From a bacterium (lineage in GTDB: Bacteria > Joyebacterota > Joyebacteria > Joyebacterales > Joyebacteraceae), in assembly GCA_025774245.1 (NCBI GenBank), contig JALGWI010000005.1, positions 1 to 64,000 on the forward strand: a stretch of DNA of 64,000 bases. Direction: 5' to 3'. Shown one piece after another: positions 1 to 64,000 of the stretch (positions are counted from its first letter, which is position 1; each line of letters begins with the position of its first letter). The notes beneath the pieces were generated by a model. It did not search any database. It had not been told where the DNA came from and was given only the letters and a program-made list of their open reading frames with translations. The translations under genes and the position numbers were made by a program.

Positions 1-2
1 GA

Positions 3-2332
3 ACGGCGCTCCAGGACGCGGTCCCGGGGCACCTCGTCCCGGAGCTCCTGAACGCCGAGCGTCCGGACGTCGTCCGCGGCGTCCACCGCGCGTTCGTCGA
101 AGCCGGCGCGGATCTCCTCCAGACCAACACGCTGGGGGGGAGCGCCGTCAAGCTCGAGGCCACCGGCCTCGCCGGCCGGGCGACGGAGCTCAACGTCGCG
201 GCGGCGAGGCTCGCGCGCGAAGCGGCGGGGAGCGCCGCGCTCGTCGCCGGCGACATCGGGCCGACCGGGAAGCTCGTGGAGCCGCTGGGCGAGCTCACCT
301 TCTGGGAAGCGTACGAGACCTTCCGCGCTCAGGCGGAGGCGCTGGCCGAGGGAGGCGTCGACCTCTTCCTGATCGAGACCATGTCGGACCTCAAGGAGTC
401 CTCGCGGCGCGCGAGGCGACCGATCTTCCAATCCTCGTCACGATGACGTTCGACGAGCACTTCGTGGCGCCGACGGGGACCGACCCGGCGACGGCCGCGA
501 ACGTTCTGTCGTCGATGGGTGCGTTCGCCGTCGGAGTGAACTGCTCGACCGGGCCCGCCTCGATGGTCGAGGTCGTGGGGAGGATGGCGCAGGTGACGCC
601 CGCGCCGATCGTCGCGCAGCCGAACGCCGGGCTTCCCGAGCTCGTCGACGGGAAGACGGTCTTTCATCTGGGACCCTCGGAGTTCGTCGACCGCACCGTG
701 AAGCTCGTCGCGGCCGGAGCCGGCATGGTCGGAGGGTGCTGCGGGACGACGCCCGCGCACATCGCGCTCCTCGTCGAGAGGCTCCGCGGGACGCGGCCGG
801 TCGCGCGGAACGTCCCGAGGGCGCTCAGGCTTTCGAGCAGGCTTGGCACCATCGAGATCGGCGCAGACTACCCGTTCGCCGTCGTCGGCGAGCGCATCAA
901 CCCGACGAACCGCGAAGAGCTCACCGAACAGATCCTCGACGGCCGCACGGAGGCGCTCCTCCGGGATGCGAGGAGCCAGGTCGAGGCCGGGGCCGGCGTG
1001 CTCGACGTCAACGTCGGTGTCCCCGGCGCCGACGAGGCCGCCATGATGCGGCGCGCGGCGCTCGCGCTCGAGAACTCCGTCGCCGCTCCGCTGGCGCTCG
1101 ACTCGGCGGGGGAGGGCGTCTTCGACGAAGCTCTGCCGGCGCTCGCCGGGAAGCCGCTCCTGAACTCCGTGACGGGCGCGCCGGACAGGATGGACGCCGT
1201 CCTTCCGCTCGCGGCGCGGTTCGGAGCGGGGGTCGTCTGTCTCGCGCTCGACGAGACCGGGATCAAGCCGTCCGCCGACGGGCGCGTCGCGGTCCTCCGG
1301 GCCATCGTGGAGGCGGCCGGGAAGCACGGCGTGCCGCGCGAGAACCTGATCGTCGACTGCCTCACGCTCGCGCTCTCGGCCGAGCAGGAACGGGTGCCCG
1401 AGACCCTCAGAGCGGTCGGCATCGCGTCCCGGGAACTCGGACTCCCGACGATTCTCGGCGTCTCGAACGTGTCGCACGGGCTGCCGAACCGAGCCGTTCT
1501 GAACTCGAGCTTCCTGGCCATGGCCATGGCCGAGGGCCTCGACGCGGCCATCATGAATCCGCTCGACGAGAGGATGATGGAGACGCTCCGGGCATCGTCG
1601 GTGCTGACGCTCAGGGACCGGGACTCCGCCGAGTACATCCGCCAACACATGAAGCGGCGGAAGAAGAAGGCGAAGGCCGAGGCCCCGCCGCCCGAAGCCG
1701 ACACGATCGAGGGGCGGCTTCGCCAGGCCGTGATCGACGGCACCACCGACGAGATCGAGTCGCTCCTGGACGTCGCGCTTGCGGATGGTAGCGAGCCGCG
1801 AGGCCTGAACGATACCGTCCTCATCCCGGCCCTTCGGGAGGTCGGGCGCCGCTTCGAGAGGAAGGAGTACTTCCTGCCGCAGATGATGTTGTCGGCCGAG
1901 ACGGTCGAGCGGGGGTTCGTGAAGCTCAAGCCGCTCTTCCCGGCCGTCGAGGCGGCCGACGCCCGCGGGACCGTCGTGGTGGCGACGGTCGAGGGCGACA
2001 TCCACGACATTGGGAAGAACATCCTCGTGAGCATGCTCGAGGGACACGGCTACACCGTCGTCGACCTCGGGAAGAACGTCCCGGCGGCCGAGATCGTCGA
2101 GGCCGCGCGCGAGCACGCAGCCGACATCGTGGCGCTCTCCGCGCTCATGACGACGACCGTGACCCAGATGCCCGTGGTCATCCGGGCACTTGAGGACGCC
2201 GGTCTTTCGTGCAAGGTGATGGTCGGGGGAGCCGTGGTTACGAAGCGGTTCGCCGACTTCGCTGGCGCGGACGGCTACGCGAAGGATGCGGCAGGCGCGA
2301 TCGGGGTGCTCGACGACCTCCTCGAAGGGTGA
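3..2332 (+). CDS. metH: cobalamin-dependent methionine synthase, short form (5'-partial, frameshifted)
   Basis: Transfers a methyl group from methyltetrahydrofolate through cobalamin to homocysteine. Three modules can be seen. The homocysteine methyltransferase domain has zinc cysteines in NCSTGP (near base 542) and GGCCGTTP (737-742). The pterin-binding domain begins near base 881 (VVGERINPTNR). The B12 domain has a helical cap and the DIHDIGKN cobalamin-His motif at 1997-2020. There is no C-terminal AdoMet reactivation domain, as in the roughly 770-residue Thermotoga-type enzymes. The gene starts left of the window; by homology only about 15-30 residues are missing. Reading frame 3 runs to about base 398 and frame 2 from 398 onward, so one G appears to be lost near 396-399. 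The domains on both sides are otherwise intact, so this is either an assembly error or a recent mutation. Confidence 0.9.
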   Translation, partial: GAPGRGPGAPRPGAPERRASGRRPRRPPRVRRSRRGSPPDQHAGGERRQARGHRPRRPGDGAQRRGGEARARSGGERRARRRRHRADREARGAAGRAHLLGSVRDLPRSGGGAGRGRRRPLPDRDHVGPQGVLAAREATDLPILVTMTFDEHFVAPTGTDPATAANVLSSMGAFAVGVNCSTGPASMVEVVGRMAQVTPAPIVAQPNAGLPELVDGKTVFHLGPSEFVDRTVKLVAAGAGMVGGCCGTTPAHIALLVERLRGTRPVARNVPRALRLSSRLGTIEIGADYPFAVVGERINPTNREELTEQILDGRTEALLRDARSQVEAGAGVLDVNVGVPGADEAAMMRRAALALENSVAAPLALDSAGEGVFDEALPALAGKPLLNSVTGAPDRMDAVLPLAARFGAGVVCLALDETGIKPSADGRVAVLRAIVEAAGKHGVPRENLIVDCLTLALSAEQERVPETLRAVGIASRELGLPTILGVSNVSHGLPNRAVLNSSFLAMAMAEGLDAAIMNPLDERMMETLRASSVLTLRDRDSAEYIRQHMKRRKKKAKAEAPPPEADTIEGRLRQAVIDGTTDEIESLLDVALADGSEPRGLNDTVLIPALREVGRRFERKEYFLPQMMLSAETVERGFVKLKPLFPAVEAADARGTVVVATVEGDIHDIGKNILVSMLEGHGYTVVDLGKNVPAAEIVEAAREHAADIVALSALMTTTVTQMPVVIRALEDAGLSCKVMVGGAVVTKRFADFAGADGYAKDAAGAIGVLDDLLEG

Positions 2333-2360
2333 CGATCCCGGAGGCTCGGGGTCTCGAGGT

Positions 2361-3182
2361 CTAGCGATCTCGGAGGCTCGTGGCCTCCACCTCCAACTCG
2401 TAGAGAACGAAGAACGGTTCGTCGTCGCTCCCGACGTCGACGTAGTACGTTCCCGCCGGGAACGTCTCGGCGAGGCTCTTCACCTCGCCCGTCGCGGCCG
2501 GACCTCCCATCGCGGCGTACGGCACCCCATCGACACCGATGAAGCGGAGACGCCAGTCGACCCCGTCGGCGTGGCGGATCGTCGTCCGGGCCGTCACCAC
2601 CGCTTCCTCATCGAGCGAAAACCGGAAGACGTCGCGGTCGTTCCCGCAGAGCGTGAGCGCGCGGTAGCGTCTGCCGATCTCGACGTCGGGAGCGTCGAGC
2701 GTCGTCCCGTTGGGTTCGAAGTGATCGAGGAGGTGGTCGCAGTCGAACGGTCCCGTCGTGAAGTACGACGTGTCCGGCCCTGCGATGGCATTCCCAGCGA
2801 GGTCGGCGACGCCGGCGACGATCACGGCGTGCGGCACTCCGGAAGCGAAGAGCGTATCGGGCGTCACCGTCGCCGTCCACGTGGCGTGGTCGTACTCCAC
2901 GTGGCCGTAGGGCGCGCGGCCGCGCGCGATGATCGTCGCGTCGGAGATCGTCGACGGATCCATCGGCTCGGAGAACGCGATCTCGATCCGCTCGACGAGG
3001 CCGACGTCCGTTTCGCCGTCGGACGGGCTCCACGCGACGATCCTGGGTGCCGCCGTGTCGATGCCCGGCCCGCCGCTGTCGCTCGTCCCGCAGCCGGCGA
3101 CGGTCGCCATCGAAGCGAGGAACATGACGATCGCGGATCGCATCGCTCTCGATCTCACGCGTTCACTCCCCGACACGTTCAT
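2361..3182 (-). CDS. lipoprotein with bacterial Ig-like (Big_5) domain
   Basis: Probable exported lipoprotein of 273 residues. A signal peptide ends in the lipobox VAGC (about residues 27-30), followed by a short Ser/Gly linker. Residues around 45-135 look like a Big_5 Ig-like domain: the opening has the form PxIxxxSPxDGxTDV, a FSEPMDPST motif follows, and the domain ends at DLAGNAI. The C-terminal part resembles the beta-sandwich pre-peptidase-type domains found on secreted proteins. A GGGGGA run precedes the ATG at 3182; an in-frame ATG at 3143 would also keep the signal peptide. No enzymatic motif is visible, so a binding or structural surface role is inference. Confidence 0.75.
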   Translation of the reverse strand: MNVSGSERVRSRAMRSAIVMFLASMATVAGCGTSDSGGPGIDTAAPRIVAWSPSDGETDVGLVERIEIAFSEPMDPSTISDATIIARGRAPYGHVEYDHATWTATVTPDTLFASGVPHAVIVAGVADLAGNAIAGPDTSYFTTGPFDCDHLLDHFEPNGTTLDAPDVEIGRRYRALTLCGNDRDVFRFSLDEEAVVTARTTIRHADGVDWRLRFIGVDGVPYAAMGGPAATGEVKSLAETFPAGTYYVDVGSDDEPFFVLYELEVEATSLRDR

Positions 3183-3203
3183 TCGTTTCCCCCGACAGGG
3201 TCG

Positions 3204-3995
3204 CTACAGGAGTCCCTTCACGAATCCGCCGTCGACCTGAACGGTCACGCCGGTGACGTACTTCGCATCGTCGGACGCGAGGAACGCCACCATCTTCGCG
3301 ATATCAGAAGGCTCCGCGAAGCTGCCGAGCGGCACGGACGCGTAGAAGCCGGCCGCGATCTCCTCGTTGGTCTTCCCCTCGCGTTCGGCGCGCGCACCGA
3401 CGAGTTCCTTCATCCGGTCGGTGGCGGTGAACCCCGGGCACACGACGTTCACGCGGATGTTGTCCGGGCCGAGCTCGTTGGCGAGCGACTTGGAGAGGCC
3501 GACGACCCCGGCGCGGACTGCGTTGGAGAGGACGAGCCCCTTGAGCGGTTCCTTGACGGAGATCGAGGTGAGGTTGACGATGCTGCCGCCGCCGGCCTTC
3601 CGCATGAGAGGAACGGTGGCCCGGTTCAGCCGGACGACGCTCATCAGGTTGAGCACGAACGCCTTCTCCCAGGCGTCGTCCTCGAAGTCCATGAACGCGC
3701 CGGAAGGCGGTCCCCCGGCGTTCGTGACGAGGACGTCGATCCCGCCGAACTCGTCGACGGTCCGTTCGATGACGGCGTCGATGTCCGCGGGCGACGTCAG
3801 GTCGGCCTTGATCGCGGCGATCTGGCGCCCCGTCTCGTCGGCGATCGCCTCGCGCGTCGCGTCGAGCACGTCCTGGCGCCGCGCGCAGATCACGACGCCG
3901 GCCCCCCGCCTGGCGAGCTCGAGAGCGCAGGCCCGGCCGATGCCCTGAGACGAAGCGGTGACGAGCGCGCCCTTTCCTTCGAGGTCGTGGCCCAT
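3204..3995 (-). CDS. SDR-family protein, BKR-like, without catalytic Tyr
   Basis: Short-chain dehydrogenase/reductase fold of 263 residues. The nucleotide-binding motif is TASSQGIG (residues 13-20) instead of TGxxxGIG. TNAGG and the post-catalytic GLSKSLANE segment are present, and the protein ends in the usual VDGG. Where classical members have YxxxK, this protein has SNAVR, so the catalytic Tyr is Ser and the Lys is Arg. This matches the atypical beta-ketoacyl-ACP-reductase-like SDR subgroup known to lack the tetrad, so a standard oxidoreductase reaction cannot be assumed. The ATG at 3995 was chosen because AAGGAGGA lies just upstream; an in-frame extension to 4151 has no conserved sequence. 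Confidence 0.88.
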   Translation of the reverse strand: MGHDLEGKGALVTASSQGIGRACALELARRGAGVVICARRQDVLDATREAIADETGRQIAAIKADLTSPADIDAVIERTVDEFGGIDVLVTNAGGPPSGAFMDFEDDAWEKAFVLNLMSVVRLNRATVPLMRKAGGGSIVNLTSISVKEPLKGLVLSNAVRAGVVGLSKSLANELGPDNIRVNVVCPGFTATDRMKELVGARAEREGKTNEEIAAGFYASVPLGSFAEPSDIAKMVAFLASDDAKYVTGVTVQVDGGFVKGLL

Positions 3996-4040
3996 GAGAT
4001 CCTCCTTACGTGAAAGCCCGAGTCGTTCGTCCGAAGAGCC

Positions 4041-4046
4041 ATGATA
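4041..4046 (-). promoter_or_regulatory. extended -10 promoter for the SDR gene
   Basis: On the minus strand TGCTATCAT lies about 46 bases upstream of the SDR start. It is a TATCAT -10 preceded by the TGn extension. No convincing -35 is present at the expected distance. Confidence 0.45.
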
Positions 4047-4226
4047 GCACATCGCCGCGCCCTGCGGGCGGGGACCGGAGAGCCCCCGGCACAGGGGCTC
4101 CGCACAGGATGCTCCGGTAAGGCTTGTTTTCTGCTCCTTGTCGTGAGGCAATCGACACGTCTTTGAGGTCGCTCGGGTACACGCTGTAGACGCGTGACCG
4201 GAGAAGATCCCGGTCCTGAACGGAAT

Positions 4227-4258
4227 CGGGCCCCGCCGCGCGAAGCGGTGGGGCCCGG
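4227..4258 (-). terminator. hairpin downstream of glnA
   Basis: A GC-rich inverted repeat (CGGGCCCCGCCGC with GCGGTGGGGCCCGG, GNRA-like GCGAA loop) lies 45 bases after the glnA stop. There is only a weak T-rich tail, so Rho-independent termination is likely but not certain. Confidence 0.55.
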
Positions 4259-4302
4259 TCGTGTTTCAGGTGGCGCTCCGATCGTGCCGACGCTGCGAGG
4301 GA

Positions 4303-5619
4303 CTACAGCACCGGCAGGTCGTGCTCCATCTCGTACGGCGTGACGACGCTGCGGTAGTCGTCCCAGACCGCGGTCTTGTTGATGATGAGCTTCTCGAAGG
4401 TCTCGTCGCCGAGCGTGTCGCGCAGGAGCTGGCTCTCCTGGGCGAGGAGGATCGCCTCGCTCAGGCTCCCGGGGAGCGTGTCGATGCCGCGCTCCTCGCG
4501 CTCGCGGGGCGTCATCGCGTAGATGTTCTCTTCGTGCGCCTCCCTGAGTTCGAGGCCCTCCTCGATGCCCTTGAGTCCCGCGGCCAGCATGACGGCGAAC
4601 GCGAGGTAGTAGTTGCAGGCGGGATCCGGGCTCCGGAGCTCGATCCGCGTTGACATCTCGTTCCCGGGCCTGTACTGCGGGACGCGGATCAGCGTCGAGC
4701 GGTTCTTGCGTGCCCACGACACGTAGACGGGCGCCTCGTAACCGGGCACGAGCCTCTTGTACGAGTTGACCCACTGGTTGAGAACGAGCGTGATCTCGCG
4801 GGCGTGTCTCAGGAGGCCCTCCACGTAGGATCGGGCGATCGGGGAGAGGTGCTTGTCGTCGCCCGCGTCGAAGAAGATGTTCCTTCCCTCGGCGAAGATC
4901 GACTGGTGCGTGTGCATCCCGCTTCCGTTCTCGCCGTAGAGCGGCTTCGGCATGAACGTCGCGTATGCTCCCTCCCTGCGGGCGACCTCCTTCACCACGA
5001 GCTTGCAGAGCATCGAGTGGTCGGCCATCGTGAGGGCGTCGCCGTACTTGAGGTCGACCTCGTGCTGGCTCGGCGCGACCTCGTGGTGCGAGTACTCGAC
5101 CGGGATACCGAGGGAGTCGAGCGCGACGATCGTCTTCTTCCTGAGCCCCTCGCCGAAGTCGGGAGGCATCAGGTCGAAGTACCCCGCGTGATCGAGAGGC
5201 TGGGGCGTCTCGGGGCTGGCGAAGTAGAAGTACTCGAGCTCCGTGCCGACGTTGAACGTCCAGCCGCGCTCGGCCGCCCTCTTGAGGACGCGCCGAAGCG
5301 CGTAACGGGGGTCGCCCGGGTACGGCGAGCCGTCCGGCAGGAGCACGTCGCAGAACAGGAGCGCTTCCTCGCCGCCCTCGTTCCACGGCATGACCTTGAA
5401 CGTCGACGTATCGGGCTTCGCGATCATATCGCTCTCGTGAATCCGCGTGAATCCCTCGATCGAAGACCCGTCGAACCCCTTCCCGTTGTCGAGAGCGTCC
5501 TCGAGCTCGTCGCTCGTGATCGTCACGCACTTGGGGAATCCTACGATGTCGGAGAAGAGCAGACGAATGAACCGGATGCTCCTCTCGCGGACCTTCCCCA
5601 ATACGTCGTCCCTGGTCAT
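4303..5619 (-). CDS. glnA: glutamine synthetase, type I (GSI-alpha-like)
   Basis: ATP-dependent cytosolic synthesis of glutamine from glutamate and ammonia. At 438 residues it has the length of GSI-alpha enzymes. Visible signatures are FDGSSIEGF in the N-terminal beta-grasp region, NGSGMHTHQS of the ATP/metal site, and the segment around NSYKRLVPGYEAPVY. The region equivalent to the adenylylation loop reads NIYAMTPRE, closer to Bacillus-type than to NLYDLPPEE, so adenylylation control is unlikely. The start at 5619 follows GAAGGAGGTCGCGGTG. No glnB or glnK gene is adjacent. A TTGAAC-17-TAGGAT promoter precedes it. Confidence 0.96.
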   Translation of the reverse strand: MTRDDVLGKVRERSIRFIRLLFSDIVGFPKCVTITSDELEDALDNGKGFDGSSIEGFTRIHESDMIAKPDTSTFKVMPWNEGGEEALLFCDVLLPDGSPYPGDPRYALRRVLKRAAERGWTFNVGTELEYFYFASPETPQPLDHAGYFDLMPPDFGEGLRKKTIVALDSLGIPVEYSHHEVAPSQHEVDLKYGDALTMADHSMLCKLVVKEVARREGAYATFMPKPLYGENGSGMHTHQSIFAEGRNIFFDAGDDKHLSPIARSYVEGLLRHAREITLVLNQWVNSYKRLVPGYEAPVYVSWARKNRSTLIRVPQYRPGNEMSTRIELRSPDPACNYYLAFAVMLAAGLKGIEEGLELREAHEENIYAMTPREREERGIDTLPGSLSEAILLAQESQLLRDTLGDETFEKLIINKTAVWDDYRSVVTPYEMEHDLPVL

Positions 5620-5717
5620 CACCGCGACCTCCTTCGTCGACTGGCCTTGAGGGGTCTTCCGTTCGTGGCGGGTGCCGTGAGGCGGAGCGTCGCGCCCGCC
5701 GGGCCGAACTCGGCGCA

Positions 5718-5746
5718 ATCCTATGGCCGGACGGCCTCGGGTTCAA
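5718..5746 (-). promoter_or_regulatory. sigma70-like promoter of glnA
   Basis: On the minus strand TTGAAC (5741-5746) and TAGGAT (5718-5723) are separated by 17 bases and point at glnA. The leader to the start codon is about 90 bases. Confidence 0.6.
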
Positions 5747-5817
5747 GCGCTTTCGGTGGAGGGTGCCCGCCCGATCGTAACCGAGCAACCGTCACCCGAC
5801 CGTGACCTTCGCGGCCC

Positions 5818-5846
5818 TTGCCTTGCGCGTGGCCCCGGTTTAGAAT
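5818..5846 (+). promoter_or_regulatory. sigma70-like promoter for the small membrane protein
   Basis: TTGCCT (5818-5823) and TAGAAT (5841-5846) have a 17-base spacer. The start codon at 5915 is about 60 bases further on. It is divergent from the glnA promoter. Confidence 0.55.
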
Positions 5847-5914
5847 GCTGACCTGACGCGAGCAGTCGGGCACGGACGAGGAATCGGGAGATCCCGAGGA
5901 AGGAGAACACCGGA

Positions 5915-6304
5915 ATGTCGCCAGGCATCACGCGTTTAGCGTCCGCAATCGCAGTTATCCCGGGTTTCCCGACCGACGACGCTTCGTTCCCCGCCGCCCA
6001 CGTGACCGTGACCTCCGGGTACATCACGATCCCGATCGGGATCCTCCTCATCGTCATTGCGCGTGTCTTCTGGGCCGGGAGGTACCTCGGCCTCGTGGCG
6101 GGCTACAAGGAGTATGGGGTCGCCGAACCGAAGAAGATGGGTCGGCTCGTGGGCTCGCTCGTGGGCGCCCTCGGAGCCTACCTTCTGATCTTCCCGCTGA
6201 CCGTGTGGTGGCTCGACGAGCTGGCGTTCGTCGTCCTGGTGTTCGCGGTGGTCAGCATCGGCGTGGCTATCCTCATCGGCAGCGCGCACTTCGGGAAGGG
6301 CTAG
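5915..6304 (+). CDS. small membrane protein (DUF3784-like)
   Basis: 129 residues with three predicted hydrophobic helices, at about residues 35-52, 77-98 and 101-122. Between helices 1 and 2 is a VAGYKEYG... segment followed by KKMGRL, which resembles the DUF3784 pattern of a cytoplasmic loop after the first helix. The Thr/Gly-rich start may be a membrane-inserting N terminus. The start is supported by AAGGAGA eight bases upstream. The TAG stop overlaps the TAG stop of the convergent rfbB gene in the palindrome CTAG. Function unknown; the family match is tentative. Confidence 0.72.
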   Translation: MSPGITRLASAIAVIPGFPTDDASFPAAHVTVTSGYITIPIGILLIVIARVFWAGRYLGLVAGYKEYGVAEPKKMGRLVGSLVGALGAYLLIFPLTVWWLDELAFVVLVFAVVSIGVAILIGSAHFGKG

Positions 6305-7323
6305 CCCGAGGCTCCCGCTTCCTCCAACCGTTCGCGGTACATCCTCTCGTAGTAATCGCGGTACTCACCCGACTTGAGCGGCATCCACCACGCCGGGTTC
6401 GCGACGTACCACCTGATCGCGTCGCGCACCGCCCCTTCCGCGTCGAACTCCGGGCTCCACCCGAGCGCTCGGAGTTTCGACGAGTCGATGGCGTAGCGGA
6501 AGTCGTGTCCCTCGCGGTCGCGCACGTGGACGATGAGGTCCTCGGACTTCCCGAGTTCCCTCAGGATGAATCTCGCCATGTCGATGTTACGCATGTGGTT
6601 GCCCGCGCCGATGTTGTAGATCTCGCCGGGCTCGCCCTTTTCGAGGAGGAGATCGACGCCCGCGCAGTGGTCGAGGACGTGCATGTAGTCGCGCTCCTGC
6701 TCGCCGCTCCCGTAGAGGGGGAGGGGTTCGCCCTCGATGGCGTTCGTCGTGAAGAGGGGCAGGGCCTTCTCCGGGTACTGGTTGGGGCCGATGTTGTTTG
6801 CGCCGCGGGTAACGATCACGGGATAGCCGTACGTCAGGAAGTACGAGCGCGCGAGGTACTCGCCGCCGGCCTTGCTGGCGGAGTAGGGGTTTCGGGGGTT
6901 GAGCGGCGCGTCCTCCGGGAACGGATCCCCCAGCGCGGGCCCGTAGACCTCGTCGGTCGAGATCTGCACGAACCGACCCACCCCGTGCTCGCGGGCCGAC
7001 TCGAGGAGGACGTGCACGCCGAAGATGTCCGTCCTGAGGAACCCCTCCGGATCGCCGATCGATCGATCGACGTGCGTCTCGGCCGCGAAGTTCACGACGG
7101 CGTCGCATCCCGGCATCACGCCGTCGACCGCCTCGCGATCGCAGATGTCGCCCTTGACGAAGCTGTAGCGGGCGTCGCCCTCGACGTCGCGGAGGTTCTC
7201 GAGGTTCCCGGCGTAGGTGAGCTTGTCGAGGTTCACGACCACGTCGTCGGGATGGCGATCGAGGTACATCCTGATGAAGTTGCTTCCGATGAAACCGGCT
7301 CCGCCGGTGACGAGGATCTTCAC
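6301..7323 (-). CDS. rfbB: dTDP-glucose 4,6-dehydratase
   Basis: Converts dTDP-glucose to dTDP-4-keto-6-deoxyglucose, the branch step towards dTDP-rhamnose and other deoxysugars for cell-surface glycans. The 340-residue protein starts with the NAD-binding GGAGFIGSNF. It carries the STDEVYG signature that supplies the catalytic Thr/Asp/Glu, and YSASK with the catalytic Tyr and Lys. The start is GTG at 7323 behind GGGAGG. The other rml genes (rfbA, C, D) are not in the window, so this is an isolated copy. Confidence 0.94.
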   Translation of the reverse strand: MKILVTGGAGFIGSNFIRMYLDRHPDDVVVNLDKLTYAGNLENLRDVEGDARYSFVKGDICDREAVDGVMPGCDAVVNFAAETHVDRSIGDPEGFLRTDIFGVHVLLESAREHGVGRFVQISTDEVYGPALGDPFPEDAPLNPRNPYSASKAGGEYLARSYFLTYGYPVIVTRGANNIGPNQYPEKALPLFTTNAIEGEPLPLYGSGEQERDYMHVLDHCAGVDLLLEKGEPGEIYNIGAGNHMRNIDMARFILRELGKSEDLIVHVRDREGHDFRYAIDSSKLRALGWSPEFDAEGAVRDAIRWYVANPAWWMPLKSGEYRDYYERMYRERLEEAGASG

Positions 7324-7394
7324 TTGGTCCTCCCGCCGGAGGTCTCTGCTCCTCCGGAGTCAGTGCCGATCGGCCTTTCCGCCTCCCTGGCGGT

Positions 7395-7400
7395 ATTCTA
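7395..7400 (-). promoter_or_regulatory. possible -10 element of rfbB
   Basis: TAGAAT on the minus strand, 72 bases before the rfbB GTG. No good -35 is visible, so this is weak. Confidence 0.3.
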
Positions 7401-7452
7401 CGTCCCGCCGTCCGGGGGCGCCACCCCAAACCCGCCCGCTCCGCCCTCGGTC

Positions 7453-7481
7453 TTGAATCAGCCGCCCGAGTGCTGTATCAT
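7453..7481 (+). promoter_or_regulatory. sigma70-like promoter of the P5C dehydrogenase gene
   Basis: TTGAAT (7453-7458), 17-base spacer, TATCAT (7476-7481). The start codon at 7537 lies about 50 bases after the predicted transcription start. Confidence 0.65.
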
Positions 7482-7536
7482 CACTGGTCTCGCTCGCAAA
7501 CCTGTCACTGCCCACACATTCGGAGGAGAAGGGCCC

Positions 7537-9093
7537 ATGAGACCACCGTTCACGAACTGCCAGGTCTACGATTTCAAGGACGAGGGACTGAGGAAACAGA
7601 TGGCCGACGCGATCGCACAGGTCGAGGCGGAGGCGGGAAAGGAATACGACCTCCTGATCGGCGGAGAACGAGTGAAGGGCGACGGCCTCCTGAAGGCGAT
7701 CAACCCCTCTGACAAGGACCAGGTCCTGGGGCTCTTCCAGAAGGGCACCGTCGAGCTCGCGAACAAGGCGGTCGAGGCCGCCGACTACGCGTTCGAGCAG
7801 TGGAGCCGCGTTCCCGCAGAGGCGCGCGCCGAGTACATCTTCCGGGCCGCCGAGGTCATGAAGAAGAGGAGGCTCGAGCTCGGCGCCGTGATGGTCCTCG
7901 AGGAAGGGAAGAACTGGATCGAGGCCGACGCAGACGTCTGCGAGGCGATCGACTTCCTCGAGTTCTACGCGCGCGAGATGCTCCGCTACTCCGAGGTGCA
8001 GCCCCTCACCGAGTGCGCCGGGGAGCAGAACTCCTACTTCTACATCCCGCTCGGCGTCGGGATCGTCATCCCGCCGTGGAACTTCCCTCTCGCGATCCTC
8101 GTGGGCATGACGTCCGCGGCGATCGTGACGGGCAACACGGTCGTCCTCAAGCCCTCCAGCGACTCGCCGCTCATCGGCCACAAGTTCGTCGAGATCATGG
8201 AGGAGGTGAAGCTCCCGCCGGGCGTCCTGAATTACTTCCCGGGGAGCGGTGGCGTCATCGGCAACACACTCGTCGAGCACCCGCGCACGCGCTTCATCTC
8301 GTTCACGGGATCGAAGCCGGTTGGACTCGGCATCGTCGAGGGCGCGGCGAAGGCCTCGCCGGGTCAGATTTGGATCAAGCGCGTCGTCGCCGAGATGGGC
8401 GGCAAGGACGCGATCGTCGTCGACTCCGAGGCCGACGTGGACGCGGCCGCGAAGGGCACGGCCATTGCGTCGTTCGGGTTCCAGGGCCAGAAGTGCTCGG
8501 CCTGCTCGCGCGCGATCGTCGACGCGTCCGTCTACGACCAGTTCCTCGACAAGCTCGTCGCCGAGACCTCGAAGATCACGATCGGCCCGGTCAAGGATCC
8601 CTCGAACTACGTCGGGCCGGTGATCAACCAGAAGGCGATGGACTCGATCCTGAAGTACATCGAGATCGGGCAGAAGGAGGGTGGTCGGCTCCTCGCCGGC
8701 GGCAAGGCGGCAGCGGGCGCCGGGAACGGGTTCTTCGTCGAGCCGACGATCATCGCGGACGTCAAGTCGCGCGACACGATCGGCCAGGAGGAGATCTTCG
8801 GGCCGGTCTGCGCCGTCATCAAGGCGCAGGACTACGACGACGCCATCCGGATTGCGAACGACACCGAGTTCGGCCTGACGGGCGCCGTCTACTCGAAGAA
8901 CCCAGGGAAGCTCGAGAAGGCCCGGCGGGAGTTCCACGTCGGTAACCTCTACCTGAACCGGAAGTGCACCGGGGCCCTGGTCGACGTGCACCCGTTCGGC
9001 GGGTTCAACATGTCGGGAACTGACTCGAAGGCGGGAAGCCGCGACTACCTGGCGCTCTTCATGCAGGGGAAGTCGGTGTCCGAGAAGATCTGA
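7537..9093 (+). CDS. pruA: L-glutamate gamma-semialdehyde (P5C) dehydrogenase
   Basis: Aldehyde dehydrogenase oxidising glutamate-gamma-semialdehyde to glutamate with NAD, the last step of proline and arginine breakdown. It is 518 residues, the length of the monofunctional RocA/PruA enzymes. The oxyanion Asn lies in PPWNFPLAI, the general-base Glu in AEMGGKD (E286) and the nucleophile in GQKCSACSR (C320), positions almost identical to the Thermus enzyme. The start has GGAGGAGA upstream; a longer in-frame reading back to 6205 is not conserved. No proline dehydrogenase (PutA/PutB) gene is adjacent. A PutP-like symporter lies 3 kb away. Semialdehydes of lysine breakdown are a possible alternative substrate. 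Confidence 0.95.
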   Translation: MRPPFTNCQVYDFKDEGLRKQMADAIAQVEAEAGKEYDLLIGGERVKGDGLLKAINPSDKDQVLGLFQKGTVELANKAVEAADYAFEQWSRVPAEARAEYIFRAAEVMKKRRLELGAVMVLEEGKNWIEADADVCEAIDFLEFYAREMLRYSEVQPLTECAGEQNSYFYIPLGVGIVIPPWNFPLAILVGMTSAAIVTGNTVVLKPSSDSPLIGHKFVEIMEEVKLPPGVLNYFPGSGGVIGNTLVEHPRTRFISFTGSKPVGLGIVEGAAKASPGQIWIKRVVAEMGGKDAIVVDSEADVDAAAKGTAIASFGFQGQKCSACSRAIVDASVYDQFLDKLVAETSKITIGPVKDPSNYVGPVINQKAMDSILKYIEIGQKEGGRLLAGGKAAAGAGNGFFVEPTIIADVKSRDTIGQEEIFGPVCAVIKAQDYDDAIRIANDTEFGLTGAVYSKNPGKLEKARREFHVGNLYLNRKCTGALVDVHPFGGFNMSGTDSKAGSRDYLALFMQGKSVSEKI

Positions 9094-9143
9094 TCGGAGC
9101 GGTTCGTCCGCCGGCGTTCGCGCCAGGCGCCGATCCAGCAACG

Positions 9144-9175
9144 GAAACGGGGAAGGCCTCTGCCTTCCCCGTTTC
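9144..9175. terminator. bidirectional terminator hairpin
   Basis: A perfect 14-bp stem (GAAACGGGGAAGGC / GCCTTCCCCGTTTC) with a CTCT loop, ending in TTTC on both strands, between the convergent P5C dehydrogenase and GWxTD genes. Confidence 0.85.
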
Positions 9176-9210
9176 TCATGGTGTGTTGGGCGTCCGTAGC
9201 TCGCCGCCCG

Positions 9211-10860
9211 TCACCGCTCGAGCACCGTGAACGTCGCCCTCTTCGTCGCCACCTTCTCGGAGGCGTGGTCGTGGACGGTGATCGTGAGGTCGTAGTTGTC
9301 CTCGGCCATGTTCTCGAGCGCGAGGGCCATCCAGTACGCCGTGTCCGGCACGTCGCCGTAGGCGACGACGCTCGAGGAGACCGAGTGGCGCCGCTCGGGG
9401 AAGATCTTCGAGGTGATCCGGGAGAACCAGCTCTCGTCCCCGTCGTACCCCCGGCCCGACACCTCCGCCTTGACCGTGAAGCGTGCCCTCCCGGGGTCCC
9501 ACTCCTCGAGCCCGTAGACCTCGAAGTAGATGTACATCTCCTCGTCCTGCCTGAAGGCCCGCATGGGCTGGGGGACGACCATGTTGCCCATTCTGAGGAA
9601 GCGGTTGCCACGTCCCACGCTCGTCGCGAGCTGGATGTCGCTCAGCGCGAACTCGGCCGTGGCGTAGTCCGGCACGACGATCCTGCTGCGCCCGTAGCCC
9701 GTGCGGCCCGTGAGCGTGTCCTCCACGCAGATCCCGACCACGTACTCGCCGGGCTCGGCGTCGAGGCGCCACTCGTCGGTCAGAAGCGTGGCTTCGAGGG
9801 TCGCGTCGCGGTCCTCGCAGGACACGTCCACGGTCCGGGACTCCAGGGTGATGACGTCGAAGCGGTCGGTCATCACGCGGACGGTCTTCCTCAGGGTGGC
9901 GGTCATCGCATCGCCGTCCTCCCGGAACCCCAGGTCGCTCATCGGAATCTGGAAGTTCACGGCGAGGTCGGTCGCGCCGTCGCGTCCCTTGGCCGTCACG
10001 GCCTCGTAGAAGACCATGATCGGCGCGACCGGCGAGAGGTAGCCGTAGCTCACCGGCACGTCCTGGAGCGCCTTCAGCCACCTCTCGACGACCCGCTGGT
10101 TCCTGTACGCCAGGTGCTCCGCCTCGATGTTCCGTGGGACGGGGGGCGGCTGGTGCGGGCCGTAGGCCTCGATCACGTCGCCCGCCGGCTTCGCGACGTT
10201 GGAGGCCCCTGTGGGTCGGCCACGAGCCAGGACGTGCTTGAAGTCCGCCCCGAGGATGTAGGTCCCGTCGATGTTGGGCTCGATGAACTGGATCTGCATG
10301 TCCATGCCGTGGTACGTCCAGAACTCGGCGGCCGGCTGGATCCCCATCGCTCCGTAGGCCGTCATGATATCGCCGGCGACCCTTGTTCTCGAGGAGGGAA
10401 CCCCGAACCGGATCACCACCTCTCCGCGATCGTCCCAGACCGGCCCCTCGTCCATGGAGAAGTTCCAGAGAGCGTACGACACGCGGGTCAGGTGCTCCTC
10501 GAGGAACTCGTTCCTCTCGGTCGCCGCCGTCGGGTCGTTCCTGCGCCAGAACCGCGCGCGGTAGCGGGACCTGCCCGCGTCGCTCAGGCTCGTGTAGGCC
10601 ACGAGCTGCGTGTCGGCGAGAATCGTCTCGAACGAGCGCTCGTAGAACTCGTTGAAGCTGTGGTAGTTCACGAGATCGAAGAGCGTCATGGGTCCGCCGA
10701 GGTAGCCGTGCTCGGCGATGCGCAGCTCAGGACTCGGGGAGTCCGCGAGCGCATCGTAGTCCGGGAGCGCGTCGACGGTCGGGGCGGAGACTGCCGCAGG
10801 CGCGACGAGGAGGATCGCAGCGAGAGCCGCGAAGATGAGAGAGCGTGAGTTGTCGTACAT
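9211..10860 (-). CDS. secreted GWxTD-domain protein
   Basis: 549 residues with a signal peptide (hydrophobic stretch about residues 7-20, cleavage after AVSA). Around residue 105 lies FWRRNDPT...NEFLEEHLTRVSYA, followed by VWDDRGEVVIRFGVPS. This is the layout of the GWxTD domain, with the defining GWxTD degenerate (VWDD). The C-terminal half is rich in beta strands. The domain is typical of Acidobacteria, Gemmatimonadetes and related candidate phyla; its function is not known. The ATG at 10860 was chosen because the signal peptide begins there and AAGGGGC precedes it. It has its own promoter. Confidence 0.85.
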   Translation of the reverse strand: MYDNSRSLIFAALAAILLVAPAAVSAPTVDALPDYDALADSPSPELRIAEHGYLGGPMTLFDLVNYHSFNEFYERSFETILADTQLVAYTSLSDAGRSRYRARFWRRNDPTAATERNEFLEEHLTRVSYALWNFSMDEGPVWDDRGEVVIRFGVPSSRTRVAGDIMTAYGAMGIQPAAEFWTYHGMDMQIQFIEPNIDGTYILGADFKHVLARGRPTGASNVAKPAGDVIEAYGPHQPPPVPRNIEAEHLAYRNQRVVERWLKALQDVPVSYGYLSPVAPIMVFYEAVTAKGRDGATDLAVNFQIPMSDLGFREDGDAMTATLRKTVRVMTDRFDVITLESRTVDVSCEDRDATLEATLLTDEWRLDAEPGEYVVGICVEDTLTGRTGYGRSRIVVPDYATAEFALSDIQLATSVGRGNRFLRMGNMVVPQPMRAFRQDEEMYIYFEVYGLEEWDPGRARFTVKAEVSGRGYDGDESWFSRITSKIFPERRHSVSSSVVAYGDVPDTAYWMALALENMAEDNYDLTITVHDHASEKVATKRATFTVLER

Positions 10861-10906
10861 GTGCGGACGCCCCTTGGCCGGGCGGGGGCGGAGTTTGCTT
10901 AGGACC

Positions 10907-10935
10907 ACCGTACCACGAGAGAGGCGACCCATCAA
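10907..10935 (-). promoter_or_regulatory. sigma70-like promoter of the GWxTD gene
   Basis: On the minus strand TTGATG (10930-10935), 17-base spacer, TACGGT (10907-10912). The -35 sits mostly in the loop of an inverted repeat (10921-10945). Confidence 0.5.
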
Positions 10936-10945
10936 GGGTCGCCTC
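10921..10945. repeat. perfect 10-bp inverted repeat over the -35 element
   Basis: GAGGCGACCC-ATCAA-GGGTCGCCTC. It lies 72 bases beyond the stop of the dehydrogenase gene and over the -35 of the GWxTD gene. It could be a terminator of the upstream operon, an operator, or both. No T-run follows on the minus strand. Confidence 0.6.
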
Positions 10946-11001
10946 CCGTTCGTCCCTGGATGCGCGCGGGCGTTCGGCCGCGAGGGACCGGCCCGCGTTC
11001 C

Positions 11002-11029
11002 CTACATCGTCTCGGGCTACATCGTCTCG
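11002..11029. repeat. tandem duplication at the end of the dehydrogenase gene
   Basis: The 13-mer CTACATCGTCTCG occurs at 11002-11014 and 11017-11029, a 15-base period. The right copy contains the end of the dehydrogenase gene and its TAG; the left copy repeats it just past the stop. Confidence 0.6.
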
Positions 11030-12162
11030 AAGCGCGTCTCGAGCGGCATCCCTCGCGCGAGGATCTCCTCGATCAGCCGGTCGCCGTCGACGGCCAGCTC
11101 CTGGGGGACCGCTCCCGGCGGCGTCTCGCCGCGCGCCGCCATGAGGCACACGATCGACGAGGGGAACGCGGTGCCCCGCATCATCGCCGTGAGACCCGTC
11201 CTCTCGTCGGCGTAGTCGATCATCTCGTAGGTCGCCCGGGCTGGTCTCCCGTCCTTCGTGCCGTCGACCGTGACGCGGACGAGGACGACGTCGTCGGCCG
11301 CGCGCGGGACGGTCCTGTCGACCAGGGTCTCGAGGACGTCGCGCGGGACCACGCGCGTCCCTCCGATCTCGATCGGCTCGCTGTCCATCAGTCCGAGTTC
11401 GAAGATCGCGCGCATGATGCGGCCGTGCCCCGGGTATCGGATCGTCTTGTAGTCGAGCTCGCGGACGATTCCGAGCAGCGTCTTCGGGAGCGTCGAGGTC
11501 CCGCCCGATGTGTTGAACGCCTCGAGGGTGCCGAACGGCTCTGGGAACTCGATCTCCTCGATGTCGACCAGAGGCTCGATGTCGCCCACGAGCCTCCCGC
11601 CTCTGATGGCCACGCACGGCTCGACGTACTCGTTGATGAGGCCCTGAACGGAGAAGACGAGCAGGTAGTCGAGCGGCGGCTTCGGTCTCTGCGGGAGTCC
11701 GCCGACGCGGAGCCTGACGCTCTCGACGGTGTCCATGCGACGGACGCCATGCATGGCGAGGGGCGAGACCACGCCGGGCGCGAGGCCCGTGTCCGGGATG
11801 ATCGAGACGCCCGCCGCCTTCGCCTGTTCGTCCAGCTCGAGCTGGGCGTCGACCACGGTGTTGTTGCCGCCCATGTCGCACCAGTGCACGCCGGCCTCGA
11901 TCGCGAGCTTCGAGAGCTCGAGGTTCACGGCGTAGGTCACGGCGCCGAGGACAGCGTCGGACTCGCGCATGGCCGCGAGCACCGCGTCCCTGTCCCTGAC
12001 GTCGAGCCGGATCGGCCGCGCCACCTCGCACCGCGCGACGCCCGCGGCCTCCTCGGCCTTCCCGGGGTCGATGTCGGCGACCACGACCTCCTCCACGTCG
12101 GGCTGGCGACACATGTCGTACGCGGCCGCGCGGCCCATGAGGCCGCCGCCCAGGACGAGCAT
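11017..12162 (-). CDS. saccharopine dehydrogenase-family protein, possibly lysine 6-dehydrogenase
   Basis: NAD(P)-dependent oxidoreductase of about 381-383 residues. The N-terminal Rossmann fold starts MLVLGGGLMGRAAA; the HWCDMGGNN segment, IPDTGLAPG and a C-terminal saccharopine-type domain follow. This layout and length match L-lysine 6-dehydrogenase as well as saccharopine dehydrogenase, and the substrate cannot be read from sequence. Two ATGs, at 12168 and 12162, lie behind AAGGAGACTGC. 12168 has five-base spacing and 12162 eleven, so 12168 is equally or more likely. The gene follows the symporter by about 20 bases, so the two are almost certainly co-transcribed, pointing to uptake and oxidation of an amino acid. 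Confidence 0.82.
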   Translation of the reverse strand: MLVLGGGLMGRAAAYDMCRQPDVEEVVVADIDPGKAEEAAGVARCEVARPIRLDVRDRDAVLAAMRESDAVLGAVTYAVNLELSKLAIEAGVHWCDMGGNNTVVDAQLELDEQAKAAGVSIIPDTGLAPGVVSPLAMHGVRRMDTVESVRLRVGGLPQRPKPPLDYLLVFSVQGLINEYVEPCVAIRGGRLVGDIEPLVDIEEIEFPEPFGTLEAFNTSGGTSTLPKTLLGIVRELDYKTIRYPGHGRIMRAIFELGLMDSEPIEIGGTRVVPRDVLETLVDRTVPRAADDVVLVRVTVDGTKDGRPARATYEMIDYADERTGLTAMMRGTAFPSSIVCLMAARGETPPGAVPQELAVDGDRLIEEILARGMPLETRFETM

Positions 12163-12186
12163 CCGCATGCAGTCTCCTTCCTTCGA

Positions 12187-13629
12187 TCACTCCTCGAGCT
12201 GGACGTCCCTCGGCGGCTCCGTGAGGAGGCTCACCACGAGCACGGCGATCAAGGCGAGCACGAACGCTGGCACGAGTTCGTAGACGAGTCCCTTCAGGAC
12301 CGGCACGTTTCGCCAGATCACGGCCGTCGCCGATCCGACGACCATGCCCGCGAAGACGCCCCACTTCGTCGTCCTTTTCCACCAGAGGGAGAGGACGATC
12401 GCGGGGCCGAAGGCGGCGCCGAGGCCCGCCCACGCGTAGAGCACGAACCAGTAGACCTTCTCCTCGGCGCGAAGCGCGAGGAGGAACGCTATGACGCCGA
12501 TCAGAACCGTGCCGACGCGGCTGATCGCGACGAGCCGCCTCTGGGAGGCGTTCTTGTTGATGAGCTGATGGTAGATGTCCTCGGAGAGGGCCGACGTCGC
12601 GACCAGGAGCTGCGAGTCCGCCGTCGACATCATCGCCGCGATCGCGGCCGAGATGACGATCCCCGCCACGCCGGCCGGCAGGAACAGCAACGCGACCTGA
12701 GGCATCACGTGCTCCGCGTCGGCGAGGCCGTCGGCGCCGAAGTGCGCGAGGCCGACGATGCCCACGAGCACCGCGCCCCAGAACGCGATGATGACCCACG
12801 TCATCGCGATCACGGTTCCCTTCCTCAGGTCCTCGGGGCGGCGGATGGCCATGAACCGCGTGAGGAGGTGCGGTTGGCCCACGTACCCAAGGCCGATCCC
12901 GCAGCTCCCGACGATGAGACCGAGGATGAGCGATCTTCCCGTCTGTCCCCCGGTCACCGACAAGAGGTTGGGGTCGATCGCCCCGATTCTCTCGGCGATG
13001 CCCGCCGCTCCGCCGAGCTCGATCCACCCCGCGACCGGCAGGAGGATCATCGCGCCCGCCATGAGGATGCCCTGCACGAGGTCGGTCCAGGCGACCGCGA
13101 AGAACCCTCCCATGATCGTGTAGAAGAGGATGATCACGGCGCCGATGATCATGCCGTGGATCGGCATGATCCCGAAGGTCGTGTGCAGCACCTTGCCGGC
13201 GGCGAGGAACTGGGCGGCCACGTAGAACGTGAAGAAGAAGACGATGACCGCCATCGAGATGATCCTGAGGAGGTGCGAGGCGTCCTTGTACCTCGCCTCG
13301 AAGTAGTCGGGGAGCGTCAACGCGCCGAGCTTCTCGGTCTGCACGCGGAGCCGCTTGGCGACGAGCGTCCACGAGGCGAGGATGCCGGCCGCGCACCCGA
13401 TGGCCGACCAGATCGCGGAGAACCCCGACGCGAGGGCGAGGCCGGGGAGCCCGATGAGAAGCCACGCGCTCTCACCGCTCGCTCTCTCGCTGAAGGCCAC
13501 GACCCACGCCCCGAGCCTCCTGCCCGCGAGCAGGAAGTCCGAGAGCGTCTTCGTGTACCGGAACGTCCAGAGGCCGACCACGACGACGACCAGGAGGTAA
13601 CCGATAAACCCCAGAAGGATCGGATCCAT
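12187..13629 (-). CDS. sodium:solute symporter (PutP-like)
   Basis: Inner-membrane secondary transporter of the SSS family, 480 residues with about 13 hydrophobic helices. The segment FSERASGESAWLLIGLPG near residues 47-64 corresponds to the sodium-site region of PutP (GASDMSGWLLMGLPG), and YFEARYKD follows helix 3. Proline or a related amino acid is the best guess for the substrate. GAGGAG precedes the ATG and overlaps the end of a 31-residue membrane ORF, which stops four bases before this start. The two are therefore probably translationally coupled. A saccharopine/lysine dehydrogenase-like gene follows. Confidence 0.93.
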   Translation of the reverse strand: MDPILLGFIGYLLVVVVVGLWTFRYTKTLSDFLLAGRRLGAWVVAFSERASGESAWLLIGLPGLALASGFSAIWSAIGCAAGILASWTLVAKRLRVQTEKLGALTLPDYFEARYKDASHLLRIISMAVIVFFFTFYVAAQFLAAGKVLHTTFGIMPIHGMIIGAVIILFYTIMGGFFAVAWTDLVQGILMAGAMILLPVAGWIELGGAAGIAERIGAIDPNLLSVTGGQTGRSLILGLIVGSCGIGLGYVGQPHLLTRFMAIRRPEDLRKGTVIAMTWVIIAFWGAVLVGIVGLAHFGADGLADAEHVMPQVALLFLPAGVAGIVISAAIAAMMSTADSQLLVATSALSEDIYHQLINKNASQRRLVAISRVGTVLIGVIAFLLALRAEEKVYWFVLYAWAGLGAAFGPAIVLSLWWKRTTKWGVFAGMVVGSATAVIWRNVPVLKGLVYELVPAFVLALIAVLVVSLLTEPPRDVQLEE

Positions 13630-13633
13630 CGAG

Positions 13634-13729
13634 TCAGCTCCTCTCTCTGGTCTTGTAGAAGAAGATCAGCGTGAGGACGATCAGCACTACGGGAGGGACC
13701 ACGACCCAGAAGACGGTGGAGGCCGGCAT
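13634..13729 (-). CDS. 31-residue single-helix membrane protein, candidate symporter small subunit
   Basis: Short ORF beginning MPASTVFWVVVPPVV, then a hydrophobic stretch to FFYKTRERS. It is one transmembrane helix with a positive C-terminal tail, so the tail is probably cytoplasmic. The ribosome site GAGAGGAG lies five bases before the ATG, one of the best in the window. The TGA is four bases before the symporter ATG. Small accessory proteins encoded directly before SSS-family symporters are known in other bacteria, and this ORF fits that pattern. No homology search was possible. Confidence 0.72.
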   Translation of the reverse strand: MPASTVFWVVVPPVVLIVLTLIFFYKTRERS

Positions 13730-13790
13730 GGATCACTCCTCTCCGGCGGCCGTTCCGGAGGCCGGGGAGAGGCTGATCCGGTCGACGCGC

Positions 13791-16517
13791 CTATCTCATG
13801 ACGACGAGTTTCTTCGTGATGGTCTGACCGCCGGCCTCGAGACGGTAGAAGTAGACGCCGGACGAGACCGGCAAGCCCTCTGCATCGACGAGGTTCCATC
13901 GTACCGGGTTGGGGCCGGCGTTCGCGGGACCCTCGGCGAGCGTGGCGACGTGCCGTCCGACGAGGTCGAAGACCTCGAGGCTGGCTTCCATGCGGGATGC
14001 TAGCACAAACTCGATCCAGACGCTATCGCGGGCCGGGTTCGGGAAGCCCTGCCTGAGGACGGCGAGCCTGGTGTCGGAGCCGTCGGGGATCCCGGTGCCG
14101 GGCTCGATGGTGACCGTGGTGGTGGCGGCCGCCTCGATCGGCACCTCGACGTAGCAGATGGCGATCGATCCGTCGACGATCGTCTGCACGATCTCGCCGT
14201 TGTCTACCGCGCAGGGGATCGAATCGGCGGGAACGTGGAACTTGACGAGTCCGTGCTCGAAGGTCTGCGTGTTCAGGTTGGTGATGGTTGCCGTGATGTT
14301 CGCGGCCGTCCCGTCGTTCGCCGGGTCGAACGTTACCTCGAGCTTCTCGCCGTCCTCGCCGGCTTCGATCGGCTCGGTCGGCAGCACGGTGTTGCCGGAG
14401 ACCCTCACCAGGCGCATCACCCTGTGACCGTCGCAGACAGCCGCCGTCGACAGATTGAAGGGGGGCTCCTCGATCTGCCCCCAGGTTCCGTGCGTGTGGC
14501 CGTACAGCACGCAGTCGATCCCGAGAGCGCCGGGACTGATCTGCTCGTCGAAGTCGTAGTGGTAGAAGGCGATCTTCGCCGCGGCCGGATCCGCTGCCGA
14601 GAGGTCGTTCAGGAGCCAGTCGAACTGCGGCGACGTGAAGCTCACGCTTCCGTAGAACTCCTCCCTCCAGTCGTCGTAGTTGATGTACGCCTCCATGCCG
14701 ATCATGTGCGCGCCCGCGTAGTCGAACGAGAAGTTCTGCGTGCGCAGGCCTTCCGCCGACGACGGGTCGTAGAGATGTCGCCAGCCGAAGAAGCTCCACC
14801 ACGCCCACCGGGAGGAACCCGCCGGCGGCGGCGTGCTCCACCAGCCTCCGATGTCGTGATTCCCCGACACGATGTACACGGGGACCTCGAACTCCTGCAT
14901 GATGCGATGCGTCTTCGTGAAGACGCGCCACCCGAGGTAGTCCTCCAGCTCGCCCTCGTTCACCACGTCCCCCGTGACGACCACGAAGGCCGGGTTGATG
15001 AGGTTCAAGTCCTCGATGACCGCGCGGAGGTCGTCCATCTCGGTCGTGTCGGACGCAGCTCCGGGCTCGTCGTGGTAGCGATGCGTCGGGAGGTGTGTGT
15101 CGGTGACCTGCACGAAGTAGAAGTCCTCGTCGATCGAGTGCCGGACAGCGACGGAGTGCGCGACCGTGTCGGCGACGCCTCCCGAACCCGTGACCACGAG
15201 ATCGTAGACCTCCGCCGGGACCCCGTCCGGGACCCGCGCATCGAGGAACCACCGACCGTAGTCCGCGCGGTACTGCGAGCTCAGGACGGGGAGGGTGTAC
15301 TCGTGGCTGCCGTGCCTGAGCGCGGCGGTCCAGCCGGTCGTGCTCGATGGCGCCATGGCGTCGATCACGAACGTGTCGCCGTCGGTCACGATGGCCGGCA
15401 CCGACAGGATCGGCCGCATGACGACCGTCAGCGTGTCGCCCTTGGCAGGTCCCTCGCCCGCCACGCCGAGCTCGATGTCGAGCTCAGTGACCTGGTTCAT
15501 GGAGACCGTGGTCTCCACGTAGACCGGAGTGTGGCCGGACGCCATCGCACGGATCAGGTAGTTCGCGGGCGGAAGCGTCGCGCCGTAGGCACCCGCCGCG
15601 CCCGAACGGATCTGCGTGTACTGCGCGGTCCCGTCAGTGAAGCAGTCGAGCGCAGCGCCCGGGACAGGAGAGCCGACCAGAGCGTCGGTGACCGTTCCCA
15701 CGATCGTCCCCGTTGACGTGTACCGGATTTCGTGGACGATGTCGCTGGCCGACGAGAGGCCGTGTCCCCCGATCGCGAAGTACCGCGAGCCGGTCGCATC
15801 CTCACCCGGGTCGAGGTCGGTCGAGAGAACGATCGGATCGGACCAGTTGCCCCCGTTCGTCGAGTACACATTGCCGAACTGCCTGGCGTAGGCGTAGCTC
15901 GCCGAGTCGCCCGCTCCGCCGATCCACTCGACGGTCATGTCCCATCCGCCGATGTCGAATCCCCAGCCGGGCGCGAAGCTGTCCGAGCTTCCCCAGTCGA
16001 TGGCGTCGCCCACCGTGTAGTCGTCGACGCCGGCGCCGCCGTTCACGACGGTCGTCTCGACGAAGAGGTACGTGTCGTCGGCGTCGAGAGAGTAGCGCGT
16101 CGTGACCTCGATCGCGGCGTTTTCGGAGTCGTGTCCTCGAGCCAGGATGACCGCAGGCTCCGTCGCCCCCTCGCTCTCGATGCGCACCGTGTCGTAGACG
16201 GCCTGGCGGGGGAACGGGGTGAAGAAGGTCAAGCAGTGACCGAGCTCGTCCGTGGTGCCGGGGAGGGCGACGGCGTCCAGGATGTGGCCGCCGGAGATGC
16301 TGTAGCCGTACGGGTGCCCGGCGCTCGAGATGATGGCGGTGACGTCGCCGTTGGTGAGGAGGTAGTCACCTATCTGGCCCTGTGCCTGCGGGCCGGAGAG
16401 GAGGTCCGCTTCGCTCGTGATGATCCGGGCGACCGGGGCTTCGGCGTGCCCGGGAACGGAGGATCCGAGGAGCGCCAGGACAAGGGCGGCGGCGATGGCG
16501 AGGGTCTTCGAACGCAT
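13791..16517 (-). CDS. secreted metallophosphoesterase with C-terminal FlgD-like sorting domain
   Basis: 908-residue exported protein. A signal peptide (cleavage near GHAEA) is followed by a beta-sandwich region (about 25-290), a carboxypeptidase-regulatory-like insert (about 290-370) and a calcineurin-type phosphoesterase domain (about 465-690). That domain carries VTDTH, GDVVNEG, GNHDIGG, a YHYDFD histidine and YGHTHG, all five metal-binding blocks. A FlgD/Por-like C-terminal domain (about 825-908) ends SSGVYFYRLEAG...KKLVVMR, as on proteins anchored or exported in FCB bacteria. The substrate is unknown; cyclic nucleotides, nucleotides or phosphodiesters are possible. AAAGGAGA supports the ATG at 16517, which gives a proper signal peptide. 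Confidence 0.9.
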   Translation of the reverse strand: MRSKTLAIAAALVLALLGSSVPGHAEAPVARIITSEADLLSGPQAQGQIGDYLLTNGDVTAIISSAGHPYGYSISGGHILDAVALPGTTDELGHCLTFFTPFPRQAVYDTVRIESEGATEPAVILARGHDSENAAIEVTTRYSLDADDTYLFVETTVVNGGAGVDDYTVGDAIDWGSSDSFAPGWGFDIGGWDMTVEWIGGAGDSASYAYARQFGNVYSTNGGNWSDPIVLSTDLDPGEDATGSRYFAIGGHGLSSASDIVHEIRYTSTGTIVGTVTDALVGSPVPGAALDCFTDGTAQYTQIRSGAAGAYGATLPPANYLIRAMASGHTPVYVETTVSMNQVTELDIELGVAGEGPAKGDTLTVVMRPILSVPAIVTDGDTFVIDAMAPSSTTGWTAALRHGSHEYTLPVLSSQYRADYGRWFLDARVPDGVPAEVYDLVVTGSGGVADTVAHSVAVRHSIDEDFYFVQVTDTHLPTHRYHDEPGAASDTTEMDDLRAVIEDLNLINPAFVVVTGDVVNEGELEDYLGWRVFTKTHRIMQEFEVPVYIVSGNHDIGGWWSTPPPAGSSRWAWWSFFGWRHLYDPSSAEGLRTQNFSFDYAGAHMIGMEAYINYDDWREEFYGSVSFTSPQFDWLLNDLSAADPAAAKIAFYHYDFDEQISPGALGIDCVLYGHTHGTWGQIEEPPFNLSTAAVCDGHRVMRLVRVSGNTVLPTEPIEAGEDGEKLEVTFDPANDGTAANITATITNLNTQTFEHGLVKFHVPADSIPCAVDNGEIVQTIVDGSIAICYVEVPIEAAATTTVTIEPGTGIPDGSDTRLAVLRQGFPNPARDSVWIEFVLASRMEASLEVFDLVGRHVATLAEGPANAGPNPVRWNLVDAEGLPVSSGVYFYRLEAGGQTITKKLVVMR

Positions 16518-16603
16518 GGCGCGAGTCTCCTTTGGCCGTTTCCAGAACCGTTCCGGGGTGGGGTGACTCCTCACCGCCGTGGCGGGGAGCCGCCTACGCC
16601 CCC

Positions 16604-16632
16604 ATTATACCCGGGGGAGCGGTCGGCGACAA
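16604..16632 (-). promoter_or_regulatory. strong sigma70-like promoter of the metallophosphoesterase gene
   Basis: Minus strand TTGTCG (16627-16632), 17-base spacer, consensus TATAAT (16604-16609), 87 bases before the start codon. Confidence 0.7.
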
Positions 16633-16753
16633 ACGGTGTCTTGCCCGGCGGGGATGCCGGCTGGCGCCAGGTCGGGGAGCGGTTGCTCGGGTTGATGTCG
16701 AACGGCGGTTGGGGGAGCCGTACAACGATAGCTGACAGCACGAGGAAAAGCGC

Positions 16754-16783
16754 TTGACGGCGATTGCCGCTCGGCGGTACCAT
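16754..16783 (+). promoter_or_regulatory. sigma70-like promoter facing right
   Basis: TTGACG (16754-16759), 18-base spacer, TACCAT (16778-16783). It is divergent from the metallophosphoesterase promoter. The first credible start codon downstream is 17050, which would give a leader of about 260 bases. Confidence 0.6.
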
Positions 16784-17049
16784 TGCACTCGGGCGACGGG
16801 CGCTCATCCCCCCGGCACTCGTGTTCTGCGGCGGATGCTGCGCATGACGACGCGCGCTGGCGCGGCCGTCGGCCCGACGGCACCGCTCGAGTCCGCGGTT
16901 CGCTGGATGCGGAGATCGACGGCGCAATCGACTCACCGGTGTATCTGTCCTCTCCTGGGATGGCATCAGTGGCCGCCCGTTCGAAGTGAGCGGTGGGCCC
17001 GGCGGCTGCACGCAGCCTGCACGGTACGAAAACGGCGGGAGGTGGAGGT

Positions 17050-17310
17050 ATGCGGGAGATCGGTGGGGCAACGGTTCTCCATCGGGAGGTCAGCGGGGCG
17101 ACGGTCCGGCGAACACAGTGCCCGTACGAGTTCGGTTGTCTGGGTAACTGGCCGTGGCACGTCTGCGAGGCGAGAGGACCGTGCAGGGACAAGGGGCTTC
17201 CGGTGGCCGGTCCGGAGCGGAAGCCGTGCCCGTACTGCAGGAAGTCCGGGCGGGACTGCGTCTGCGAGTGTCCGACCCGGATCGAGATGTACGATCGGCA
17301 CGAGCGCTAG
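17050..17310 (+). CDS. Cys-rich small protein, probable metal binder
   Basis: 86-residue protein with nine cysteines in the second two thirds: CPYEFGC, then CEARGPC, then CPYC, then CVCEC, plus a Trp-Pro-Trp-His motif. The spacing suggests two zinc- or iron-binding knuckles, but I do not recognise the family. The ATG at 17050 follows GGGAGGTGGAGGT, and the codons are ordinary for this genome. It has no signal peptide and no membrane helix, so it is probably cytoplasmic. It stands alone, with a 216-base gap to the next gene, behind the promoter at 16754. It could be spurious, but the start signal and clustered Cys pairs argue otherwise. Confidence 0.55.
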   Translation: MREIGGATVLHREVSGATVRRTQCPYEFGCLGNWPWHVCEARGPCRDKGLPVAGPERKPCPYCRKSGRDCVCECPTRIEMYDRHER

Positions 17311-17526
17311 CTGGAGGGTGGCACGCCCGGGGCGGCGTCTGCGAGGCTGCGTGCGCCCCCGCGCGGATGTGGACGATCGTCTGCGCATCGTGTCCGCCGG
17401 TCGTCGACGACAGGCGTCGACGGTCGGCGTTGCGCATTCCCGGGCCGCCCGCGATGCTCCGGTCCCGGTGACGCGTTTTCCACACTTCCGAAAACCCGCG
17501 GCAGTCGAGCGGGAAGGAGTCAGAAG

Positions 17527-18225
17527 GTGACAGCACGATGGAAGGTGGGCACGGTCGTCGCGGTCATCCTGGTTGCGGCAGTCGCCGGAGCCCAGCCACC
17601 TCAGGAATCGCCCGCTCCCGCGAACGAGATTCCGACCATGTACGAGACGCTTCTCGGACAGCTCGAGCGCGGGAACACGAACATAAACTACACGGTCCTC
17701 CGCCTGGCCTTCACGGAGACCGATCAGTACATGCCATACGATACGAGCCGCAGCGACATGCGGGAGCGCATGAGGTGGTTCCTCTCCCGAGAGGAGCCGG
17801 AGGCCGCCTACGCGAGGGTCGAGTCGCTGCTCGCCACCTGCTACGTCGACGTCGAAGCTCACTACGCGGCCGCCATCGCTCTGACCGCGATGGGAGACAC
17901 GGTCCGGAGCGCGTACCATGAGGCCGTGGGGAACGGCCTCTTCGAGTCGCTCACCGGGCCGCCGCTCGACTGGACGGCCGAGACGGCGCCGACGGCGATC
18001 TTCGCCGAAGAGGAGTACTTCGTGATCCGCATGATGGGGCTCGAGCTCATCGAGGAGAGCATGGCCACCGTCGGAGGTCGTCCCTTCCACCAGTTCGAGA
18101 TCAACGACCCGATCTCCGGGGGCACGCGCATGATCTACTTCCACGTCGGCCCCATCACGGAGTGGTGGGACCGGTTCATGGAGGAGGAGGGGATCGAACC
18201 GGAGTCTCCGGAGCGACGGCGGTAG
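17527..18225 (+). CDS. exported DUF4919 protein
   Basis: 232 residues. A signal peptide (hydrophobic residues 8-20, cleavage near AGAQ) leads into a helical domain with LERGNTNINYTVLRLAFTET and DQYMPYD. The second half has AYHEAVGNGLF, EEEYFVIRMMGL and IYFHVG. This matches the DUF4919 pattern of gene products common in Bacteroidetes and relatives, with an LR..Y..S..Y.PY front and an EEY..LR.LGL middle. No catalytic residues are evident and the function is unknown. The start is GTG at 17527 after GGAAGGAG. Confidence 0.8.
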   Translation: MTARWKVGTVVAVILVAAVAGAQPPQESPAPANEIPTMYETLLGQLERGNTNINYTVLRLAFTETDQYMPYDTSRSDMRERMRWFLSREEPEAAYARVESLLATCYVDVEAHYAAAIALTAMGDTVRSAYHEAVGNGLFESLTGPPLDWTAETAPTAIFAEEEYFVIRMMGLELIEESMATVGGRPFHQFEINDPISGGTRMIYFHVGPITEWWDRFMEEEGIEPESPERRR

Positions 18226-18333
18226 CGACCGCGCCACGGCTCGCGTGCTCCGGTTCCGTGAGACCGGGTGAGACGGCCTGAATCCTGCCCGAATTCTGCC
18301 CAGCCCGGCAGGTTCAGCAACGCGCCCGGCTCC

Positions 18334-18362
18334 TTGACTCCGCTACTGCGCAGGAGTATCAT
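18334..18362 (+). promoter_or_regulatory. sigma70-like promoter of the radical SAM gene
   Basis: TTGACT (18334-18339), 17-base spacer, TATCAT (18357-18362), about 50 bases before the gene. Confidence 0.7.
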
Positions 18363-18416
18363 CTTTCCGTACGTTTCCTCCCGGCGGTCGACGGCAACAA
18401 CACGAGGAAGGTGCGC

Positions 18417-19457
18417 GTGCTCGGCACCATCAAGCCACGGAGAATCCGGCTCGAGGCCTCCTCGGTGTGCCAGCTGCGGTGCTCTCTCTGCCCGCAGAGC
18501 ACCGGTGCTCTCGAGGACACTGTGGGCCTTGGGTTCCTCAGGGCGGAGGACTTCGACTCCCTCCTCGCGAAGAACCCCTGGCTTGCCGAGGTGGAGCTCT
18601 CCAACCTCGGCGAGATCTTCCTGAACCCCGAGCTTCTCGACATCATGGAGTCCGCACACCGCCGGCAGGTGGTGCTCACGGCCGACACGGGCGTGAACAT
18701 GAACTGCGTGGGGGAGGACGTGCTCGACGGGCTCGTGAAGTACGGGTTCCGCCGGATGACGTGCTCGCTCGACGGGGCCAGCGAGGAGACGTACAGCCTC
18801 TATCGCGTCGGGGGCAGCTTCGGTCTCGCGATGGAGAACGTCCGGAAGCTCGTCGCCAGGAAACGCGAGAGGAACGCGCGGTACCCGCTTCTGACGTGGC
18901 AGTACATCGTGTTCGGACACAACGAGCACGAGATACCGAAGGCGCGGCAGATGGCCCGGGAACTGGGTATGGAGTTCAGGCTCAAGCCCTCCTGGGACCC
19001 CGGGTTCTCACCGGTCAAAGACAGCGAGTACGTGGGGGAGCAGCACCACCTCGCCGCGACCCGGCAGGGCGGGAAGGAGCGCAGCGACCCGAGCCTCTCC
19101 GCCCGCACATTCTGCCACCAGATGTGGGAGGAGCCCCAGATCAACTGGGACGGTCGGATCCTGGGCTGTTGCTGCAACCACTGGGGCGACTTCGGAGCGA
19201 ACGCCCTCACGGACGGCCTCCTCGAGAGCCTCAACGGCGATGGAATGCGGCACGCCAGACGTATGCTCCAGGGGAAAGAGCCGGCGCGCGACGGGATTCC
19301 CTGCACGACCTGCGACACCTATCTGGCCATGAAGCGTGAAGGAACCTGGATCAGGAGGGGAGGTTCGCGCCTCCTCTACCGCGCGGGCAGATTCGGCTAC
19401 CGCACCTTCCGGGTGCGGCGGCTTCAGCAGATGATGAGAGACGGCCTCCGTCAGTGA
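18417..19457 (+). CDS. radical SAM protein with SPASM-like domain
   Basis: Radical S-adenosylmethionine enzyme of 346 residues. The CxxxCxxC cluster is C18-C22-C25 in CQLRCSLCPQ, and a VELSNLGEIFLNP strand and CSLDGASEETY follow as in the AdoMet barrel. A C-terminal SPASM-like part has FCHQMW, WDGRILGCCCNHWGDFG and CTTC, ligands for an auxiliary 4Fe-4S cluster. Relatives modify peptides or act beside glycosyltransferases; no precursor peptide is obvious next door, so the substrate is open. GAGGA at 18404-18408 suits GTG 18417 (8 bases) better than GTG 18411 (2 bases). Confidence 0.9.
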   Translation: MLGTIKPRRIRLEASSVCQLRCSLCPQSTGALEDTVGLGFLRAEDFDSLLAKNPWLAEVELSNLGEIFLNPELLDIMESAHRRQVVLTADTGVNMNCVGEDVLDGLVKYGFRRMTCSLDGASEETYSLYRVGGSFGLAMENVRKLVARKRERNARYPLLTWQYIVFGHNEHEIPKARQMARELGMEFRLKPSWDPGFSPVKDSEYVGEQHHLAATRQGGKERSDPSLSARTFCHQMWEEPQINWDGRILGCCCNHWGDFGANALTDGLLESLNGDGMRHARRMLQGKEPARDGIPCTTCDTYLAMKREGTWIRRGGSRLLYRAGRFGYRTFRVRRLQQMMRDGLRQ

Positions 19458-19524
19458 CGAACGTGCGGAGGCGCTCCGGCGCAGTGCCGGGGTGGGCAGA
19501 GCGGCACGTGTTCAAGGAGATCTG

Positions 19525-19977
19525 ATGCATCGATTCCTCGTGTTCGCCGTGCTGACGGTTCTTCTCGTGGCGGGCCCGGCCGGGGCCCGCGGCCTCGGAC
19601 TGGGCGTGATCGTCGGTGAGCCGACGGGGCTGAGCCTCAAGCTCTGGACGGCGGAGGACCGCGCCGTCGACGCGGCGGTGGGTTGGTCTCTGGACTCGAA
19701 CGGCTGGTTCTACTTTCACTCGGACTATCTCTTCCACAGCAGTACCCTGAAGGAAGAGATCGAGGGCGGGCTCCCGTACTACTACGGCTTCGGTGCCCGC
19801 GCCCTTCTCAAGGACGGCGACGACTCCAGGTTCGGCGTGCGCTTCCCCCTCGGGCTCAACTACTTCCTCGGCGATGGGCGCTTCGACATCTTCGTCGAGA
19901 TCGCGCCCGTTCTCGACCTGGTTCCCGAGACGAAGGTCCGCATCAGCGGCGGCCTCGGGGCGAGGTTCTACTTCTAG
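19525..19977 (+). CDS. outer-membrane beta-barrel-like protein (DUF3996-like)
   Basis: 150 residues with a signal peptide (cleavage after AGA). The mature part alternates short hydrophobic and aromatic strands: GLGLGVIVGEPTGLSLKLW, AVGWSLDSNG, YFHSDYLFH, GLPYYYGFGARA, FPLGLNYF, FDIFVEIAP, GGLGARFYF. The terminal aromatic Phe is typical of outer-membrane barrels. The opening GxxxGEPTGLSLK and the length recall DUF3996 proteins; the match is tentative. The start is set by AAGGAGA five bases before the ATG at 19525. Confidence 0.75.
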   Translation: MHRFLVFAVLTVLLVAGPAGARGLGLGVIVGEPTGLSLKLWTAEDRAVDAAVGWSLDSNGWFYFHSDYLFHSSTLKEEIEGGLPYYYGFGARALLKDGDDSRFGVRFPLGLNYFLGDGRFDIFVEIAPVLDLVPETKVRISGGLGARFYF

Positions 19978-20033
19978 GTTGCCCGGCTCTCTCCCTGCAG
20001 CCGCCCCCGGTACACGACGTGTCCGAAAAGACC

Positions 20034-20062
20034 GACGGGCTGCACGTTTCGTGCAGCCCGTC
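20034..20062. terminator. perfect 13-bp hairpin after the beta-barrel gene
   Basis: GACGGGCTGCACG / CGTGCAGCCCGTC with a 3-base loop. On the minus strand a CTTTTC run follows, and on the plus strand the stem comes 57 bases after a stop codon. Confidence 0.7.
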
Positions 20063-20092
20063 GTGGCCATCCAGGTCGTGCCCGTTCCCCCC

Positions 20093-20122
20093 TTGTGGGC
20101 GACCCCGGATCGATGCTAGAAC
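20093..20122 (+). promoter_or_regulatory. promoter of the nitroreductase cluster
   Basis: TTGTGG (20093-20098), 18-base spacer, TAGAAC (20117-20122) with a TGC extension. The start codon is 49 bases further. Confidence 0.5.
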
Positions 20123-20170
20123 CGAGGCTGTGACTTGGGCCTGTTTCCGGCGGAAGGAGGAGCCCGAGAC

Positions 20171-21025
20171 GTGGACCTCCACGAGCTCATGATGAAGCGG
20201 AGGTCGGTGCGGACCTTCGAGGAGCGCTCGGTGCCCGATGGAGTCCTCGACGAGCTGCTCGACGCGGCCGTGAGCGCCCCGTCGGGCGGGAACGTCCAGC
20301 CGATCTCGATCGTCACGGTCGAGAGCGTCGAGGGGAGGAGGAAGCTCGGAGCGATCGTGGGAAGCCAGCCCTGGGTGAGGAACGCGCCCCTCTCGATGAT
20401 CTTCTGCCTCGACTTCCTCCGCGTCGGGCGATGGGCGAAGATGTTCGACGTGGAGTTCGGCGGAGAGAAGGCCCTCCTGTGGTTCCTGATCGGGTACGCC
20501 GATCTCATGTGCGCCGCGCAGAACGTCGTCATCCTGGCGGAGGAGCGGGGGCTGGGCTCGGTCTACGTGGGAACGATCCTCTCGCAGATCCCGAGGGCCA
20601 GGAAGTACTTCGACATCCCCGAGGGCGTCCTCCCGATGATGGTGCTCTCCATCGGCTATCCGAAGGCGGTGCCGAAGACGATCCCGAAGCTCCCGAGGGA
20701 CGCGATGGTGCACCGGGAGAAGTACCGGACGCAGACAGACGAGGAGATCCGCCGCGCGTTCGAGGACAAGTACGGCACGATCGACGAGGACGTCGTGAAG
20801 TACTTCGAGCGCGCCTACCGGGAAGCCGTAGAGGCCGACGGGCAGCAGGACGGCGGCTGGGTCGAGGACGCGAAGGCGCGGATGGACAGGCTCGGGATCA
20901 AGAGCAACGCGGAGTTCCTGTTCAGACTCAGGTATCCGTCCGAGCTGATGATCGAGTTGAACGAGGATCTGGTGCGCGACTTCCGGGAGGCGGGCTTCGA
21001 CCTCAGCAGTCTCACGAAGTCGTGA
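20171..21025 (+). CDS. nitroreductase-family flavoprotein
   Basis: FMN-dependent oxidoreductase fold, 284 residues. The N terminus has the nitroreductase pattern (MKRRSVRTFEERSVPDGVLDELL, then AVSAPSGGNVQP). Further on are AAQNVVILAEERGLGSVYVG and a GYPK segment; these bind FMN at the dimer interface. The C-terminal third is an extension rich in charged residues, beyond the usual 180-220 residues. The substrate cannot be told. GTG 20171 follows AAGGAGGA by nine bases; an upstream GTG at 20135 lacks a ribosome site. A second nitroreductase with a similar tail is at 29365. The following tautomerase may be co-transcribed. Confidence 0.88.
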   Translation: MDLHELMMKRRSVRTFEERSVPDGVLDELLDAAVSAPSGGNVQPISIVTVESVEGRRKLGAIVGSQPWVRNAPLSMIFCLDFLRVGRWAKMFDVEFGGEKALLWFLIGYADLMCAAQNVVILAEERGLGSVYVGTILSQIPRARKYFDIPEGVLPMMVLSIGYPKAVPKTIPKLPRDAMVHREKYRTQTDEEIRRAFEDKYGTIDEDVVKYFERAYREAVEADGQQDGGWVEDAKARMDRLGIKSNAEFLFRLRYPSELMIELNEDLVRDFREAGFDLSSLTKS

Positions 21026-21101
21026 CAGGGCGAGGCCGCGGACGGGGCGCGGGGCGACGTGCAGCCGCTCCGAGTCCGCAGCGGATCGAAAGGAGACGGC
21101 G

Positions 21102-21311
21102 ATGCCGTTCATCGTGATCGATGGACCTCCGATGAAAACCGTCGACCAGAAGAGGCGGATGGTCGAGAAACTCACCGAGGCCGCCGCGGAGGTCTACGGA
21201 TACGACAGGAAGATCATCCACGTGATCATCCGCGAGAACGAGCCCGCGAACGTCGGAGCCGGCGGACGCCTGATCGCGGACATCCACGCGGAGCGCGAGT
21301 CAGGCTCGTAG
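21102..21311 (+). CDS. 4-oxalocrotonate tautomerase-family protein
   Basis: 69-residue tautomerase. The Met is followed by Pro, the N-terminal proline that acts as catalytic base in this family after Met removal. MPFIVIDGPPMKTVDQKRRM and VIIRENEPANVGAGG are the characteristic two beta-alpha-beta segments. Members usually form hexamers or dimers and isomerise enols of dicarboxylates, but many are orphan enzymes. AAAGGAGA precedes the ATG. Placed 76 bases after the nitroreductase, it may work on ring-derived compounds; this is only context. Confidence 0.88.
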   Translation: MPFIVIDGPPMKTVDQKRRMVEKLTEAAAEVYGYDRKIIHVIIRENEPANVGAGGRLIADIHAERESGS

Positions 21312-21341
21312 CCAGGGTCGAGTGCAGGAAGGGGTTGCGCC

Positions 21342-21773
21342 ATGTTCATCACGCTGCTCCTCGTGACGTTCGGCGTGTCGGTCGCGACGTGTGTCGTCGT
21401 CACCAGGCTCTTCAGCAAGTCGATCAAGACGATCCTGAGCCGGATCGTCACGGACGATCTGGCCGGCGCGTGGCAGCGCTACCTCAAGTTCGCCATCTAC
21501 GTCGTTGGTATCTCGGGCGGCGTCCGCGTGTGGGACCTTGAGAAGTACATCACGCCTCGCGCACCCGACGCCGAGATGCTGGTTCTGAACTCGGGGCGCT
21601 GGGTTCTCGAGGTCTACCGCACCATCATCGGGACGCTGCAGAGCGTCGCGTGGATGCTCCTGGTTTTCTTCCTCATTGCGCTCGTCGCGTACGTGATCGT
21701 CCGCGGGCGCGAGGCCAAGCAGGCCCCGCCGCCGTCCCCGAGCGTCGGGGACACGGGGTCCGCGTCACTCTGA
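21342..21773 (+). CDS. uncharacterised membrane protein with two helices
   Basis: 143 residues. A hydrophobic segment at 3-22 starts the protein, and a second strong helix lies at about 100-122. Between them is a charged region with RYLKFAIYVVGISGG, which may form a further membrane dip. The tail is Pro/Ser-rich and hydrophilic. No family recognised. It sits 30 bases after the tautomerase and 13 bases before the GH99 gene, so it is likely co-transcribed with both. Confidence 0.7.
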   Translation: MFITLLLVTFGVSVATCVVVTRLFSKSIKTILSRIVTDDLAGAWQRYLKFAIYVVGISGGVRVWDLEKYITPRAPDAEMLVLNSGRWVLEVYRTIIGTLQSVAWMLLVFFLIALVAYVIVRGREAKQAPPPSPSVGDTGSASL

Positions 21774-21786
21774 GGAGGAGGCCCGC

Positions 21787-22968
21787 GTGTCGAGATCGTC
21801 GATCACCGTCATCCTGGCCGTCGTCGTGGCCGTGGCCGTTGTCGTCGCCCTCCTCGTCGTCTCGGGGTGCGCCCCCGAGCTGGAGGTGGACGGCGGCCCG
21901 TCCGAGCGCGTGCATGCCTTCTACTACGCGTGGTACGCGAATCCCGCGGTCGACGGCGCCTACTTCCACTGGAACCACGATGTCCTCGTGCGCGACGAGG
22001 AGGCGAGGGCGTTTCCCGGTGGCGACGATATCGGGGCGAACTACTACCCCGAGCTCGGCTGCTACAGCTCCAACGATCCCGACGTCGTCGATCGGCACGT
22101 GCGGGAGCTCGTCGGTGCTGGCGTCGGTGTCCTCTGTCTCTCCTGGTGGGGGAGCGATTCGTTCTCCGGCAGGGCCGCTCCGGCGATCCTCGACGCGGCG
22201 GCGCGCCACGGCGTCGGCGTCTGCTTTCACATCGAGCCGTTCCCTGGGCGGAACGCCGGGACGAGCCGCGACGCGATCGTCCACCTGATCGATCGCTACG
22301 GAGATCATCCCGGCTTCTACCGCTCTCAGGCGCACGGCGGCCGGCCGTTCTTCTACGTCTACGACTCGTACCACACGCCCGCCGAGGAGTGGGCGACCGT
22401 GCTCTCGCCGGACGGTGCGAACACGATCAGGGGCACCGAGCACGACGCCGTCGTGATCGGGCTGTGGGTCACGGAGGACGAAGAGGCCTTCATGCTCGAC
22501 GGCCACTTCGACGGGATCTACACCTACTTCGCGACCGACGGATTCACCTACGGATCGACCGCGGCGAACTGGCCGCGGCTCGCCCGCTGGGCACGGCGGC
22601 ACGGGAGGATCTTCGTCCCCTGCGTCGGCCCGGGCTATCTCGACACGCGCATCCGTCCGTGGAACGCGGTGAACACGCGGGACCGGGAGGACGGCGCGTA
22701 CTTCGATCGGATGTTCAGCGCGGCGATCGACGCCGGCCCCGACGTCGTCGGCGTGACGTCGTACAACGAGTGGCACGAAGGTACCCAGGTCGAACCGGCC
22801 GTGCCGAAATCGATACCGGGGTTTGCGTACGAGGACTACGATCCCCGTCCGCCCGCGTACTACCTCGCCCGCACGAAACACTGGGTCGGGCGGTTCGAGG
22901 CGGCGATCGCCGGGACGGGCGTCGGGGAAACCGTCAGGGAGAACGCCGGAGAGAGCGCCGGGCCGTGA
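21787..22968 (+). CDS. GH99 endo-alpha-mannosidase-like lipoprotein
   Basis: Glycoside hydrolase family 99, known for endo-alpha-1,2-mannosidase (eukaryotic MANEA) and bacterial endo-mannanase. 393 residues. The lipobox is VVSGC (about residues 25-29), and the mature protein starts in a (beta/alpha)8 barrel with FYYAWY. DIGANYYPELG, CFHIEPF, DGIYTYFATDGFTYGS and PGYLDTRIRPWN are nearly the same as in human MANEA. The catalytic pair is E328 and E331 in YNEWHEGTQVE, three residues apart as in the characterised Bacteroides enzymes (E333/E336). The enzyme is probably tethered outside the inner membrane. The target may be fungal, algal or host mannan; no mannan-uptake genes are beside it. Confidence 0.9.
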   Translation: MSRSSITVILAVVVAVAVVVALLVVSGCAPELEVDGGPSERVHAFYYAWYANPAVDGAYFHWNHDVLVRDEEARAFPGGDDIGANYYPELGCYSSNDPDVVDRHVRELVGAGVGVLCLSWWGSDSFSGRAAPAILDAAARHGVGVCFHIEPFPGRNAGTSRDAIVHLIDRYGDHPGFYRSQAHGGRPFFYVYDSYHTPAEEWATVLSPDGANTIRGTEHDAVVIGLWVTEDEEAFMLDGHFDGIYTYFATDGFTYGSTAANWPRLARWARRHGRIFVPCVGPGYLDTRIRPWNAVNTRDREDGAYFDRMFSAAIDAGPDVVGVTSYNEWHEGTQVEPAVPKSIPGFAYEDYDPRPPAYYLARTKHWVGRFEAAIAGTGVGETVRENAGESAGP

Positions 22969-23014
22969 GCGGCTCGCGGCATCGCGTCCGTTCGCCGGCG
23001 AGGAAGGAGTCGAC

Positions 23015-23623
23015 ATGATTGCGCGTGTTCCAGTCGTCCTCATAGGAACGATCTGCGTGTTGATCGCCGCCGGTTGCAGCGGCGAGCCGGAGACGGCCGC
23101 CGACGTCGAGCCGTCGGAGCGGCCCGAGTCGGGTATCGATCTCGAAGATGTTTCAGAGCTCGACCTCACGAGTGCCGCTTTCTCCCACGGGCAGACGATC
23201 CCGGAGGGCCACACCTGCGACGGGGAGAACATCTCGCCGCCCCTGAGCTGGGGCGAGGGCCCCGCCGGGACGATGAGCTTCGCGCTCGTCATGGACGATC
23301 CCGACGCGAAGGAGGTCGCCGGGAAGGTGTGGGTGCACTGGGTCCTCTACAACATCCCGCCCCGCGCCGCGGCGCTGGCCGGAGGGGTCCCGAGGGAGGC
23401 CATGCTGCCGGGCGGCGCCCGTCAGCTGGAGGGGACGAGCGGCCTCGGCTACCACGGCCCCTGCCCGCCGCCCGACCGCAGACACCGCTACTACTTCAAG
23501 CTTTACGCGCTCGACACGATCGTCGACCCGAACGCCGTCTCGTCGAAGGCCGACCTCCTCGGAGCCATCGACGGACACGTTCTCGGGTACGGCGAGCTCA
23601 TGGGGGAGTACGAGAGGCCGTAG
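23015..23623 (+). CDS. YbhB/YbcL-type PEBP lipoprotein
   Basis: Phosphatidylethanolamine-binding-protein family (Raf kinase inhibitor-like), 202 residues. A lipobox (AAGC, about residues 17-20) is followed by an acidic linker, then the PEBP core: SHGQTIPEGHTCDGENISPPL, DDPDAKEVAGKVWVHWVLYNIP and GYHGPCPPP. These line the conserved anion pocket (DPD, HW, GP). Bacterial members have no firmly known role. The ATG follows AGGAAGGAG. It comes 46 bases after the GH99 gene and may be co-transcribed. Confidence 0.9.
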   Translation: MIARVPVVLIGTICVLIAAGCSGEPETAADVEPSERPESGIDLEDVSELDLTSAAFSHGQTIPEGHTCDGENISPPLSWGEGPAGTMSFALVMDDPDAKEVAGKVWVHWVLYNIPPRAAALAGGVPREAMLPGGARQLEGTSGLGYHGPCPPPDRRHRYYFKLYALDTIVDPNAVSSKADLLGAIDGHVLGYGELMGEYERP

Positions 23624-23665
23624 CGCAGCCGTCCGAGGGCCCGCGGGCAGGGCGGTATCCGCCCA

Positions 23666-23692
23666 TTGTCCGCGGGCGTTCTCTGCTATAAT
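23666..23692 (+). promoter_or_regulatory. extended -10 promoter of the following lipoprotein
   Basis: TGC-TATAAT (23684-23692), a consensus -10 with TGn extension. TTGTCC at 23666-23671 gives a 15-base spacer, which is short. The start codon is about 90 bases on. Confidence 0.55.
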
Positions 23693-23785
23693 GATGCCTC
23701 GATCGAGGAGAATCCCGGCCGGTGCCGGTCCAGGACGGGCCCGCGCTCACCGGAATCCACGAGGCCGACGACGAGGGGGGAGCGG

Positions 23786-24286
23786 ATGGGTCCAGCAGCT
23801 CCAGGAGCGAGGACGATCGGGGCGCTCATGCTCGCAGGCGCCCTGCTCGCCGCGAGCGGCTGCGGAGCGCCGGAGTGCCCGACGGGGCTCGACGTGCGCT
23901 ACGCGGGACCGGACATCGAGCTCGTCGACGAGGCGACCCTGGCCGGCCTGGCCGCCGACGAGGTGGTGGTCGCCGACGCCTCCGTCACCGGGAACAGCCT
24001 GCGGCTGGCCGTCGTCTATACGGGAGGATGCGAGGTCCACGCCTTCAAGGTCCACGCGGGGAGTTCGTTCAGATCCACCGATCCGCCGGAGATCGACCTC
24101 TACCTCGCTCACGACGCTCACGGCGACGCCTGCGAAACCTCGATCACGGAGGAGAGATTCTTCGGGCTCATCTCGCTCAAGGAGGCCTACCGCCGGGCGT
24201 TCCCGGACGACAACAGACTGATCCTGCGTGTGCACGAGCCGGGAGCATCGGAACCGGCCCGGCTCGTCTCGCTGTACAAGTTCTGA
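23786..24286 (+). CDS. hypothetical lipoprotein
   Basis: 166 residues with a lipoprotein signal ending in LAASGC (about 21-26), then CGAPECPTG. The mature domain alternates short beta strands (IELVDE, VVVADASVTGNSLRLAVVY) and contains CEVHAFKV and a DACETS Cys. No family recognised; a small beta-barrel or sandwich exported domain is likely. The ATG follows GGGGGGAGC. Preceded by its own promoter. Confidence 0.7.
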   Translation: MGPAAPGARTIGALMLAGALLAASGCGAPECPTGLDVRYAGPDIELVDEATLAGLAADEVVVADASVTGNSLRLAVVYTGGCEVHAFKVHAGSSFRSTDPPEIDLYLAHDAHGDACETSITEERFFGLISLKEAYRRAFPDDNRLILRVHEPGASEPARLVSLYKF

Positions 24287-24337
24287 ACGATCGAGAGGAT
24301 CGTCCGTCCTCTCGCCTAAACGGCCAGGAGGGACAAC

Positions 24338-25324
24338 GTGGCTGATCTTTCCATCAGGTACATGGGACTCGAACTCGCGAATCCGGTCATCGTTGGGAGC
24401 TCGGGCCTGACCGACTCCGTCGAGGGCGTGAGGAAGTGTGCCGACGCCGGCGCGGGGGCGGTCGTTCTGAAATCGATCTTCGAGGAGCAGATCTCGGGCG
24501 AGGTCGAACGGATCGTTCACGCGAGCGGGCCGTCGTACTGGCACTCCGAGGGCGCGAACTACGTGCGAAGCTACGGGCGCGAGAACGCCGTCGAGGGATA
24601 CCTCGAGCTGATCCGCGAAGCCAAGAGCGCGGTCTCGATCCCGGTGATCGCGAGCATCCACTGCGTCTCCGCGGGGGTCTGGACCGAGTTCGCCCAGCGC
24701 GTCGAGCAGGCGGGGGCGGACGCCCTCGAGCTCAACATCTTCGTCCTTCCTTCCGACGCGACGCGCGACGGCCACGCGAACGAGCAGGTCTACCTCGCCG
24801 CCGCCGACGCCGTGAAGGCGAAGACGGGCATCCCCGTCGCCTTCAAGGTCGGCCCGTTCTTCTCCGGGCTCGCGAACACCGCCAGAGAACTGTCCCGGCG
24901 CGGGGTCGACGCGCTCGTGCTCTTCAACCGCTTCGCGAGATTCGACTTCGACGTCGATAAGATGGAGCTCAGACCGGCGCCGTTTCTGAGCGGCCCCGAC
25001 GAGATGCTCGTGCCGCTCAGGTGGATCTCCATCCTGTCGGGCCAGATCGACTGCGACCTCGCGGCGACGACGGGCGTTCACGACGCGACCGGCGTCGTGA
25101 AGCAGATTCTCGCCGGCGCAGCCGCCGTGCAGATGTGCTCGGCCCTCTATCAGAAGGGCGTCGACCACATTGGAACGGTCGTGGACGGAGTCGGCGCCTG
25201 GATGGACGGGCGGGGGTACGCGTCGATCGCGGACTTCCGCGGGAAGATGAGCCAGAGCGAGAGCGAGAACCCCGCGGCCTACGAGCGCGTCCAGTTCATG
25301 AAGGCCACGAGAGGGCAGGACTAG
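24338..25324 (+). CDS. dihydroorotate dehydrogenase-like flavoprotein
   Basis: FMN-binding TIM barrel of the dihydroorotate dehydrogenase family, 328 residues. The start has DLSIRYMGLELANPVIVGSSG, the family's substrate/flavin opening, then ALELNIFVLP at the NxxxP site. It lacks the standard catalytic Cys/Ser segment seen in PyrD, and true pyr genes are not near. It belongs to the divergent dihydroorotate dehydrogenase-like clade often called by that name only, so a pyrimidine role is not implied. The GTG start at 24338 follows GGAGGGA. Confidence 0.83.
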   Translation: MADLSIRYMGLELANPVIVGSSGLTDSVEGVRKCADAGAGAVVLKSIFEEQISGEVERIVHASGPSYWHSEGANYVRSYGRENAVEGYLELIREAKSAVSIPVIASIHCVSAGVWTEFAQRVEQAGADALELNIFVLPSDATRDGHANEQVYLAAADAVKAKTGIPVAFKVGPFFSGLANTARELSRRGVDALVLFNRFARFDFDVDKMELRPAPFLSGPDEMLVPLRWISILSGQIDCDLAATTGVHDATGVVKQILAGAAAVQMCSALYQKGVDHIGTVVDGVGAWMDGRGYASIADFRGKMSQSESENPAAYERVQFMKATRGQD

Positions 25325-25364
25325 CGACCTCCGCGGAGCCCGCGACATCGCGAACGGAGATCCC

Positions 25365-26062
<698 letters not shown>

Positions 26063-26066
<4 letters not shown>

Positions 26067-27487
26067 AGTTCGGCGACCTCTTCCAGCTGTCGCTCGAGAA
26101 CCTGTGGCGGACCAAGCTCAGGAGCGCTCTCACGACGCTCGGGGTCGTCATCGGGATCGGCGTCCTCGTCTCGATGGTCTCGTTCGGGACGGGCGTCCAG
26201 AAGAACGTCACGCAGGGGTTCCTCGACAACGACCTCTTCACCAGGCTCGAGGTCATCCCGGCGAAGATCAACCTCGACGACGTCATGTCCGGGAACATCG
26301 GGGACATAGAGATCCCCGACGAGGACACCCCTCCCCTCGACGACGAGGTCGTCGAGAAGATCCGCGCGCTGCCCGGCGTCGAGGTCGCGTTTCCGGAGAT
26401 CCGGTTCCCGGTCAGGCTCAAGCTGGGCGAGCGCGAGGCTCGCACGCACCTCCGGGCGATGCCCGCCTCCATGGGCGCATTCAAGCCGTTCAGCGAGATC
26501 GCCTACGGCAGGTTCTTCGAGAGCGACGGCGAGGGATCGATCATCCTGAGCCAGAAGCTCCTCCGGAACCTCAAGATCAACCTCTCCGACGATGACGCGC
26601 CCCCGCCGCCGACGGGGTGGGAGCCCGACGAGGAGATGGCCTCCCTGCCTTCCGACTCGCTCATCGGACGCGAGGTCGAGATCTTCACGTCGGTCCTCGA
26701 CCAGAAGGGGCTCGCGAGGGCCTTCATGATGGGCGTGCCCCCGTCGCCGTCGAGGATGCCGCTCCGCGAGGAGACCGTGACGCTCACGGTCGTGGGCATC
26801 CAGACGACCCCCGGGAGCTTCGTCAGCGACCGCCTCCAGAGCGGCGTGCTCGTTCCGACCGAGACCGCGAACGGAATCCCGCGGCTCGGTTTCACGAGCA
26901 TCTGGGAGGTCCTCGGCCGCGACGCCGACGCGGGGGGATATCCGTCCCTCTACGTCCGCGTCGGCGCGATACAGGATCTCGAACCCGTCCGCGAAGCGAT
27001 CGAGGAGATGGGATTCGGGGTGATCGCGATCGGCGACCAGCTCGAGGAGTTCAAGGAGGACTTCCTCATCATGGACGCGCTCCTGGGGGCCGTCGGGATC
27101 GTGGCCCTCATCGTCGCGTCGCTCGGCATCATCAACACGATGGTCACGTCGATCCTCGAGCGGACCCGAGAGATCGGCATCATGAAGGCGATCGGCGGCA
27201 GCGAGACCGACATCCGGCTCATCTTTTTCGTCGAAGCCGCGACCGTGGGAGTCCTCGGAGGCATCTTCGGGCTCGCGCTCGGATGGGGCGTCACGCGGCT
27301 CGCCAACGTCATCGCCAATAGCTACATCCGTCCCGCGGGCGTCGCCCCGGTCGACTTCTTCTACGTCCCCGTCTGGCTCATCCTCGGCGCGCTCGCGTTC
27401 GCGGTCCTCGTGAGTCTGCTGGCCGGCGTCTACCCGGCCATGCGCGCCGCCCGCGTCGATCCCGTCAAGGCGCTCCGGCACGACTAG
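26063..27487 (+). CDS. ABC transporter permease (MacB/FtsX type)
   Basis: 474 residues with the classic layout: an N-terminal helix at about residues 15-38, a large periplasmic MacB-like domain (about 40-320), then three C-terminal helices. The last carries the FtsX-type ERTREIGIMKAIGG loop that contacts the ATPase, and LAGVYPAMRAARVDPVKALR at the end. The GTG start overlaps the ATPase stop (GTGA). No adaptor or outer-membrane partner is next to it. Confidence 0.92.
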
Positions 27488-27567
27488 CGCGCGGCGGCCC
27501 GCCCGGAGGTGCGACGTGGGGCGTCGTGGTGCCGCGCCGAGCGGCCCGCCATCCCGAGGAGACACGC

Positions 27568-28143
27568 ATGGCGAAGAGCCCTGATCCGCGCCGCTGCAAG
27601 TGGCCCAACGACGAGCTCATGATTGCCTACCACGACGAGGAGTGGGGAGTCCCGGTGCACGACGACCGGGTCCTCTTCGAGTACCTGACCCTCGGCGGGG
27701 CGCAGGCGGGCCTGAGCTGGAACACGATCCTCAGGAAGCGCGAGAACTACCGCCGCGCGTTCGACGGGTTCGACCCCGCCGTCGTCGCGAAGTACGGCGA
27801 GCGCAAGGTCGCGAAGCTCCTCACCGACCCGGGCATCGTGAGAAACCGCCTCAAGATCCGTTCGGCGATCGGAAACGCGCGGGCGTTCCTGGCGGTGCAG
27901 GAGGAGTTCGGCAGCTTCGACGCCTACCTCTGGCGCTTCGTCGGCGGCGAGCCGAAGAAGAACCGCCGACGCAGGCTCTCCGACATCCCCGCCGAGACGC
28001 GAGAGGCCCGCGCCCTGAGCAAGGATCTCAAGCAGCGCGGGTTCCGGTTCGTCGGCCCGACGATCTGCTACGCATTCATGCAGTCGGTCGGGATGGTGAA
28101 CGATCACACGATCGACTGCTTCAGGTACGACGAGGTCAGCTGA
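27568..28143 (+). CDS. tag: DNA-3-methyladenine glycosylase I
   Basis: Excises 3-methyladenine from alkylated DNA. 191 residues, close to E. coli Tag. RCKWPNDELMIAYHDEEWGVP gives the N-terminal zinc/base-recognition segment, LGGAQAGLSWNTILRKRENYR the helix that holds the catalytic Glu/substrate pocket in the family, and RGFRFVGPTICYAFMQSVGMVNDH the conserved end with the zinc His. The zinc site appears intact (Cys near the N terminus, His at YHD and VNDH). ATG at 27568 after CGAGGAGA. Confidence 0.95.
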   Translation: MAKSPDPRRCKWPNDELMIAYHDEEWGVPVHDDRVLFEYLTLGGAQAGLSWNTILRKRENYRRAFDGFDPAVVAKYGERKVAKLLTDPGIVRNRLKIRSAIGNARAFLAVQEEFGSFDAYLWRFVGGEPKKNRRRRLSDIPAETREARALSKDLKQRGFRFVGPTICYAFMQSVGMVNDHTIDCFRYDEVS

Positions 28144-28308
28144 GGCGACGTGCGCGGGACGCGGCCGCCCTCCTGACCGATCTCGGGCTCGCGGTCGCGG
28201 GAGCCGCCCTGGGCGGCGAACCGCCGATCGCGTCGTTCGCCTGGACCGACGTCTGATCCGGCGCCGGTCCTGCCCCGCGAACTCGGGGCGGCGGATCGCG
28301 CGCGGGTC

Positions 28309-28317
28309 TGCTATGAT
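28309..28317 (+). promoter_or_regulatory. extended -10 promoter of the GlsB-like gene
   Basis: TGC-TATGAT at 28309-28317, no clear -35. The start codon is 61 bases on. Confidence 0.5.
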
Positions 28318-28377
28318 GGGGGACCGCGGCCGGCTCCACGGAGAGCCTGCCGCAGCCATCACAAGGGAGGAAGCGAC

Positions 28378-28635
28378 ATGGGGCTCCTGTCCTGGATCCT
28401 CTTCGGCGCTCTCGCCGGTTGGGTCGCGAGCCTGATCGTCGGCAGGGGCCACGGCTGCTGCCTGAACGTCATCATCGGGATCATCGGTGCCTTCATCGGA
28501 GGCGCCCTCGTCCAGATCACGACCGGTCGAGGCCTCAGCATCGGCTGGGACCTCCGGAGCTTCGCGGTGGCCGTGGTCGGGTCGGTCGTGCTCCTGGCGA
28601 TCGCCGGACTCGCCGGCCGCGCCGCGAGACGATAG
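28378..28635 (+). CDS. GlsB/YeaQ/YmgE-family membrane protein
   Basis: 85-residue protein with three hydrophobic segments and the transglycosylase-associated signature LFGALAGWVASLIVGRG...NVIIGIIGAFIGG. Members are small inner-membrane stress-response proteins of unclear biochemistry. A GGGAGGAAG ribosome site precedes the ATG. Confidence 0.93.
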   Translation: MGLLSWILFGALAGWVASLIVGRGHGCCLNVIIGIIGAFIGGALVQITTGRGLSIGWDLRSFAVAVVGSVVLLAIAGLAGRAARR

Positions 28636-28648
28636 GGGGCGGGCGGGG

Positions 28649-29323
28649 ATGGAGAGGGAGGCCCTGCTCGAGGAGCTCGGCGACGCGATCTGTCGCGTCG
28701 AGCGTCCGCACCCCGTCCGAGTCGCGATCGACGGCGTCGGTGTGGCGGGGAAGACGATCCTCGCCGACGAGCTCGTCGAGCCGCTTCGGCGCCGCGGCCG
28801 CTCGGTCATCCGGGCCTCGATCGACGGGTTCCACAATCCGAAGGACGTGCGCTACCGTCGTGGGCCCGGGTCGCCCGAGGGGTACTACCGCGACTCGTTC
28901 GATTACGAGGCCCTGGTCGCGCTCATTCTCGAGCCGCTCGGGCCGGGCGGCGACCGTCGCTACCGGCCGGCCGTGTTCGACTTCAGGACGGAGTCGCGCG
29001 TGGAGTTGGAGGAGCGCGTGGCCGACGCGGGCAACGTCCTCCTCTTCGACGGGATCTTCCTCTTGAGGCCGGAGCTTCGGGACCGCTGGGACTTCAGGAT
29101 CTTCGTCGACACGAGCTTCGACGTGACGGTGGCGAGGGCAGAGACGCGCGACATCCCTCTCTTCGGCAGCGCGAGCGCGGTCCGCGAGAGGTACCTCGAG
29201 AGATACGTTCCCGGAGAGCGCCTCTACCTCGCACGCGCCCGGCCGGGCGACCACGCCGACGTGATCGTCGGAAACGACGATCCGCTCGACGCGACGCTCC
29301 GCTGGCGGAACGTCAACGCATGA
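28649..29323 (+). CDS. uridine kinase-like P-loop protein
   Basis: 224 residues with a P-loop GVGVAGKT (about residues 28-35), then ASIDGFHNP, DSFDYEALV and a kinase core of the uridine/phosphoribulokinase family (SIDGFH, YYRDSFDY, VLLFDGIFLL, RDIPLFGS). This variant lacks the clear uridine-binding residues I would expect and is probably a distinct nucleoside or sugar kinase. The ATG at 28649 follows GGGGGCGGGCGGGG. Its last bases overlap or abut the next reading frame. Confidence 0.82.
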   Translation: MEREALLEELGDAICRVERPHPVRVAIDGVGVAGKTILADELVEPLRRRGRSVIRASIDGFHNPKDVRYRRGPGSPEGYYRDSFDYEALVALILEPLGPGGDRRYRPAVFDFRTESRVELEERVADAGNVLLFDGIFLLRPELRDRWDFRIFVDTSFDVTVARAETRDIPLFGSASAVRERYLERYVPGERLYLARARPGDHADVIVGNDDPLDATLRWRNVNA

Positions 29324-29364
29324 GCAGGGGCGCGGCGACGGGCCGCGCCTTCCGGAGGCACCGA

Positions 29365-30150
29365 ATGACGAACCCGATCATCGAGGCGATGCTCGCGCGG
29401 AAATCGATACGGAAGTACACGTCCGAGATGCCGTCCGACGAGGTCGTCGAGGCCGTCGCGCGCGCCGGGCAGCAGGCGCCGTTCGCGGCCCAGCTCGGGA
29501 GCGTGCTCCTCAAGCGGAAGGCGGAGGGGACGAAACTCCCGTTCGACGCCCCGCTCCTCTTCACGATCTGCGTCGACTGCCACCGGATGGAGATCATCAT
29601 GGCGCGACGCGGCTGGAAGATGGTGTCGAGCGACCTCTCGATGCTCCTCTTCGGGATGCAGGACGCGGCCTACGTGGCCGAGAACATGGTGATGGCGGCG
29701 GAGAGCGTCGGCATGGGAAGCTGCTTCCTTGGAGGCGCGCCCTACCAGGCCGAGAAGATCATCGAGACGTACGGACTGCCGCCGAGGGTCTTCCCGATGG
29801 TCCAGCTCACGATGGGCTATCCGGCCGAGGACCCGCCCCCGCGGCCGAGGTACCCGCTCGACTTCCACCTCTTCGAGGACCGCTATCCCGACTTCACCGA
29901 GGAACAGGTGACGCGGGCCATGAAGGCGATGGACGACGGCTACCTGTCGCAGGACTACTACCGCCGTGCGGGCTACATGATCCCCCTCGAGGACGGGCGC
30001 GAGGAGACCTTCACGTACGACGACTACGGCTGGACCGAGCACATCTCGAGGAAGTGGGGGCAGTGGCTCCGCGCGGCGAAGGACCTCCTGGAACCTCTCG
30101 AGCGCTGCGGGTTTCCCATGGAGGACGAGGTCGACGAGCCCGGCGAGTAG
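29365..30150 (+). CDS. nitroreductase-family flavoprotein (second copy)
   Basis: 261-residue relative of the protein at 20171. It has the same N-terminal pattern (ARKSIRKYTSEMPSDEVVEAVARAGQQAPFAAQ), QDAAYVAENMVMAAESVGMGSCFLGG for FMN contact, and PMVQLTMGYPAED. The C-terminal extension is acidic and aromatic (DYYRRAGYMIPL, ISRKWGQWL). The ATG at 29365 follows CCGGAGG by six bases; an in-frame ATG at 29320 overlapping the kinase stop has no good ribosome site. Substrate unknown. Confidence 0.87.
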   Translation: MTNPIIEAMLARKSIRKYTSEMPSDEVVEAVARAGQQAPFAAQLGSVLLKRKAEGTKLPFDAPLLFTICVDCHRMEIIMARRGWKMVSSDLSMLLFGMQDAAYVAENMVMAAESVGMGSCFLGGAPYQAEKIIETYGLPPRVFPMVQLTMGYPAEDPPPRPRYPLDFHLFEDRYPDFTEEQVTRAMKAMDDGYLSQDYYRRAGYMIPLEDGREETFTYDDYGWTEHISRKWGQWLRAAKDLLEPLERCGFPMEDEVDEPGE

Positions 30151-30166
30151 GACGGACGGAGGTCGG

Positions 30167-30964
30167 ATGAAGATCTACGTGAGCGCGGACATCGAGGGCG
30201 TCACCGGAACGACGCACTGGGACGAGGCGGACAGCAAGAAGCCGGACTACGCCGCGGCGCGCGAGCAGATGACGGCGGAGGTCGCGGCCGCGTGCCAGGG
30301 GGCCCTGACCGGCGGGGCGAAGGAGATCTGGATCAGGGACGCGCACGGCGGCTGCAGGAACCTGATCGCATCGAAACTCCCGCAGGAGGCGAAGCTCATC
30401 AGGGGATGGGGCGGGCACCCGTTTGGCATGGTCGAGTTTCTCGACGCGTCGTTCGCCGCCGTGCTCCTCGTCGGGTACCATTCCCACGCGGGCTCCGCCG
30501 CGAACCCGCTCTCTCACACACTGACGGGGAAGCCGTTCCGCATGACGATCAACGGGCAGCTCGTCTCCGAGTTCCTCATCTCGACGTTCACGGCGGCGAC
30601 GGTCGGAGTTCCCGTGGTTTTCGTTTCCGGGGACGAGGGGCTCTGCGAGGACGTCGAGCGCCTGAATCGGGACATCACCACCGTCGGCGTGAAGCGCGGC
30701 TCCGGCGCCACGACGGTGAACATCCATCCGAAGCTCGCGACCAGGCTGATCGAGGAAGGCGTCGCGAAGGCGGTCGCGGGCGACGTGAGCGCGTGCCTCA
30801 TCGATCTGCCGGCGCACTTCTCGGTGGAGATTCTCTACAGGAAGCACGAGTGGGCCTACGCGTTCAGTTTCTACCCGGGCGCCACGCTGGCCGATCCGTC
30901 CACCGTCCGGTTCGAGGCGGACGATTTCTACGAGGTGCTGAGACTGCTGGCATTCACGGTCTGA
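30167..30964 (+). CDS. dppA: D-aminopeptidase, M55 family (DppA-like)
   Basis: Zinc aminopeptidase releasing D-amino acids from peptides. 265 residues. The zinc ligands of the DppA family can be seen: D8 and E10 in SADIEG, H60 in RDAHGG, H105 in GYHSHAG and E135 in QLVSEF. H117 in LSHTLTG corresponds to the conserved nucleophile-positioning His. The enzyme is cytosolic, assembling as a decamer in Bacillus. No dipeptide permease genes adjoin. It could help salvage D-Ala or D-Glu from peptidoglycan peptides. A GGAGG ribosome site lies upstream of the ATG. Confidence 0.92.
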   Translation: MKIYVSADIEGVTGTTHWDEADSKKPDYAAAREQMTAEVAAACQGALTGGAKEIWIRDAHGGCRNLIASKLPQEAKLIRGWGGHPFGMVEFLDASFAAVLLVGYHSHAGSAANPLSHTLTGKPFRMTINGQLVSEFLISTFTAATVGVPVVFVSGDEGLCEDVERLNRDITTVGVKRGSGATTVNIHPKLATRLIEEGVAKAVAGDVSACLIDLPAHFSVEILYRKHEWAYAFSFYPGATLADPSTVRFEADDFYEVLRLLAFTV

Positions 30965-31041
30965 CGGACGGACCCGAGGGAGAGCCGGCCGCCTGCACGC
31001 AGTGAGGGCGCCGGCTGGGTCCTCTTCCGAGGAGGTACACG

Positions 31042-31842
31042 ATGATGAAACGAGCGCTCCTGGCCCTCTTCACCGTGCTGCTCATCCTGGGCGGGTGCTC
31101 CACCGTGCCCATCACGGGGAGGACCCAGCTCTCGATGGTCCCGCAGGCCGATCTGGTGATGTCGGCCGCCCAGGGCTACGACGATCTCATCAGCCAGTCG
31201 CAGCTCTCCGACAGCCGCGAGGACACGCAGATGGTGCTCGCGGTCGGAAGGAACGTCGCTGCCTCCGCTGAGGAGTTCCTGATCGAGGTCGGCATGGAGG
31301 AGGATCTCGCGTATTACGACTGGGAGTTCAACCTCCTCAAGGACGACGAGATGGCGAACGCTTTCTGCCTGCCGGGCGGGAAGATCGGCATCTACACCGG
31401 GATTCTGCCGCTGACACAGGGACCGGACGGGTTGGCCGTCGTCATGTCGCACGAGGTCGCTCACGCCGTCGCGAACCACGGCGGGGAGAGAATGAGCCAG
31501 CTCCTTCTGGCGGAGCTCGGCGGCATGGCACTGGCCACGGCGGTCCAGGAGAAGCCCGAGGAGACGCGGCAGCTCGCCATGATGGCGTACGGGCTCGGCG
31601 CGCAGCTCGGGGTGCTCCTACCGTACAGCAGGCAGCACGAGTCCGAGGCCGACCGCATCGGTCTGATCCTGATGGCGAGGGCGGGCTACGACCCGCGTTC
31701 CGCGATTCCGTTCTGGGAGCGCATGGGCGACGCCGGCGGTCCCCGGCCGCCCGAGTTCCTGTCGACCCACCCCGCTCCGGAGACCAGGATCGATCAGATC
31801 AGGAGCTACATGCCGGAGGCGCTCCGGTACTACAGTCCGTGA
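31042..31842 (+). CDS. M48-family zinc metallopeptidase, lipoprotein
   Basis: 266 residues with lipoprotein signal LILGGC (about 14-19). The active site is HEVAH (H137, E138, H141) with the third ligand in HESEAD (E200 and nearby). This is the Oma1/BepA-like family of periplasmic proteases acting in outer-membrane protein quality control. No TPR domain follows, unlike BepA; the protein is about the length of YcaL/LoiP. GAGGAGG precedes the ATG. Confidence 0.93.
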   Translation: MMKRALLALFTVLLILGGCSTVPITGRTQLSMVPQADLVMSAAQGYDDLISQSQLSDSREDTQMVLAVGRNVAASAEEFLIEVGMEEDLAYYDWEFNLLKDDEMANAFCLPGGKIGIYTGILPLTQGPDGLAVVMSHEVAHAVANHGGERMSQLLLAELGGMALATAVQEKPEETRQLAMMAYGLGAQLGVLLPYSRQHESEADRIGLILMARAGYDPRSAIPFWERMGDAGGPRPPEFLSTHPAPETRIDQIRSYMPEALRYYSP

Positions 31843-31929
31843 CGCGGGGGTCCGTGGCCCCGGGGCGCAGCAGTGCGTGCCCCACGTGAACGAGTGACGC
31901 AGCGACGTTCCCACCGAACGGAGGACAGG

Positions 31930-32436
31930 ATGAGTCTCGAACACGCGCCCGTCGACGAGACACGCGGCAGGGTCGCCGCGGCCGTCGTGCTGATCATCGC
32001 CGGTGTCGTCCTCTACCTTCTCCAGTCGAGGGTCGGTCTGGGGATCTCCTCGTTCTTCTTCCTGGTGGGCGCCGCGTTCGTGGCCGCGTACTTCTACCGC
32101 GGCGGCTACGGCTTCCTGGTTCCCGGCGGCATCCTCCTCGGTCTCGGCCTCGACAACCTCGCGACGGTGCCTTCCGGGTACTCGTTCCACGAGTTGAGCC
32201 CCGCTGGCCTCGGCATCGGGTTCGTTCTCATCTATCTCATCGGCCTCATCTACCGCCGGGAGGCGCACTGGTGGCCTCTCATCCCCGGAGGCGTCCTGAT
32301 CGTCACGGGGCTCTCGTCGGCCGGGATGCGCGTCTCGCACGTCCTGAGCCTGATCGGTCCCATCGCCCTCGTCCTCGTCGGCCTCGCGGTTCTCTTTGGC
32401 TGGGTCGGCCGCAAGAAGCCGGAGGAGTCGCCGTAG
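31930..32436 (+). CDS. uncharacterised six-helix membrane protein
   Basis: 168 residues with about six hydrophobic helices in pairs, each pair separated by Gly-rich turns (PGGILLGLGLDNL, PGGVLIVTGLSSA). The repeated helix-PGG-helix units suggest internal duplication. No family recognised. The ATG at 31930 follows CGGAGGACAGG. The MATE gene starts shortly after. Confidence 0.72.
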   Translation: MSLEHAPVDETRGRVAAAVVLIIAGVVLYLLQSRVGLGISSFFFLVGAAFVAAYFYRGGYGFLVPGGILLGLGLDNLATVPSGYSFHELSPAGLGIGFVLIYLIGLIYRREAHWWPLIPGGVLIVTGLSSAGMRVSHVLSLIGPIALVLVGLAVLFGWVGRKKPEESP

Positions 32437-32490
32437 CCTTCCGCCCCGTTGGACCCGGAGGCGAGTGACAGCTGCGGGAGGAGCAGGCCA

Positions 32491-33867
32491 CTGGACAACT
32501 CGAAGAGAGCCAAGCTCGTCGAAGGACCGGTCGGCCCCACGCTGGCGAGGCTGACCGGTCCGATGATTCTCGGGATCCTCGGGATCCACGCCTTCAACCT
32601 CGTCGACACCTTCTTCGTGGGTCGGCTCGGCACGCGCGAGCTGGCGGCCATGAGCTTCACGTTCCCGGTCGTCTTCATGATCGGGGGGATGGCGCTCGGC
32701 CTCGGCCTCGGCGCCTCCGCCGTGATCTCGCGCGCCATCGGGGAGGGTGACTGGCACAAGGTCAGGAGGCTCACGACCGACAGCCTTGCGCTCTCCTCGC
32801 TCGTGGTCGCGATCCTCGTCGTCGTCGGGCTCCTCACCATCGACCCCGTCTTCCGCCTCCTGGGGGCGACCGACGAGTTCCTCCCGCTCATCCGGCAGTA
32901 CATGCGCATCTGGTATCTGGGCGCCGTCTTCGTCGTCGTGCCGATGGTCGGAAACAACGCGATCCGGGCGACGGGCGACACCAAGACGCCGAGCCTCATC
33001 ATGCTCGTGGCCGTCCTCGCGAACGGCATCATCGATCCGTTCCTGATCTTCGGCATCGGGCCGTTCCCGAGGCTCGAGCTCGCCGGGGCGGCTCTCGCGA
33101 CCGTCATCGGACGCTCGATCACGTTCACCGTGGCCCTGTGGGTCCTCGGCCGCCGCGAGAGAATGCTCACTCGGCAGTTCCCCGGAGTCGCGACCGTCTG
33201 GAAGTCGTGGCGGAGCATCCTCTACATCGGGATCCCCAGCGGACTCGTCAACGTCGCGATCCCGGTGGGGCTCGGGTTCGTAACAAGGTTCGTCTCGGGG
33301 TACGGCGCCGCGGCGGTCGCGGCGTTCGGCGTCGCGTCGCGCATCGAGACCTTCGCCCTGACGGTCGTCGGGGCACTCCGGAGCGTCCTCTGTCCGTTCA
33401 TCGGTCAGAACTGGGGAGCCGGACGGCACGACCGCGTGAGAGAGGCGGTCGGTCTGAGCAACCGGTTCGCCCTGGCCTGGGGAGGCCTCCTGCTCGTCGT
33501 CTTCGCCATCTGGGGAGGGGCCGTCGCCGCCATCTTCAACGACGATCCCAACGTCGTCGCGAACGTCGCGCTCTACCTGTGGATCGTGCCTCTGAGCTAC
33601 GGCCTCAAGGGGGTCTTCCAGCTCGCGACGGGCGGCCTCTCGGTGCTCCACCGCCCGATCGACGCCGCCGTCCTGACGGCCTTCCAGATCTTCGGGCTCT
33701 ACGTCCCGCTCGGCCTCCTGGGGTCCCGGCTCCTCGGCCTGCCGGGGGTCTTCGGGGCGGCCTCGGCGGCGAACCTCGTCTCGGGCGTCGCCGCATTTCT
33801 CTGGCTCACGCGGGTAGTGGATTTGAGGGGCCGCGAAGGGGCCGCCAGGCCGGTCCAGGGAGGATAG
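32491..33867 (+). CDS. MATE-family multidrug efflux transporter
   Basis: About 458-472 residues, 12 hydrophobic helices in two six-helix halves, with LVDTFFVGRLGTRELAAMSFTFP and the second-half repeat. NorM/DinF-like cation-coupled efflux of organic cations or metabolites. No in-frame ATG or GTG lies at the start: GGGAGGAG at 32476-32483 points to CTG 32491 (seven-base spacing). TTG 32449 has no ribosome site. CTG initiation is the better-supported choice, though unusual. The PLP enzyme follows only four bases after the stop. Confidence 0.9.
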   Translation: MDNSKRAKLVEGPVGPTLARLTGPMILGILGIHAFNLVDTFFVGRLGTRELAAMSFTFPVVFMIGGMALGLGLGASAVISRAIGEGDWHKVRRLTTDSLALSSLVVAILVVVGLLTIDPVFRLLGATDEFLPLIRQYMRIWYLGAVFVVVPMVGNNAIRATGDTKTPSLIMLVAVLANGIIDPFLIFGIGPFPRLELAGAALATVIGRSITFTVALWVLGRRERMLTRQFPGVATVWKSWRSILYIGIPSGLVNVAIPVGLGFVTRFVSGYGAAAVAAFGVASRIETFALTVVGALRSVLCPFIGQNWGAGRHDRVREAVGLSNRFALAWGGLLLVVFAIWGGAVAAIFNDDPNVVANVALYLWIVPLSYGLKGVFQLATGGLSVLHRPIDAAVLTAFQIFGLYVPLGLLGSRLLGLPGVFGAASAANLVSGVAAFLWLTRVVDLRGREGAARPVQGG

Positions 33868-33870
33868 TCC

Positions 33871-34848
33871 GTGAACGTCGAGACCGAGGTCCGCGAGGCC
33901 GAAGTGAGGATCCGGACGCACATCCGGGAGACGCCGCTCGAGCCGTCGCCGGCGCTCCGCGAACGGTCCGGGCTCGATGTCTTCCTCAAGCTCGAGAACG
34001 TCCAGCGAACCGGCTCGTTCAAGGTCCGCGGGGTCATGAACCGGCTCCTCACCCTGAGCCCGGAGGAGAGGGCGAGGGGCGTCATCACGGCCTCGACGGG
34101 GAACCACGGCCTCGCCGTCGCCCACGGCTCGAACCTCCTCGGCATCGCGAGCACGGTCTGCCTGCCGGAGGGCGTTCCCTCTCACAGGGTCGACGCCCTC
34201 GAGCGACTCGGTCCCGAACTCGTCGTCCGCGGCAGCGAGTGCGCCCAGACGGAAGCGTTCGCTCGCGAGGAGGCCGCTCGGCGGGGGGCGGTCTACGTGC
34301 CACCGTACAACGACGCGAAGATCGTCGGCGGCCACGGCACGCTGGCGCTCGAGATCGTGCGGGAGCTCGGACCCGTCGACCACATCTTCGTGGCCGTCGG
34401 CGGGGGAGGGCTGATCGCCGGGATCGGCGGGTACCTGAAGGAGACGGGACAGAAGACTCGCGTGGTCGGGTGCCTGCCCGCGAACTCGCCCGTCATGTAC
34501 GATTCCGTCAGGGCCGGGCGCATCGTCGAGTCGCAGGTTCTTCCGACGCTCTCCGACGCGACGGCGGGCGGGATCGAGCCCGGCGCGATCACGTTCGACC
34601 TGTGCAGGAAGTACGTCGACGACTGGGTGCTCGTCGAGGAGGACGAGATCCGGGCGGCGATGAAGCTCGTCTTCGAAGAACATCGACTCGTCATCGAGGG
34701 CGCGGCCGGCGTCGCCGTGGCCGCGTTCCTCAAGATGGCCGGTTCCGCCGCGGTCGGCTCCCCCGCGGCCCTCGAAGGAAGGAACGCCGTCGTCCTGATC
34801 TGCGGCGGGAACGTCGACGTCGCCGCGTTCAAGAAGCTCGTGTTCTAG
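33871..34848 (+). CDS. threonine/serine dehydratase-like PLP enzyme
   Basis: Fold-type II PLP enzyme, 325 residues. The Schiff-base Lys is K51 in TGSFKVRG, STGNH binds the substrate carboxylate and GGGGL holds the PLP phosphate. It has no ACT regulatory domain, so it resembles catabolic threonine ammonia-lyases or serine racemases rather than IlvA. Substrate (Thr, Ser or another hydroxy-amino acid) is uncertain. The GTG start follows GGGAGGA, four bases after the MATE stop. Confidence 0.88.
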   Translation: MNVETEVREAEVRIRTHIRETPLEPSPALRERSGLDVFLKLENVQRTGSFKVRGVMNRLLTLSPEERARGVITASTGNHGLAVAHGSNLLGIASTVCLPEGVPSHRVDALERLGPELVVRGSECAQTEAFAREEAARRGAVYVPPYNDAKIVGGHGTLALEIVRELGPVDHIFVAVGGGGLIAGIGGYLKETGQKTRVVGCLPANSPVMYDSVRAGRIVESQVLPTLSDATAGGIEPGAITFDLCRKYVDDWVLVEEDEIRAAMKLVFEEHRLVIEGAAGVAVAAFLKMAGSAAVGSPAALEGRNAVVLICGGNVDVAAFKKLVF

Positions 34849-34927
34849 GTCGGGCCGGCCGTCGCGCGACGGAACGCGGTTCGAACCGTGAGGCCCACTG
34901 CGCCTCCCGCACTCCGGAGACCGCTCC

Positions 34928-35914
34928 ATGGACCGGACCCTCTCCATACACATCGTCGATCCGCCAGACGACCCGTCCGTGCTCGAGGAACTCCTGGTTC
35001 CGGGCGTCCGCCTGACGTACGGTCCCGATCGGCCTGCGCCCGCCGACTACGAGATCCTCGTGAACGGCGTGCCGCGAAGGGAAGAGATCGAAGCGAGCCC
35101 GTCGCTCCGTACGGTGATCATCCCGTGGGCCGGCCTCTCGCGCATGACGCGCGAGGTGCTCCTCGAGTTCCCCGAGATCGCTGTGCACAACCTTCACCAC
35201 AACGCCGGACCGGTCGCCGAGCTGACGGTGGCGCTCCTCCTCGCCGCGGCCAAGTTCATCGTTCCCATGGACCGCGCGCTTCGATCGGACGACTGGACGC
35301 CGCGGTACGGACCGAGCCCCGCAGTCCTGCTCGAGGGTCGGAGAGCGCTGGTCCTCGGCTACGGGGCGATCGGGCGGCGGGTCGCCCGGATCTGCGAGGG
35401 TCTCGGCATGAGCGTGAAGGCGATCCGCCGCTCTGCCGGAGGCGGGGACGCGCGCGGCTCACACGAGATCCACCCGCCCGCGGCGCTCCGCGAGCTTCTG
35501 CCCGCGACAGACGCGCTCCTGGTCTGCCTCCCGATGACGCCGGAGACGACCGGGCTCATCGGTCGGGACGAGCTCGGGCTCCTTCCGGGCGGCGCGCTCC
35601 TTGTGAACAGCGCGCGGGGGCCGGTCATCGACGAGAAGGCGCTCTTCGATGCCTTGAAGAGCGGCGCGCTCCACGCGGCCGGGCTCGACGTGTGGTACCG
35701 CTATCCGAAGGAGGAGGGGGAGAGGGCGAACACGCCACCCTCGGAGTACCCCTTCTCCGAGCTCGACAACGTGGTCATGAGCCCGCATCGGGCCGGCGCC
35801 GCCCGGGAGGAGGAGGTCGAGATCCTCCGGATGCGGGCGCTGGCGAGGCTCCTGAACGCGGCCGCGCGAGGAGAGGCCGTGCCGAACAGCGTGGACGTGA
35901 AACGAGGATACTGA
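34928..35914 (+). CDS. D-isomer 2-hydroxyacid dehydrogenase
   Basis: NAD-dependent 2-hydroxyacid dehydrogenase of 328 residues. The NAD fold has VLGYGAIGRRVARI (about residues 142-155), the catalytic Arg in NSARGPVID, and the catalytic His in MSPHRAG. The Glu that pairs with it normally sits in AGLDVF; here AGLDVW is followed by an insert with several Glu. The substrate (2-oxoacid, phosphoglycerate or glyoxylate) is not clear. It follows the PLP enzyme; the reaction product of a Thr/Ser dehydratase is a 2-oxoacid, so a link is possible but unproven. Confidence 0.88.
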   Translation: MDRTLSIHIVDPPDDPSVLEELLVPGVRLTYGPDRPAPADYEILVNGVPRREEIEASPSLRTVIIPWAGLSRMTREVLLEFPEIAVHNLHHNAGPVAELTVALLLAAAKFIVPMDRALRSDDWTPRYGPSPAVLLEGRRALVLGYGAIGRRVARICEGLGMSVKAIRRSAGGGDARGSHEIHPPAALRELLPATDALLVCLPMTPETTGLIGRDELGLLPGGALLVNSARGPVIDEKALFDALKSGALHAAGLDVWYRYPKEEGERANTPPSEYPFSELDNVVMSPHRAGAAREEEVEILRMRALARLLNAAARGEAVPNSVDVKRGY

Positions 35915-35931
35915 TCAACGGGAGGGACATC

Positions 35932-36225
35932 ATGGTCATCAAACACATAGGGGTCTGGTCGCTCGCGAGGGTCCTGGCGATCATCTACGCCGTCATCGGC
36001 ATCGTCATCGGGTTCTTCGTCGCGTTCTTCTCACTCATCTCCGCCGCCGCCGGGACCGTGGCCGACGCCGGCGTGCCGGGGCTCGGCATGATCTTCGGGT
36101 TCGGCGCGATCTTCATCCTGCCGATCATGTACGGTATCATCGGACTCGTGGGCGGACTCATCGTCGGTCTGATCTACAATGCGATCGCCGGATCGGTCGG
36201 AGGGATCGAGATCGAACTCGAGTAG
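35932..36225 (+). CDS. DUF3566-like small membrane protein
   Basis: 97 residues, two long hydrophobic segments (about 16-45 and 52-82). The end VGLIYNAIAGSVGGIEIELE fits the DUF3566 C-terminal pattern (YN..A...GGI.V.L). GGGAGG six bases before the ATG. It stands directly before a GIN-domain gene (21-base gap), so the two are probably an operon. Role unknown. Confidence 0.75.
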   Translation: MVIKHIGVWSLARVLAIIYAVIGIVIGFFVAFFSLISAAAGTVADAGVPGLGMIFGFGAIFILPIMYGIIGLVGGLIVGLIYNAIAGSVGGIEIELE

Positions 36226-36246
36226 CGCGGACGAAAGGGGGAACAG

Positions 36247-36897
36247 ATGGAATCCGTCAGAGAGGAGAGGCAGGTCAGCGGTTTCGACCGCGTCTCCTTT
36301 GGGGCCCACGGCGAGCTCGCGATCACGCAGGGCGAGCGCGAGTCGCTGACCGTGCAGGCCGAGGCCGACGTCCTGCCGCGAATCAGGACGGAGGTCCGAG
36401 ACGGGACGCTCCACATCGAGCTCAAGGACCGCAGGTGGTGGCGCAACCTCGTCAGGGAGATTACGCCGATCAGGTTCGAGCTCACGGTGCGCGAGCTCCG
36501 GGGGTTCGACCTCTCGGGCGCCGGAACCGTCAAGGCCTCGGCGATCAGAACCGACACGTTCGGGCTCGGTGTGAGCGGCGCCGGGAAGATCACATTCGAG
36601 TCGCTCGAGGCCGACTCATTCAAGCTCGGCCTCTCGGGCGCTGCGAAGTGCGTGCTTGCCGGGAACGTGCGAACGCAGACGATCGGCATCAGCGGGGTCG
36701 GGAAGTACGACGGCGCCGACCTCGCGAGCCGCGAGGCCGACGTCTCCGTGAGCGGCGCGGGAAGCGTCAGGATCTCGGTCGCGGAGCGTCTCGGCGCGCG
36801 CATCAGCGGAACGGGCAAGATCGAGTACTTTGGGAGCCCCTCGGTCGACAAGCGCGTGTCCGGCATCGGCAAGATCGTCGCGCTCGGAGAGCGCTGA
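36247..36897 (+). CDS. GIN-domain (DUF2807) protein without signal peptide
   Basis: 216 residues of repetitive beta helix, with the SGAG/SGxG units that define the GIN/DUF2807 domain recurring every 20 or so residues (LSGAGTVKAS, VSGAGKITFE, LSGAAKCVLA, ISGVGKYDGA, VSGAGSVRIS, ISGTGKIEYF). The start MESVREERQVSGFDRV has no signal peptide, unlike typical exported members. Its neighbour at 37036 is a second GIN protein, with a lipobox. Family proteins are usually envelope proteins of Bacteroidetes-like groups; function unknown. Confidence 0.85.
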   Translation: MESVREERQVSGFDRVSFGAHGELAITQGERESLTVQAEADVLPRIRTEVRDGTLHIELKDRRWWRNLVREITPIRFELTVRELRGFDLSGAGTVKASAIRTDTFGLGVSGAGKITFESLEADSFKLGLSGAAKCVLAGNVRTQTIGISGVGKYDGADLASREADVSVSGAGSVRISVAERLGARISGTGKIEYFGSPSVDKRVSGIGKIVALGER

Positions 36898-37035
36898 GAT
36901 CGCTTCGGCGTCCGGTTCAGCATGCGAGGCGCCGCGCGAGCGACCACGAATCGGGTCTGGCGGGAACGACGCCCGGCGTTGTATCGTCCCACGTGCGAGT
37001 TCAGGCGTCCGTCCCGTCAACCGGAGGGAGTCTCG

Positions 37036-37779
37036 ATGAAGAATGTCCTGCTGTGCGGTGTGGCGATCCTGGCGCTCCTCGTGGAAGGGTGCTGTCCCCT
37101 CACGCTCATCGACGGCTCGGGGAACGTCACCCAGGAGTCCCGGGACGTGGCCGCCTTCCACCGCCTCTCGCTCAGCAGCCAGGGAGAGGTGATCGTCGTC
37201 CAGGCCGGGCAGGAGTCGCTGACGATCGAGATCGACGACAACCTGTTCGAGCACATCACGAGCGAGGTCAGGGACGGGACGCTCTACCTCGGTCTCTCCC
37301 CGCTGGGGCGGAAGGCCGTTCTCCGCACGACGCAACCGATCCTCTTCAGGGTCAACGTGAAGACGCTCGACTCGATCGCCGTCTCGGGAAGCGGCCTCGT
37401 GCGGGCCGACGCGCTCGAGTCGGAGGCCCTCGAGATCGAAGTCAGCGGGTCCGGCAGCGCCATCGTCGAAGCGGTCTCGGCCAGGAACCTCAACGCGGCG
37501 GTGTCGGGGTCCGGCCAGATCCAGGTCGGCGGCCAGGTCGCGACGCAGACCGTGGCGGTCTCGAGCTCCGGGAACTACCGGGCGTCGAACCTCCGGAGCG
37601 CGAGCGCCAGTGCGGCCGTGAGCGGATCGGGCGGCGTCACCCTGTGGGCCGCCGACGCGCTGACCGCGGTGATCAGCGGAAGCGGCACGGTCTTCTACTA
37701 CGGCACACCGCAGGTAACGGAGTCGATCTCGGGCTCCGGGGGGCTCAAGGCACTCGGCCCCCGCAACGTCCCCTTCTGA
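37036..37779 (+). CDS. GIN-domain (DUF2807) lipoprotein
   Basis: 247 residues. A lipobox (EGC, about residues 16-19) follows a short hydrophobic signal. The mature part starts GSGNVTQESRDVAAFHRL and consists of beta-helix turns (VSGSGLVRAD, VSGSGSAIVE, VSGSGQIQVG, VSGSGGVTLW, ISGSGTVFYY, ISGSGGLKAL). This is the textbook lipoprotein layout of the GIN family. It probably arose by duplication with the 36247 gene. GGAGGG lies before the ATG. Confidence 0.9.
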   Translation: MKNVLLCGVAILALLVEGCCPLTLIDGSGNVTQESRDVAAFHRLSLSSQGEVIVVQAGQESLTIEIDDNLFEHITSEVRDGTLYLGLSPLGRKAVLRTTQPILFRVNVKTLDSIAVSGSGLVRADALESEALEIEVSGSGSAIVEAVSARNLNAAVSGSGQIQVGGQVATQTVAVSSSGNYRASNLRSASASAAVSGSGGVTLWAADALTAVISGSGTVFYYGTPQVTESISGSGGLKALGPRNVPF

Positions 37780-37807
37780 TCGCCACGCGAACCGAGGCGC
37801 AATCGCG

Positions 37808-38656
37808 ATGACTATGACCCTCTCCGATCTCCTGCGACGTTCATCCCGTCCCGTTCCCTGGGAAGAGGGCGACAACATCCCGTGGAACGATCCCGGGGTG
37901 AGTCGCCGGATGCTCAAGGAGCATCTCTCGCAGGAGCACGACGCCGCCAGCCGCCGCACGGAGAAGATCAGGCGGCACGTCGACTGGATCCACCACGCCG
38001 TGCTCGGCGGGAACCCCGCCCGGATCCTCGATCTCGCGTGCGGGCCGGGGCTCTACTCGAGCCGTCTCGCGGAACTCGGCCACGAGTGCGTGGGCATCGA
38101 CTACTCGCCCGCGTCGATCGAGTATGCGAAGACAAGGGCCCTCGAGGCCGGGCTCCGCTCGACCTACACCCTCGGAGACATCCGCCGGGAGGAGTACGGC
38201 CGCGGCTTCCGCCTCGCGATGCTCATCTACGGCGAGTTCAACGTCTTCCGTCCCCAGGACGCCCGTCTGATCCTGGGGAAGGTCATCGACGCGCTCGAGC
38301 CCGGCGGTGTGCTGCTGATGGAGCCCCACACCATGGCCGCCGTCAGGAAGCTCGGCAGGGAGCCGTCGACCTGGTACGCGGCCGAACGGGGCATTTTCTC
38401 CGACGACCCCCACCTCTGTCTCAGTGAGAGCTTCTGGGACGGGGGGACGGGCACGGCGACCCGGCGGTACTTCATCGTCGACGCGTCGACGGCCCTCGTG
38501 ACCCGCTACGCGCAGACCTTCCAGGCGTACTCCCGCGCGCAGTACCGCACGGTCATGATCTGCGCGGGATTCCGCGATCCGCAGTTCTTCCCGTCTCTCA
38601 TGGGCTCCGTCGATCGGAGCGAGCCCGATCTCCTGGCGCTCCTGGCCAGGAAGTAG
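37808..38656 (+). CDS. class I SAM-dependent methyltransferase
   Basis: 282 residues. Motif I is ILDLACGPGLYSSRL (about 74-88), then VGIDYS with the acidic SAM ribose residue, and LGDIR. The N-terminal extension WEEGDNIPWNDPGVSRRML is shared by a UbiE-like methyltransferase clade of unknown substrate. A second ATG at 37814 is possible. It follows the GIN gene by 28 bases. Confidence 0.88.
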   Translation: MTMTLSDLLRRSSRPVPWEEGDNIPWNDPGVSRRMLKEHLSQEHDAASRRTEKIRRHVDWIHHAVLGGNPARILDLACGPGLYSSRLAELGHECVGIDYSPASIEYAKTRALEAGLRSTYTLGDIRREEYGRGFRLAMLIYGEFNVFRPQDARLILGKVIDALEPGGVLLMEPHTMAAVRKLGREPSTWYAAERGIFSDDPHLCLSESFWDGGTGTATRRYFIVDASTALVTRYAQTFQAYSRAQYRTVMICAGFRDPQFFPSLMGSVDRSEPDLLALLARK

Positions 38657-38686
38657 GCCCGCCGACTGGGAGCGGAGCGCCGTTCG

Positions 38687-38695
38687 TGCTACCAT
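38687..38695 (+). promoter_or_regulatory. possible extended -10 promoter of the phosphatase gene
   Basis: TGC-TACCAT at 38687-38695, about 95 bases before the start, no convincing -35. Confidence 0.35.
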
Positions 38696-38788
38696 GGTTG
38701 GCTACCGAATCGGGGCCCGGGTCCGCCCGCGCGGCGGCCCGGCCGCAACCACGACGGGCGTCCCGCGCGCGGGCGCCGTGAGCCGATC

Positions 38789-40852
38789 ATGCAGAGGCAG
38801 CTTCCAGCCATCGCCAGGAGACTCTGGCCCGAGCTCGAGACGCTCGCCGGGCGCGCGCGCGTCGCCGGCCTCGGTAACGTGTTCGGCACGCTCTACCCCC
38901 TCCCGCTCGCCATCGCCGGCCTCGTCTGGCTCACGGCCGCCACCGACGCGGACGTCGTTCGCTCGCAGTGGCCCGCCCTTCTGGTTGTCCTCGGGATCCT
39001 CTACGTCTTCGAGCGTCTCGACTTCTTCTACGCCGTCGAGATCGAGAAGGGACTCGACGCGACGGCGACCGGAACGCCCGCCATGGTTCTGGCCTGGGCC
39101 GCGGCCCTCATCTACGGGCCGGTCGCCATCTGGCTCATGCTCGCGGTGGAGTGGGTGGAGATCCTCCGCGGCCGGCGCAGGGACGATCCCAAACAGCAAC
39201 GGTGGTTCCGGCGGCGACAGCTGTCGCTCGGCACCGCCGAGATCACGATCCCGACGCTCATCGCGCTCGCGGTCTACGAGGCTCTGGGAGGGGTCTTCCC
39301 GCTCCCGGCGCTCACGACCGAAGCCGGACTCCCGGCGCTCTACGCGACGCTCGTTCGGGTCGGGATGTTCGTCCTGGTCGAGCTCCCGTTCGTCCTGTAC
39401 TACCTGCTCTCACCGTCGCAGGGCCTTCCTTCGCTCGGCCTCACGGGTCGTTCCAGATTGGCCTTCCTCCGCTTCGTGATCGTGGTCCTCGGCTGGCCGC
39501 TCGTCATCGATCCGTTCGCGATCCTCCTCGCGGGCCTCCTCGGCGAGAACAAGCCCGTCGCTGCCTTCTTCGTTCTGACGGGGCTCCTCGTCGCGAGCGT
39601 GCTCGCGCACCACCTGGGCCGAGCCGTCGACCGGGGACGGCAGCGGTCCCGCGAACTCGAGCAGCTCGAGCGGCTCGGGCGGGACATCATCGAGGCGCCG
39701 CCGGACGGCTCGAAGCTCGAGGAGCTCCTTGAGGAGCACGCGTCGAACATGTTCGCGTACTCGACGCTCGAGATCAGGCTCTTCCCCGACAGGACGCTTC
39801 TCCTTCGGCCCGACTCGGCGTCGCCGACCGACGAGGCCGTGTGGAACTGGCTCGCGTCGGCGAAGGAGGCGAGGTTCTTCCCGCGGGGCGGTGCGCTTCC
39901 CTGGGGAGGAAGGCAGGCCGGGCACACGCTCATCGCCGCTCCTGTGCTCGACGTCGAGACGCAGGAGGCCGTGGGCGGAGTCACGGTCAGGCGACGACTG
40001 GTCGGCAGCGATCCGGGAAGCCAGCTTCCGGCCGTCCAGTCGCTGGCGGCCCAGATCGCGTCGGCGCTCCACAGGACGCGGGAGTACGAGCGTCGGCTCG
40101 CGCACGAGCGGGTCGAGCAGGAGCTGGCGGTGGCGGCCGAGATCCAGGCGAGTTTCATGCCGCGCGCGGCGCCGGAGATTCCGGGCTGGGAGATCCGTGG
40201 GTCGATCGAATCGGCCCGAGAGGCCTCGGGTGACTTCATCGACGTCATTCCGTTCGACGACGGCCGTTTCGGCCTCCTCGTCGCGGACGTATCGGGGAAG
40301 GGCGTGCCGGCCGCGCTCTACATGGCACTCTCGAGGACGATCATACGGACCTACGCCTTCGAGCATCAGGACGACCCAGCGGGCGCCGTGGCCGCGGCCA
40401 ACAAGCGTATCCTCTCCGACACCGACGACGACCTCTTCGTGACCGCCTTCTACGGCGTCCTCGATCCCTCGGCCGGCACGCTCCACTACGCGAACGCGGG
40501 CCACAACCCGCCTTATCTCCTGCGTGCCGGGGGTGCTGCGCCGATCGAGGAGCTCGAGGGCACCGGCGTCCCGCTGGGTCTTCTGCCAGACGCCGCGTGG
40601 AGTCAGCGGACCGTGCGGCTCTCGCCCGGAGACACGCTCGTGGTCTATACCGACGGGGTCCCGGACGCGCAGAACGCGGAGGAGGAGCCGTTCGGCGAGG
40701 AGCGGATGGTGGAGACGATCAGGACGAACCTGGGGAGGTCCGCCGAGGAGATCCGCGACGCTCTCTCGGGAGCGGTGCGCGAGTTCGTCGGCGACGCCCC
40801 TCAACTGGACGACGTTACCGTGATGATCGTCTCGCGGAACGGAACCCCGTAG
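38789..40852 (+). CDS. membrane-anchored SpoIIE/RsbU-type serine phosphatase
   Basis: 687 residues. The first 290 or so hold about seven hydrophobic helices. A linker and GAF-like region (about 300-440) follow, then a PP2C-type SpoIIE domain (about 460-687). Its landmarks are LAVAAEIQASFMP, ASGDFIDVIPFDDGRFGLLVADVSGKGVPAALYM with metal-binding Asp residues, HYANAGHNPPYLL, and VVYTDGVPDAQN with the last DDVTVMIV. Such phosphatases usually dephosphorylate an anti-anti-sigma (STAS) protein; no STAS or anti-sigma gene is in the window. The sensor part may detect a membrane or small-molecule cue. Confidence 0.93.
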   Translation: MQRQLPAIARRLWPELETLAGRARVAGLGNVFGTLYPLPLAIAGLVWLTAATDADVVRSQWPALLVVLGILYVFERLDFFYAVEIEKGLDATATGTPAMVLAWAAALIYGPVAIWLMLAVEWVEILRGRRRDDPKQQRWFRRRQLSLGTAEITIPTLIALAVYEALGGVFPLPALTTEAGLPALYATLVRVGMFVLVELPFVLYYLLSPSQGLPSLGLTGRSRLAFLRFVIVVLGWPLVIDPFAILLAGLLGENKPVAAFFVLTGLLVASVLAHHLGRAVDRGRQRSRELEQLERLGRDIIEAPPDGSKLEELLEEHASNMFAYSTLEIRLFPDRTLLLRPDSASPTDEAVWNWLASAKEARFFPRGGALPWGGRQAGHTLIAAPVLDVETQEAVGGVTVRRRLVGSDPGSQLPAVQSLAAQIASALHRTREYERRLAHERVEQELAVAAEIQASFMPRAAPEIPGWEIRGSIESAREASGDFIDVIPFDDGRFGLLVADVSGKGVPAALYMALSRTIIRTYAFEHQDDPAGAVAAANKRILSDTDDDLFVTAFYGVLDPSAGTLHYANAGHNPPYLLRAGGAAPIEELEGTGVPLGLLPDAAWSQRTVRLSPGDTLVVYTDGVPDAQNAEEEPFGEERMVETIRTNLGRSAEEIRDALSGAVREFVGDAPQLDDVTVMIVSRNGTP

Positions 40853-40960
40853 AGGCGGTGAACCTCCTTGAGGCGGTGGAAGGACGTGCGGCGCGCCCGC
40901 GAGCTCGCGAAGCACACGACGCACACGCAACACACGACACACCGAAGGAAGGACAGCTTC

Positions 40961-42868
40961 ATGCCGAGAATCGAATCTCTTCTCTCCGCGCGCCTCTTCC
41001 TCGTCCCGCAGGTCGTCGGCGACAGGATCTTCTTCATGAGCAACCTCGCCGGCCACCTGTCGCTCTACGCGATGGACGTCGGCGGCAGCGTGCCGGAGCC
41101 ACTCCTCCCGCCGCACATCGCCCTCCAGAACCCGCACCTCATGGAGGGGGCGTCGTACATCGTCTTCCCCGCGCTCGACAGGATCCTCGTCATGCTCGAC
41201 CACGACGGCGACGAGATCTACCGTCCCACGTTCGTGCCTCTGGACGGGGGTTTCCCGGAACCGATCCTGACGCAGATCGCGGAAGATCAGCCGGTGCACT
41301 GCGTCGACAGCGACACGGACAGGAACCTCGCGTACCTCCTGGTCGAGTCGCGGACCGAGTCGCTCCACACGTCGTACCGCGCCGACCTCGCGACCGGGAA
41401 GCTGACCGAGCTGGCCCGGAGCACGTACGGCGCGTTTCCCGTGGGCGCGAACGACGCGCACACGAAGACGATCATCATCGACGGGTACAGCGCCGGCGAC
41501 CACGTCGCCTACATCAGGGACGATGCCGAGCCGGACAGGAGGCTGATCCTCGGGACGCCGATCGAGGACCGGAAGCCCGGGGAAGCGGTCCGTCCGACGG
41601 GCGTCTCCGACTGCTTCTTCGTGAACGGCGACGAGGAGATACTCTTCTTCACGTCCCTCTTCGCGGACACCTACGGCCTCGGCACCATGCGGCTCGACGA
41701 GCCCGGCCGCGCGAAGCCGGTCGCGATCGACGGCGTCGCACACGAGGGGATCGGCGAGCTCGTCCACCTCGAGCGCTCGAGAGACGATCTCTACACCGTC
41801 GCCTACAACATCGACGGGTGTTCCTGGCTCTACGAGGGGCGCTTCGAAGCCTCCGCGGGAAGGATGACGCTCGAGCACGTCCTCTGCGGGAAGGGGGAGC
41901 TCTCCCACGGCGTGGTCGACTCGTTCCGCTACGACCGCGCGACCGACAGCTACGCGCTCTCGTTCTCCACGGCGACCTCGCCGACCCAGATCTACACGAT
42001 CGAGGGTCTCGCGCGAGATCGCGTCACTCGCCACACCAGGGAGCGCGTGCTCGGGATTCCCGACGGCGTGCTCTCGTCGGGGGAGGACGCGTCGTTTACC
42101 TCGTTCGACGGTCTCAGGATCTCCGCGCGGCTCTACCTCCCTGCCGAATCGCTCGGGTTCTCGGGGCCGCGGCCCGTCGTCTACTACGTGCACGGCGGTC
42201 CGCAGAGCCAGGAGCGGCCCGATTTCGCCTGGTTCTCGATGCCGCTGATCCAGTTCCTGACGGTGAACGGGTTCGCGGTCTTCGTGCCGAACGTGAGGGG
42301 CTCGGCCGGCTACGGGCTCGAGTACATGAAGCTCGTGGAGCGCGACTGGGGTGGGAAGGACGTGCTCGACCACGTGCACGCGATGACCGAGGTACTGCCG
42401 AACGACGCGCGGCTCGACGCGTCGCGCGCCGGTATCGTCGGGCGCTCCTACGGCGGCTACATGACGCTGACGCAGGCGTCGCGCCATCCCGAGCTGTGGA
42501 GCGCGGCGGTCGACATGTTCGGCCCGTACGACCTCATCGGCTTCGCGGGACGGATCCCCGAGACGTGGAAGCCGTACATGGACATCATCATGGGGAACCC
42601 CGAGACCGACCGGGAGTTCCTCACCGAGCGGTCGCCGAAGACCTACATCCGGAACATCGCGTGCCCGCTCCTCGTAATCCAGGGGAAGAACGACCCGCGC
42701 GTGCTCGAGGTGGAGTCACGCGAGCTCGTCGAGGAGCTCAAGGGGATGGGGAAGGACGTCGATTACCTCATGTTCGAAGACGAGGGCCACGACGTCCTCA
42801 AGCTCGAGAACCGCGTCCGATGCTACGACGCGATCACCGATTTCTTCAGGCGGCACCTCGCGCCCTGA
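40961..42868 (+). CDS. S9-family (prolyl-oligopeptidase-like) serine peptidase
   Basis: 635 residues. An N-terminal beta-propeller (about 10-370) leads into an alpha/beta hydrolase domain. Catalytic Ser is S496 in GRSYGGYM, Asp is D578 in KNDPRV and His is H610 in DEGHDV. YVHGGPQSQ supplies the oxyanion hole. The family includes acylaminoacyl- and dipeptidyl-peptidases. No signal peptide; cytosolic. ATG 40961 follows GAAGGAAGGA; a longer in-frame reading starts in CA-rich sequence and is not conserved. Confidence 0.93.
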   Translation: MPRIESLLSARLFLVPQVVGDRIFFMSNLAGHLSLYAMDVGGSVPEPLLPPHIALQNPHLMEGASYIVFPALDRILVMLDHDGDEIYRPTFVPLDGGFPEPILTQIAEDQPVHCVDSDTDRNLAYLLVESRTESLHTSYRADLATGKLTELARSTYGAFPVGANDAHTKTIIIDGYSAGDHVAYIRDDAEPDRRLILGTPIEDRKPGEAVRPTGVSDCFFVNGDEEILFFTSLFADTYGLGTMRLDEPGRAKPVAIDGVAHEGIGELVHLERSRDDLYTVAYNIDGCSWLYEGRFEASAGRMTLEHVLCGKGELSHGVVDSFRYDRATDSYALSFSTATSPTQIYTIEGLARDRVTRHTRERVLGIPDGVLSSGEDASFTSFDGLRISARLYLPAESLGFSGPRPVVYYVHGGPQSQERPDFAWFSMPLIQFLTVNGFAVFVPNVRGSAGYGLEYMKLVERDWGGKDVLDHVHAMTEVLPNDARLDASRAGIVGRSYGGYMTLTQASRHPELWSAAVDMFGPYDLIGFAGRIPETWKPYMDIIMGNPETDREFLTERSPKTYIRNIACPLLVIQGKNDPRVLEVESRELVEELKGMGKDVDYLMFEDEGHDVLKLENRVRCYDAITDFFRRHLAP

Positions 42869-42930
42869 GGGAACCGCGCCCGCAGCGCGCGCGTGCCGCC
42901 GCGGCGCACTCCGTGCCGGAGGGAGGTTTC

Positions 42931-44751
42931 ATGCTGACGTTCAGGAAGGGGAGCTTTGCGATACCCGCGGGCCGCGTGGCCGCGGCCTGCCTCGTCCCGC
43001 TCGCGTTCGCGCTGGCTCTCGCCGGCTGTGGGACGACCGCGACGGAGACCGAGGAGACCGTCGTCGAGGGCGAGATCGGGAAGAGGCTCGACGAGTACCT
43101 CACGCGCATCACGCCGTTCGGATTCTCGGGCGTGCTCCTCGTGTCCGACGACGGCGAGATCCTGTTGAACAAGGGATACGGCATGGCCGACCGCGCCGCC
43201 GGCGTCGCCAACACGGCCGGAACGGTCATGAGCACGGGCTCGATCACGAAGCAGTTCACGGCCGCCGGCATCATGAAGCTCGAGATGGAGGGGCTGCTCC
43301 ACACCGGGGACACGATCGACGCGTGCGTCGAGGGCGTTCCGGCCGACAAGGCGGGGATCACGCTCCACCACCTCCTCACGCACACCGCGGGCGTGACCGG
43401 CGGGACGGGCCCCGACTACGAGGAGGCCGGCCGCGACGAGACGGTCAGGAAGATCCTCGACGAGCCGCTCTACTTCGAGCCGGGAGCGGGCTTCAGCTAC
43501 TCGAACGCGGGCTACAGCCTGCTGGCGGCGATCATCGAGAAGGTCTCGGGCGTGTCGTACGAGGAGTTTCTGAGGAGCCGGCTCTTCGAGCCGGCCGGCA
43601 TGGAGTTCACCGGCTACCGCCTCCCTGACTGGGACCGGAGGGCGGTCGCGCACTGGTACGTGGGCGAGACCGACAACGGAACGCCGCTCGAGAAGGCGTA
43701 CCCCCAGTGGAACCTGCTCGGGAATGGCGGCATCCTCTCGACGACGAGCGACATGCACAGCTGGTACCTGGCGCTCAAGGGGGCCGACGTCTTCTCCGGG
43801 CCTGCGAAGCAGAAGCTCTGGACGCCGAACGCCCACGACTACGCCTACGGCTGGGACGTCGTCCAGGGGGGCGACCGCGGGATGGTCATCCAGCACGACG
43901 GCGGCAGCACGCTCGGGAACAGCGCCGAGTTCCGCTGGTTCGTCGCCCAGGACGTCCTCGTCATGCTCTTCTGCAATCAGGCGTATGGCGGGAAGCCGCT
44001 GATGTCCGCTGTCCGCGACAAGATCGAGGCGCTCGCGTTCGGCGGCGAGGTCGACCTCCCGCCGGAGACGGTGCCGACCGACCACGCGCTGCTGGAGGAG
44101 CTGGCCGGGAAGTACCGGCTCCACTCACGCGGTGACATCGTCGTCTCGGTCGATGGCGACGTCCTCCGGATGGCGACCTTCGACCAGGAGGCGGTCAACG
44201 CGATGCTCTTCCCCGACGTGACCGCTCCCGGACGATTCCAGGACCTGAACCTCCGGTCGAACGCGCTCGTCGCCGCCGCCGTTCGGGGCGATCCGGAACC
44301 GTTCGAGCGCGAGTTCCTGTCAGAAGGCGTCGCCGAGCGGGTCTTCGCGACGCTGTCGCAGGAGATAGCCGCGTTCGAAGAGCGGACCGGCGGCGCGGCC
44401 ATGATGTCGATGTCGCTCGGCACGATTCCGGGCTTCGAGGAGGGGTTTCTCATGTCCGGCCTGAGGATCCGGACCGACACCGGCGACGAGAAGGTCCTGA
44501 GCTTCGTGTGGAAGGAAGGGCGGATCGTGGGGTTGGACGAGCTCGCCTACGAGGTCGCAGTACCTCTCGCGCAGACGTCCGACGGGACCTTCGTGGGCTA
44601 TCACCTGGTTTTCGGGAAGCCGATCCCGACGGCCTTCGAGCGGGACGACGACGGGAAGGTCGTCGCCCTCCTCATCGGCGATGCCGGGACGCGGGCAGTG
44701 AGGCTGCACACGCATGAACACCACGACGAACACGGCAGCGAGGAACCTTGA
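42931..44751 (+). CDS. class C beta-lactamase-fold serine hydrolase, lipoprotein
   Basis: 606 residues. The lipobox LAGC lies at about residues 28-31. The penicillin-binding fold has the SxxK nucleophile S104/K107 in STGSITKQF and YxN at Y190 in YSNAGYS; the third motif is less clear (QHDGG). Members include D-aminopeptidases and esterases, so calling it a beta-lactamase would be too strong. The C-terminal region (about 380-600) is a separate beta domain. Its last 38 bases overlap the next gene. GGGAGG precedes the ATG. Confidence 0.9.
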   Translation: MLTFRKGSFAIPAGRVAAACLVPLAFALALAGCGTTATETEETVVEGEIGKRLDEYLTRITPFGFSGVLLVSDDGEILLNKGYGMADRAAGVANTAGTVMSTGSITKQFTAAGIMKLEMEGLLHTGDTIDACVEGVPADKAGITLHHLLTHTAGVTGGTGPDYEEAGRDETVRKILDEPLYFEPGAGFSYSNAGYSLLAAIIEKVSGVSYEEFLRSRLFEPAGMEFTGYRLPDWDRRAVAHWYVGETDNGTPLEKAYPQWNLLGNGGILSTTSDMHSWYLALKGADVFSGPAKQKLWTPNAHDYAYGWDVVQGGDRGMVIQHDGGSTLGNSAEFRWFVAQDVLVMLFCNQAYGGKPLMSAVRDKIEALAFGGEVDLPPETVPTDHALLEELAGKYRLHSRGDIVVSVDGDVLRMATFDQEAVNAMLFPDVTAPGRFQDLNLRSNALVAAAVRGDPEPFEREFLSEGVAERVFATLSQEIAAFEERTGGAAMMSMSLGTIPGFEEGFLMSGLRIRTDTGDEKVLSFVWKEGRIVGLDELAYEVAVPLAQTSDGTFVGYHLVFGKPIPTAFERDDDGKVVALLIGDAGTRAVRLHTHEHHDEHGSEEP

Positions 44752-45268
44752 GATCAAGGCCTGGGCCTCCGACTTCGAGCGCCAGCGGGAGAGGGCCGAG
44801 GCCCTGAGTGACTCGGGCCCCGAGCTCCTGCGACAGGACGATACCTTCTTCTGCTGCCCGAACGGGAGGCTCAAGCTCCGCAGGTTGGCAGACGACCACG
44901 GTGAGATCCTCTACTACGAGCGCGCGGATTCGAGCGGCCCGAGCGAGAGCAAGTACTTCCGGGGCGTGACCGAGGATCCGGGCGTAGTCAAGGAGGCGCT
45001 CGGACGGGCCCTCGGCATCAGGGGCACGGTGAAGAAGACGCGCACGGTCTTCCTGGCCGGGCGGACCAGGATCCACTTCGACGAGGTCGAGGGGCTCGGC
45101 CGGTTCATCGAGCTCGAGGTCGTCCTCGCTCCGGGGGAACCGGCGTCCGCCGGCGAGGCCACCGCCCGGAAGCTCATGCGGGCGATCGGCATCGAGGAGA
45201 GCGACCTCGTCGAGACGGCGTACGTCGATCTCATGGAGGAGAGGAACGTCCGGGCGCCGAGGTGGTAG
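44714..45268 (+). CDS. CYTH-domain protein (class IV adenylate cyclase-like)
   Basis: 184 residues of the CYTH/triphosphate-tunnel family. The front NLEIKAWA has the ExK tunnel motif (EIKAR in most members). Later come KKTRTVFLAGRTRIHFDEVEGLGRFIELEVVL with the tunnel's basic and acidic residues. Members cleave triphosphates (thiamine triphosphate, tripolyphosphate) or make cAMP; substrate cannot be assigned. The start codon lies inside the preceding gene, a 38-base overlap. A GNAT gene follows. Confidence 0.88.
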   Translation: MNTTTNTAARNLEIKAWASDFERQRERAEALSDSGPELLRQDDTFFCCPNGRLKLRRLADDHGEILYYERADSSGPSESKYFRGVTEDPGVVKEALGRALGIRGTVKKTRTVFLAGRTRIHFDEVEGLGRFIELEVVLAPGEPASAGEATARKLMRAIGIEESDLVETAYVDLMEERNVRAPRW

Positions 45269-45292
45269 CCGGGCTCGGAAGGAGGCGGGAAC

Positions 45293-46075
45293 GTGGCTTC
45301 CGTCGAGATCCGCGACATGCAGCCGTCGGACGAGTACTACGTCTCGTGCTGCACGCACGTGAACGAGAGTGACGACATCGACGAGGCCGCGGCCGTGCGG
45401 CTCGCGTTCCTCCGCGGGATGCACGACGCGGGGCTCAGGGCGAAGGTGGCGCTCCTCGAAGGCCGGCACGTCGGGTTCCTCTACGTGATGCCGATCGAGG
45501 TCTGCCCGTGGGGACCGCTCGGGAGCGACCTCGCTGCCGTCCCGTGTCTCTTCGTCGTGACGGACGAACAGGGCGCGGGCATCGGGCGCGCGCTCCTCGA
45601 GGCAGGGGAGGGCGAGGCGCGCCGCCAGGGCATGAAGGGCGTCACCCTGCAGGCGCTCCACAGCGACTTCTGGTTCATGCCGGCGTCGTTCTTCGAGAAG
45701 CACGGTTACGAGGAGATCGACCGGCGTGGGCGGTTCGGGCTCCTGTGGAAGCCCTTCGATCCTAAGGCTGTGCCGCCGAGGTTCCTTACGCCTTCCTACA
45801 CGTACGAACCGGTTCCCGGGAAGGCGGTCGTCGACCTCTTCTGGAACGCCTTCTGCGAGACGAGCGCCGTCGAGACGCTGCGCGTGAGGGAGGCGGCGGC
45901 GGAGTTCGGGGACGCCGTGGTTCTGAACGAGTACCCGGCCGAAGACCGGGAGGTTCTGCTGCGGCACCAGATCCCCCGCGCCATCTACGTGAACGGCGAG
46001 GAGATCGGCTGGGGCCACGAGGCGCCCAGGGAGGGTATCCGCGAGGCGATCACGAAGGCGCTCGCGGTCGGGTGA
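45293..46075 (+). CDS. GNAT acetyltransferase fused to YoaP-like domain
   Basis: 260 residues. Residues 1-150 are GNAT, with the acetyl-CoA-binding segment EQGAGIGRALLEAGE and FFEKHGYEEID. Residues about 175-260 match the YoaP extension: a thioredoxin-like strand with FWNAFCETSAV, then RQIPRAIYVNGEEIGWGH-like text, here reading HQIPRAIYVNGEE. The Cys is in position of a thioredoxin-like redox residue but is a single Cys. Function unknown. GTG 45293 follows AAGGAGG. Confidence 0.88.
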   Translation: MASVEIRDMQPSDEYYVSCCTHVNESDDIDEAAAVRLAFLRGMHDAGLRAKVALLEGRHVGFLYVMPIEVCPWGPLGSDLAAVPCLFVVTDEQGAGIGRALLEAGEGEARRQGMKGVTLQALHSDFWFMPASFFEKHGYEEIDRRGRFGLLWKPFDPKAVPPRFLTPSYTYEPVPGKAVVDLFWNAFCETSAVETLRVREAAAEFGDAVVLNEYPAEDREVLLRHQIPRAIYVNGEEIGWGHEAPREGIREAITKALAVG

Positions 46076-46169
46076 GGTCCGGCGTCGCGGTCCCGCGGCC
46101 TCCGGCGTTGCGGTTCTCCGGCCCCACAGCCGTCCCCCGGAACCTCTCCCCGGACGCCGTCGTTCGCTC

Positions 46170-46198
46170 TTGCCTCCCTTGTTTCGGCGCGGTAGACT
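46170..46198 (+). promoter_or_regulatory. sigma70-like promoter of the second GNAT gene
   Basis: TTGCCT (46170-46175), 17-base spacer, TAGACT (46193-46198). Start codon at 46301. Confidence 0.55.
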
Positions 46199-46300
46199 GT
46201 CAGCCTACGATCCCCGGTTCGCCGTTCTATCCCGTACGGCCCTTGCGTCGGGTGGGGCACCCCCGGAGGCACCGCCTCCGCCACCGATGAGGACACCGCG

Positions 46301-47293
46301 ATGCCCGGCATCGACTTCTCCGTCCGACAGATGGTCGAGGGCGACCTTCCGGCCGTGGCCGAGGTCGAGGCCGGCGTCTTCACCGACTGGTATCGGACCT
46401 ACAGGCGCGACCCGGAGCCGCTGCCCGAGCGGACCGTCGCCGAGCTCCGCTACGCCAGCTCGCGCGACCCGCGCGGCAACTTCGTCGCGATCGCCAGCGA
46501 CGGTGCCATGGTGGGCTTCATGTTCTCGAGGTTGTGGGGGAGGGTCGGCTGGATGGGGACGTTCGGCGTGCCCACCCAGCTCCAGGGACTCGGCGTCGGG
46601 AGGGCGCTCGTCGAGCAGACCCTCACGTACCTCCGGAAGAAGGCCACGGTCATCGGTCTCGAGACGATGCCCGAGAGCGGCGCCAACATCGGGCTCTACA
46701 TCAGGACGGGGTTCGTGACGGCCTATCCCACGGTTGTGCTCGAGCTGTCGCTCATTCAGCAGGCGGAGCAACTCAAGGGGGCGAATCCCGACGGCGTCAC
46801 CGTGTGGGACGAGGAGGGGTGGCCGGCGCGGAAGAGGATGCTCGGTGAGATCCGTGAGATCAGCGGGGCGCACCTCCCCGGCCTCGACTACACGGTCGAG
46901 GTCGAGGGCATGCGCGAGCACTCGTTCGGCGAGACGCTCCTCTCGACCGACGCCGCGGGCCGCGTCGACGGGTTCGCCGTCCTTCGCACGGCGCCGTTCA
47001 GGGGAGAGGACACCTCGGGGAGGGTCTACCTCCACATCCTCGCGGTGGGTCCGGGCTCCGACGCCGACCGCGTGATCCAGAGCCTTCTTCGGGGCGTCTG
47101 GGTGCGGGCGACGAAGCTCGGGTTCACGACGGTCGTGACCGGCGTGAACGCCCGCTACCAGCACGCGATCGAGCTGTTGCTCAGCAGAGGTTTCCGGGCC
47201 ATGCGCGCCGCGATCAGGATGGTCGAGCGGACCGCCCCGCCCGAGATCTTCACTCCGAGCAGCGGAATCAACGCGTCGCGGTGGGCGGGGTAG
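46301..47293 (+). CDS. GNAT acetyltransferase, possibly two-domain
   Basis: 330 residues. The first domain (about 1-150) has LQGLGVGRALVEQTLTYL for acetyl-CoA binding. The second half (about 170-310) has a weaker GNAT shape (YLHILAVGPGSDADRVIQSLL and RYQHAIELLLSRGF), so tandem GNAT is likely. No substrate can be assigned. It has its own promoter and is separated from the minus-strand cluster by a terminator. Confidence 0.85.
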   Translation: MPGIDFSVRQMVEGDLPAVAEVEAGVFTDWYRTYRRDPEPLPERTVAELRYASSRDPRGNFVAIASDGAMVGFMFSRLWGRVGWMGTFGVPTQLQGLGVGRALVEQTLTYLRKKATVIGLETMPESGANIGLYIRTGFVTAYPTVVLELSLIQQAEQLKGANPDGVTVWDEEGWPARKRMLGEIREISGAHLPGLDYTVEVEGMREHSFGETLLSTDAAGRVDGFAVLRTAPFRGEDTSGRVYLHILAVGPGSDADRVIQSLLRGVWVRATKLGFTTVVTGVNARYQHAIELLLSRGFRAMRAAIRMVERTAPPEIFTPSSGINASRWAG

Positions 47294-47327
47294 AGGGCCG
47301 CACGCAGAACCGGCGTGAAGAGAGAGA

Positions 47328-47353
47328 GCGGCGGGCCCCTTGGGGTCCGCCGC
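47328..47353. terminator. GC-rich bidirectional terminator
   Basis: GCGGCGGGCCCC / GGGGTCCGCCGC, 12 pairs with one G-T wobble and a tight TT loop, between the convergent GNAT gene and the membrane cluster. TTGGTTT follows on the plus strand. Confidence 0.7.
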
Positions 47354-47406
47354 CTTGGTTTGTCCACGATGCGTCCTGCGACTCACGACCGGCAGCGGCC
47401 GAGCTG

Positions 47407-48042
47407 CTAGTCGATGACGTGAAGGAGATCGGAAAAGAGGAAGTAGAGCCTCCCGATCAGGAGCGAAATACGCGCCATGAGCGTGTAGCCGAACGAGGCG
47501 CCGAAGCTGATCATGATGAAGACGATCCCGACCTTCGCGGCCCACCCGAGGACGCCCTTGTGGGGCTTCGAGAAGTAGAAGTAGAGGATCGTCGTCACGA
47601 CCCCGACCACCAGGACCAGGTTGTTCAGGCTCACCAGGTTGAAGCCGGTCATCGGCAGGAGCGTCGCCTGGAGCTGCGGCACGACGTAGCCCTGGATGTT
47701 GGCCGTGATGCCGAGGCCGGCGCCGACGCCGACGGTGAAGGCGATCGGCCAGCGCGAGAGCCACGCGATCTTCGGGAACCAGCGCGACAGCATGATGACG
47801 CCGAGGGCGGCGGGCACGAGGAGTATCCACCTCTCGAGCCCCGTCTCGGTCATGAACGTCTCGACGAGCATCGGCTCGACGTCGAAGAAGGCGACGTAGA
47901 TGAGCCAGTAGCCGGCCGAGACGCCGACGTACACGTGCTCGGCGAGCTTGTAGAACGGGTTGTCCTTGTAGAGGAACGAGAGGATCGCGAGGGTCAGAAA
48001 CCCCGCGAGCCACGTTCCGATCATGATGCCGAGCGAACCCAT
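47407..48042 (-). CDS. membrane-cluster protein D, multi-helix
   Basis: 211 residues with about six or seven hydrophobic helices: MIGTWLAGFLTLAILSFLY, VYVGVSAGYWLIYVAFF, WILLVPAALGVIMLS, PIAFTVGVGAGLGITANI, NLVLVVGVVTTILYFYF and IVFIMISFGASFGYTLM among them. I recognise no family. The last gene of four in the same direction (34 bases after the next one's stop). The ATG 48042 was chosen because the helices begin there; GGGAGA lies upstream, a weak ribosome site. An in-frame ATG at 48144 gives a charged leader that is unlikely. Function unknown. Confidence 0.75.
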   Translation of the reverse strand: MGSLGIMIGTWLAGFLTLAILSFLYKDNPFYKLAEHVYVGVSAGYWLIYVAFFDVEPMLVETFMTETGLERWILLVPAALGVIMLSRWFPKIAWLSRWPIAFTVGVGAGLGITANIQGYVVPQLQATLLPMTGFNLVSLNNLVLVVGVVTTILYFYFSKPHKGVLGWAAKVGIVFIMISFGASFGYTLMARISLLIGRLYFLFSDLLHVID

Positions 48043-48076
48043 CCCGCTGGTCTCCCGTCGACTGCGCCCCTGCCGC

Positions 48077-48934
48077 TTACGCGGCCCCGCCGGCCGCCTT
48101 CCGCTTCCGCCTCGTGAAGAAGTACCCGAGGTTCCCCATGACAATGAACCCGATCACGAGGAGGTGTCCCCACTCCTGCGCGGGCATTCCCCGCGTCCCG
48201 AGTCCCGGCTGCCCGATCAGGGTCTCGTACTCCGCGGCGCCCTTCAGGCCCCCCACGAGCCCCTCGATCTGACCCGACTGGAGGTACGGGTACGCGTCGG
48301 GCGCCATGACGGCGGTCGTGCCGAAGGTCATCCTCTGGTCGAACCGTGCCTGCGCGTAACGTACCCAGTAGTCGATAACGGCCCCGTGCTCGAACCCGAA
48401 GAGGAGGTCGATGTCCGAGTACGAATGCAGGTCCTTCGTGATGGGCATCTCCCGGATCGGGGTGCCCTGGTAGTCGGTTCCGAAGATGTCCTCGATCTCC
48501 CGGCCCATCGCGATCATCACGGCGATGTAGCCCGGCCGGTATCCGAGGTCGACGTAGTCGACGCCGTACTCGGCGTCGTACTCGGCGGCGATCTGCTCGA
48601 GCGCCGCGTGTCCGAGCGGGAGGCCGATCGCGATGTGGCCGAGCATGACGACCTTCACCTCCTTCTCGAACGCCTGTCTGAGGACCGAGTGGAGCATCGG
48701 CATGAGCTCCGGCGCGGAGGTCGCGTCGAAGTCGATCGAGACCATGAGGTAGTCGCCGGCCTCGAGCGTCTCCACGGACTCGTGGGCGCTGATGACCGGC
48801 GCCGTCGGAGGGATCTCACTACCGACGCTGATGAGGAGGGGGATCGCGACGACCACGCCGAGGATCACAAAGATGATCCTCCGGTCGATGTCGTCCATGA
48901 CCTCCCAGAAACTTCTCTTGCCCCGCTCTTCCAC
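48077..48934 (-). CDS. membrane-cluster protein C, two-helix with large exposed domain
   Basis: 285 residues. One helix near the N terminus (about 20-38), a hydrophilic domain (about 40-250) and one helix near the C terminus (about 256-273), then a basic tail RRKRKAAGG. The exposed domain alternates strands and helices (VVMLGHIAIGLPLGHAALEQ, YVDLGYRPGYIAVMIAMG, MTFGTTAVMAPDAYPYLQ), suggesting a Rossmann-like sheet. No family recognised. Central member of a four-gene operon of unknown function. Confidence 0.75.
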   Translation of the reverse strand: MEERGKRSFWEVMDDIDRRIIFVILGVVVAIPLLISVGSEIPPTAPVISAHESVETLEAGDYLMVSIDFDATSAPELMPMLHSVLRQAFEKEVKVVMLGHIAIGLPLGHAALEQIAAEYDAEYGVDYVDLGYRPGYIAVMIAMGREIEDIFGTDYQGTPIREMPITKDLHSYSDIDLLFGFEHGAVIDYWVRYAQARFDQRMTFGTTAVMAPDAYPYLQSGQIEGLVGGLKGAAEYETLIGQPGLGTRGMPAQEWGHLLVIGFIVMGNLGYFFTRRKRKAAGGAA

Positions 48935-48979
48935 CGAAACGATCCTCCGGCGGCGGCCCCGTTGCCGCCGCGCATCCGA

Positions 48980-49612
48980 CTACGAGAGGTAGCTCCTCTC
49001 GATCCCGAGAATGATCCGAAGCGACATCGAGACCGCGCCGAGCGCGGCCCCGATCTGGATCCCCCGCTTCGCCGCGAGCTGTGGGAACTCCATGATCCAC
49101 TCCTGCGCCCACGGGAAGAACGGCGAGATGGCGGCGCCGATCGGTATCCTGCCGAGCATGACGATCACGGCCGAGACCAGCAGGAGCGTCGCGACCCAGT
49201 TCCTCGCGCGGAAGGCGCGGTACGACGCCGAGGCGATGAAGAACGCGAGGAGCGCGAACATCGTCGCCTGGAGCGGCACGATCGTGTACGTGTAGATGAA
49301 CATGAAGGGCGACTGGATGTGGAACGGGCTTCCGTACTGGACGCGCCCGAGGATGCCGACGACGACCGTAGCGACGAGCCCGACGAGGAGCGCGGCGCTG
49401 TGCCCCCAGCCGCCCTGGGCTCTCGCGACCTTGCGAACGTGCGCGCGGATCAGGCTGTCGACCCCGAGGAGCATCGTGAAGCCGGCGACGATGGCGAACC
49501 AGATGAGGAGCCTCTGCTCGAGCTCGCCGAACGGGGAGTGGGGGACGAAGAACGAGACGACGAGGAAGGTCCCCGTGAGAAACGTGATGATGAGCGGCAC
49601 CGTCCGCTTCAT
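48980..49612 (-). CDS. membrane-cluster protein B, multi-helix
   Basis: 210 residues, about six hydrophobic helices spread evenly, with short polar loops; KVARAQGGWGHSA and SPFHIQSPFMFIYTY stand out as conserved-looking loops. The start is supported by its place 19 bases after the stop of the DUF6754 gene. No family recognised. A helix bundle that may anchor or gate the two exposed-domain partners; this is inference. Confidence 0.75.
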   Translation of the reverse strand: MKRTVPLIITFLTGTFLVVSFFVPHSPFGELEQRLLIWFAIVAGFTMLLGVDSLIRAHVRKVARAQGGWGHSAALLVGLVATVVVGILGRVQYGSPFHIQSPFMFIYTYTIVPLQATMFALLAFFIASASYRAFRARNWVATLLLVSAVIVMLGRIPIGAAISPFFPWAQEWIMEFPQLAAKRGIQIGAALGAVSMSLRIILGIERSYLS

Positions 49613-49631
49613 GGCGCGTCCTCTGACGGCA

Positions 49632-50870
49632 TCAGTTGAACCAGGACTTCACGAACTCGAAGATCTTCGTGAGCGCCGAACCCCCGTCCGCGCTCACCAT
49701 GTACCCGACCGTTCCCACGACGACCGCGAGGATGATCACGTAGACGATCCAGAGCTTCGTGAGATCCTGCCCCTTCAGGCTCCCGAGCATCACGGGCTCG
49801 CGCGAGAGGTAGCTCGAAGCGGCGAACAGCTCCTCGCCGATCAGCGTGTAGTCGCACGCCGCCACGAAGAACGGAAGCTGCGAGGTCTCCTTCGTCCCTG
49901 CGATCTGGATGGCGCCGATCGAGTGGCCGGTCTCCGCGAGAATGAGCGACTCGGCGTAGAAGGTGCCGATGAGGAAGACCGCCTCCGGCCGGTCGCGGAG
50001 CATCATGCCGTTGACGCCGGCGGTGTAGCCGAACTGGTCGTACGTCAGATACGCGACGCGGGACGGATCGTACTCGTCGGGCCTCCCGACCTCCGCGTAG
50101 GACGCCTTAACGATCTCCTGCGCCGTCGCCATGACGATGGGATCGGCGCACGGCACGTGGAGCGGCGTCCCGTGACGCGCGACGCGCTTCGCCACGTGTC
50201 CGAGGATCGTGAGCGCGGCGAGCGTCCCGACCTCGGTCACGAGCTCGATTCCGGGGACGAAGAGCACGGGGCGCCCCATCTCGGTGGCGCGCCCGACGGC
50301 GTCGTCGACGGCCTCGAGGCCGGGGATCTCCCTGATGAAGAGCTCGCCGCCCTTCTTGGCCCGCTGGATGTAGAACAGAACGGCGCCGCAGAAGAGGGCC
50401 GCGATGACGAGGACGCCCAGGCGGCTCTTCGCGAACCACTGGGCGCTCGAGACGGCGGCGGGCGAGGGCTCGGAGTCGGTGTGGCCGAACGGCGTCCGCG
50501 TCCTGACGACGTACTGGTAGCTCGTTCCGTCCTCGGTGTTCGAGTCGGTGTACTCGGTGTCGGTCGCGGGAACCTCGCCGATCGACGCGGGCTCCTCGCC
50601 GGGAGCGTAGCGAAGGACGTCGAAGCCGAGAATCTCGTCCTCCCTGCCGCCGGGATCCGTAAGCTCCCACGTGACGAGAATCGATCCGCCACCGTCCTCG
50701 GGAGCGTCCTCGGCGGAGACGGCGCAGGCGATCGGGAGGGGAGGGCCGCCTTCGGCGGACGGGTCTCCCTGTGCGAAGGCGTCCCCACCCGAAAGGGTGA
50801 GGACGCCCAGAATGAGCACAACGGTGAGCGGATGGACCCGCGCGGTTCTGTCGGCGCCGAAGAAGCGCAC
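49632..50870 (-). CDS. DUF6754 membrane protein with fibronectin-like domain
   Basis: 412 residues. A signal-like hydrophobic stretch (about 14-33) is followed by an FN3-like domain (about 48-135, with FDVLRY and TSYQYVVRT). A helix at about 150-165 comes next, then a conserved domain starting at KKGGELFIREIPGLEAVDDAVGRATEMGRPVLFVPG, the DUF6754 signature. A final helix lies at about 368-392. GTG 50870 follows AGGAGA by nine bases; the longer in-frame start is basic and lacks a ribosome site. First gene of the cluster; function unknown. Confidence 0.8.
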   Translation of the reverse strand: MRFFGADRTARVHPLTVVLILGVLTLSGGDAFAQGDPSAEGGPPLPIACAVSAEDAPEDGGGSILVTWELTDPGGREDEILGFDVLRYAPGEEPASIGEVPATDTEYTDSNTEDGTSYQYVVRTRTPFGHTDSEPSPAAVSSAQWFAKSRLGVLVIAALFCGAVLFYIQRAKKGGELFIREIPGLEAVDDAVGRATEMGRPVLFVPGIELVTEVGTLAALTILGHVAKRVARHGTPLHVPCADPIVMATAQEIVKASYAEVGRPDEYDPSRVAYLTYDQFGYTAGVNGMMLRDRPEAVFLIGTFYAESLILAETGHSIGAIQIAGTKETSQLPFFVAACDYTLIGEELFAASSYLSREPVMLGSLKGQDLTKLWIVYVIILAVVVGTVGYMVSADGGSALTKIFEFVKSWFN

Positions 50871-50922
50871 CAAGCGTGTTCTCCTGTCCCCTTGTGTACC
50901 CGCTCGCGCGTACCGGCCGGTC

Positions 50923-52287
50923 CTAGAGCGCCTTGATCGTGCCGTCGAGCGCCTCGAGTCCCTCGTCGATCTCGCCGGCACTGACCGTGAGCGGCGGTCT
51001 GAAGCGCACCGTCACGGCCCCGCACGGGAGCGCGATCGTTCCCTTCTCGCGGAGCTTGGCGAGCGCCTCGTCGCGCATCTCGGTCGACGGGAGGTCGAAC
51101 GCGCACATGAGCCCGCGGCCCCTGACGTTCGACATCTTGTCGCCCGTCGCCGAAGCCACGGCAGCCAGGCCGTCCAGAAGCCGCTTCCCCATCGAGGCCG
51201 CGTTGTCGAGGAGGTTCTCCTCGTCGATGATCTCGAGGTAACGCTGGCAGCGGACCATGTCTACCAGGTTCCCGCCCCAGGTCGAGTTGATTCTCGAGGA
51301 GACCTCGAACACATTCCCCTCGACCTCCTTGACGCGGTCGGAGACCATGATGCCGCAGATCTGCGTCTTCTTCCCGAAGCAGAGGATGTCCGGCAGGGCG
51401 CCGAGCTGCTCGCAGGCCCACATCGTTCCCGTGAGTCCCATGCCCGTCTGGATCTCGTCGAAGATGAGCATGATCTCGTTCTCGTCGGCGACCTTCCGGA
51501 GCGCCTTGATGAACTCGGGACGGAAGTGGTTGTCGCCGCCCTCGCCCTGGATCGGCTCGATGAGGATGGCGGCGATGTCGTCGGGGTGCTCTTCGATGGC
51601 CGTCGCGATCTGGCCCAGGGCCTTCTCCTCGGAGGCCTTCACCTGCTCGACGTTCTCCCCCTCCATCGGGAACCGCATCTTCGGAGTCAGGATTCGCGGC
51701 CAGTCGAACTTGGGGAAGTACTGGGTCTTCCGGGGATCGAACGTGTTCGTGAGCGACAGCGTGTACCCGCTCCGCCCGTGGAACGCCTGCTCGAAGTGGA
51801 TCACCTTCGACCCGCGAAGGAGAGCCTCCGGCGTGTCCTGCTGGTTGATCCCCTTCTCCATATTCTTCCGGACCTTCCAGTCGAACGCGGTCTTGAGGGC
51901 GTTCTCGACGGAGAGCGCGCCGCCGCTCACGAAGAACAGGTTCTTGAGGACCGGCGTCGCCGCGAGCCTTCCGAACGTGTCGACGAACTCCGCCATCTCG
52001 GTCGTGTAGAGGTCCGAGTTGGCCGGCTTGTTCACCGCCACCCTCCCGAGCTTCTGCACGAACTCGGGCGTCGTCATCTTCGGGTGGTTGAACCCGATCG
52101 GCGACGAGGCGAAGCAGGTGAAGAAGTCGAGATACCTCTTCCCGCCCCGCGAGTCGAACATGTAGCTGCCCTTGCTCTTGTCGAGATCGAAGACGACGTC
52201 GAAGCCGTCGGCGAGCATGTGCGCGCCGATCACGGTGTGGACCCTGTCGGGCGTGACGGTCCTGGTATTGGTGCGCGTCTCGGTCAC
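50923..52287 (-). CDS. lat: L-lysine 6-aminotransferase
   Basis: PLP-dependent class III aminotransferase converting lysine and 2-oxoglutarate to alpha-aminoadipate semialdehyde and glutamate. 454 residues. FDSRGGKRYLDFFTCFASSPIGFNHP opens like the characterised lysine epsilon-aminotransferases. IEPIQGEGGDNHF and FDEIQTGMGLTG carry the PLP-binding Asp, and GKKTQ carries the Schiff-base Lys. The product cyclises to piperideine-6-carboxylate. GTG 52287 follows GGAGG by six bases. No dedicated aminoadipate-semialdehyde dehydrogenase adjoins; the P5C dehydrogenase at 7537 might stand in. Confidence 0.92.
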   Translation of the reverse strand: MTETRTNTRTVTPDRVHTVIGAHMLADGFDVVFDLDKSKGSYMFDSRGGKRYLDFFTCFASSPIGFNHPKMTTPEFVQKLGRVAVNKPANSDLYTTEMAEFVDTFGRLAATPVLKNLFFVSGGALSVENALKTAFDWKVRKNMEKGINQQDTPEALLRGSKVIHFEQAFHGRSGYTLSLTNTFDPRKTQYFPKFDWPRILTPKMRFPMEGENVEQVKASEEKALGQIATAIEEHPDDIAAILIEPIQGEGGDNHFRPEFIKALRKVADENEIMLIFDEIQTGMGLTGTMWACEQLGALPDILCFGKKTQICGIMVSDRVKEVEGNVFEVSSRINSTWGGNLVDMVRCQRYLEIIDEENLLDNAASMGKRLLDGLAAVASATGDKMSNVRGRGLMCAFDLPSTEMRDEALAKLREKGTIALPCGAVTVRFRPPLTVSAGEIDEGLEALDGTIKAL

Positions 52288-52413
52288 TTCGTGCCTCCGT
52301 GTCGAAAAGGGGATTCGCCCCGAGCTTGGGCGACCGCAGCCCCCGGGGCGCGAACTCGGGGCACGCACGCCGTCGGGGGAGAAACGTCGGCCCTCACGGG
52401 CCGCAAACACCCT

Positions 52414-52443
52414 AATATAGCCGTTTTGCGGAGCTTCTGTCCA
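52414..52443 (-). promoter_or_regulatory. sigma70-like promoter of the aminotransferase gene
   Basis: Minus strand TGGACA (52438-52443), 18-base spacer, TATATT (52414-52419), about 127 bases before the start. Confidence 0.6.
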
Positions 52444-52527
52444 CACGAATCTTGCGGGTAGAGGGGGACTCACACCGCTGCCGGGGGCCCGACGGGCGGC
52501 TTCGCGACGCCTCGGCTGCCGAGGTCC

Positions 52528-53523
52528 TCAGCGTTCTCGCGGGTCGCCGGGGGATCGGGCGTCGGTTCCGATGCCCTCGCGGGAAGGGTCTTCGTCCCGC
52601 GGGGCCCGGCGTGGAAAGAGCAGCTGCAGGAGCGCCGGCGCGACCGGCTGCGAGGCGAGCCTGGCGGGGATCTCCTCGGGCGCGAGGATCCCGTCCTCGG
52701 TGACGACGCCGCGGACGAGGGAGAGGGGCGTCCTCTCGAAGTAGCGGTTCTCCACGGCGACGCCGGCCGGCCGCTCCTCCATGAGCTCGCGCTCGTCCAT
52801 GAGGCGGCCGGTGCCTCCCCGGAGCGCGCTCGGGAGGAGCTTGTCCGAGAGGGCGGCGACGTAGACGGGGACGTCCTTCTCCTTGGCGACCAGCGCGAGC
52901 GGGTACGTGCCGACCTTGTTGACGAAGTCGGTCTCCGAGACGCTGCCCGATCCCACCAGCACGAGCCCGCAGCGATCGAGGAGGTCGGGGAGGGCCGCGT
53001 CGGCGACGACCGTGACGGGGATGTCCCACGCCGGGAGGCTCCCCGCGAACTCGACGCCCTCGCGCCCCGGGCGCGACTCGGCGACGACCACGCGAAACTC
53101 GGTCCCGCTTGCCGCCGCCTGTACGAGGATCGCGCGGACGCTCTCGCTCGCGCCGAGCGTGGCGATCGTGCCGTCGGCCGGCACGAGTGGCGCGCCCTTC
53201 TTCCCGAGGCTCTCGAGGTCCGCGTCGGCGAACTCCCAGGCCTCGTTGCACTGCATGAAGACCGCGCGACGGGCGACCTCGGGCGAGAGCCCCGAGAGGA
53301 CCATCCTCTCCGCGGAGGAGAGGACCCTGCCGACCAGATTCACGATCGACGCCATCTCGCGCTTCGCGTCGATGAGCTCGCGGCACGCGTCGAGAAGCTC
53401 GTCCCAGAACGAGCCCGGGTCGCCGGCGTCGGAGGTCTCCGCCATCTCGGCGAGCCTCCTGGCCGCGAGCCCCGTCAGAACGGTTGCGCTCGAGCGCGAA
53501 TCCTGTGCGATGTCTTCGAACAC
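52528..53523 (-). CDS. eIF-2B/methylthioribose-1-phosphate isomerase-family protein
   Basis: 331 residues of the IF-2B fold, with an N-terminal helical part and a nucleotide-like C-terminal part (VLVGSGSVSETDFVNKVGTYPLALVAKEKDVPVYVAA). This family covers eIF-2B subunits, MtnA and ribose-1,5-bisphosphate isomerase. The active-site Cys/Asp pattern of MtnA is not clearly present, so a sugar-phosphate isomerase or a ligand-binding homologue are both possible. It starts 68 bases after the last ABC permease and may share its transcript. Confidence 0.75.
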   Translation of the reverse strand: MFEDIAQDSRSSATVLTGLAARRLAEMAETSDAGDPGSFWDELLDACRELIDAKREMASIVNLVGRVLSSAERMVLSGLSPEVARRAVFMQCNEAWEFADADLESLGKKGAPLVPADGTIATLGASESVRAILVQAAASGTEFRVVVAESRPGREGVEFAGSLPAWDIPVTVVADAALPDLLDRCGLVLVGSGSVSETDFVNKVGTYPLALVAKEKDVPVYVAALSDKLLPSALRGGTGRLMDERELMEERPAGVAVENRYFERTPLSLVRGVVTEDGILAPEEIPARLASQPVAPALLQLLFPRRAPRDEDPSREGIGTDARSPGDPRER

Positions 53524-53591
53524 GCGCTGCTCCTCGCTCGGGCCGCCGCGGCCCCGGTTCCCTCGGTCACGGCCTCCCGTGACCTCTCACG

Positions 53592-54845
53592 TCACGCGTA
53601 CTTCGACATTGCCTCGATCGGATCGAGCCTCGAGGCCTTGATAGCGGGATAGAGGCCGAACAGGATCCCGACGCCGACGGCGAAGGAGAGGCCGAGGATG
53701 ATCCCGGTGCCGGACACGGGGATGAAGATGTCCTGGCCCATCTGCTGCGCGCCGAACGTCATGAGCTTCGTGAGCCCCACGCCGAGCGCGACGCCGACCA
53801 GGCCTCCGAACACGCTGATCGTCACGGACTCGATCAGGAACTGCTGGAAGATGGCGCGGTCCTCCGCGCCCACGGCCTTCCTGATCCCGATCTCGCGCAG
53901 CCGCTCGTTCACGGAGATGATGAGGACCGAGAGGAGACCGATGCCGCCGACGAGGAGCGAGACCGTCGCGATCGTCGAGAGGATGCCGTTCCACGTGTTG
54001 ACGATCTGCTGGACGTCCTGTCTCGCCCGGAGAATCTCCTCGGCCACGTTCTCGATCTGGAAGTCCTCGATCTGGCGGTGCTCCCGCATGAGCGTGCTGT
54101 GGATCTTCTCGTAGCCGGTCGCGAGGTCGGCGTCGCTCTTGAGCCTGACGGCGAAGTAGGCGATCCGTTTCGTCCCGGAGATGTAGTACATGCCAGCGGT
54201 GATGGGGATGTAGACGCGCTGGTGCTCCTCCTCCTGCCCGGAGCCCCCGAACATGTCGCTGAAATCCTTCTGCTGGAGGACGCCCACCACCTTGAAGTGC
54301 TCGTCGCCGATCAGGATGTCCTCGCCGACCGCGTTCGCGTCGCCGAAGAGGTCCTCCTTCACGATCTCGCCCAGGACGGCCACGCGCGCGTTGTTCTCGA
54401 CGTCGATGTCGGAGAGGAAGCGTCCCTGGCCGAGCTCGAACTTGAGGAGGTAGAACCCGTCCGGGGTCGCGGCGAAGATCTCCGCGCGGCGCGCCTCGCT
54501 ACCGGCCCGCACGACCCTGTAGTCCGCGACGACGGGCGTGATGCCGAGGATCTCGTCGACCTCCGCGCGCAGGATCTCGGTGTCCTCGAACGAGAGCCCC
54601 TTCGAGGCCTTGAGGCGCGCGTAGCCTTCGGGGTTGACCGGGCGCATGTTGCCGACGAAGAGCACATTGTCGAGGCCGAGCTTGTCGAAGTCCTCCCAGA
54701 TCCGCCCCGCGATGCCCCCGACGAACGAGGTCATCGCGACGACGGCGGCGACGCCCACGACGATGCCGAAGAGCGTGAGCCCCGACCGCAGTTTGTGGGA
54801 CCGGATGGACGCGAGGCCGCTCGCGATGCTCTCGAGGATGTTCAC
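53592..54845 (-). CDS. ABC transporter permease 2 (MacB/FtsX type)
   Basis: 417 residues. An N-terminal helix, a periplasmic MacB_PCD-like domain (about 40-250), then three helices at the end with NERLREIGIRKAVGAEDR and the FtsX C-terminal pattern (FGLYPAIKASRLDPIEAM). Third permease/ATPase component of the operon that starts at 58030, and not a duplicate of permease 1 in sequence. ATPase, adaptor and both permeases likely form a tripartite-type exporter. Confidence 0.9.
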   Translation of the reverse strand: MNILESIASGLASIRSHKLRSGLTLFGIVVGVAAVVAMTSFVGGIAGRIWEDFDKLGLDNVLFVGNMRPVNPEGYARLKASKGLSFEDTEILRAEVDEILGITPVVADYRVVRAGSEARRAEIFAATPDGFYLLKFELGQGRFLSDIDVENNARVAVLGEIVKEDLFGDANAVGEDILIGDEHFKVVGVLQQKDFSDMFGGSGQEEEHQRVYIPITAGMYYISGTKRIAYFAVRLKSDADLATGYEKIHSTLMREHRQIEDFQIENVAEEILRARQDVQQIVNTWNGILSTIATVSLLVGGIGLLSVLIISVNERLREIGIRKAVGAEDRAIFQQFLIESVTISVFGGLVGVALGVGLTKLMTFGAQQMGQDIFIPVSGTGIILGLSFAVGVGILFGLYPAIKASRLDPIEAMSKYA

Positions 54846-54910
54846 TGCGCGACTCCCGTGGTTTCAGTTGGACGGGCCCGCCGGAGATCGAGCGTCGGCG
54901 GCGAGGCTGA

Positions 54911-56143
54911 CTACTGGTACCTGAGCGCTTCTACCGGGTCGAGCCTGGCCGCCCGAATGGCCGGGAAGAGCCCGAAGATGACACCGACGGCGACGGAGCA
55001 TCCGAACGCGATCAGGAGGATGCCGGGTGTGACGGCGGTCGGCATGTTCAGCACCTTGTCGGTCAGTGCGACCATGCCGAGGCCCAGGAGGATCCCGAGG
55101 GCGCCTCCCGACGCCGTGACCACGAGCGCCTCGACCAGGAACTGGATGAAGACGTCGCGGCTGCTCGCCCCGATCGCCTTTCTCACACCGATCTCGCGGA
55201 TCCTCTCCGTGATCGACGCGAGCATGATGTTCGCGATCACGACGCCGCCCACGAAGAGCGAGACGAACGCGACGGCCCAGAAGATGATATTGAAGAAGGC
55301 CTCCTGCTCGTTCCGCTGCCGGATCTGATCGGACTTCGACTCGACGTTGAAGTCCTCGACGCCGTGTCGTCTGAGGAGAACCCTGTTCGCCTCCTCGGTC
55401 AGCGCCGGAACGGCCTCGATCGTCGTCGCGCTGATCTCGAGACCGTCGAGACGGTCGTTGACCGTGAACCGTCTGACCATCGTCGTGATGGGGATGTAGT
55501 GGCTTCTGTTGAACCACTCGAGGACGTTTCGATCGCTCCCCCCGCTCCCCTCGAAGTAGAACTCCTTCTTCTGCATGATCCCGACGACCTCGAAGGGAAT
55601 CCCCTCGATCGTGATCGTCTTCCCGATCGCCTCCTCCTCGCCGAAGAGGTCCTCCTTGTACGTCGGTCCCATCATGACGACGTTCGCGTAGTTCTCGCAG
55701 TCCTTGTCCGTGATGAAGCGTCCCTCGGCGACCGGCATGTTGTCCGCGTGCGGGTAGTCGCGGTTCGTGCCGAGCACCTTCATCTGGAACGTCTTCTCGC
55801 CGTACGCGACGGCGAGGAACTCCGTGATCTCGGGATCGACCGTGAGGACCGACGGGCACTCGCGCCGGATCGCCTGCGCGTCACGGTAGGTGAGGCGCTC
55901 GGAGGCGCGCTCGGCCGCGGTCTGGAAGATGTCGTGGCTGTGCTGATTCGTGATACGAAGCTCGCGGAGGCCGCCCATCTCGTCGAAGAAGTCCTCGGTC
56001 TGCTTCTCTCCTCCGCGCATGAGGGAGAGGACGGCAACGACGGATGCCGTGCCGAGCACGATACCGACGATCGTGATCACCGCGCGGCCCTTGTGGCTCG
56101 CCATGTCCCGGGCCCCGGCGCCGACGCTCTCGAGCAGGTTCAC
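54911..56143 (-). CDS. ABC transporter permease 1 (MacB/FtsX type)
   Basis: 410 residues with the same layout as permease 2: N-terminal helix, large periplasmic domain (about 50-280) and three C-terminal helices, with [19 protein letters not shown] and [21 protein letters not shown] at the end. GTG start overlaps the ATPase stop by four bases (GTGA), so tight coupling. The second permease follows after 65 bases. Confidence 0.9.
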
Positions 56144-56820
56144 GCCCGGCCCTCCCTGGCGATCGCGCCGTCCTCGATCTCGACGGTCCGCCTCGCGTGC
56201 GAGGCGACGTTCGAGTCGTGGGTGACGATGATGACCGTCTTGCCGGCCCCGGAGAGCTCATCGAGAATGGCCATGATCTCGCGGCCGGTCTTCTGGTCGA
56301 GATTCCCCGTCGGCTCGTCGGCCAGGAGGATCGAGGGCTCGTTCACGAGCGCCCTCGCGATCGAGGCGCGCTGGCGCTCGCCGCCGGAGAGCTCGTTCGG
56401 GCGGTGCTTGAGACGGTGGCCGAGCCCGACGCTGTCGAGGGCACCTTCTGCCTGCTTCCTGCGGTCCGAGCGGTTCATCCCGCCGAGATAGACGAGGGGG
56501 AGCGCGACGTTCGCCACGAGGTCGACCCTGGGCAGCAGGTTGAAGTTCTGGAAGACGAAGCCGATCTCCTTGTTTCTGACCCGAGCGAGCGCGCGTCCGT
56601 GCAGGTCGCTCACCTCGGTCCCGTTCAGGAAGTACCGGCCCGTGCTGGGGGTGTCGAGGCACCCGAGTATGTGCATGAGCGTCGACTTGCCGGAGCCGGA
56701 GGGCCCCATGATGGCGACGTACTCGCCCTCCTCGATTCCGAACGTCACGCCGCGGAGGGCACGCACCTCGACCTCACCGAGGTCGTAGGTCTTCGTGAGG
56801 TCTTCCGTCCGGATCAGCAT
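56140..56820 (-). CDS. ABC transporter ATP-binding protein (MacB/LolD type)
   Basis: 226 residues. Walker [10 protein letters not shown] (about residues 40-48), Q-loop [12 protein letters not shown], signature [10 protein letters not shown], Walker [13 protein letters not shown] and the H-loop TH. Transcribed after the adaptor, with one base between, and overlapping the permease start. It probably drives both permeases as a heterodimer of membrane parts. Confidence 0.94.
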
Positions 56821-56821
56821 G

Positions 56822-58030
56822 CTAGTGCCTCCCGCCCGCCCGCTGGCTCATCCGCTGCCGCCTCTGCTCGTCCTCGCTCATCTCGTCGCCCTCGACCTCG
56901 GGGTTGTAGAGCGCGACGATCTCGCCCTCCTCCAGGCCGGAGACGATCTCGAGCGAGCCGATGTTGCTGATCCCCGTCTCCACCACCCGCTCGACGGGTT
57001 CGTCCTCGCTCCCGTCGAAGACGTACACGACGTAGTCCCCGTTCTGCCTGAACGCGGCCTCGATGGGAACAGTCAGGACGTCCTCCTTGTGGGCCCCCTG
57101 GATCTCGATGTTCGCGGTCATGCCGGGCTTGAGCCGCTCGTCGGAGTCGCTGATGTCGACCTCGATGTCGAAGATCTTCACGCCCTCGACGTTCCGGGCC
57201 GCGGGCGCGACGTGCGAGATGACTCCGTGGAACTTGGCGTTGGGGTAGGCGTCGACGTCGATGGTGACGTCCTGGCCGTTCCGGACCTTGCCGACGTCGA
57301 CCTCGTTGATGCCGGCCTTGATCTGCATGACCGAGAGGTCCGCGATCGTCATGAGCGTCGTGCCGCTCGTGTAGGAGAGAGCGCCCGACGTCACGATCTC
57401 GCCCTCCTCGATCTCGACCAGGATGACCGCTCCCGAACCGGGGGCGAGCACCTGGAGGATCTCCGCGGTCTCGGCGTCAAGGTCCATCGAGACGCCGTCC
57501 TCCTCGGCCAGCCGCATCTCTTCGAGGGCCGACTGGTACTCGATCCTCGTGATGTCGTAGTCGTCCTTCGCGAGACGGAGCTCCTCGTCGGAGATGAGGC
57601 CCGCCTTGTGGAGCTCGAGGTCGCGCTCGTAGTCGACCCGGGCGCGCTCGTGGTTGACCTTCGCCCTGCCGAAGCCGCTCTTCAGGTTCGCCACCGTCCT
57701 CGCCTGAGCCATGTCGGGCTCGATGCTCGCGAGGATGGCCCCCTTCCTGACGGACTGCCCTTCCTTGACGTGGAGCGCCGTGACCTTCCCGCTCACCTTC
57801 GACTTCACGAGGACCATCGTCTCGGGCTGGATCTCGCCGACCTCGTTCAGCTTGACGTCGATCTCACCGACCTCGCACCTGGCGGACCGATCCGGCAGGC
57901 TCTCCTCGGCGGCGGCCCCGCCCTCGGGGCTCGCCTCGGCGTCCACCTGTTGGCCGCGCTGTCCGAGGACGACGAAGAGAACGACGACCACGACAGCGAC
58001 CGGGATGATCCACTTGAGGTGCCTCTTCAT
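56822..58030 (-). CDS. periplasmic adaptor (MacA/HlyD family) of the ABC exporter
   Basis: 402 residues. An N-terminal membrane helix (about 6-22) anchors it in the inner membrane. [27 protein letters not shown] is the biotinyl-lipoyl half, then a coiled-coil hairpin (about 115-175), and the second lipoyl half with a beta-barrel ([36 protein letters not shown]). Closest in layout to MacA-like adaptors. The ATG at 58030 follows GGAGGAAG; the in-frame codon at 58054 adds an unlikely leader. Operon: adaptor, ATPase, permease, permease. Confidence 0.92.
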
Positions 58031-58075
58031 GACTTCCTCCAGGGTTCCTGACAAGCGTCATGTTTCGGAATCTTC

Positions 58076-58104
58076 AGTGTAACTCGTCACTTAGACACCC
58101 GCAA
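58076..58104 (-). promoter_or_regulatory. sigma70-like promoter of the ABC exporter operon
   Basis: Minus strand TTGCGG (58099-58104), 17-base spacer, TACACT (58076-58081), 46 bases before the adaptor ATG. Confidence 0.6.
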
Positions 58105-58226
58105 GGAGCCGTAGGTTTGGTCCCCGGGATCACTCCGGCCGGGCCTGGTTGCAGCTCCGACTACCCCTCACGCCACCTCTCCGGCCACCCGTCCGGCCGC
58201 CCCTCCGGCCCCGCCCGTTCCGGGGG

Positions 58227-58255
58227 CTGACAGCGCCCCGCCGTCCGTGTATACT
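58227..58255 (+). promoter_or_regulatory. sigma70-like promoter of the ABC-F gene
   Basis: CTGACA (58227-58232), 17-base spacer, TATACT (58250-58255), about 108 bases before the start. Confidence 0.6.
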
Positions 58256-58363
58256 CATATCTGTGGGCCTCGGGGCGCCGAGCCGCGGGGCCGGGAATCC
58301 CGCGCCCGACCCCTCCGAGGGGCGGGCGCTCCGCATGGTGACGAACGAAGGGCCTTCGCAGCC

Positions 58364-60334
58364 ATGGTGCGTCTCGAGAGCGTGACCGTCTCCTTCGGGG
58401 GCAAGCCGATCCTCACCGGGATCGACTGGCGGATCGGCGACGAGGACCGGATCGGCCTCGTCGGTCCGAACGGTGCCGGAAAGACGACCCTCCTCCGCGT
58501 CATCAAGCGGGACATCGTCCCGGAGGAGGGGAGCGTCGCCTGCTCGAAGGGGACCACCTTCGGATACCTCCCTCAGGAGGAGCTCACGCTCGCCGGGCGG
58601 ACGCTCCTCGACGAGGTCATGACGGTCTTCGGCGCGCTCGCCGGTATCGAAGACCGAATGCGCGTGCTCGAGCACGAGATGGCTGAGCTTCCGTCCGAGG
58701 GCCCCGAGCACGACCGCGTCCTCAAGGAATACGCGGAACTCTCCCACAGATTCGAGGTGAACGACGGTTTCTCCATCGAGACCAGGATCGCGGAGGTGCT
58801 GTCGGGGCTCGGGTTCGCGGAGGAGGACCACGCCCGCATGACGGAGGAGTTCAGCGGCGGGTGGCAGATGCGGATCGCTCTCGCGAAGCTCCTGCTCCAG
58901 TCCCCGAGCGTTCTGTTGCTCGACGAGCCGACCAACCATCTCGACCTCGAGTCGATCGTCTGGCTCGAGAGCTACCTCAGGGATTACCCCGGCGCCATCG
59001 TCCTCGTCTCTCACGACCGCCTCTTTCTCGATCGGCTGGTCTCGCGGATCAGCGAGGTCGACGTCGGCGGCCTCGCCGACTACCGCGGCGGCTATTCCTC
59101 CTACCGCGAGCAGCGGGAGAAGCGGCGCGAGGTCCTGGCCGCGACGCGGAAGCAGCAGGAGCGCCGCATCGCCCACCTCCAGCGCTTCATCGACAAGAAT
59201 CGCGCCGACAAGGCGAGGGCGGCCATGGTCAGGAGCCGCATCAAGATGATCGAGCGGATCGAGCTCGTCGAGGTGCCGCGCGAGAGGCGCGGGATCCGCT
59301 TCAGGTTCCCGGAGCCGCCGCGCGGGGGCTCGGTCCCCATCGCGCTCAAGAACGTGCGGCAGGCGTACGGCGACAACGTCGTCTTCGAGGACGTCGACCT
59401 CGAAGTCATGCGCGGCGCTCGCGTCGCGATCGTCGGTGTCAACGGCGCCGGCAAGTCGACCCTCCTCAGGGTCATGGCCGGCAGGATCCCGATCCAGAGC
59501 GGCGAGAGGAAACTCGGCCACAACGTCTCCGTGCAGTACTTCGGGCAGGAGCCCGCGAGGTCCCTGAACGGGGCGAACACGGTCTTGGGCGAACTCGAGT
59601 CCGTGGCGCCGAACGAGATGCGGCCCAGGCTTCGCACGCTCCTCGGGGCGTTTCTCTTCTCCGGCGACGCCGTGGAGAAGAAGGTCTCGGTGCTCTCGGG
59701 AGGGGAGAAGAGCAGGCTCGCGATCGCCAAGATGCTCCTCCGTCCCGCGAACTTCCTCCTCCTCGACGAGCCGACCAACCACCTCGACGTCGCTTCGCGC
59801 GAGGTCCTCGAGGACGCGCTCTCGCACTACACGGGAACCATCTGCCTGGTCTCGCACGACCGGTACTTCATGGACAGCCTCGCGACCATGATCCTCGAGG
59901 TCGCGGACGGGACGCTCCGGTGGCACCACGGCAACTACAGCGACTACCTCTGGGCGAAGGAACGCGAGGCCGCCGAGCGCGACGGAGCCTCCGGGGGTGG
60001 AGCACAGAAGGGCGCCGGCCGGAAGGGTGATCGAGCCGGCGATCCCGCCTCCGGCGAGGGCCGCGGGGGACCGAAGACGAAGGAGCAGAAGCGCCGCGAG
60101 GCCGAGGCCCGCAAGCACATGTCGCCCGACAAGAAGGCGGCCCGCGAGGAGCGGCGCCGTGTCCAGGCGGAGATCGCCGCCGGCGAGGCGAGGCTCGAGG
60201 AGATCCAGATCGCCCTCGCCGATCCCTCGGTCTACGACGATGGCGGGAAGGTCAAGGGACTCGTCAACGAGCAGCGCGCGCTGTCGGAGCGGGTCGACGC
60301 CCTCTACGAGCGGTGGGCCGTTCTCGAGGACTGA
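58364..60334 (+). CDS. ABC-F family ATPase (Uup/YheS-like)
   Basis: 656 residues, two ABC domains in one chain and no membrane helices. Walker A motifs are GPNGAGKTT (first) and GVNGAGKST (second). Signatures are FSGGWQMR and LSGGEKSR, and Walker B motifs LLLDEPTNHLD in both. Between the domains is the P-site tRNA interaction linker (RKQQERRIAHLQ...). A basic coiled-coil C-terminal tail (about 560-656) is like Uup. ABC-F proteins act on ribosomes, relieving stalling or antibiotics. The ATG at 58364 has a weak ribosome site (GAAGGG); the upstream ATG at 58335 is out of frame. Confidence 0.93.
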   Translation: MVRLESVTVSFGGKPILTGIDWRIGDEDRIGLVGPNGAGKTTLLRVIKRDIVPEEGSVACSKGTTFGYLPQEELTLAGRTLLDEVMTVFGALAGIEDRMRVLEHEMAELPSEGPEHDRVLKEYAELSHRFEVNDGFSIETRIAEVLSGLGFAEEDHARMTEEFSGGWQMRIALAKLLLQSPSVLLLDEPTNHLDLESIVWLESYLRDYPGAIVLVSHDRLFLDRLVSRISEVDVGGLADYRGGYSSYREQREKRREVLAATRKQQERRIAHLQRFIDKNRADKARAAMVRSRIKMIERIELVEVPRERRGIRFRFPEPPRGGSVPIALKNVRQAYGDNVVFEDVDLEVMRGARVAIVGVNGAGKSTLLRVMAGRIPIQSGERKLGHNVSVQYFGQEPARSLNGANTVLGELESVAPNEMRPRLRTLLGAFLFSGDAVEKKVSVLSGGEKSRLAIAKMLLRPANFLLLDEPTNHLDVASREVLEDALSHYTGTICLVSHDRYFMDSLATMILEVADGTLRWHHGNYSDYLWAKEREAAERDGASGGGAQKGAGRKGDRAGDPASGEGRGGPKTKEQKRREAEARKHMSPDKKAAREERRRVQAEIAAGEARLEEIQIALADPSVYDDGGKVKGLVNEQRALSERVDALYERWAVLED

Positions 60335-60398
60335 CGGTCCGGGACGAAGCGGTCCGGGGGAGGCGCCGACGCGCCGACCGGGCGAGCGGCGCGTCGAT

Positions 60399-60440
60399 CC
60401 AGGAAGAAGCCGGGCCCGAAGGGGCCCGGCTTCTTCCTGG
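60399..60440. terminator. perfect 19-bp hairpin, bidirectional
   Basis: CCAGGAAGAAGCCGGGCCC / GGGCCCGGCTTCTTCCTGG, GAAG loop, between the convergent ABC-F and C25 genes. The longest perfect hairpin in the window; short T-containing tails on both sides. Confidence 0.85.
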
Positions 60441-60461
60441 TGTTCGGTTCTCTCCGTGCGG

Positions 60462-63400
60462 CTACTTCAGAAGGACCATCTTCCTCGTGGCCGCGACGCT
60501 CCCGGCTGAGAGCCTGACGAAGTAGACGCCGGAGGCGACCTTCGATCCAGCCGTGTCGCTGCCGTCCCACACCACCGCGTGGCGGCCCGGGGCGGTCTCG
60601 CCGGCGGCGAGCGTCTTCACGAGCTGCCCCGAGACGTTGTAGACGCAGAGCTCGAGCTCGGTCACATCAGAGGGCACGTTGTAGGAGATCGTCGTGATCG
60701 GGTTGAAGGGGTTCGGGACGTTCTGCTCGAGCGAGAGCATCGGCCCGACGGTCCCGTCGTCCTCCGCGATGCCCGCCGGGACCCTGTGGGCGTAGTTCCC
60801 CGACCGCATGGTGTCGTGGCGGAAGGTCCCCCACTCGACCCCTTCGCCGTCGGCGTAGTTGCCCTCACAGTCCCAGATGTAGACGAAGACGTCCTGACCG
60901 GCCACGATCACCTCGACGTCCCCGTCGAGGTCGAGGTCGGCGAGGGTCGGCGTGCAGAAGACCTCCGCGTCCGTCTGGATCGGCCAGCCGTTCAGTACCT
61001 CGCCGTTGCGCGCGAGGGCGTACACCTTGCCGGAGTAGGTCGTCACGACGACGTCCATCTGGGAGTCGCCGTCGACGTCGCCGACCGACGCGCTCGAGTT
61101 ACACGAGGAGTCGAGCTGGACGGGCCAGCCGACGGGTTCCTCTCCGAGTATCGAGAGAACGTGGACGAGGCCATCCTCGTCGGGCTGGATGATCTCGAGC
61201 TCGCCGTCCCCGTCGAGGTCGGCGACCGAGGGCGACGGCGGGAAGTCGCCGCCGAGGTCGATCGCGATCGGCCACCCGGGAAGCGTGTCGCCCGAGGCGC
61301 TCAGCACGAACATGTTGCCGTTGTTCGCAGTGATGATGATCTCCGGGTTCCCGTCCGCGTCGAGGTCCGCCACGCAGGGCGAACCGGCCACGATCGTGCC
61401 GCACGAGACGGGCCAGCCGGGCACGTTGGTGCCGTCCGCGTTGAACACGTAGAGGCTCTCCGACCGCGACCCGATGATGATCTCGAGCTCGGTGTCGTCG
61501 TCGATGTCGACGAGCACGGGCGAACCGTGCGCGAACTCCCACCCGAGGAACGCGAAGACGCCGTCCGTCGCGGGGTTGTTGTCGCCGTCGATCAGCTCCT
61601 GTCCGTACGAGTCCCACGCGTAGAGGTTCCCGTCGTCACAGGCGATGACCACGTCGTGGAGCCCGTCGCCGGAGAGGTCGCCCAGGGCCGGCGTCCCCCA
61701 GCAGTAGTCCGCCGTCGACCTTGGCCAGGCGCCGCCGTCCACCAGCGTCGCGTCCTCCGCGTTCCACACGAACACGCGGTAGTCAGGGAGATCCGGAGTG
61801 CCGAAGTTGCCCCACGAGGCGCCCACGACCTCCGGGTAGGCGTCGCCGTCCAGCTCGCCGATCGCGAGCGACGAGCGGTAGCCGCCCATGCCGTCGACCG
61901 CGTAGATGCCGCTCGTCCGCGGGTCGCCGTCACCGTCGATGTACTCGACTCCGTTGTGGTGCCAGCAGTAGACGTCTCCGGACCCGATCAGGACCTCCAG
62001 ATCGCCGTCGAGATCGATGTCCGCCACGGCGGGCGTGCCGTAGTTCGGTTCGCCCGTGAGGAGCGGCCATCCGGCCTGGCTCGGCGGGTTCGTGGTGATC
62101 TCGAGCGTCGCCGACTGCAGGCTCTCGTTGCCGGACGAATCGACGGCCGACACGCGGTAGTAGTACTGCGTGTTCTCGGCGAGTCCTGAGTCCTCGAAGT
62201 ACGAGATCCTCTCGACGACGCCGTCGTTCGCCAGCTGGTACGTCCCCGCCGGATGGTCGGTGCGGTAGACGTTGTAGCCCCAGAGGTCCGGCTCGTCGGA
62301 GTGACTCCAGAGAAGGTAGATCGTCGTGGCCTTCACGTTCCCGGTGAGGTTGGCGAGGATGCCCGGGCGGACCAGTTCGAAGCTGTGCGTCCACTCCTTG
62401 CCGTCCTCGTCGTGGAGGAGGAGCTGGAAGTAGCCCGAGATCGGCGCGTTCACGTCGAAGACGAACCCGTTCTGGCCGGTGACGGTATCGGCCTCGCCGA
62501 TGTCGCCCCACGTGTCCGTGCTGTCGGTGATCGTCACCTCGGCCCCCGGATACCGCAGGATGCCCGTCACGAGGTCGGCGTCTCCGTTCCCCTCGTTCAG
62601 AACGTCGATCGTCAGCGTGACCGTCTCGCCGACGTTCGGCACGCCGTTGCCGGCCACGCCGTCGTCGATGGCGTTGTGGGTCTGGACGAGCTCCGGACGG
62701 TAGACCCTCAGGACTACGTTCCCGTACCACGTCGTTCGCGATCCGTCGTCCATCACGAGCTCGAGTGGCGCCTCGTAGTCGTTCGGGCAGTCGTCCGAGA
62801 TCGCGATCAGGAAGGCGTCCTGGAACGTGAGCTCGGTCGAGGACGGGATGGTGCCCAGGAAGTGCGTGTTGTCGACGATCGTGACGTACGGGTCGCCGTC
62901 GAGGAGCGTCGCGGTCACGTTCGTGGCGCCGCTCTGCCCGCCGTTCCCTACGGTCACGTCGAGCTCGATGGCCTCGCCCGCCTCCGCCCTGCCGTTCCCG
63001 TTGCCGTCGCTCCAGCCGACGGTGTCGTCGTCGACGACGACGTCACGGAGGGAGACGTGCGGCGAGGAGGTCGGGGAGACGCTGACCGTGTCCTCATAGG
63101 GGAAGTGGTTCTCGGCCGTGACGGTGATGGTCATCGTGCCGGTGGTCTTCGGCGTGAACGAGAGCACGACCTGGCCGGAGCCGTCGGTGTACCCCGTCGC
63201 GTAGACCTCGCCCTCCTTGGCGACGCAGACGAGCGCGCCCACCACGGCGGCCGGGTCGGAGACCGAGACAGTGAGGTCGGTCGCCCCGAGCGGCACCGCC
63301 GGACTGTGGACGACCGTCATGTTCACGGGCCGGCCGGTCCAGAGCGCGACCTCGGGATCGCCGAGCAGCAGGAACGAGAGCTGCGTCCACCGGTCGGTGT

Positions 63401-64000
63401 TGTCGTAGAACGAGCCGGGGATGAACGGCACCTTGGACTCAGCGCACGTGACCCCGACCGTCGTCTCGTCGTCAACGTAGAGAAGCTCGAACCACTCGGA
63501 GAAGTAGTCCTCGGCCGTCGTCGGGAAGCAGAAGCGCGTGGGGCCGTAGAGGAGCGACATCCCGCCCTCCGGGTTGTTCAGGAAGTGCTCGGCGATGCAG
63601 TCGTACTCGATCGCCGTCGACGAGCAGTTCAGCATCCAGGCGAAGCCCGACTTCGCGACCGTGTTCCCGAGGATGTCGACGTCCTGCGGGGCCAGGTAGT
63701 TACCCCTGCTGCACCTCAGGACGTCTTTGTTGCCGTGGCCCACGTGGCACGTGATGTTGTAGCCCACGTTCAGCGAGTCGAGCGCGGAGATCCGATTGAG
63801 GTCGTAGCTTCCCGGGAAGGCCGTGTAGTTCTGGTAGACGCGGCTGACGTGGATCTCCGGCGGGATCATGGGAAGCACGGGCTCGACGATGTGCTGGGCG
63901 CCGTCCGTACTGATGAAGTCGCCCGGCCGCCAGTCGTAGGGGAAGAGGACCTCCGCCAGGAAGAGGTTCCGTCCGGCGAAGATCGGGTCGGGGGCCTTCT
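60462..64000 (-). CDS. C25-type peptidase with FG-GAP repeats and FlgD-like C terminus (5'-partial)
   Basis: The gene runs off the right edge; reading continues without a stop to base 64000, so only the last 1180 or so residues are seen. At the visible front is a C25 (gingipain-like) catalytic segment: His in CHVGHGN and Cys in LNCSSTAIEYD, followed by NPEGGMSLLYG. Then come Ig-like/NEW3-type beta domains, an FN3 domain (SHSDEPDLWGYNVYRT), and eight calcium-binding FG-GAP/VCBS-like units of DxDxDGxxE type (DIDLDGDLEVLIG, DLDGDGELEIIQP). The FlgD/Por-like C-terminal domain ends VASGVYFVRLSAG...RKMVLLK. Most likely a secreted surface protease. Confidence 0.92.
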   Translation of the reverse strand, partial: KAPDPIFAGRNLFLAEVLFPYDWRPGDFISTDGAQHIVEPVLPMIPPEIHVSRVYQNYTAFPGSYDLNRISALDSLNVGYNITCHVGHGNKDVLRCSRGNYLAPQDVDILGNTVAKSGFAWMLNCSSTAIEYDCIAEHFLNNPEGGMSLLYGPTRFCFPTTAEDYFSEWFELLYVDDETTVGVTCAESKVPFIPGSFYDNTDRWTQLSFLLLGDPEVALWTGRPVNMTVVHSPAVPLGATDLTVSVSDPAAVVGALVCVAKEGEVYATGYTDGSGQVVLSFTPKTTGTMTITVTAENHFPYEDTVSVSPTSSPHVSLRDVVVDDDTVGWSDGNGNGRAEAGEAIELDVTVGNGGQSGATNVTATLLDGDPYVTIVDNTHFLGTIPSSTELTFQDAFLIAISDDCPNDYEAPLELVMDDGSRTTWYGNVVLRVYRPELVQTHNAIDDGVAGNGVPNVGETVTLTIDVLNEGNGDADLVTGILRYPGAEVTITDSTDTWGDIGEADTVTGQNGFVFDVNAPISGYFQLLLHDEDGKEWTHSFELVRPGILANLTGNVKATTIYLLWSHSDEPDLWGYNVYRTDHPAGTYQLANDGVVERISYFEDSGLAENTQYYYRVSAVDSSGNESLQSATLEITTNPPSQAGWPLLTGEPNYGTPAVADIDLDGDLEVLIGSGDVYCWHHNGVEYIDGDGDPRTSGIYAVDGMGGYRSSLAIGELDGDAYPEVVGASWGNFGTPDLPDYRVFVWNAEDATLVDGGAWPRSTADYCWGTPALGDLSGDGLHDVVIACDDGNLYAWDSYGQELIDGDNNPATDGVFAFLGWEFAHGSPVLVDIDDDTELEIIIGSRSESLYVFNADGTNVPGWPVSCGTIVAGSPCVADLDADGNPEIIITANNGNMFVLSASGDTLPGWPIAIDLGGDFPPSPSVADLDGDGELEIIQPDEDGLVHVLSILGEEPVGWPVQLDSSCNSSASVGDVDGDSQMDVVVTTYSGKVYALARNGEVLNGWPIQTDAEVFCTPTLADLDLDGDVEVIVAGQDVFVYIWDCEGNYADGEGVEWGTFRHDTMRSGNYAHRVPAGIAEDDGTVGPMLSLEQNVPNPFNPITTISYNVPSDVTELELCVYNVSGQLVKTLAAGETAPGRHAVVWDGSDTAGSKVASGVYFVRLSAGSVAATRKMVLLK

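Follow-up and report, generated by a model that had tools for sequence, protein, structure and literature searches.

A widespread four-gene module around DUF6754 as the putative membrane part of a larger MutL/E system

Four adjacent genes in the bacterial DNA analyzed here (the window, a stretch of 64,000 nucleotides), denoted A, B, C and D, belong to a gene set that recurs across Bacteria, and it is very probable that A, B, C and D form one functional system with two further proteins, the ASKHA ATPase MutL and a protein denoted E. Two smaller proteins, Y2 and Y1, probably belong to this system as well. The reading that we favor, with a probability of roughly one in three, is that A to D make up a membrane complex that acts as the membrane part of the MutL/E/Y2/Y1 system, the whole working as an ATP-driven solute-handling machine. 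A first-pass annotation of the window had proposed that the four genes encode an undescribed membrane complex, and this is supported by the conserved gene order and the near-perfect co-occurrence of the components; random neighbours of DUF6754 genes, or a match of B, C and D to a known pathway, were looked for as evidence against it, and neither was found.

The four-gene operon

All four genes lie on the minus strand. Gene A (49632..50870) starts with GTG and encodes a protein of 412 aa that matches PF20539. It is followed by gene B (48980..49612; 210 aa), gene C (48077..48934; 285 aa) and gene D (47407..48042; 211 aa), all at the positions first ascribed to them and separated by intergenic gaps of 19, 45 and 34 bases. 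They are not chance open reading frames, since the same order recurs in dozens of other families. Between D and a convergent GNAT gene lies a G+C-rich hairpin of 11 pairs (47328..47353, given no strand), which as minus-strand RNA has a folding energy of -41.6 kcal/mol (z -4.4). A terminator separating the operon from the GNAT gene had been proposed here. The hairpin is real, but a consensus scan calls a terminator on the plus strand only, that is, one belonging to the GNAT gene, and the consensus terminator sites in the stretch scanned number three, compared to 2.9 expected by chance.

Architecture and predicted topology of the proteins

The layout first given for the product of gene A (signal sequence, FN3, helix, DUF6754, helix) is borne out by both the profiles and an AlphaFold (AF2) model (pLDDT 90.9): the signal peptide spans residues ~14-33, FN3 ~48-132, the first transmembrane (TM) helix 148-172, the DUF6754 alpha/beta domain ~176-366 and the C-terminal TM helix 359-392. 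The protein is a full-length member of DUF6754 (PF20539), well above the curated cut-off (E 7.7e-114; 379.6 bits, cut-off 27), and it covers positions 2-250 of the 257 in the profile. The Pfam entry presents a domain without function and does not record B, C, D, E, MutL, Y1 or Y2 as partners; neither DUF6754 nor PF20539 was named in any of the open-access journal papers searched, and a search of the same literature for GlmL/MutL yielded nothing of use. The FN3 region scores under its Pfam cut-off (18.4 vs. 25 bits), and the FN3 fold of this N-terminal part was recovered by comparing the family profile with solved FN3 chains (E 4e-16) and by Foldseek matches to FN3 structures. When the A model was used in a fold search, it was the FN3 part that took the matches.

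The distribution of Lys and Arg around the first TM helix of A, with a mean of 4.0 after it and 0.7 before it in 56 relatives, points to a DUF6754 domain that is predicted to be cytoplasmic and to an FN3 domain that is predicted to be extracytoplasmic. The DUF6754 domain is strongly conserved, with 70 positions at at least 90%, including C339, E307, E313, E346 and E347. An active site at the ends of its strands was considered and rejected, as 20 conserved residues are found there when 19.2 are expected (P 0.46). Because a Rossmann-type binding site would predict clustering at the strand ends, the lack of it in DUF6754 counts against the transport model favored here.

Gene C had been credited with two helices and a large exposed sheet domain. 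The two helices and the exposed position are indeed predicted, but the AF2 model (pLDDT 94.1) makes the domain alpha/beta rather than sheet: a TM helix (18-35) is followed by an alpha/beta domain (44-244), composed of a helix and then six strand-helix units, and by a second TM helix (245-280). Both tails of C are positive (3.3 and 4.0 Lys/Arg) and its inner flanks are not (62 relatives), so that the alpha/beta domain is predicted to be extracytoplasmic. Conserved residues are weakly enriched at the strand ends of C (P 0.07). When the C model was searched against the PDB, the matches were Rossmann-like but weak, the best of them with E 1e-3 and a query TM-score of ~0.3, and there was no match among viral models. 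The modeled soluble domains of A and C share the same arrangement (TM helix, helix, six strand-helix units, TM helix), but hhalign gives no sequence support for homology between them.

B and D are the two multi-helix proteins of the original description, and about six TM helices can be assigned to each, from hydropathy and, for D, also from loop charges. In B, the loop charges of 53 relatives fit six helices with both termini predicted to be inside. The idea that B and D are homologous to each other received no support from sequence comparison. As had been stated, none of B, C and D has an assigned function: no credible Pfam or NCBIfam match was obtained with the three window proteins, nor with the 50-62 relatives of each that were searched, and sequence comparison yielded no relative of solved structure for C or D.

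Conservation and inheritance of the ABCD module

Whether the gene order is kept elsewhere had been set beforehand as the check on the four-gene unit. To this end, 60 neighborhoods from 290 genomes sampled across Bacteria were collected, and all of their open reading frames were searched with iterated A, B, C and D profiles. Of 92 A genes, counted by stop codon over near and distant loci, 82 have B, C and D behind them in this order and without a change of strand, with mechanical ORF calling in high-GC loci; the window module itself has the order A-B-C-D on one strand. Among the 10 exceptions, three lie at contig ends (L100, L117 and L125), four are extra A copies next to a full module (L053, L100, L121 and L127) and three are solitary A genes (L096, L103 and L149), although the genome of L103 carries a C gene elsewhere on the chromosome (L172). 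The median intergenic gaps across loci are 12, -1 and 1 bases, an arrangement that implies transcription as one unit and close coupling.

The four genes also appear to have been inherited together. When distance matrices for the four proteins were compared across the 82 modules, the correlations were 0.59-0.78, whereas permutation gave at most 0.15, and in loci with several modules, 90 of 96 comparisons favored pairing within the same module over swapped pairing; as the genomes are related and hence non-independent, these correlations and counts are descriptive and not calibrated probabilities. No plasmid carriage of ABCD was found. In the genome of the window (G000) there are three ABCD modules, the other two arranged as a tandem ABCD-ABCD pair on contig C15, and DUF6754 is present in 20 of 20 genomes in the sample of the one-family phylum to which the window belongs, usually in three copies. 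The relatives found by similarity carry the labels Candidatus Eisenbacteria, WOR-3 and Effluviviaceae, which probably places the host within or near Candidatus Effluviviacota.

Partners outside the module

When neighboring genes were compared all against all, Y1, Y2, MutL and E emerged as additional families, four in number, that stand immediately upstream of A in many distant loci. Y1 (~156 aa) consists of hydrophobic helices followed by a small domain, and Y2 has ~125 aa. MutL (600 aa) matches PF13941 (E 2.6e-126), the GlmL/MutL-type ASKHA ATPases, and all 38 copies examined retain both phosphate motifs of this fold (DCGSTTTK and DIGGATTD) intact. E (375 aa) shows an N-terminal barrel-sandwich similarity to RnfC_N (best E 9.4e-6) and NqrA_N (1.1e-4), and some of its members contain a KOW motif. 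MutL and E are fused in nine genes of ~880-1030 aa, which indicates that they act together. A Y2-MutL-E cluster can also stand apart from any ABCD module, as it does in L161, and in the genome of the window one long MutL and one E are found on C15, beside the tandem pair and away from the window. The three operon copies in this genome, the MutL and E partners and the opposite membrane sides of the A and C domains had escaped the earlier reading. None of A to D, E, MutL, Y1 or Y2 matched the PADLOC defence models at E 0.01.

The presence of these genes was then compared over the 290 genomes, all of them bacterial. A occurs in 88 and C in 88, with both in 86; E occurs in 83, of which 82 contain A, the only one lacking it (G226) having a marginal E match. 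Outside the family of the window, A is found in 72 genomes from 56 families, together with C in 70 and with E in 67. PF13941 is more widespread (102 of 290 genomes), since it includes shorter GlmL-type proteins, and the profile of the long MutL is nearly the same as that of A. As for discrepancies, G076, a single contig, contains ABCD with E and MutL undetected and is a real exception; several other genomes with A and without E are incomplete, and two (G104 and G289) have a long MutL without ABCD.

It might be argued that this is mere co-location, an old gene order left unbroken among genes of no common function, and glycine cleavage genes, which stand before the Y1-E cluster, do likewise persist upstream in several families. 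However, the presence and absence of A matches that of C and of E across the 290 genomes, including cases in which E or Y2-MutL-E lies far from ABCD, and the modules are duplicated and inherited whole. Co-occurrence of unlinked parts contradicts this explanation, which we regard as highly improbable.

The similarity of E to RnfC and NqrA raised another alternative, a divergent redox pump of the Rnf/Nqr type in which E would correspond to RnfC/NqrA, B and D (~210 residues and six helices each) to the paired six-helix membrane subunits and C to an outside subunit. The similarity of the barrel-sandwich domain is weak. E reaches 12.4 bits against rnfC, whose cut-off is 245.95. Conserved cysteine clusters, such as those expected for Fe-S centers, are missing from all of the conserved families, with no cysteine in the conserved columns of E and one in those of A. 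Among the families listed for members of B (25 of 41 weak families) and of D, no Rnf_Nqr membrane family is detected, and the cluster is devoid of a redox enzyme. Furthermore, the system described here differs from Rnf/Nqr in possessing an additional ATPase and a KOW-like C-terminus in E. A redox pump is thus largely refuted and very improbable.

What the ATPase may do

GlmL-family proteins and the ASKHA proteins known as diol-dehydratase reactivases are thought to reactivate or remodel B12 enzymes. The main rival to the favored reading follows from this background: ABCD would be a membrane enzyme, and MutL-E the chaperone that remodels or reactivates it. MutL does share the ASKHA fold and the intact phosphate motifs of the GlmL/MutL family (PF13941; NCBIfam glmL_fam), among curated families it comes closest to GlmL and to the ornithine Or-4 protein, and the strong conservation of DUF6754 would suit an enzyme. 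In contrast, MutL remains under the GlmL and Or-4 cut-offs (TIGR01319, 163.3 vs. 204.05 bits; NF040745, 225.1 vs. 475), it is longer (~600 vs. ~460 residues), it is fused to E in paralogues and it has no conserved B12 mutase beside it. In addition, it would be unusual for one chaperone to serve as many as seven membrane modules. We consider this alternative rather unlikely.

A further possibility, suggested by analogy with MreB-MreCD and PilM-PilNO, is an envelope assembly or secretion platform, in which MutL would be an actin-like ATPase acting on a membrane scaffold and the FN3 arm of A would bind surface structures. The combination of an ASKHA ATPase, multi-helix membrane proteins and an exported FN3 domain is in line with this proposal, as is the length of the exported arm, which in certain families (L117, L127, L131 and L138) can be as long as ~650 residues. 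POTRA proteins are present in nearly all of the sampled genomes (274 of 290), but such a distribution cannot discriminate, and an outer-membrane link was rejected. Moreover, genes for the cell wall, pili or secretion are not among the recurrent neighbors of ABCD, and up to seven paralogous modules per genome are a poor fit to a single scaffold. Such a platform is, in our opinion, doubtful.

Copy numbers speak for the favored reading of an ATP-driven machine. Between one and seven A matches are found in the A-positive genomes, with two to seven in 47 of the 88, whereas all E-positive genomes apart from G005 have just one full-length E. A shared energiser would be expected to give such a pattern, with one cytosolic unit for several membrane modules. 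These numbers, the intact ATP site, the fusion and the shared profile of presence make it likely that MutL-E drives or remodels ABCD. Sharing of this kind is known in group II ECF transporters, where one cytosolic energising unit serves several separately encoded membrane modules. The copy numbers seen here (one E, 1-7 A) would fit it, and the comparison concerns how the systems may work; here the modules are made of four proteins instead of a single S component, and the conserved neighbors are only Y1, Y2, MutL, E and ABCD, with neither the ABC-type ATPase pair nor the T component.

A proposed model and its metabolic context

A model can be proposed in which A, B, C and D form a single membrane complex, with MutL, E and Y2 as cytosolic partners and Y1 as a small membrane protein. 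The six-helix proteins B and D would build the membrane core. MutL would hydrolyze ATP and dock, through E, on whichever ABCD module is present, and a conformational cycle would couple the outside domain of C to the inside domain of A across B and D. The most likely outcome would be that a small polar organic solute is moved or handed over. The module of the window would then be one of three in its genome served by a common MutL-E energiser. That the process is small-solute transport is a guess that we hold only tentatively, and the fact that no protein of the system resembles a known transporter or channel counts against it.

What the solute might be is hinted at by the surroundings of the window module, which are taken as context and not as part of the core. 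An L-lysine 6-transaminase gene (50923..52410, minus strand; TIGR03251, 668.7 bits vs. a cut-off of 520.8) lies 52 bases upstream of A on the same strand, and the next gene upstream belongs to the IF-2B family (52528..53523, minus strand; PF01008, E 5.6e-38). The transaminase precedes the window-type module in all relatives that cover the site, and the IF-2B gene is found in many of them; in one distant family (L147), a lysine 6-transaminase (618.8 bits) comes after ABCD. A metabolic partner common to all ABCD loci was sought and rejected, other flanking genes being mixed, and the lysine link may therefore be local. This context offers a weak hint at amino-acid-like solutes. The protein, lipid or polysaccharide first suggested as the substrate is neither favored nor contradicted by the results.

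Concluding remarks

The components described here may, although this is rather unlikely, represent a novel class in which an ASKHA (GlmL-like) ATPase and a barrel-sandwich adaptor energise interchangeable four-protein modules, so that transport or transfer across the membrane would be powered by an ATPase of the actin/Hsp70 type and not of the ABC or P type. The set of genes is compact, clearly delimited and easily recognized. It is found in ~30% of the 290 sampled genomes, several of which have up to seven copies of A, and only one of its core proteins is represented in the databases even by a domain of unknown function. If the parts do work together, current annotation lacks a whole class of membrane machines, and a role at the membrane would have to be added to those of the GlmL/MutL family.

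Gene neighbourhood of the ABCD module

The module formed by the A, B, C and D genes, lying in that order on the same strand, is adjoined by L-lysine 6-transaminase genes in two unrelated families (50923-52410 in the window and L147:4485-5834), being placed upstream of the module in one family and downstream in the other. Further upstream of the window module lie two MacB/FtsX-type permease genes (53592-56143), and this pair is kept together with the module in close relatives. In several families, the cluster in which Y1, Y2, MutL (an ASKHA ATPase) and E (a barrel-sandwich protein) precede ABCD is itself directly preceded by glycine cleavage genes (L004:2367-6150, L109, L115 and L141), and a lipoate ligase-type gene is found downstream in L004 and in some others.

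Variation, duplication and divergence of the components

The A proteins of L117, L127, L131, L138 and L094 comprise about 910-1010 residues, with long exported N-terminal arms replacing the single FN3 domain. At L122 (3263-8237), one copy each of A, B and D accompanies four C genes, so that C alone is expanded locally. The L100 contig is crowded with several consecutive ABCD modules plus one additional A copy, and its genome, G119, yields six A matches.

Two sampled genomes of one family, G110 and G246, encode a divergent C homologue (E-values of about 1e-28 and 6e-26), with A not detected in either, and possibly possess a related but different system. Very divergent forms of both A and E are retained in G078 and G219, two genomes without POTRA proteins, the former also having C; at L174 the E gene is solitary.

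MutL–E fusions

Single genes joining an N-terminal MutL to a C-terminal E (about 880-1030 residues) are present at L152-L160, for example at L157:7132-10089 and L160:6878-9925. They are isolated, their surroundings vary, and the same genomes carry separate MutL and E. These fusions might represent a second, independent use of the MutL/E pair.
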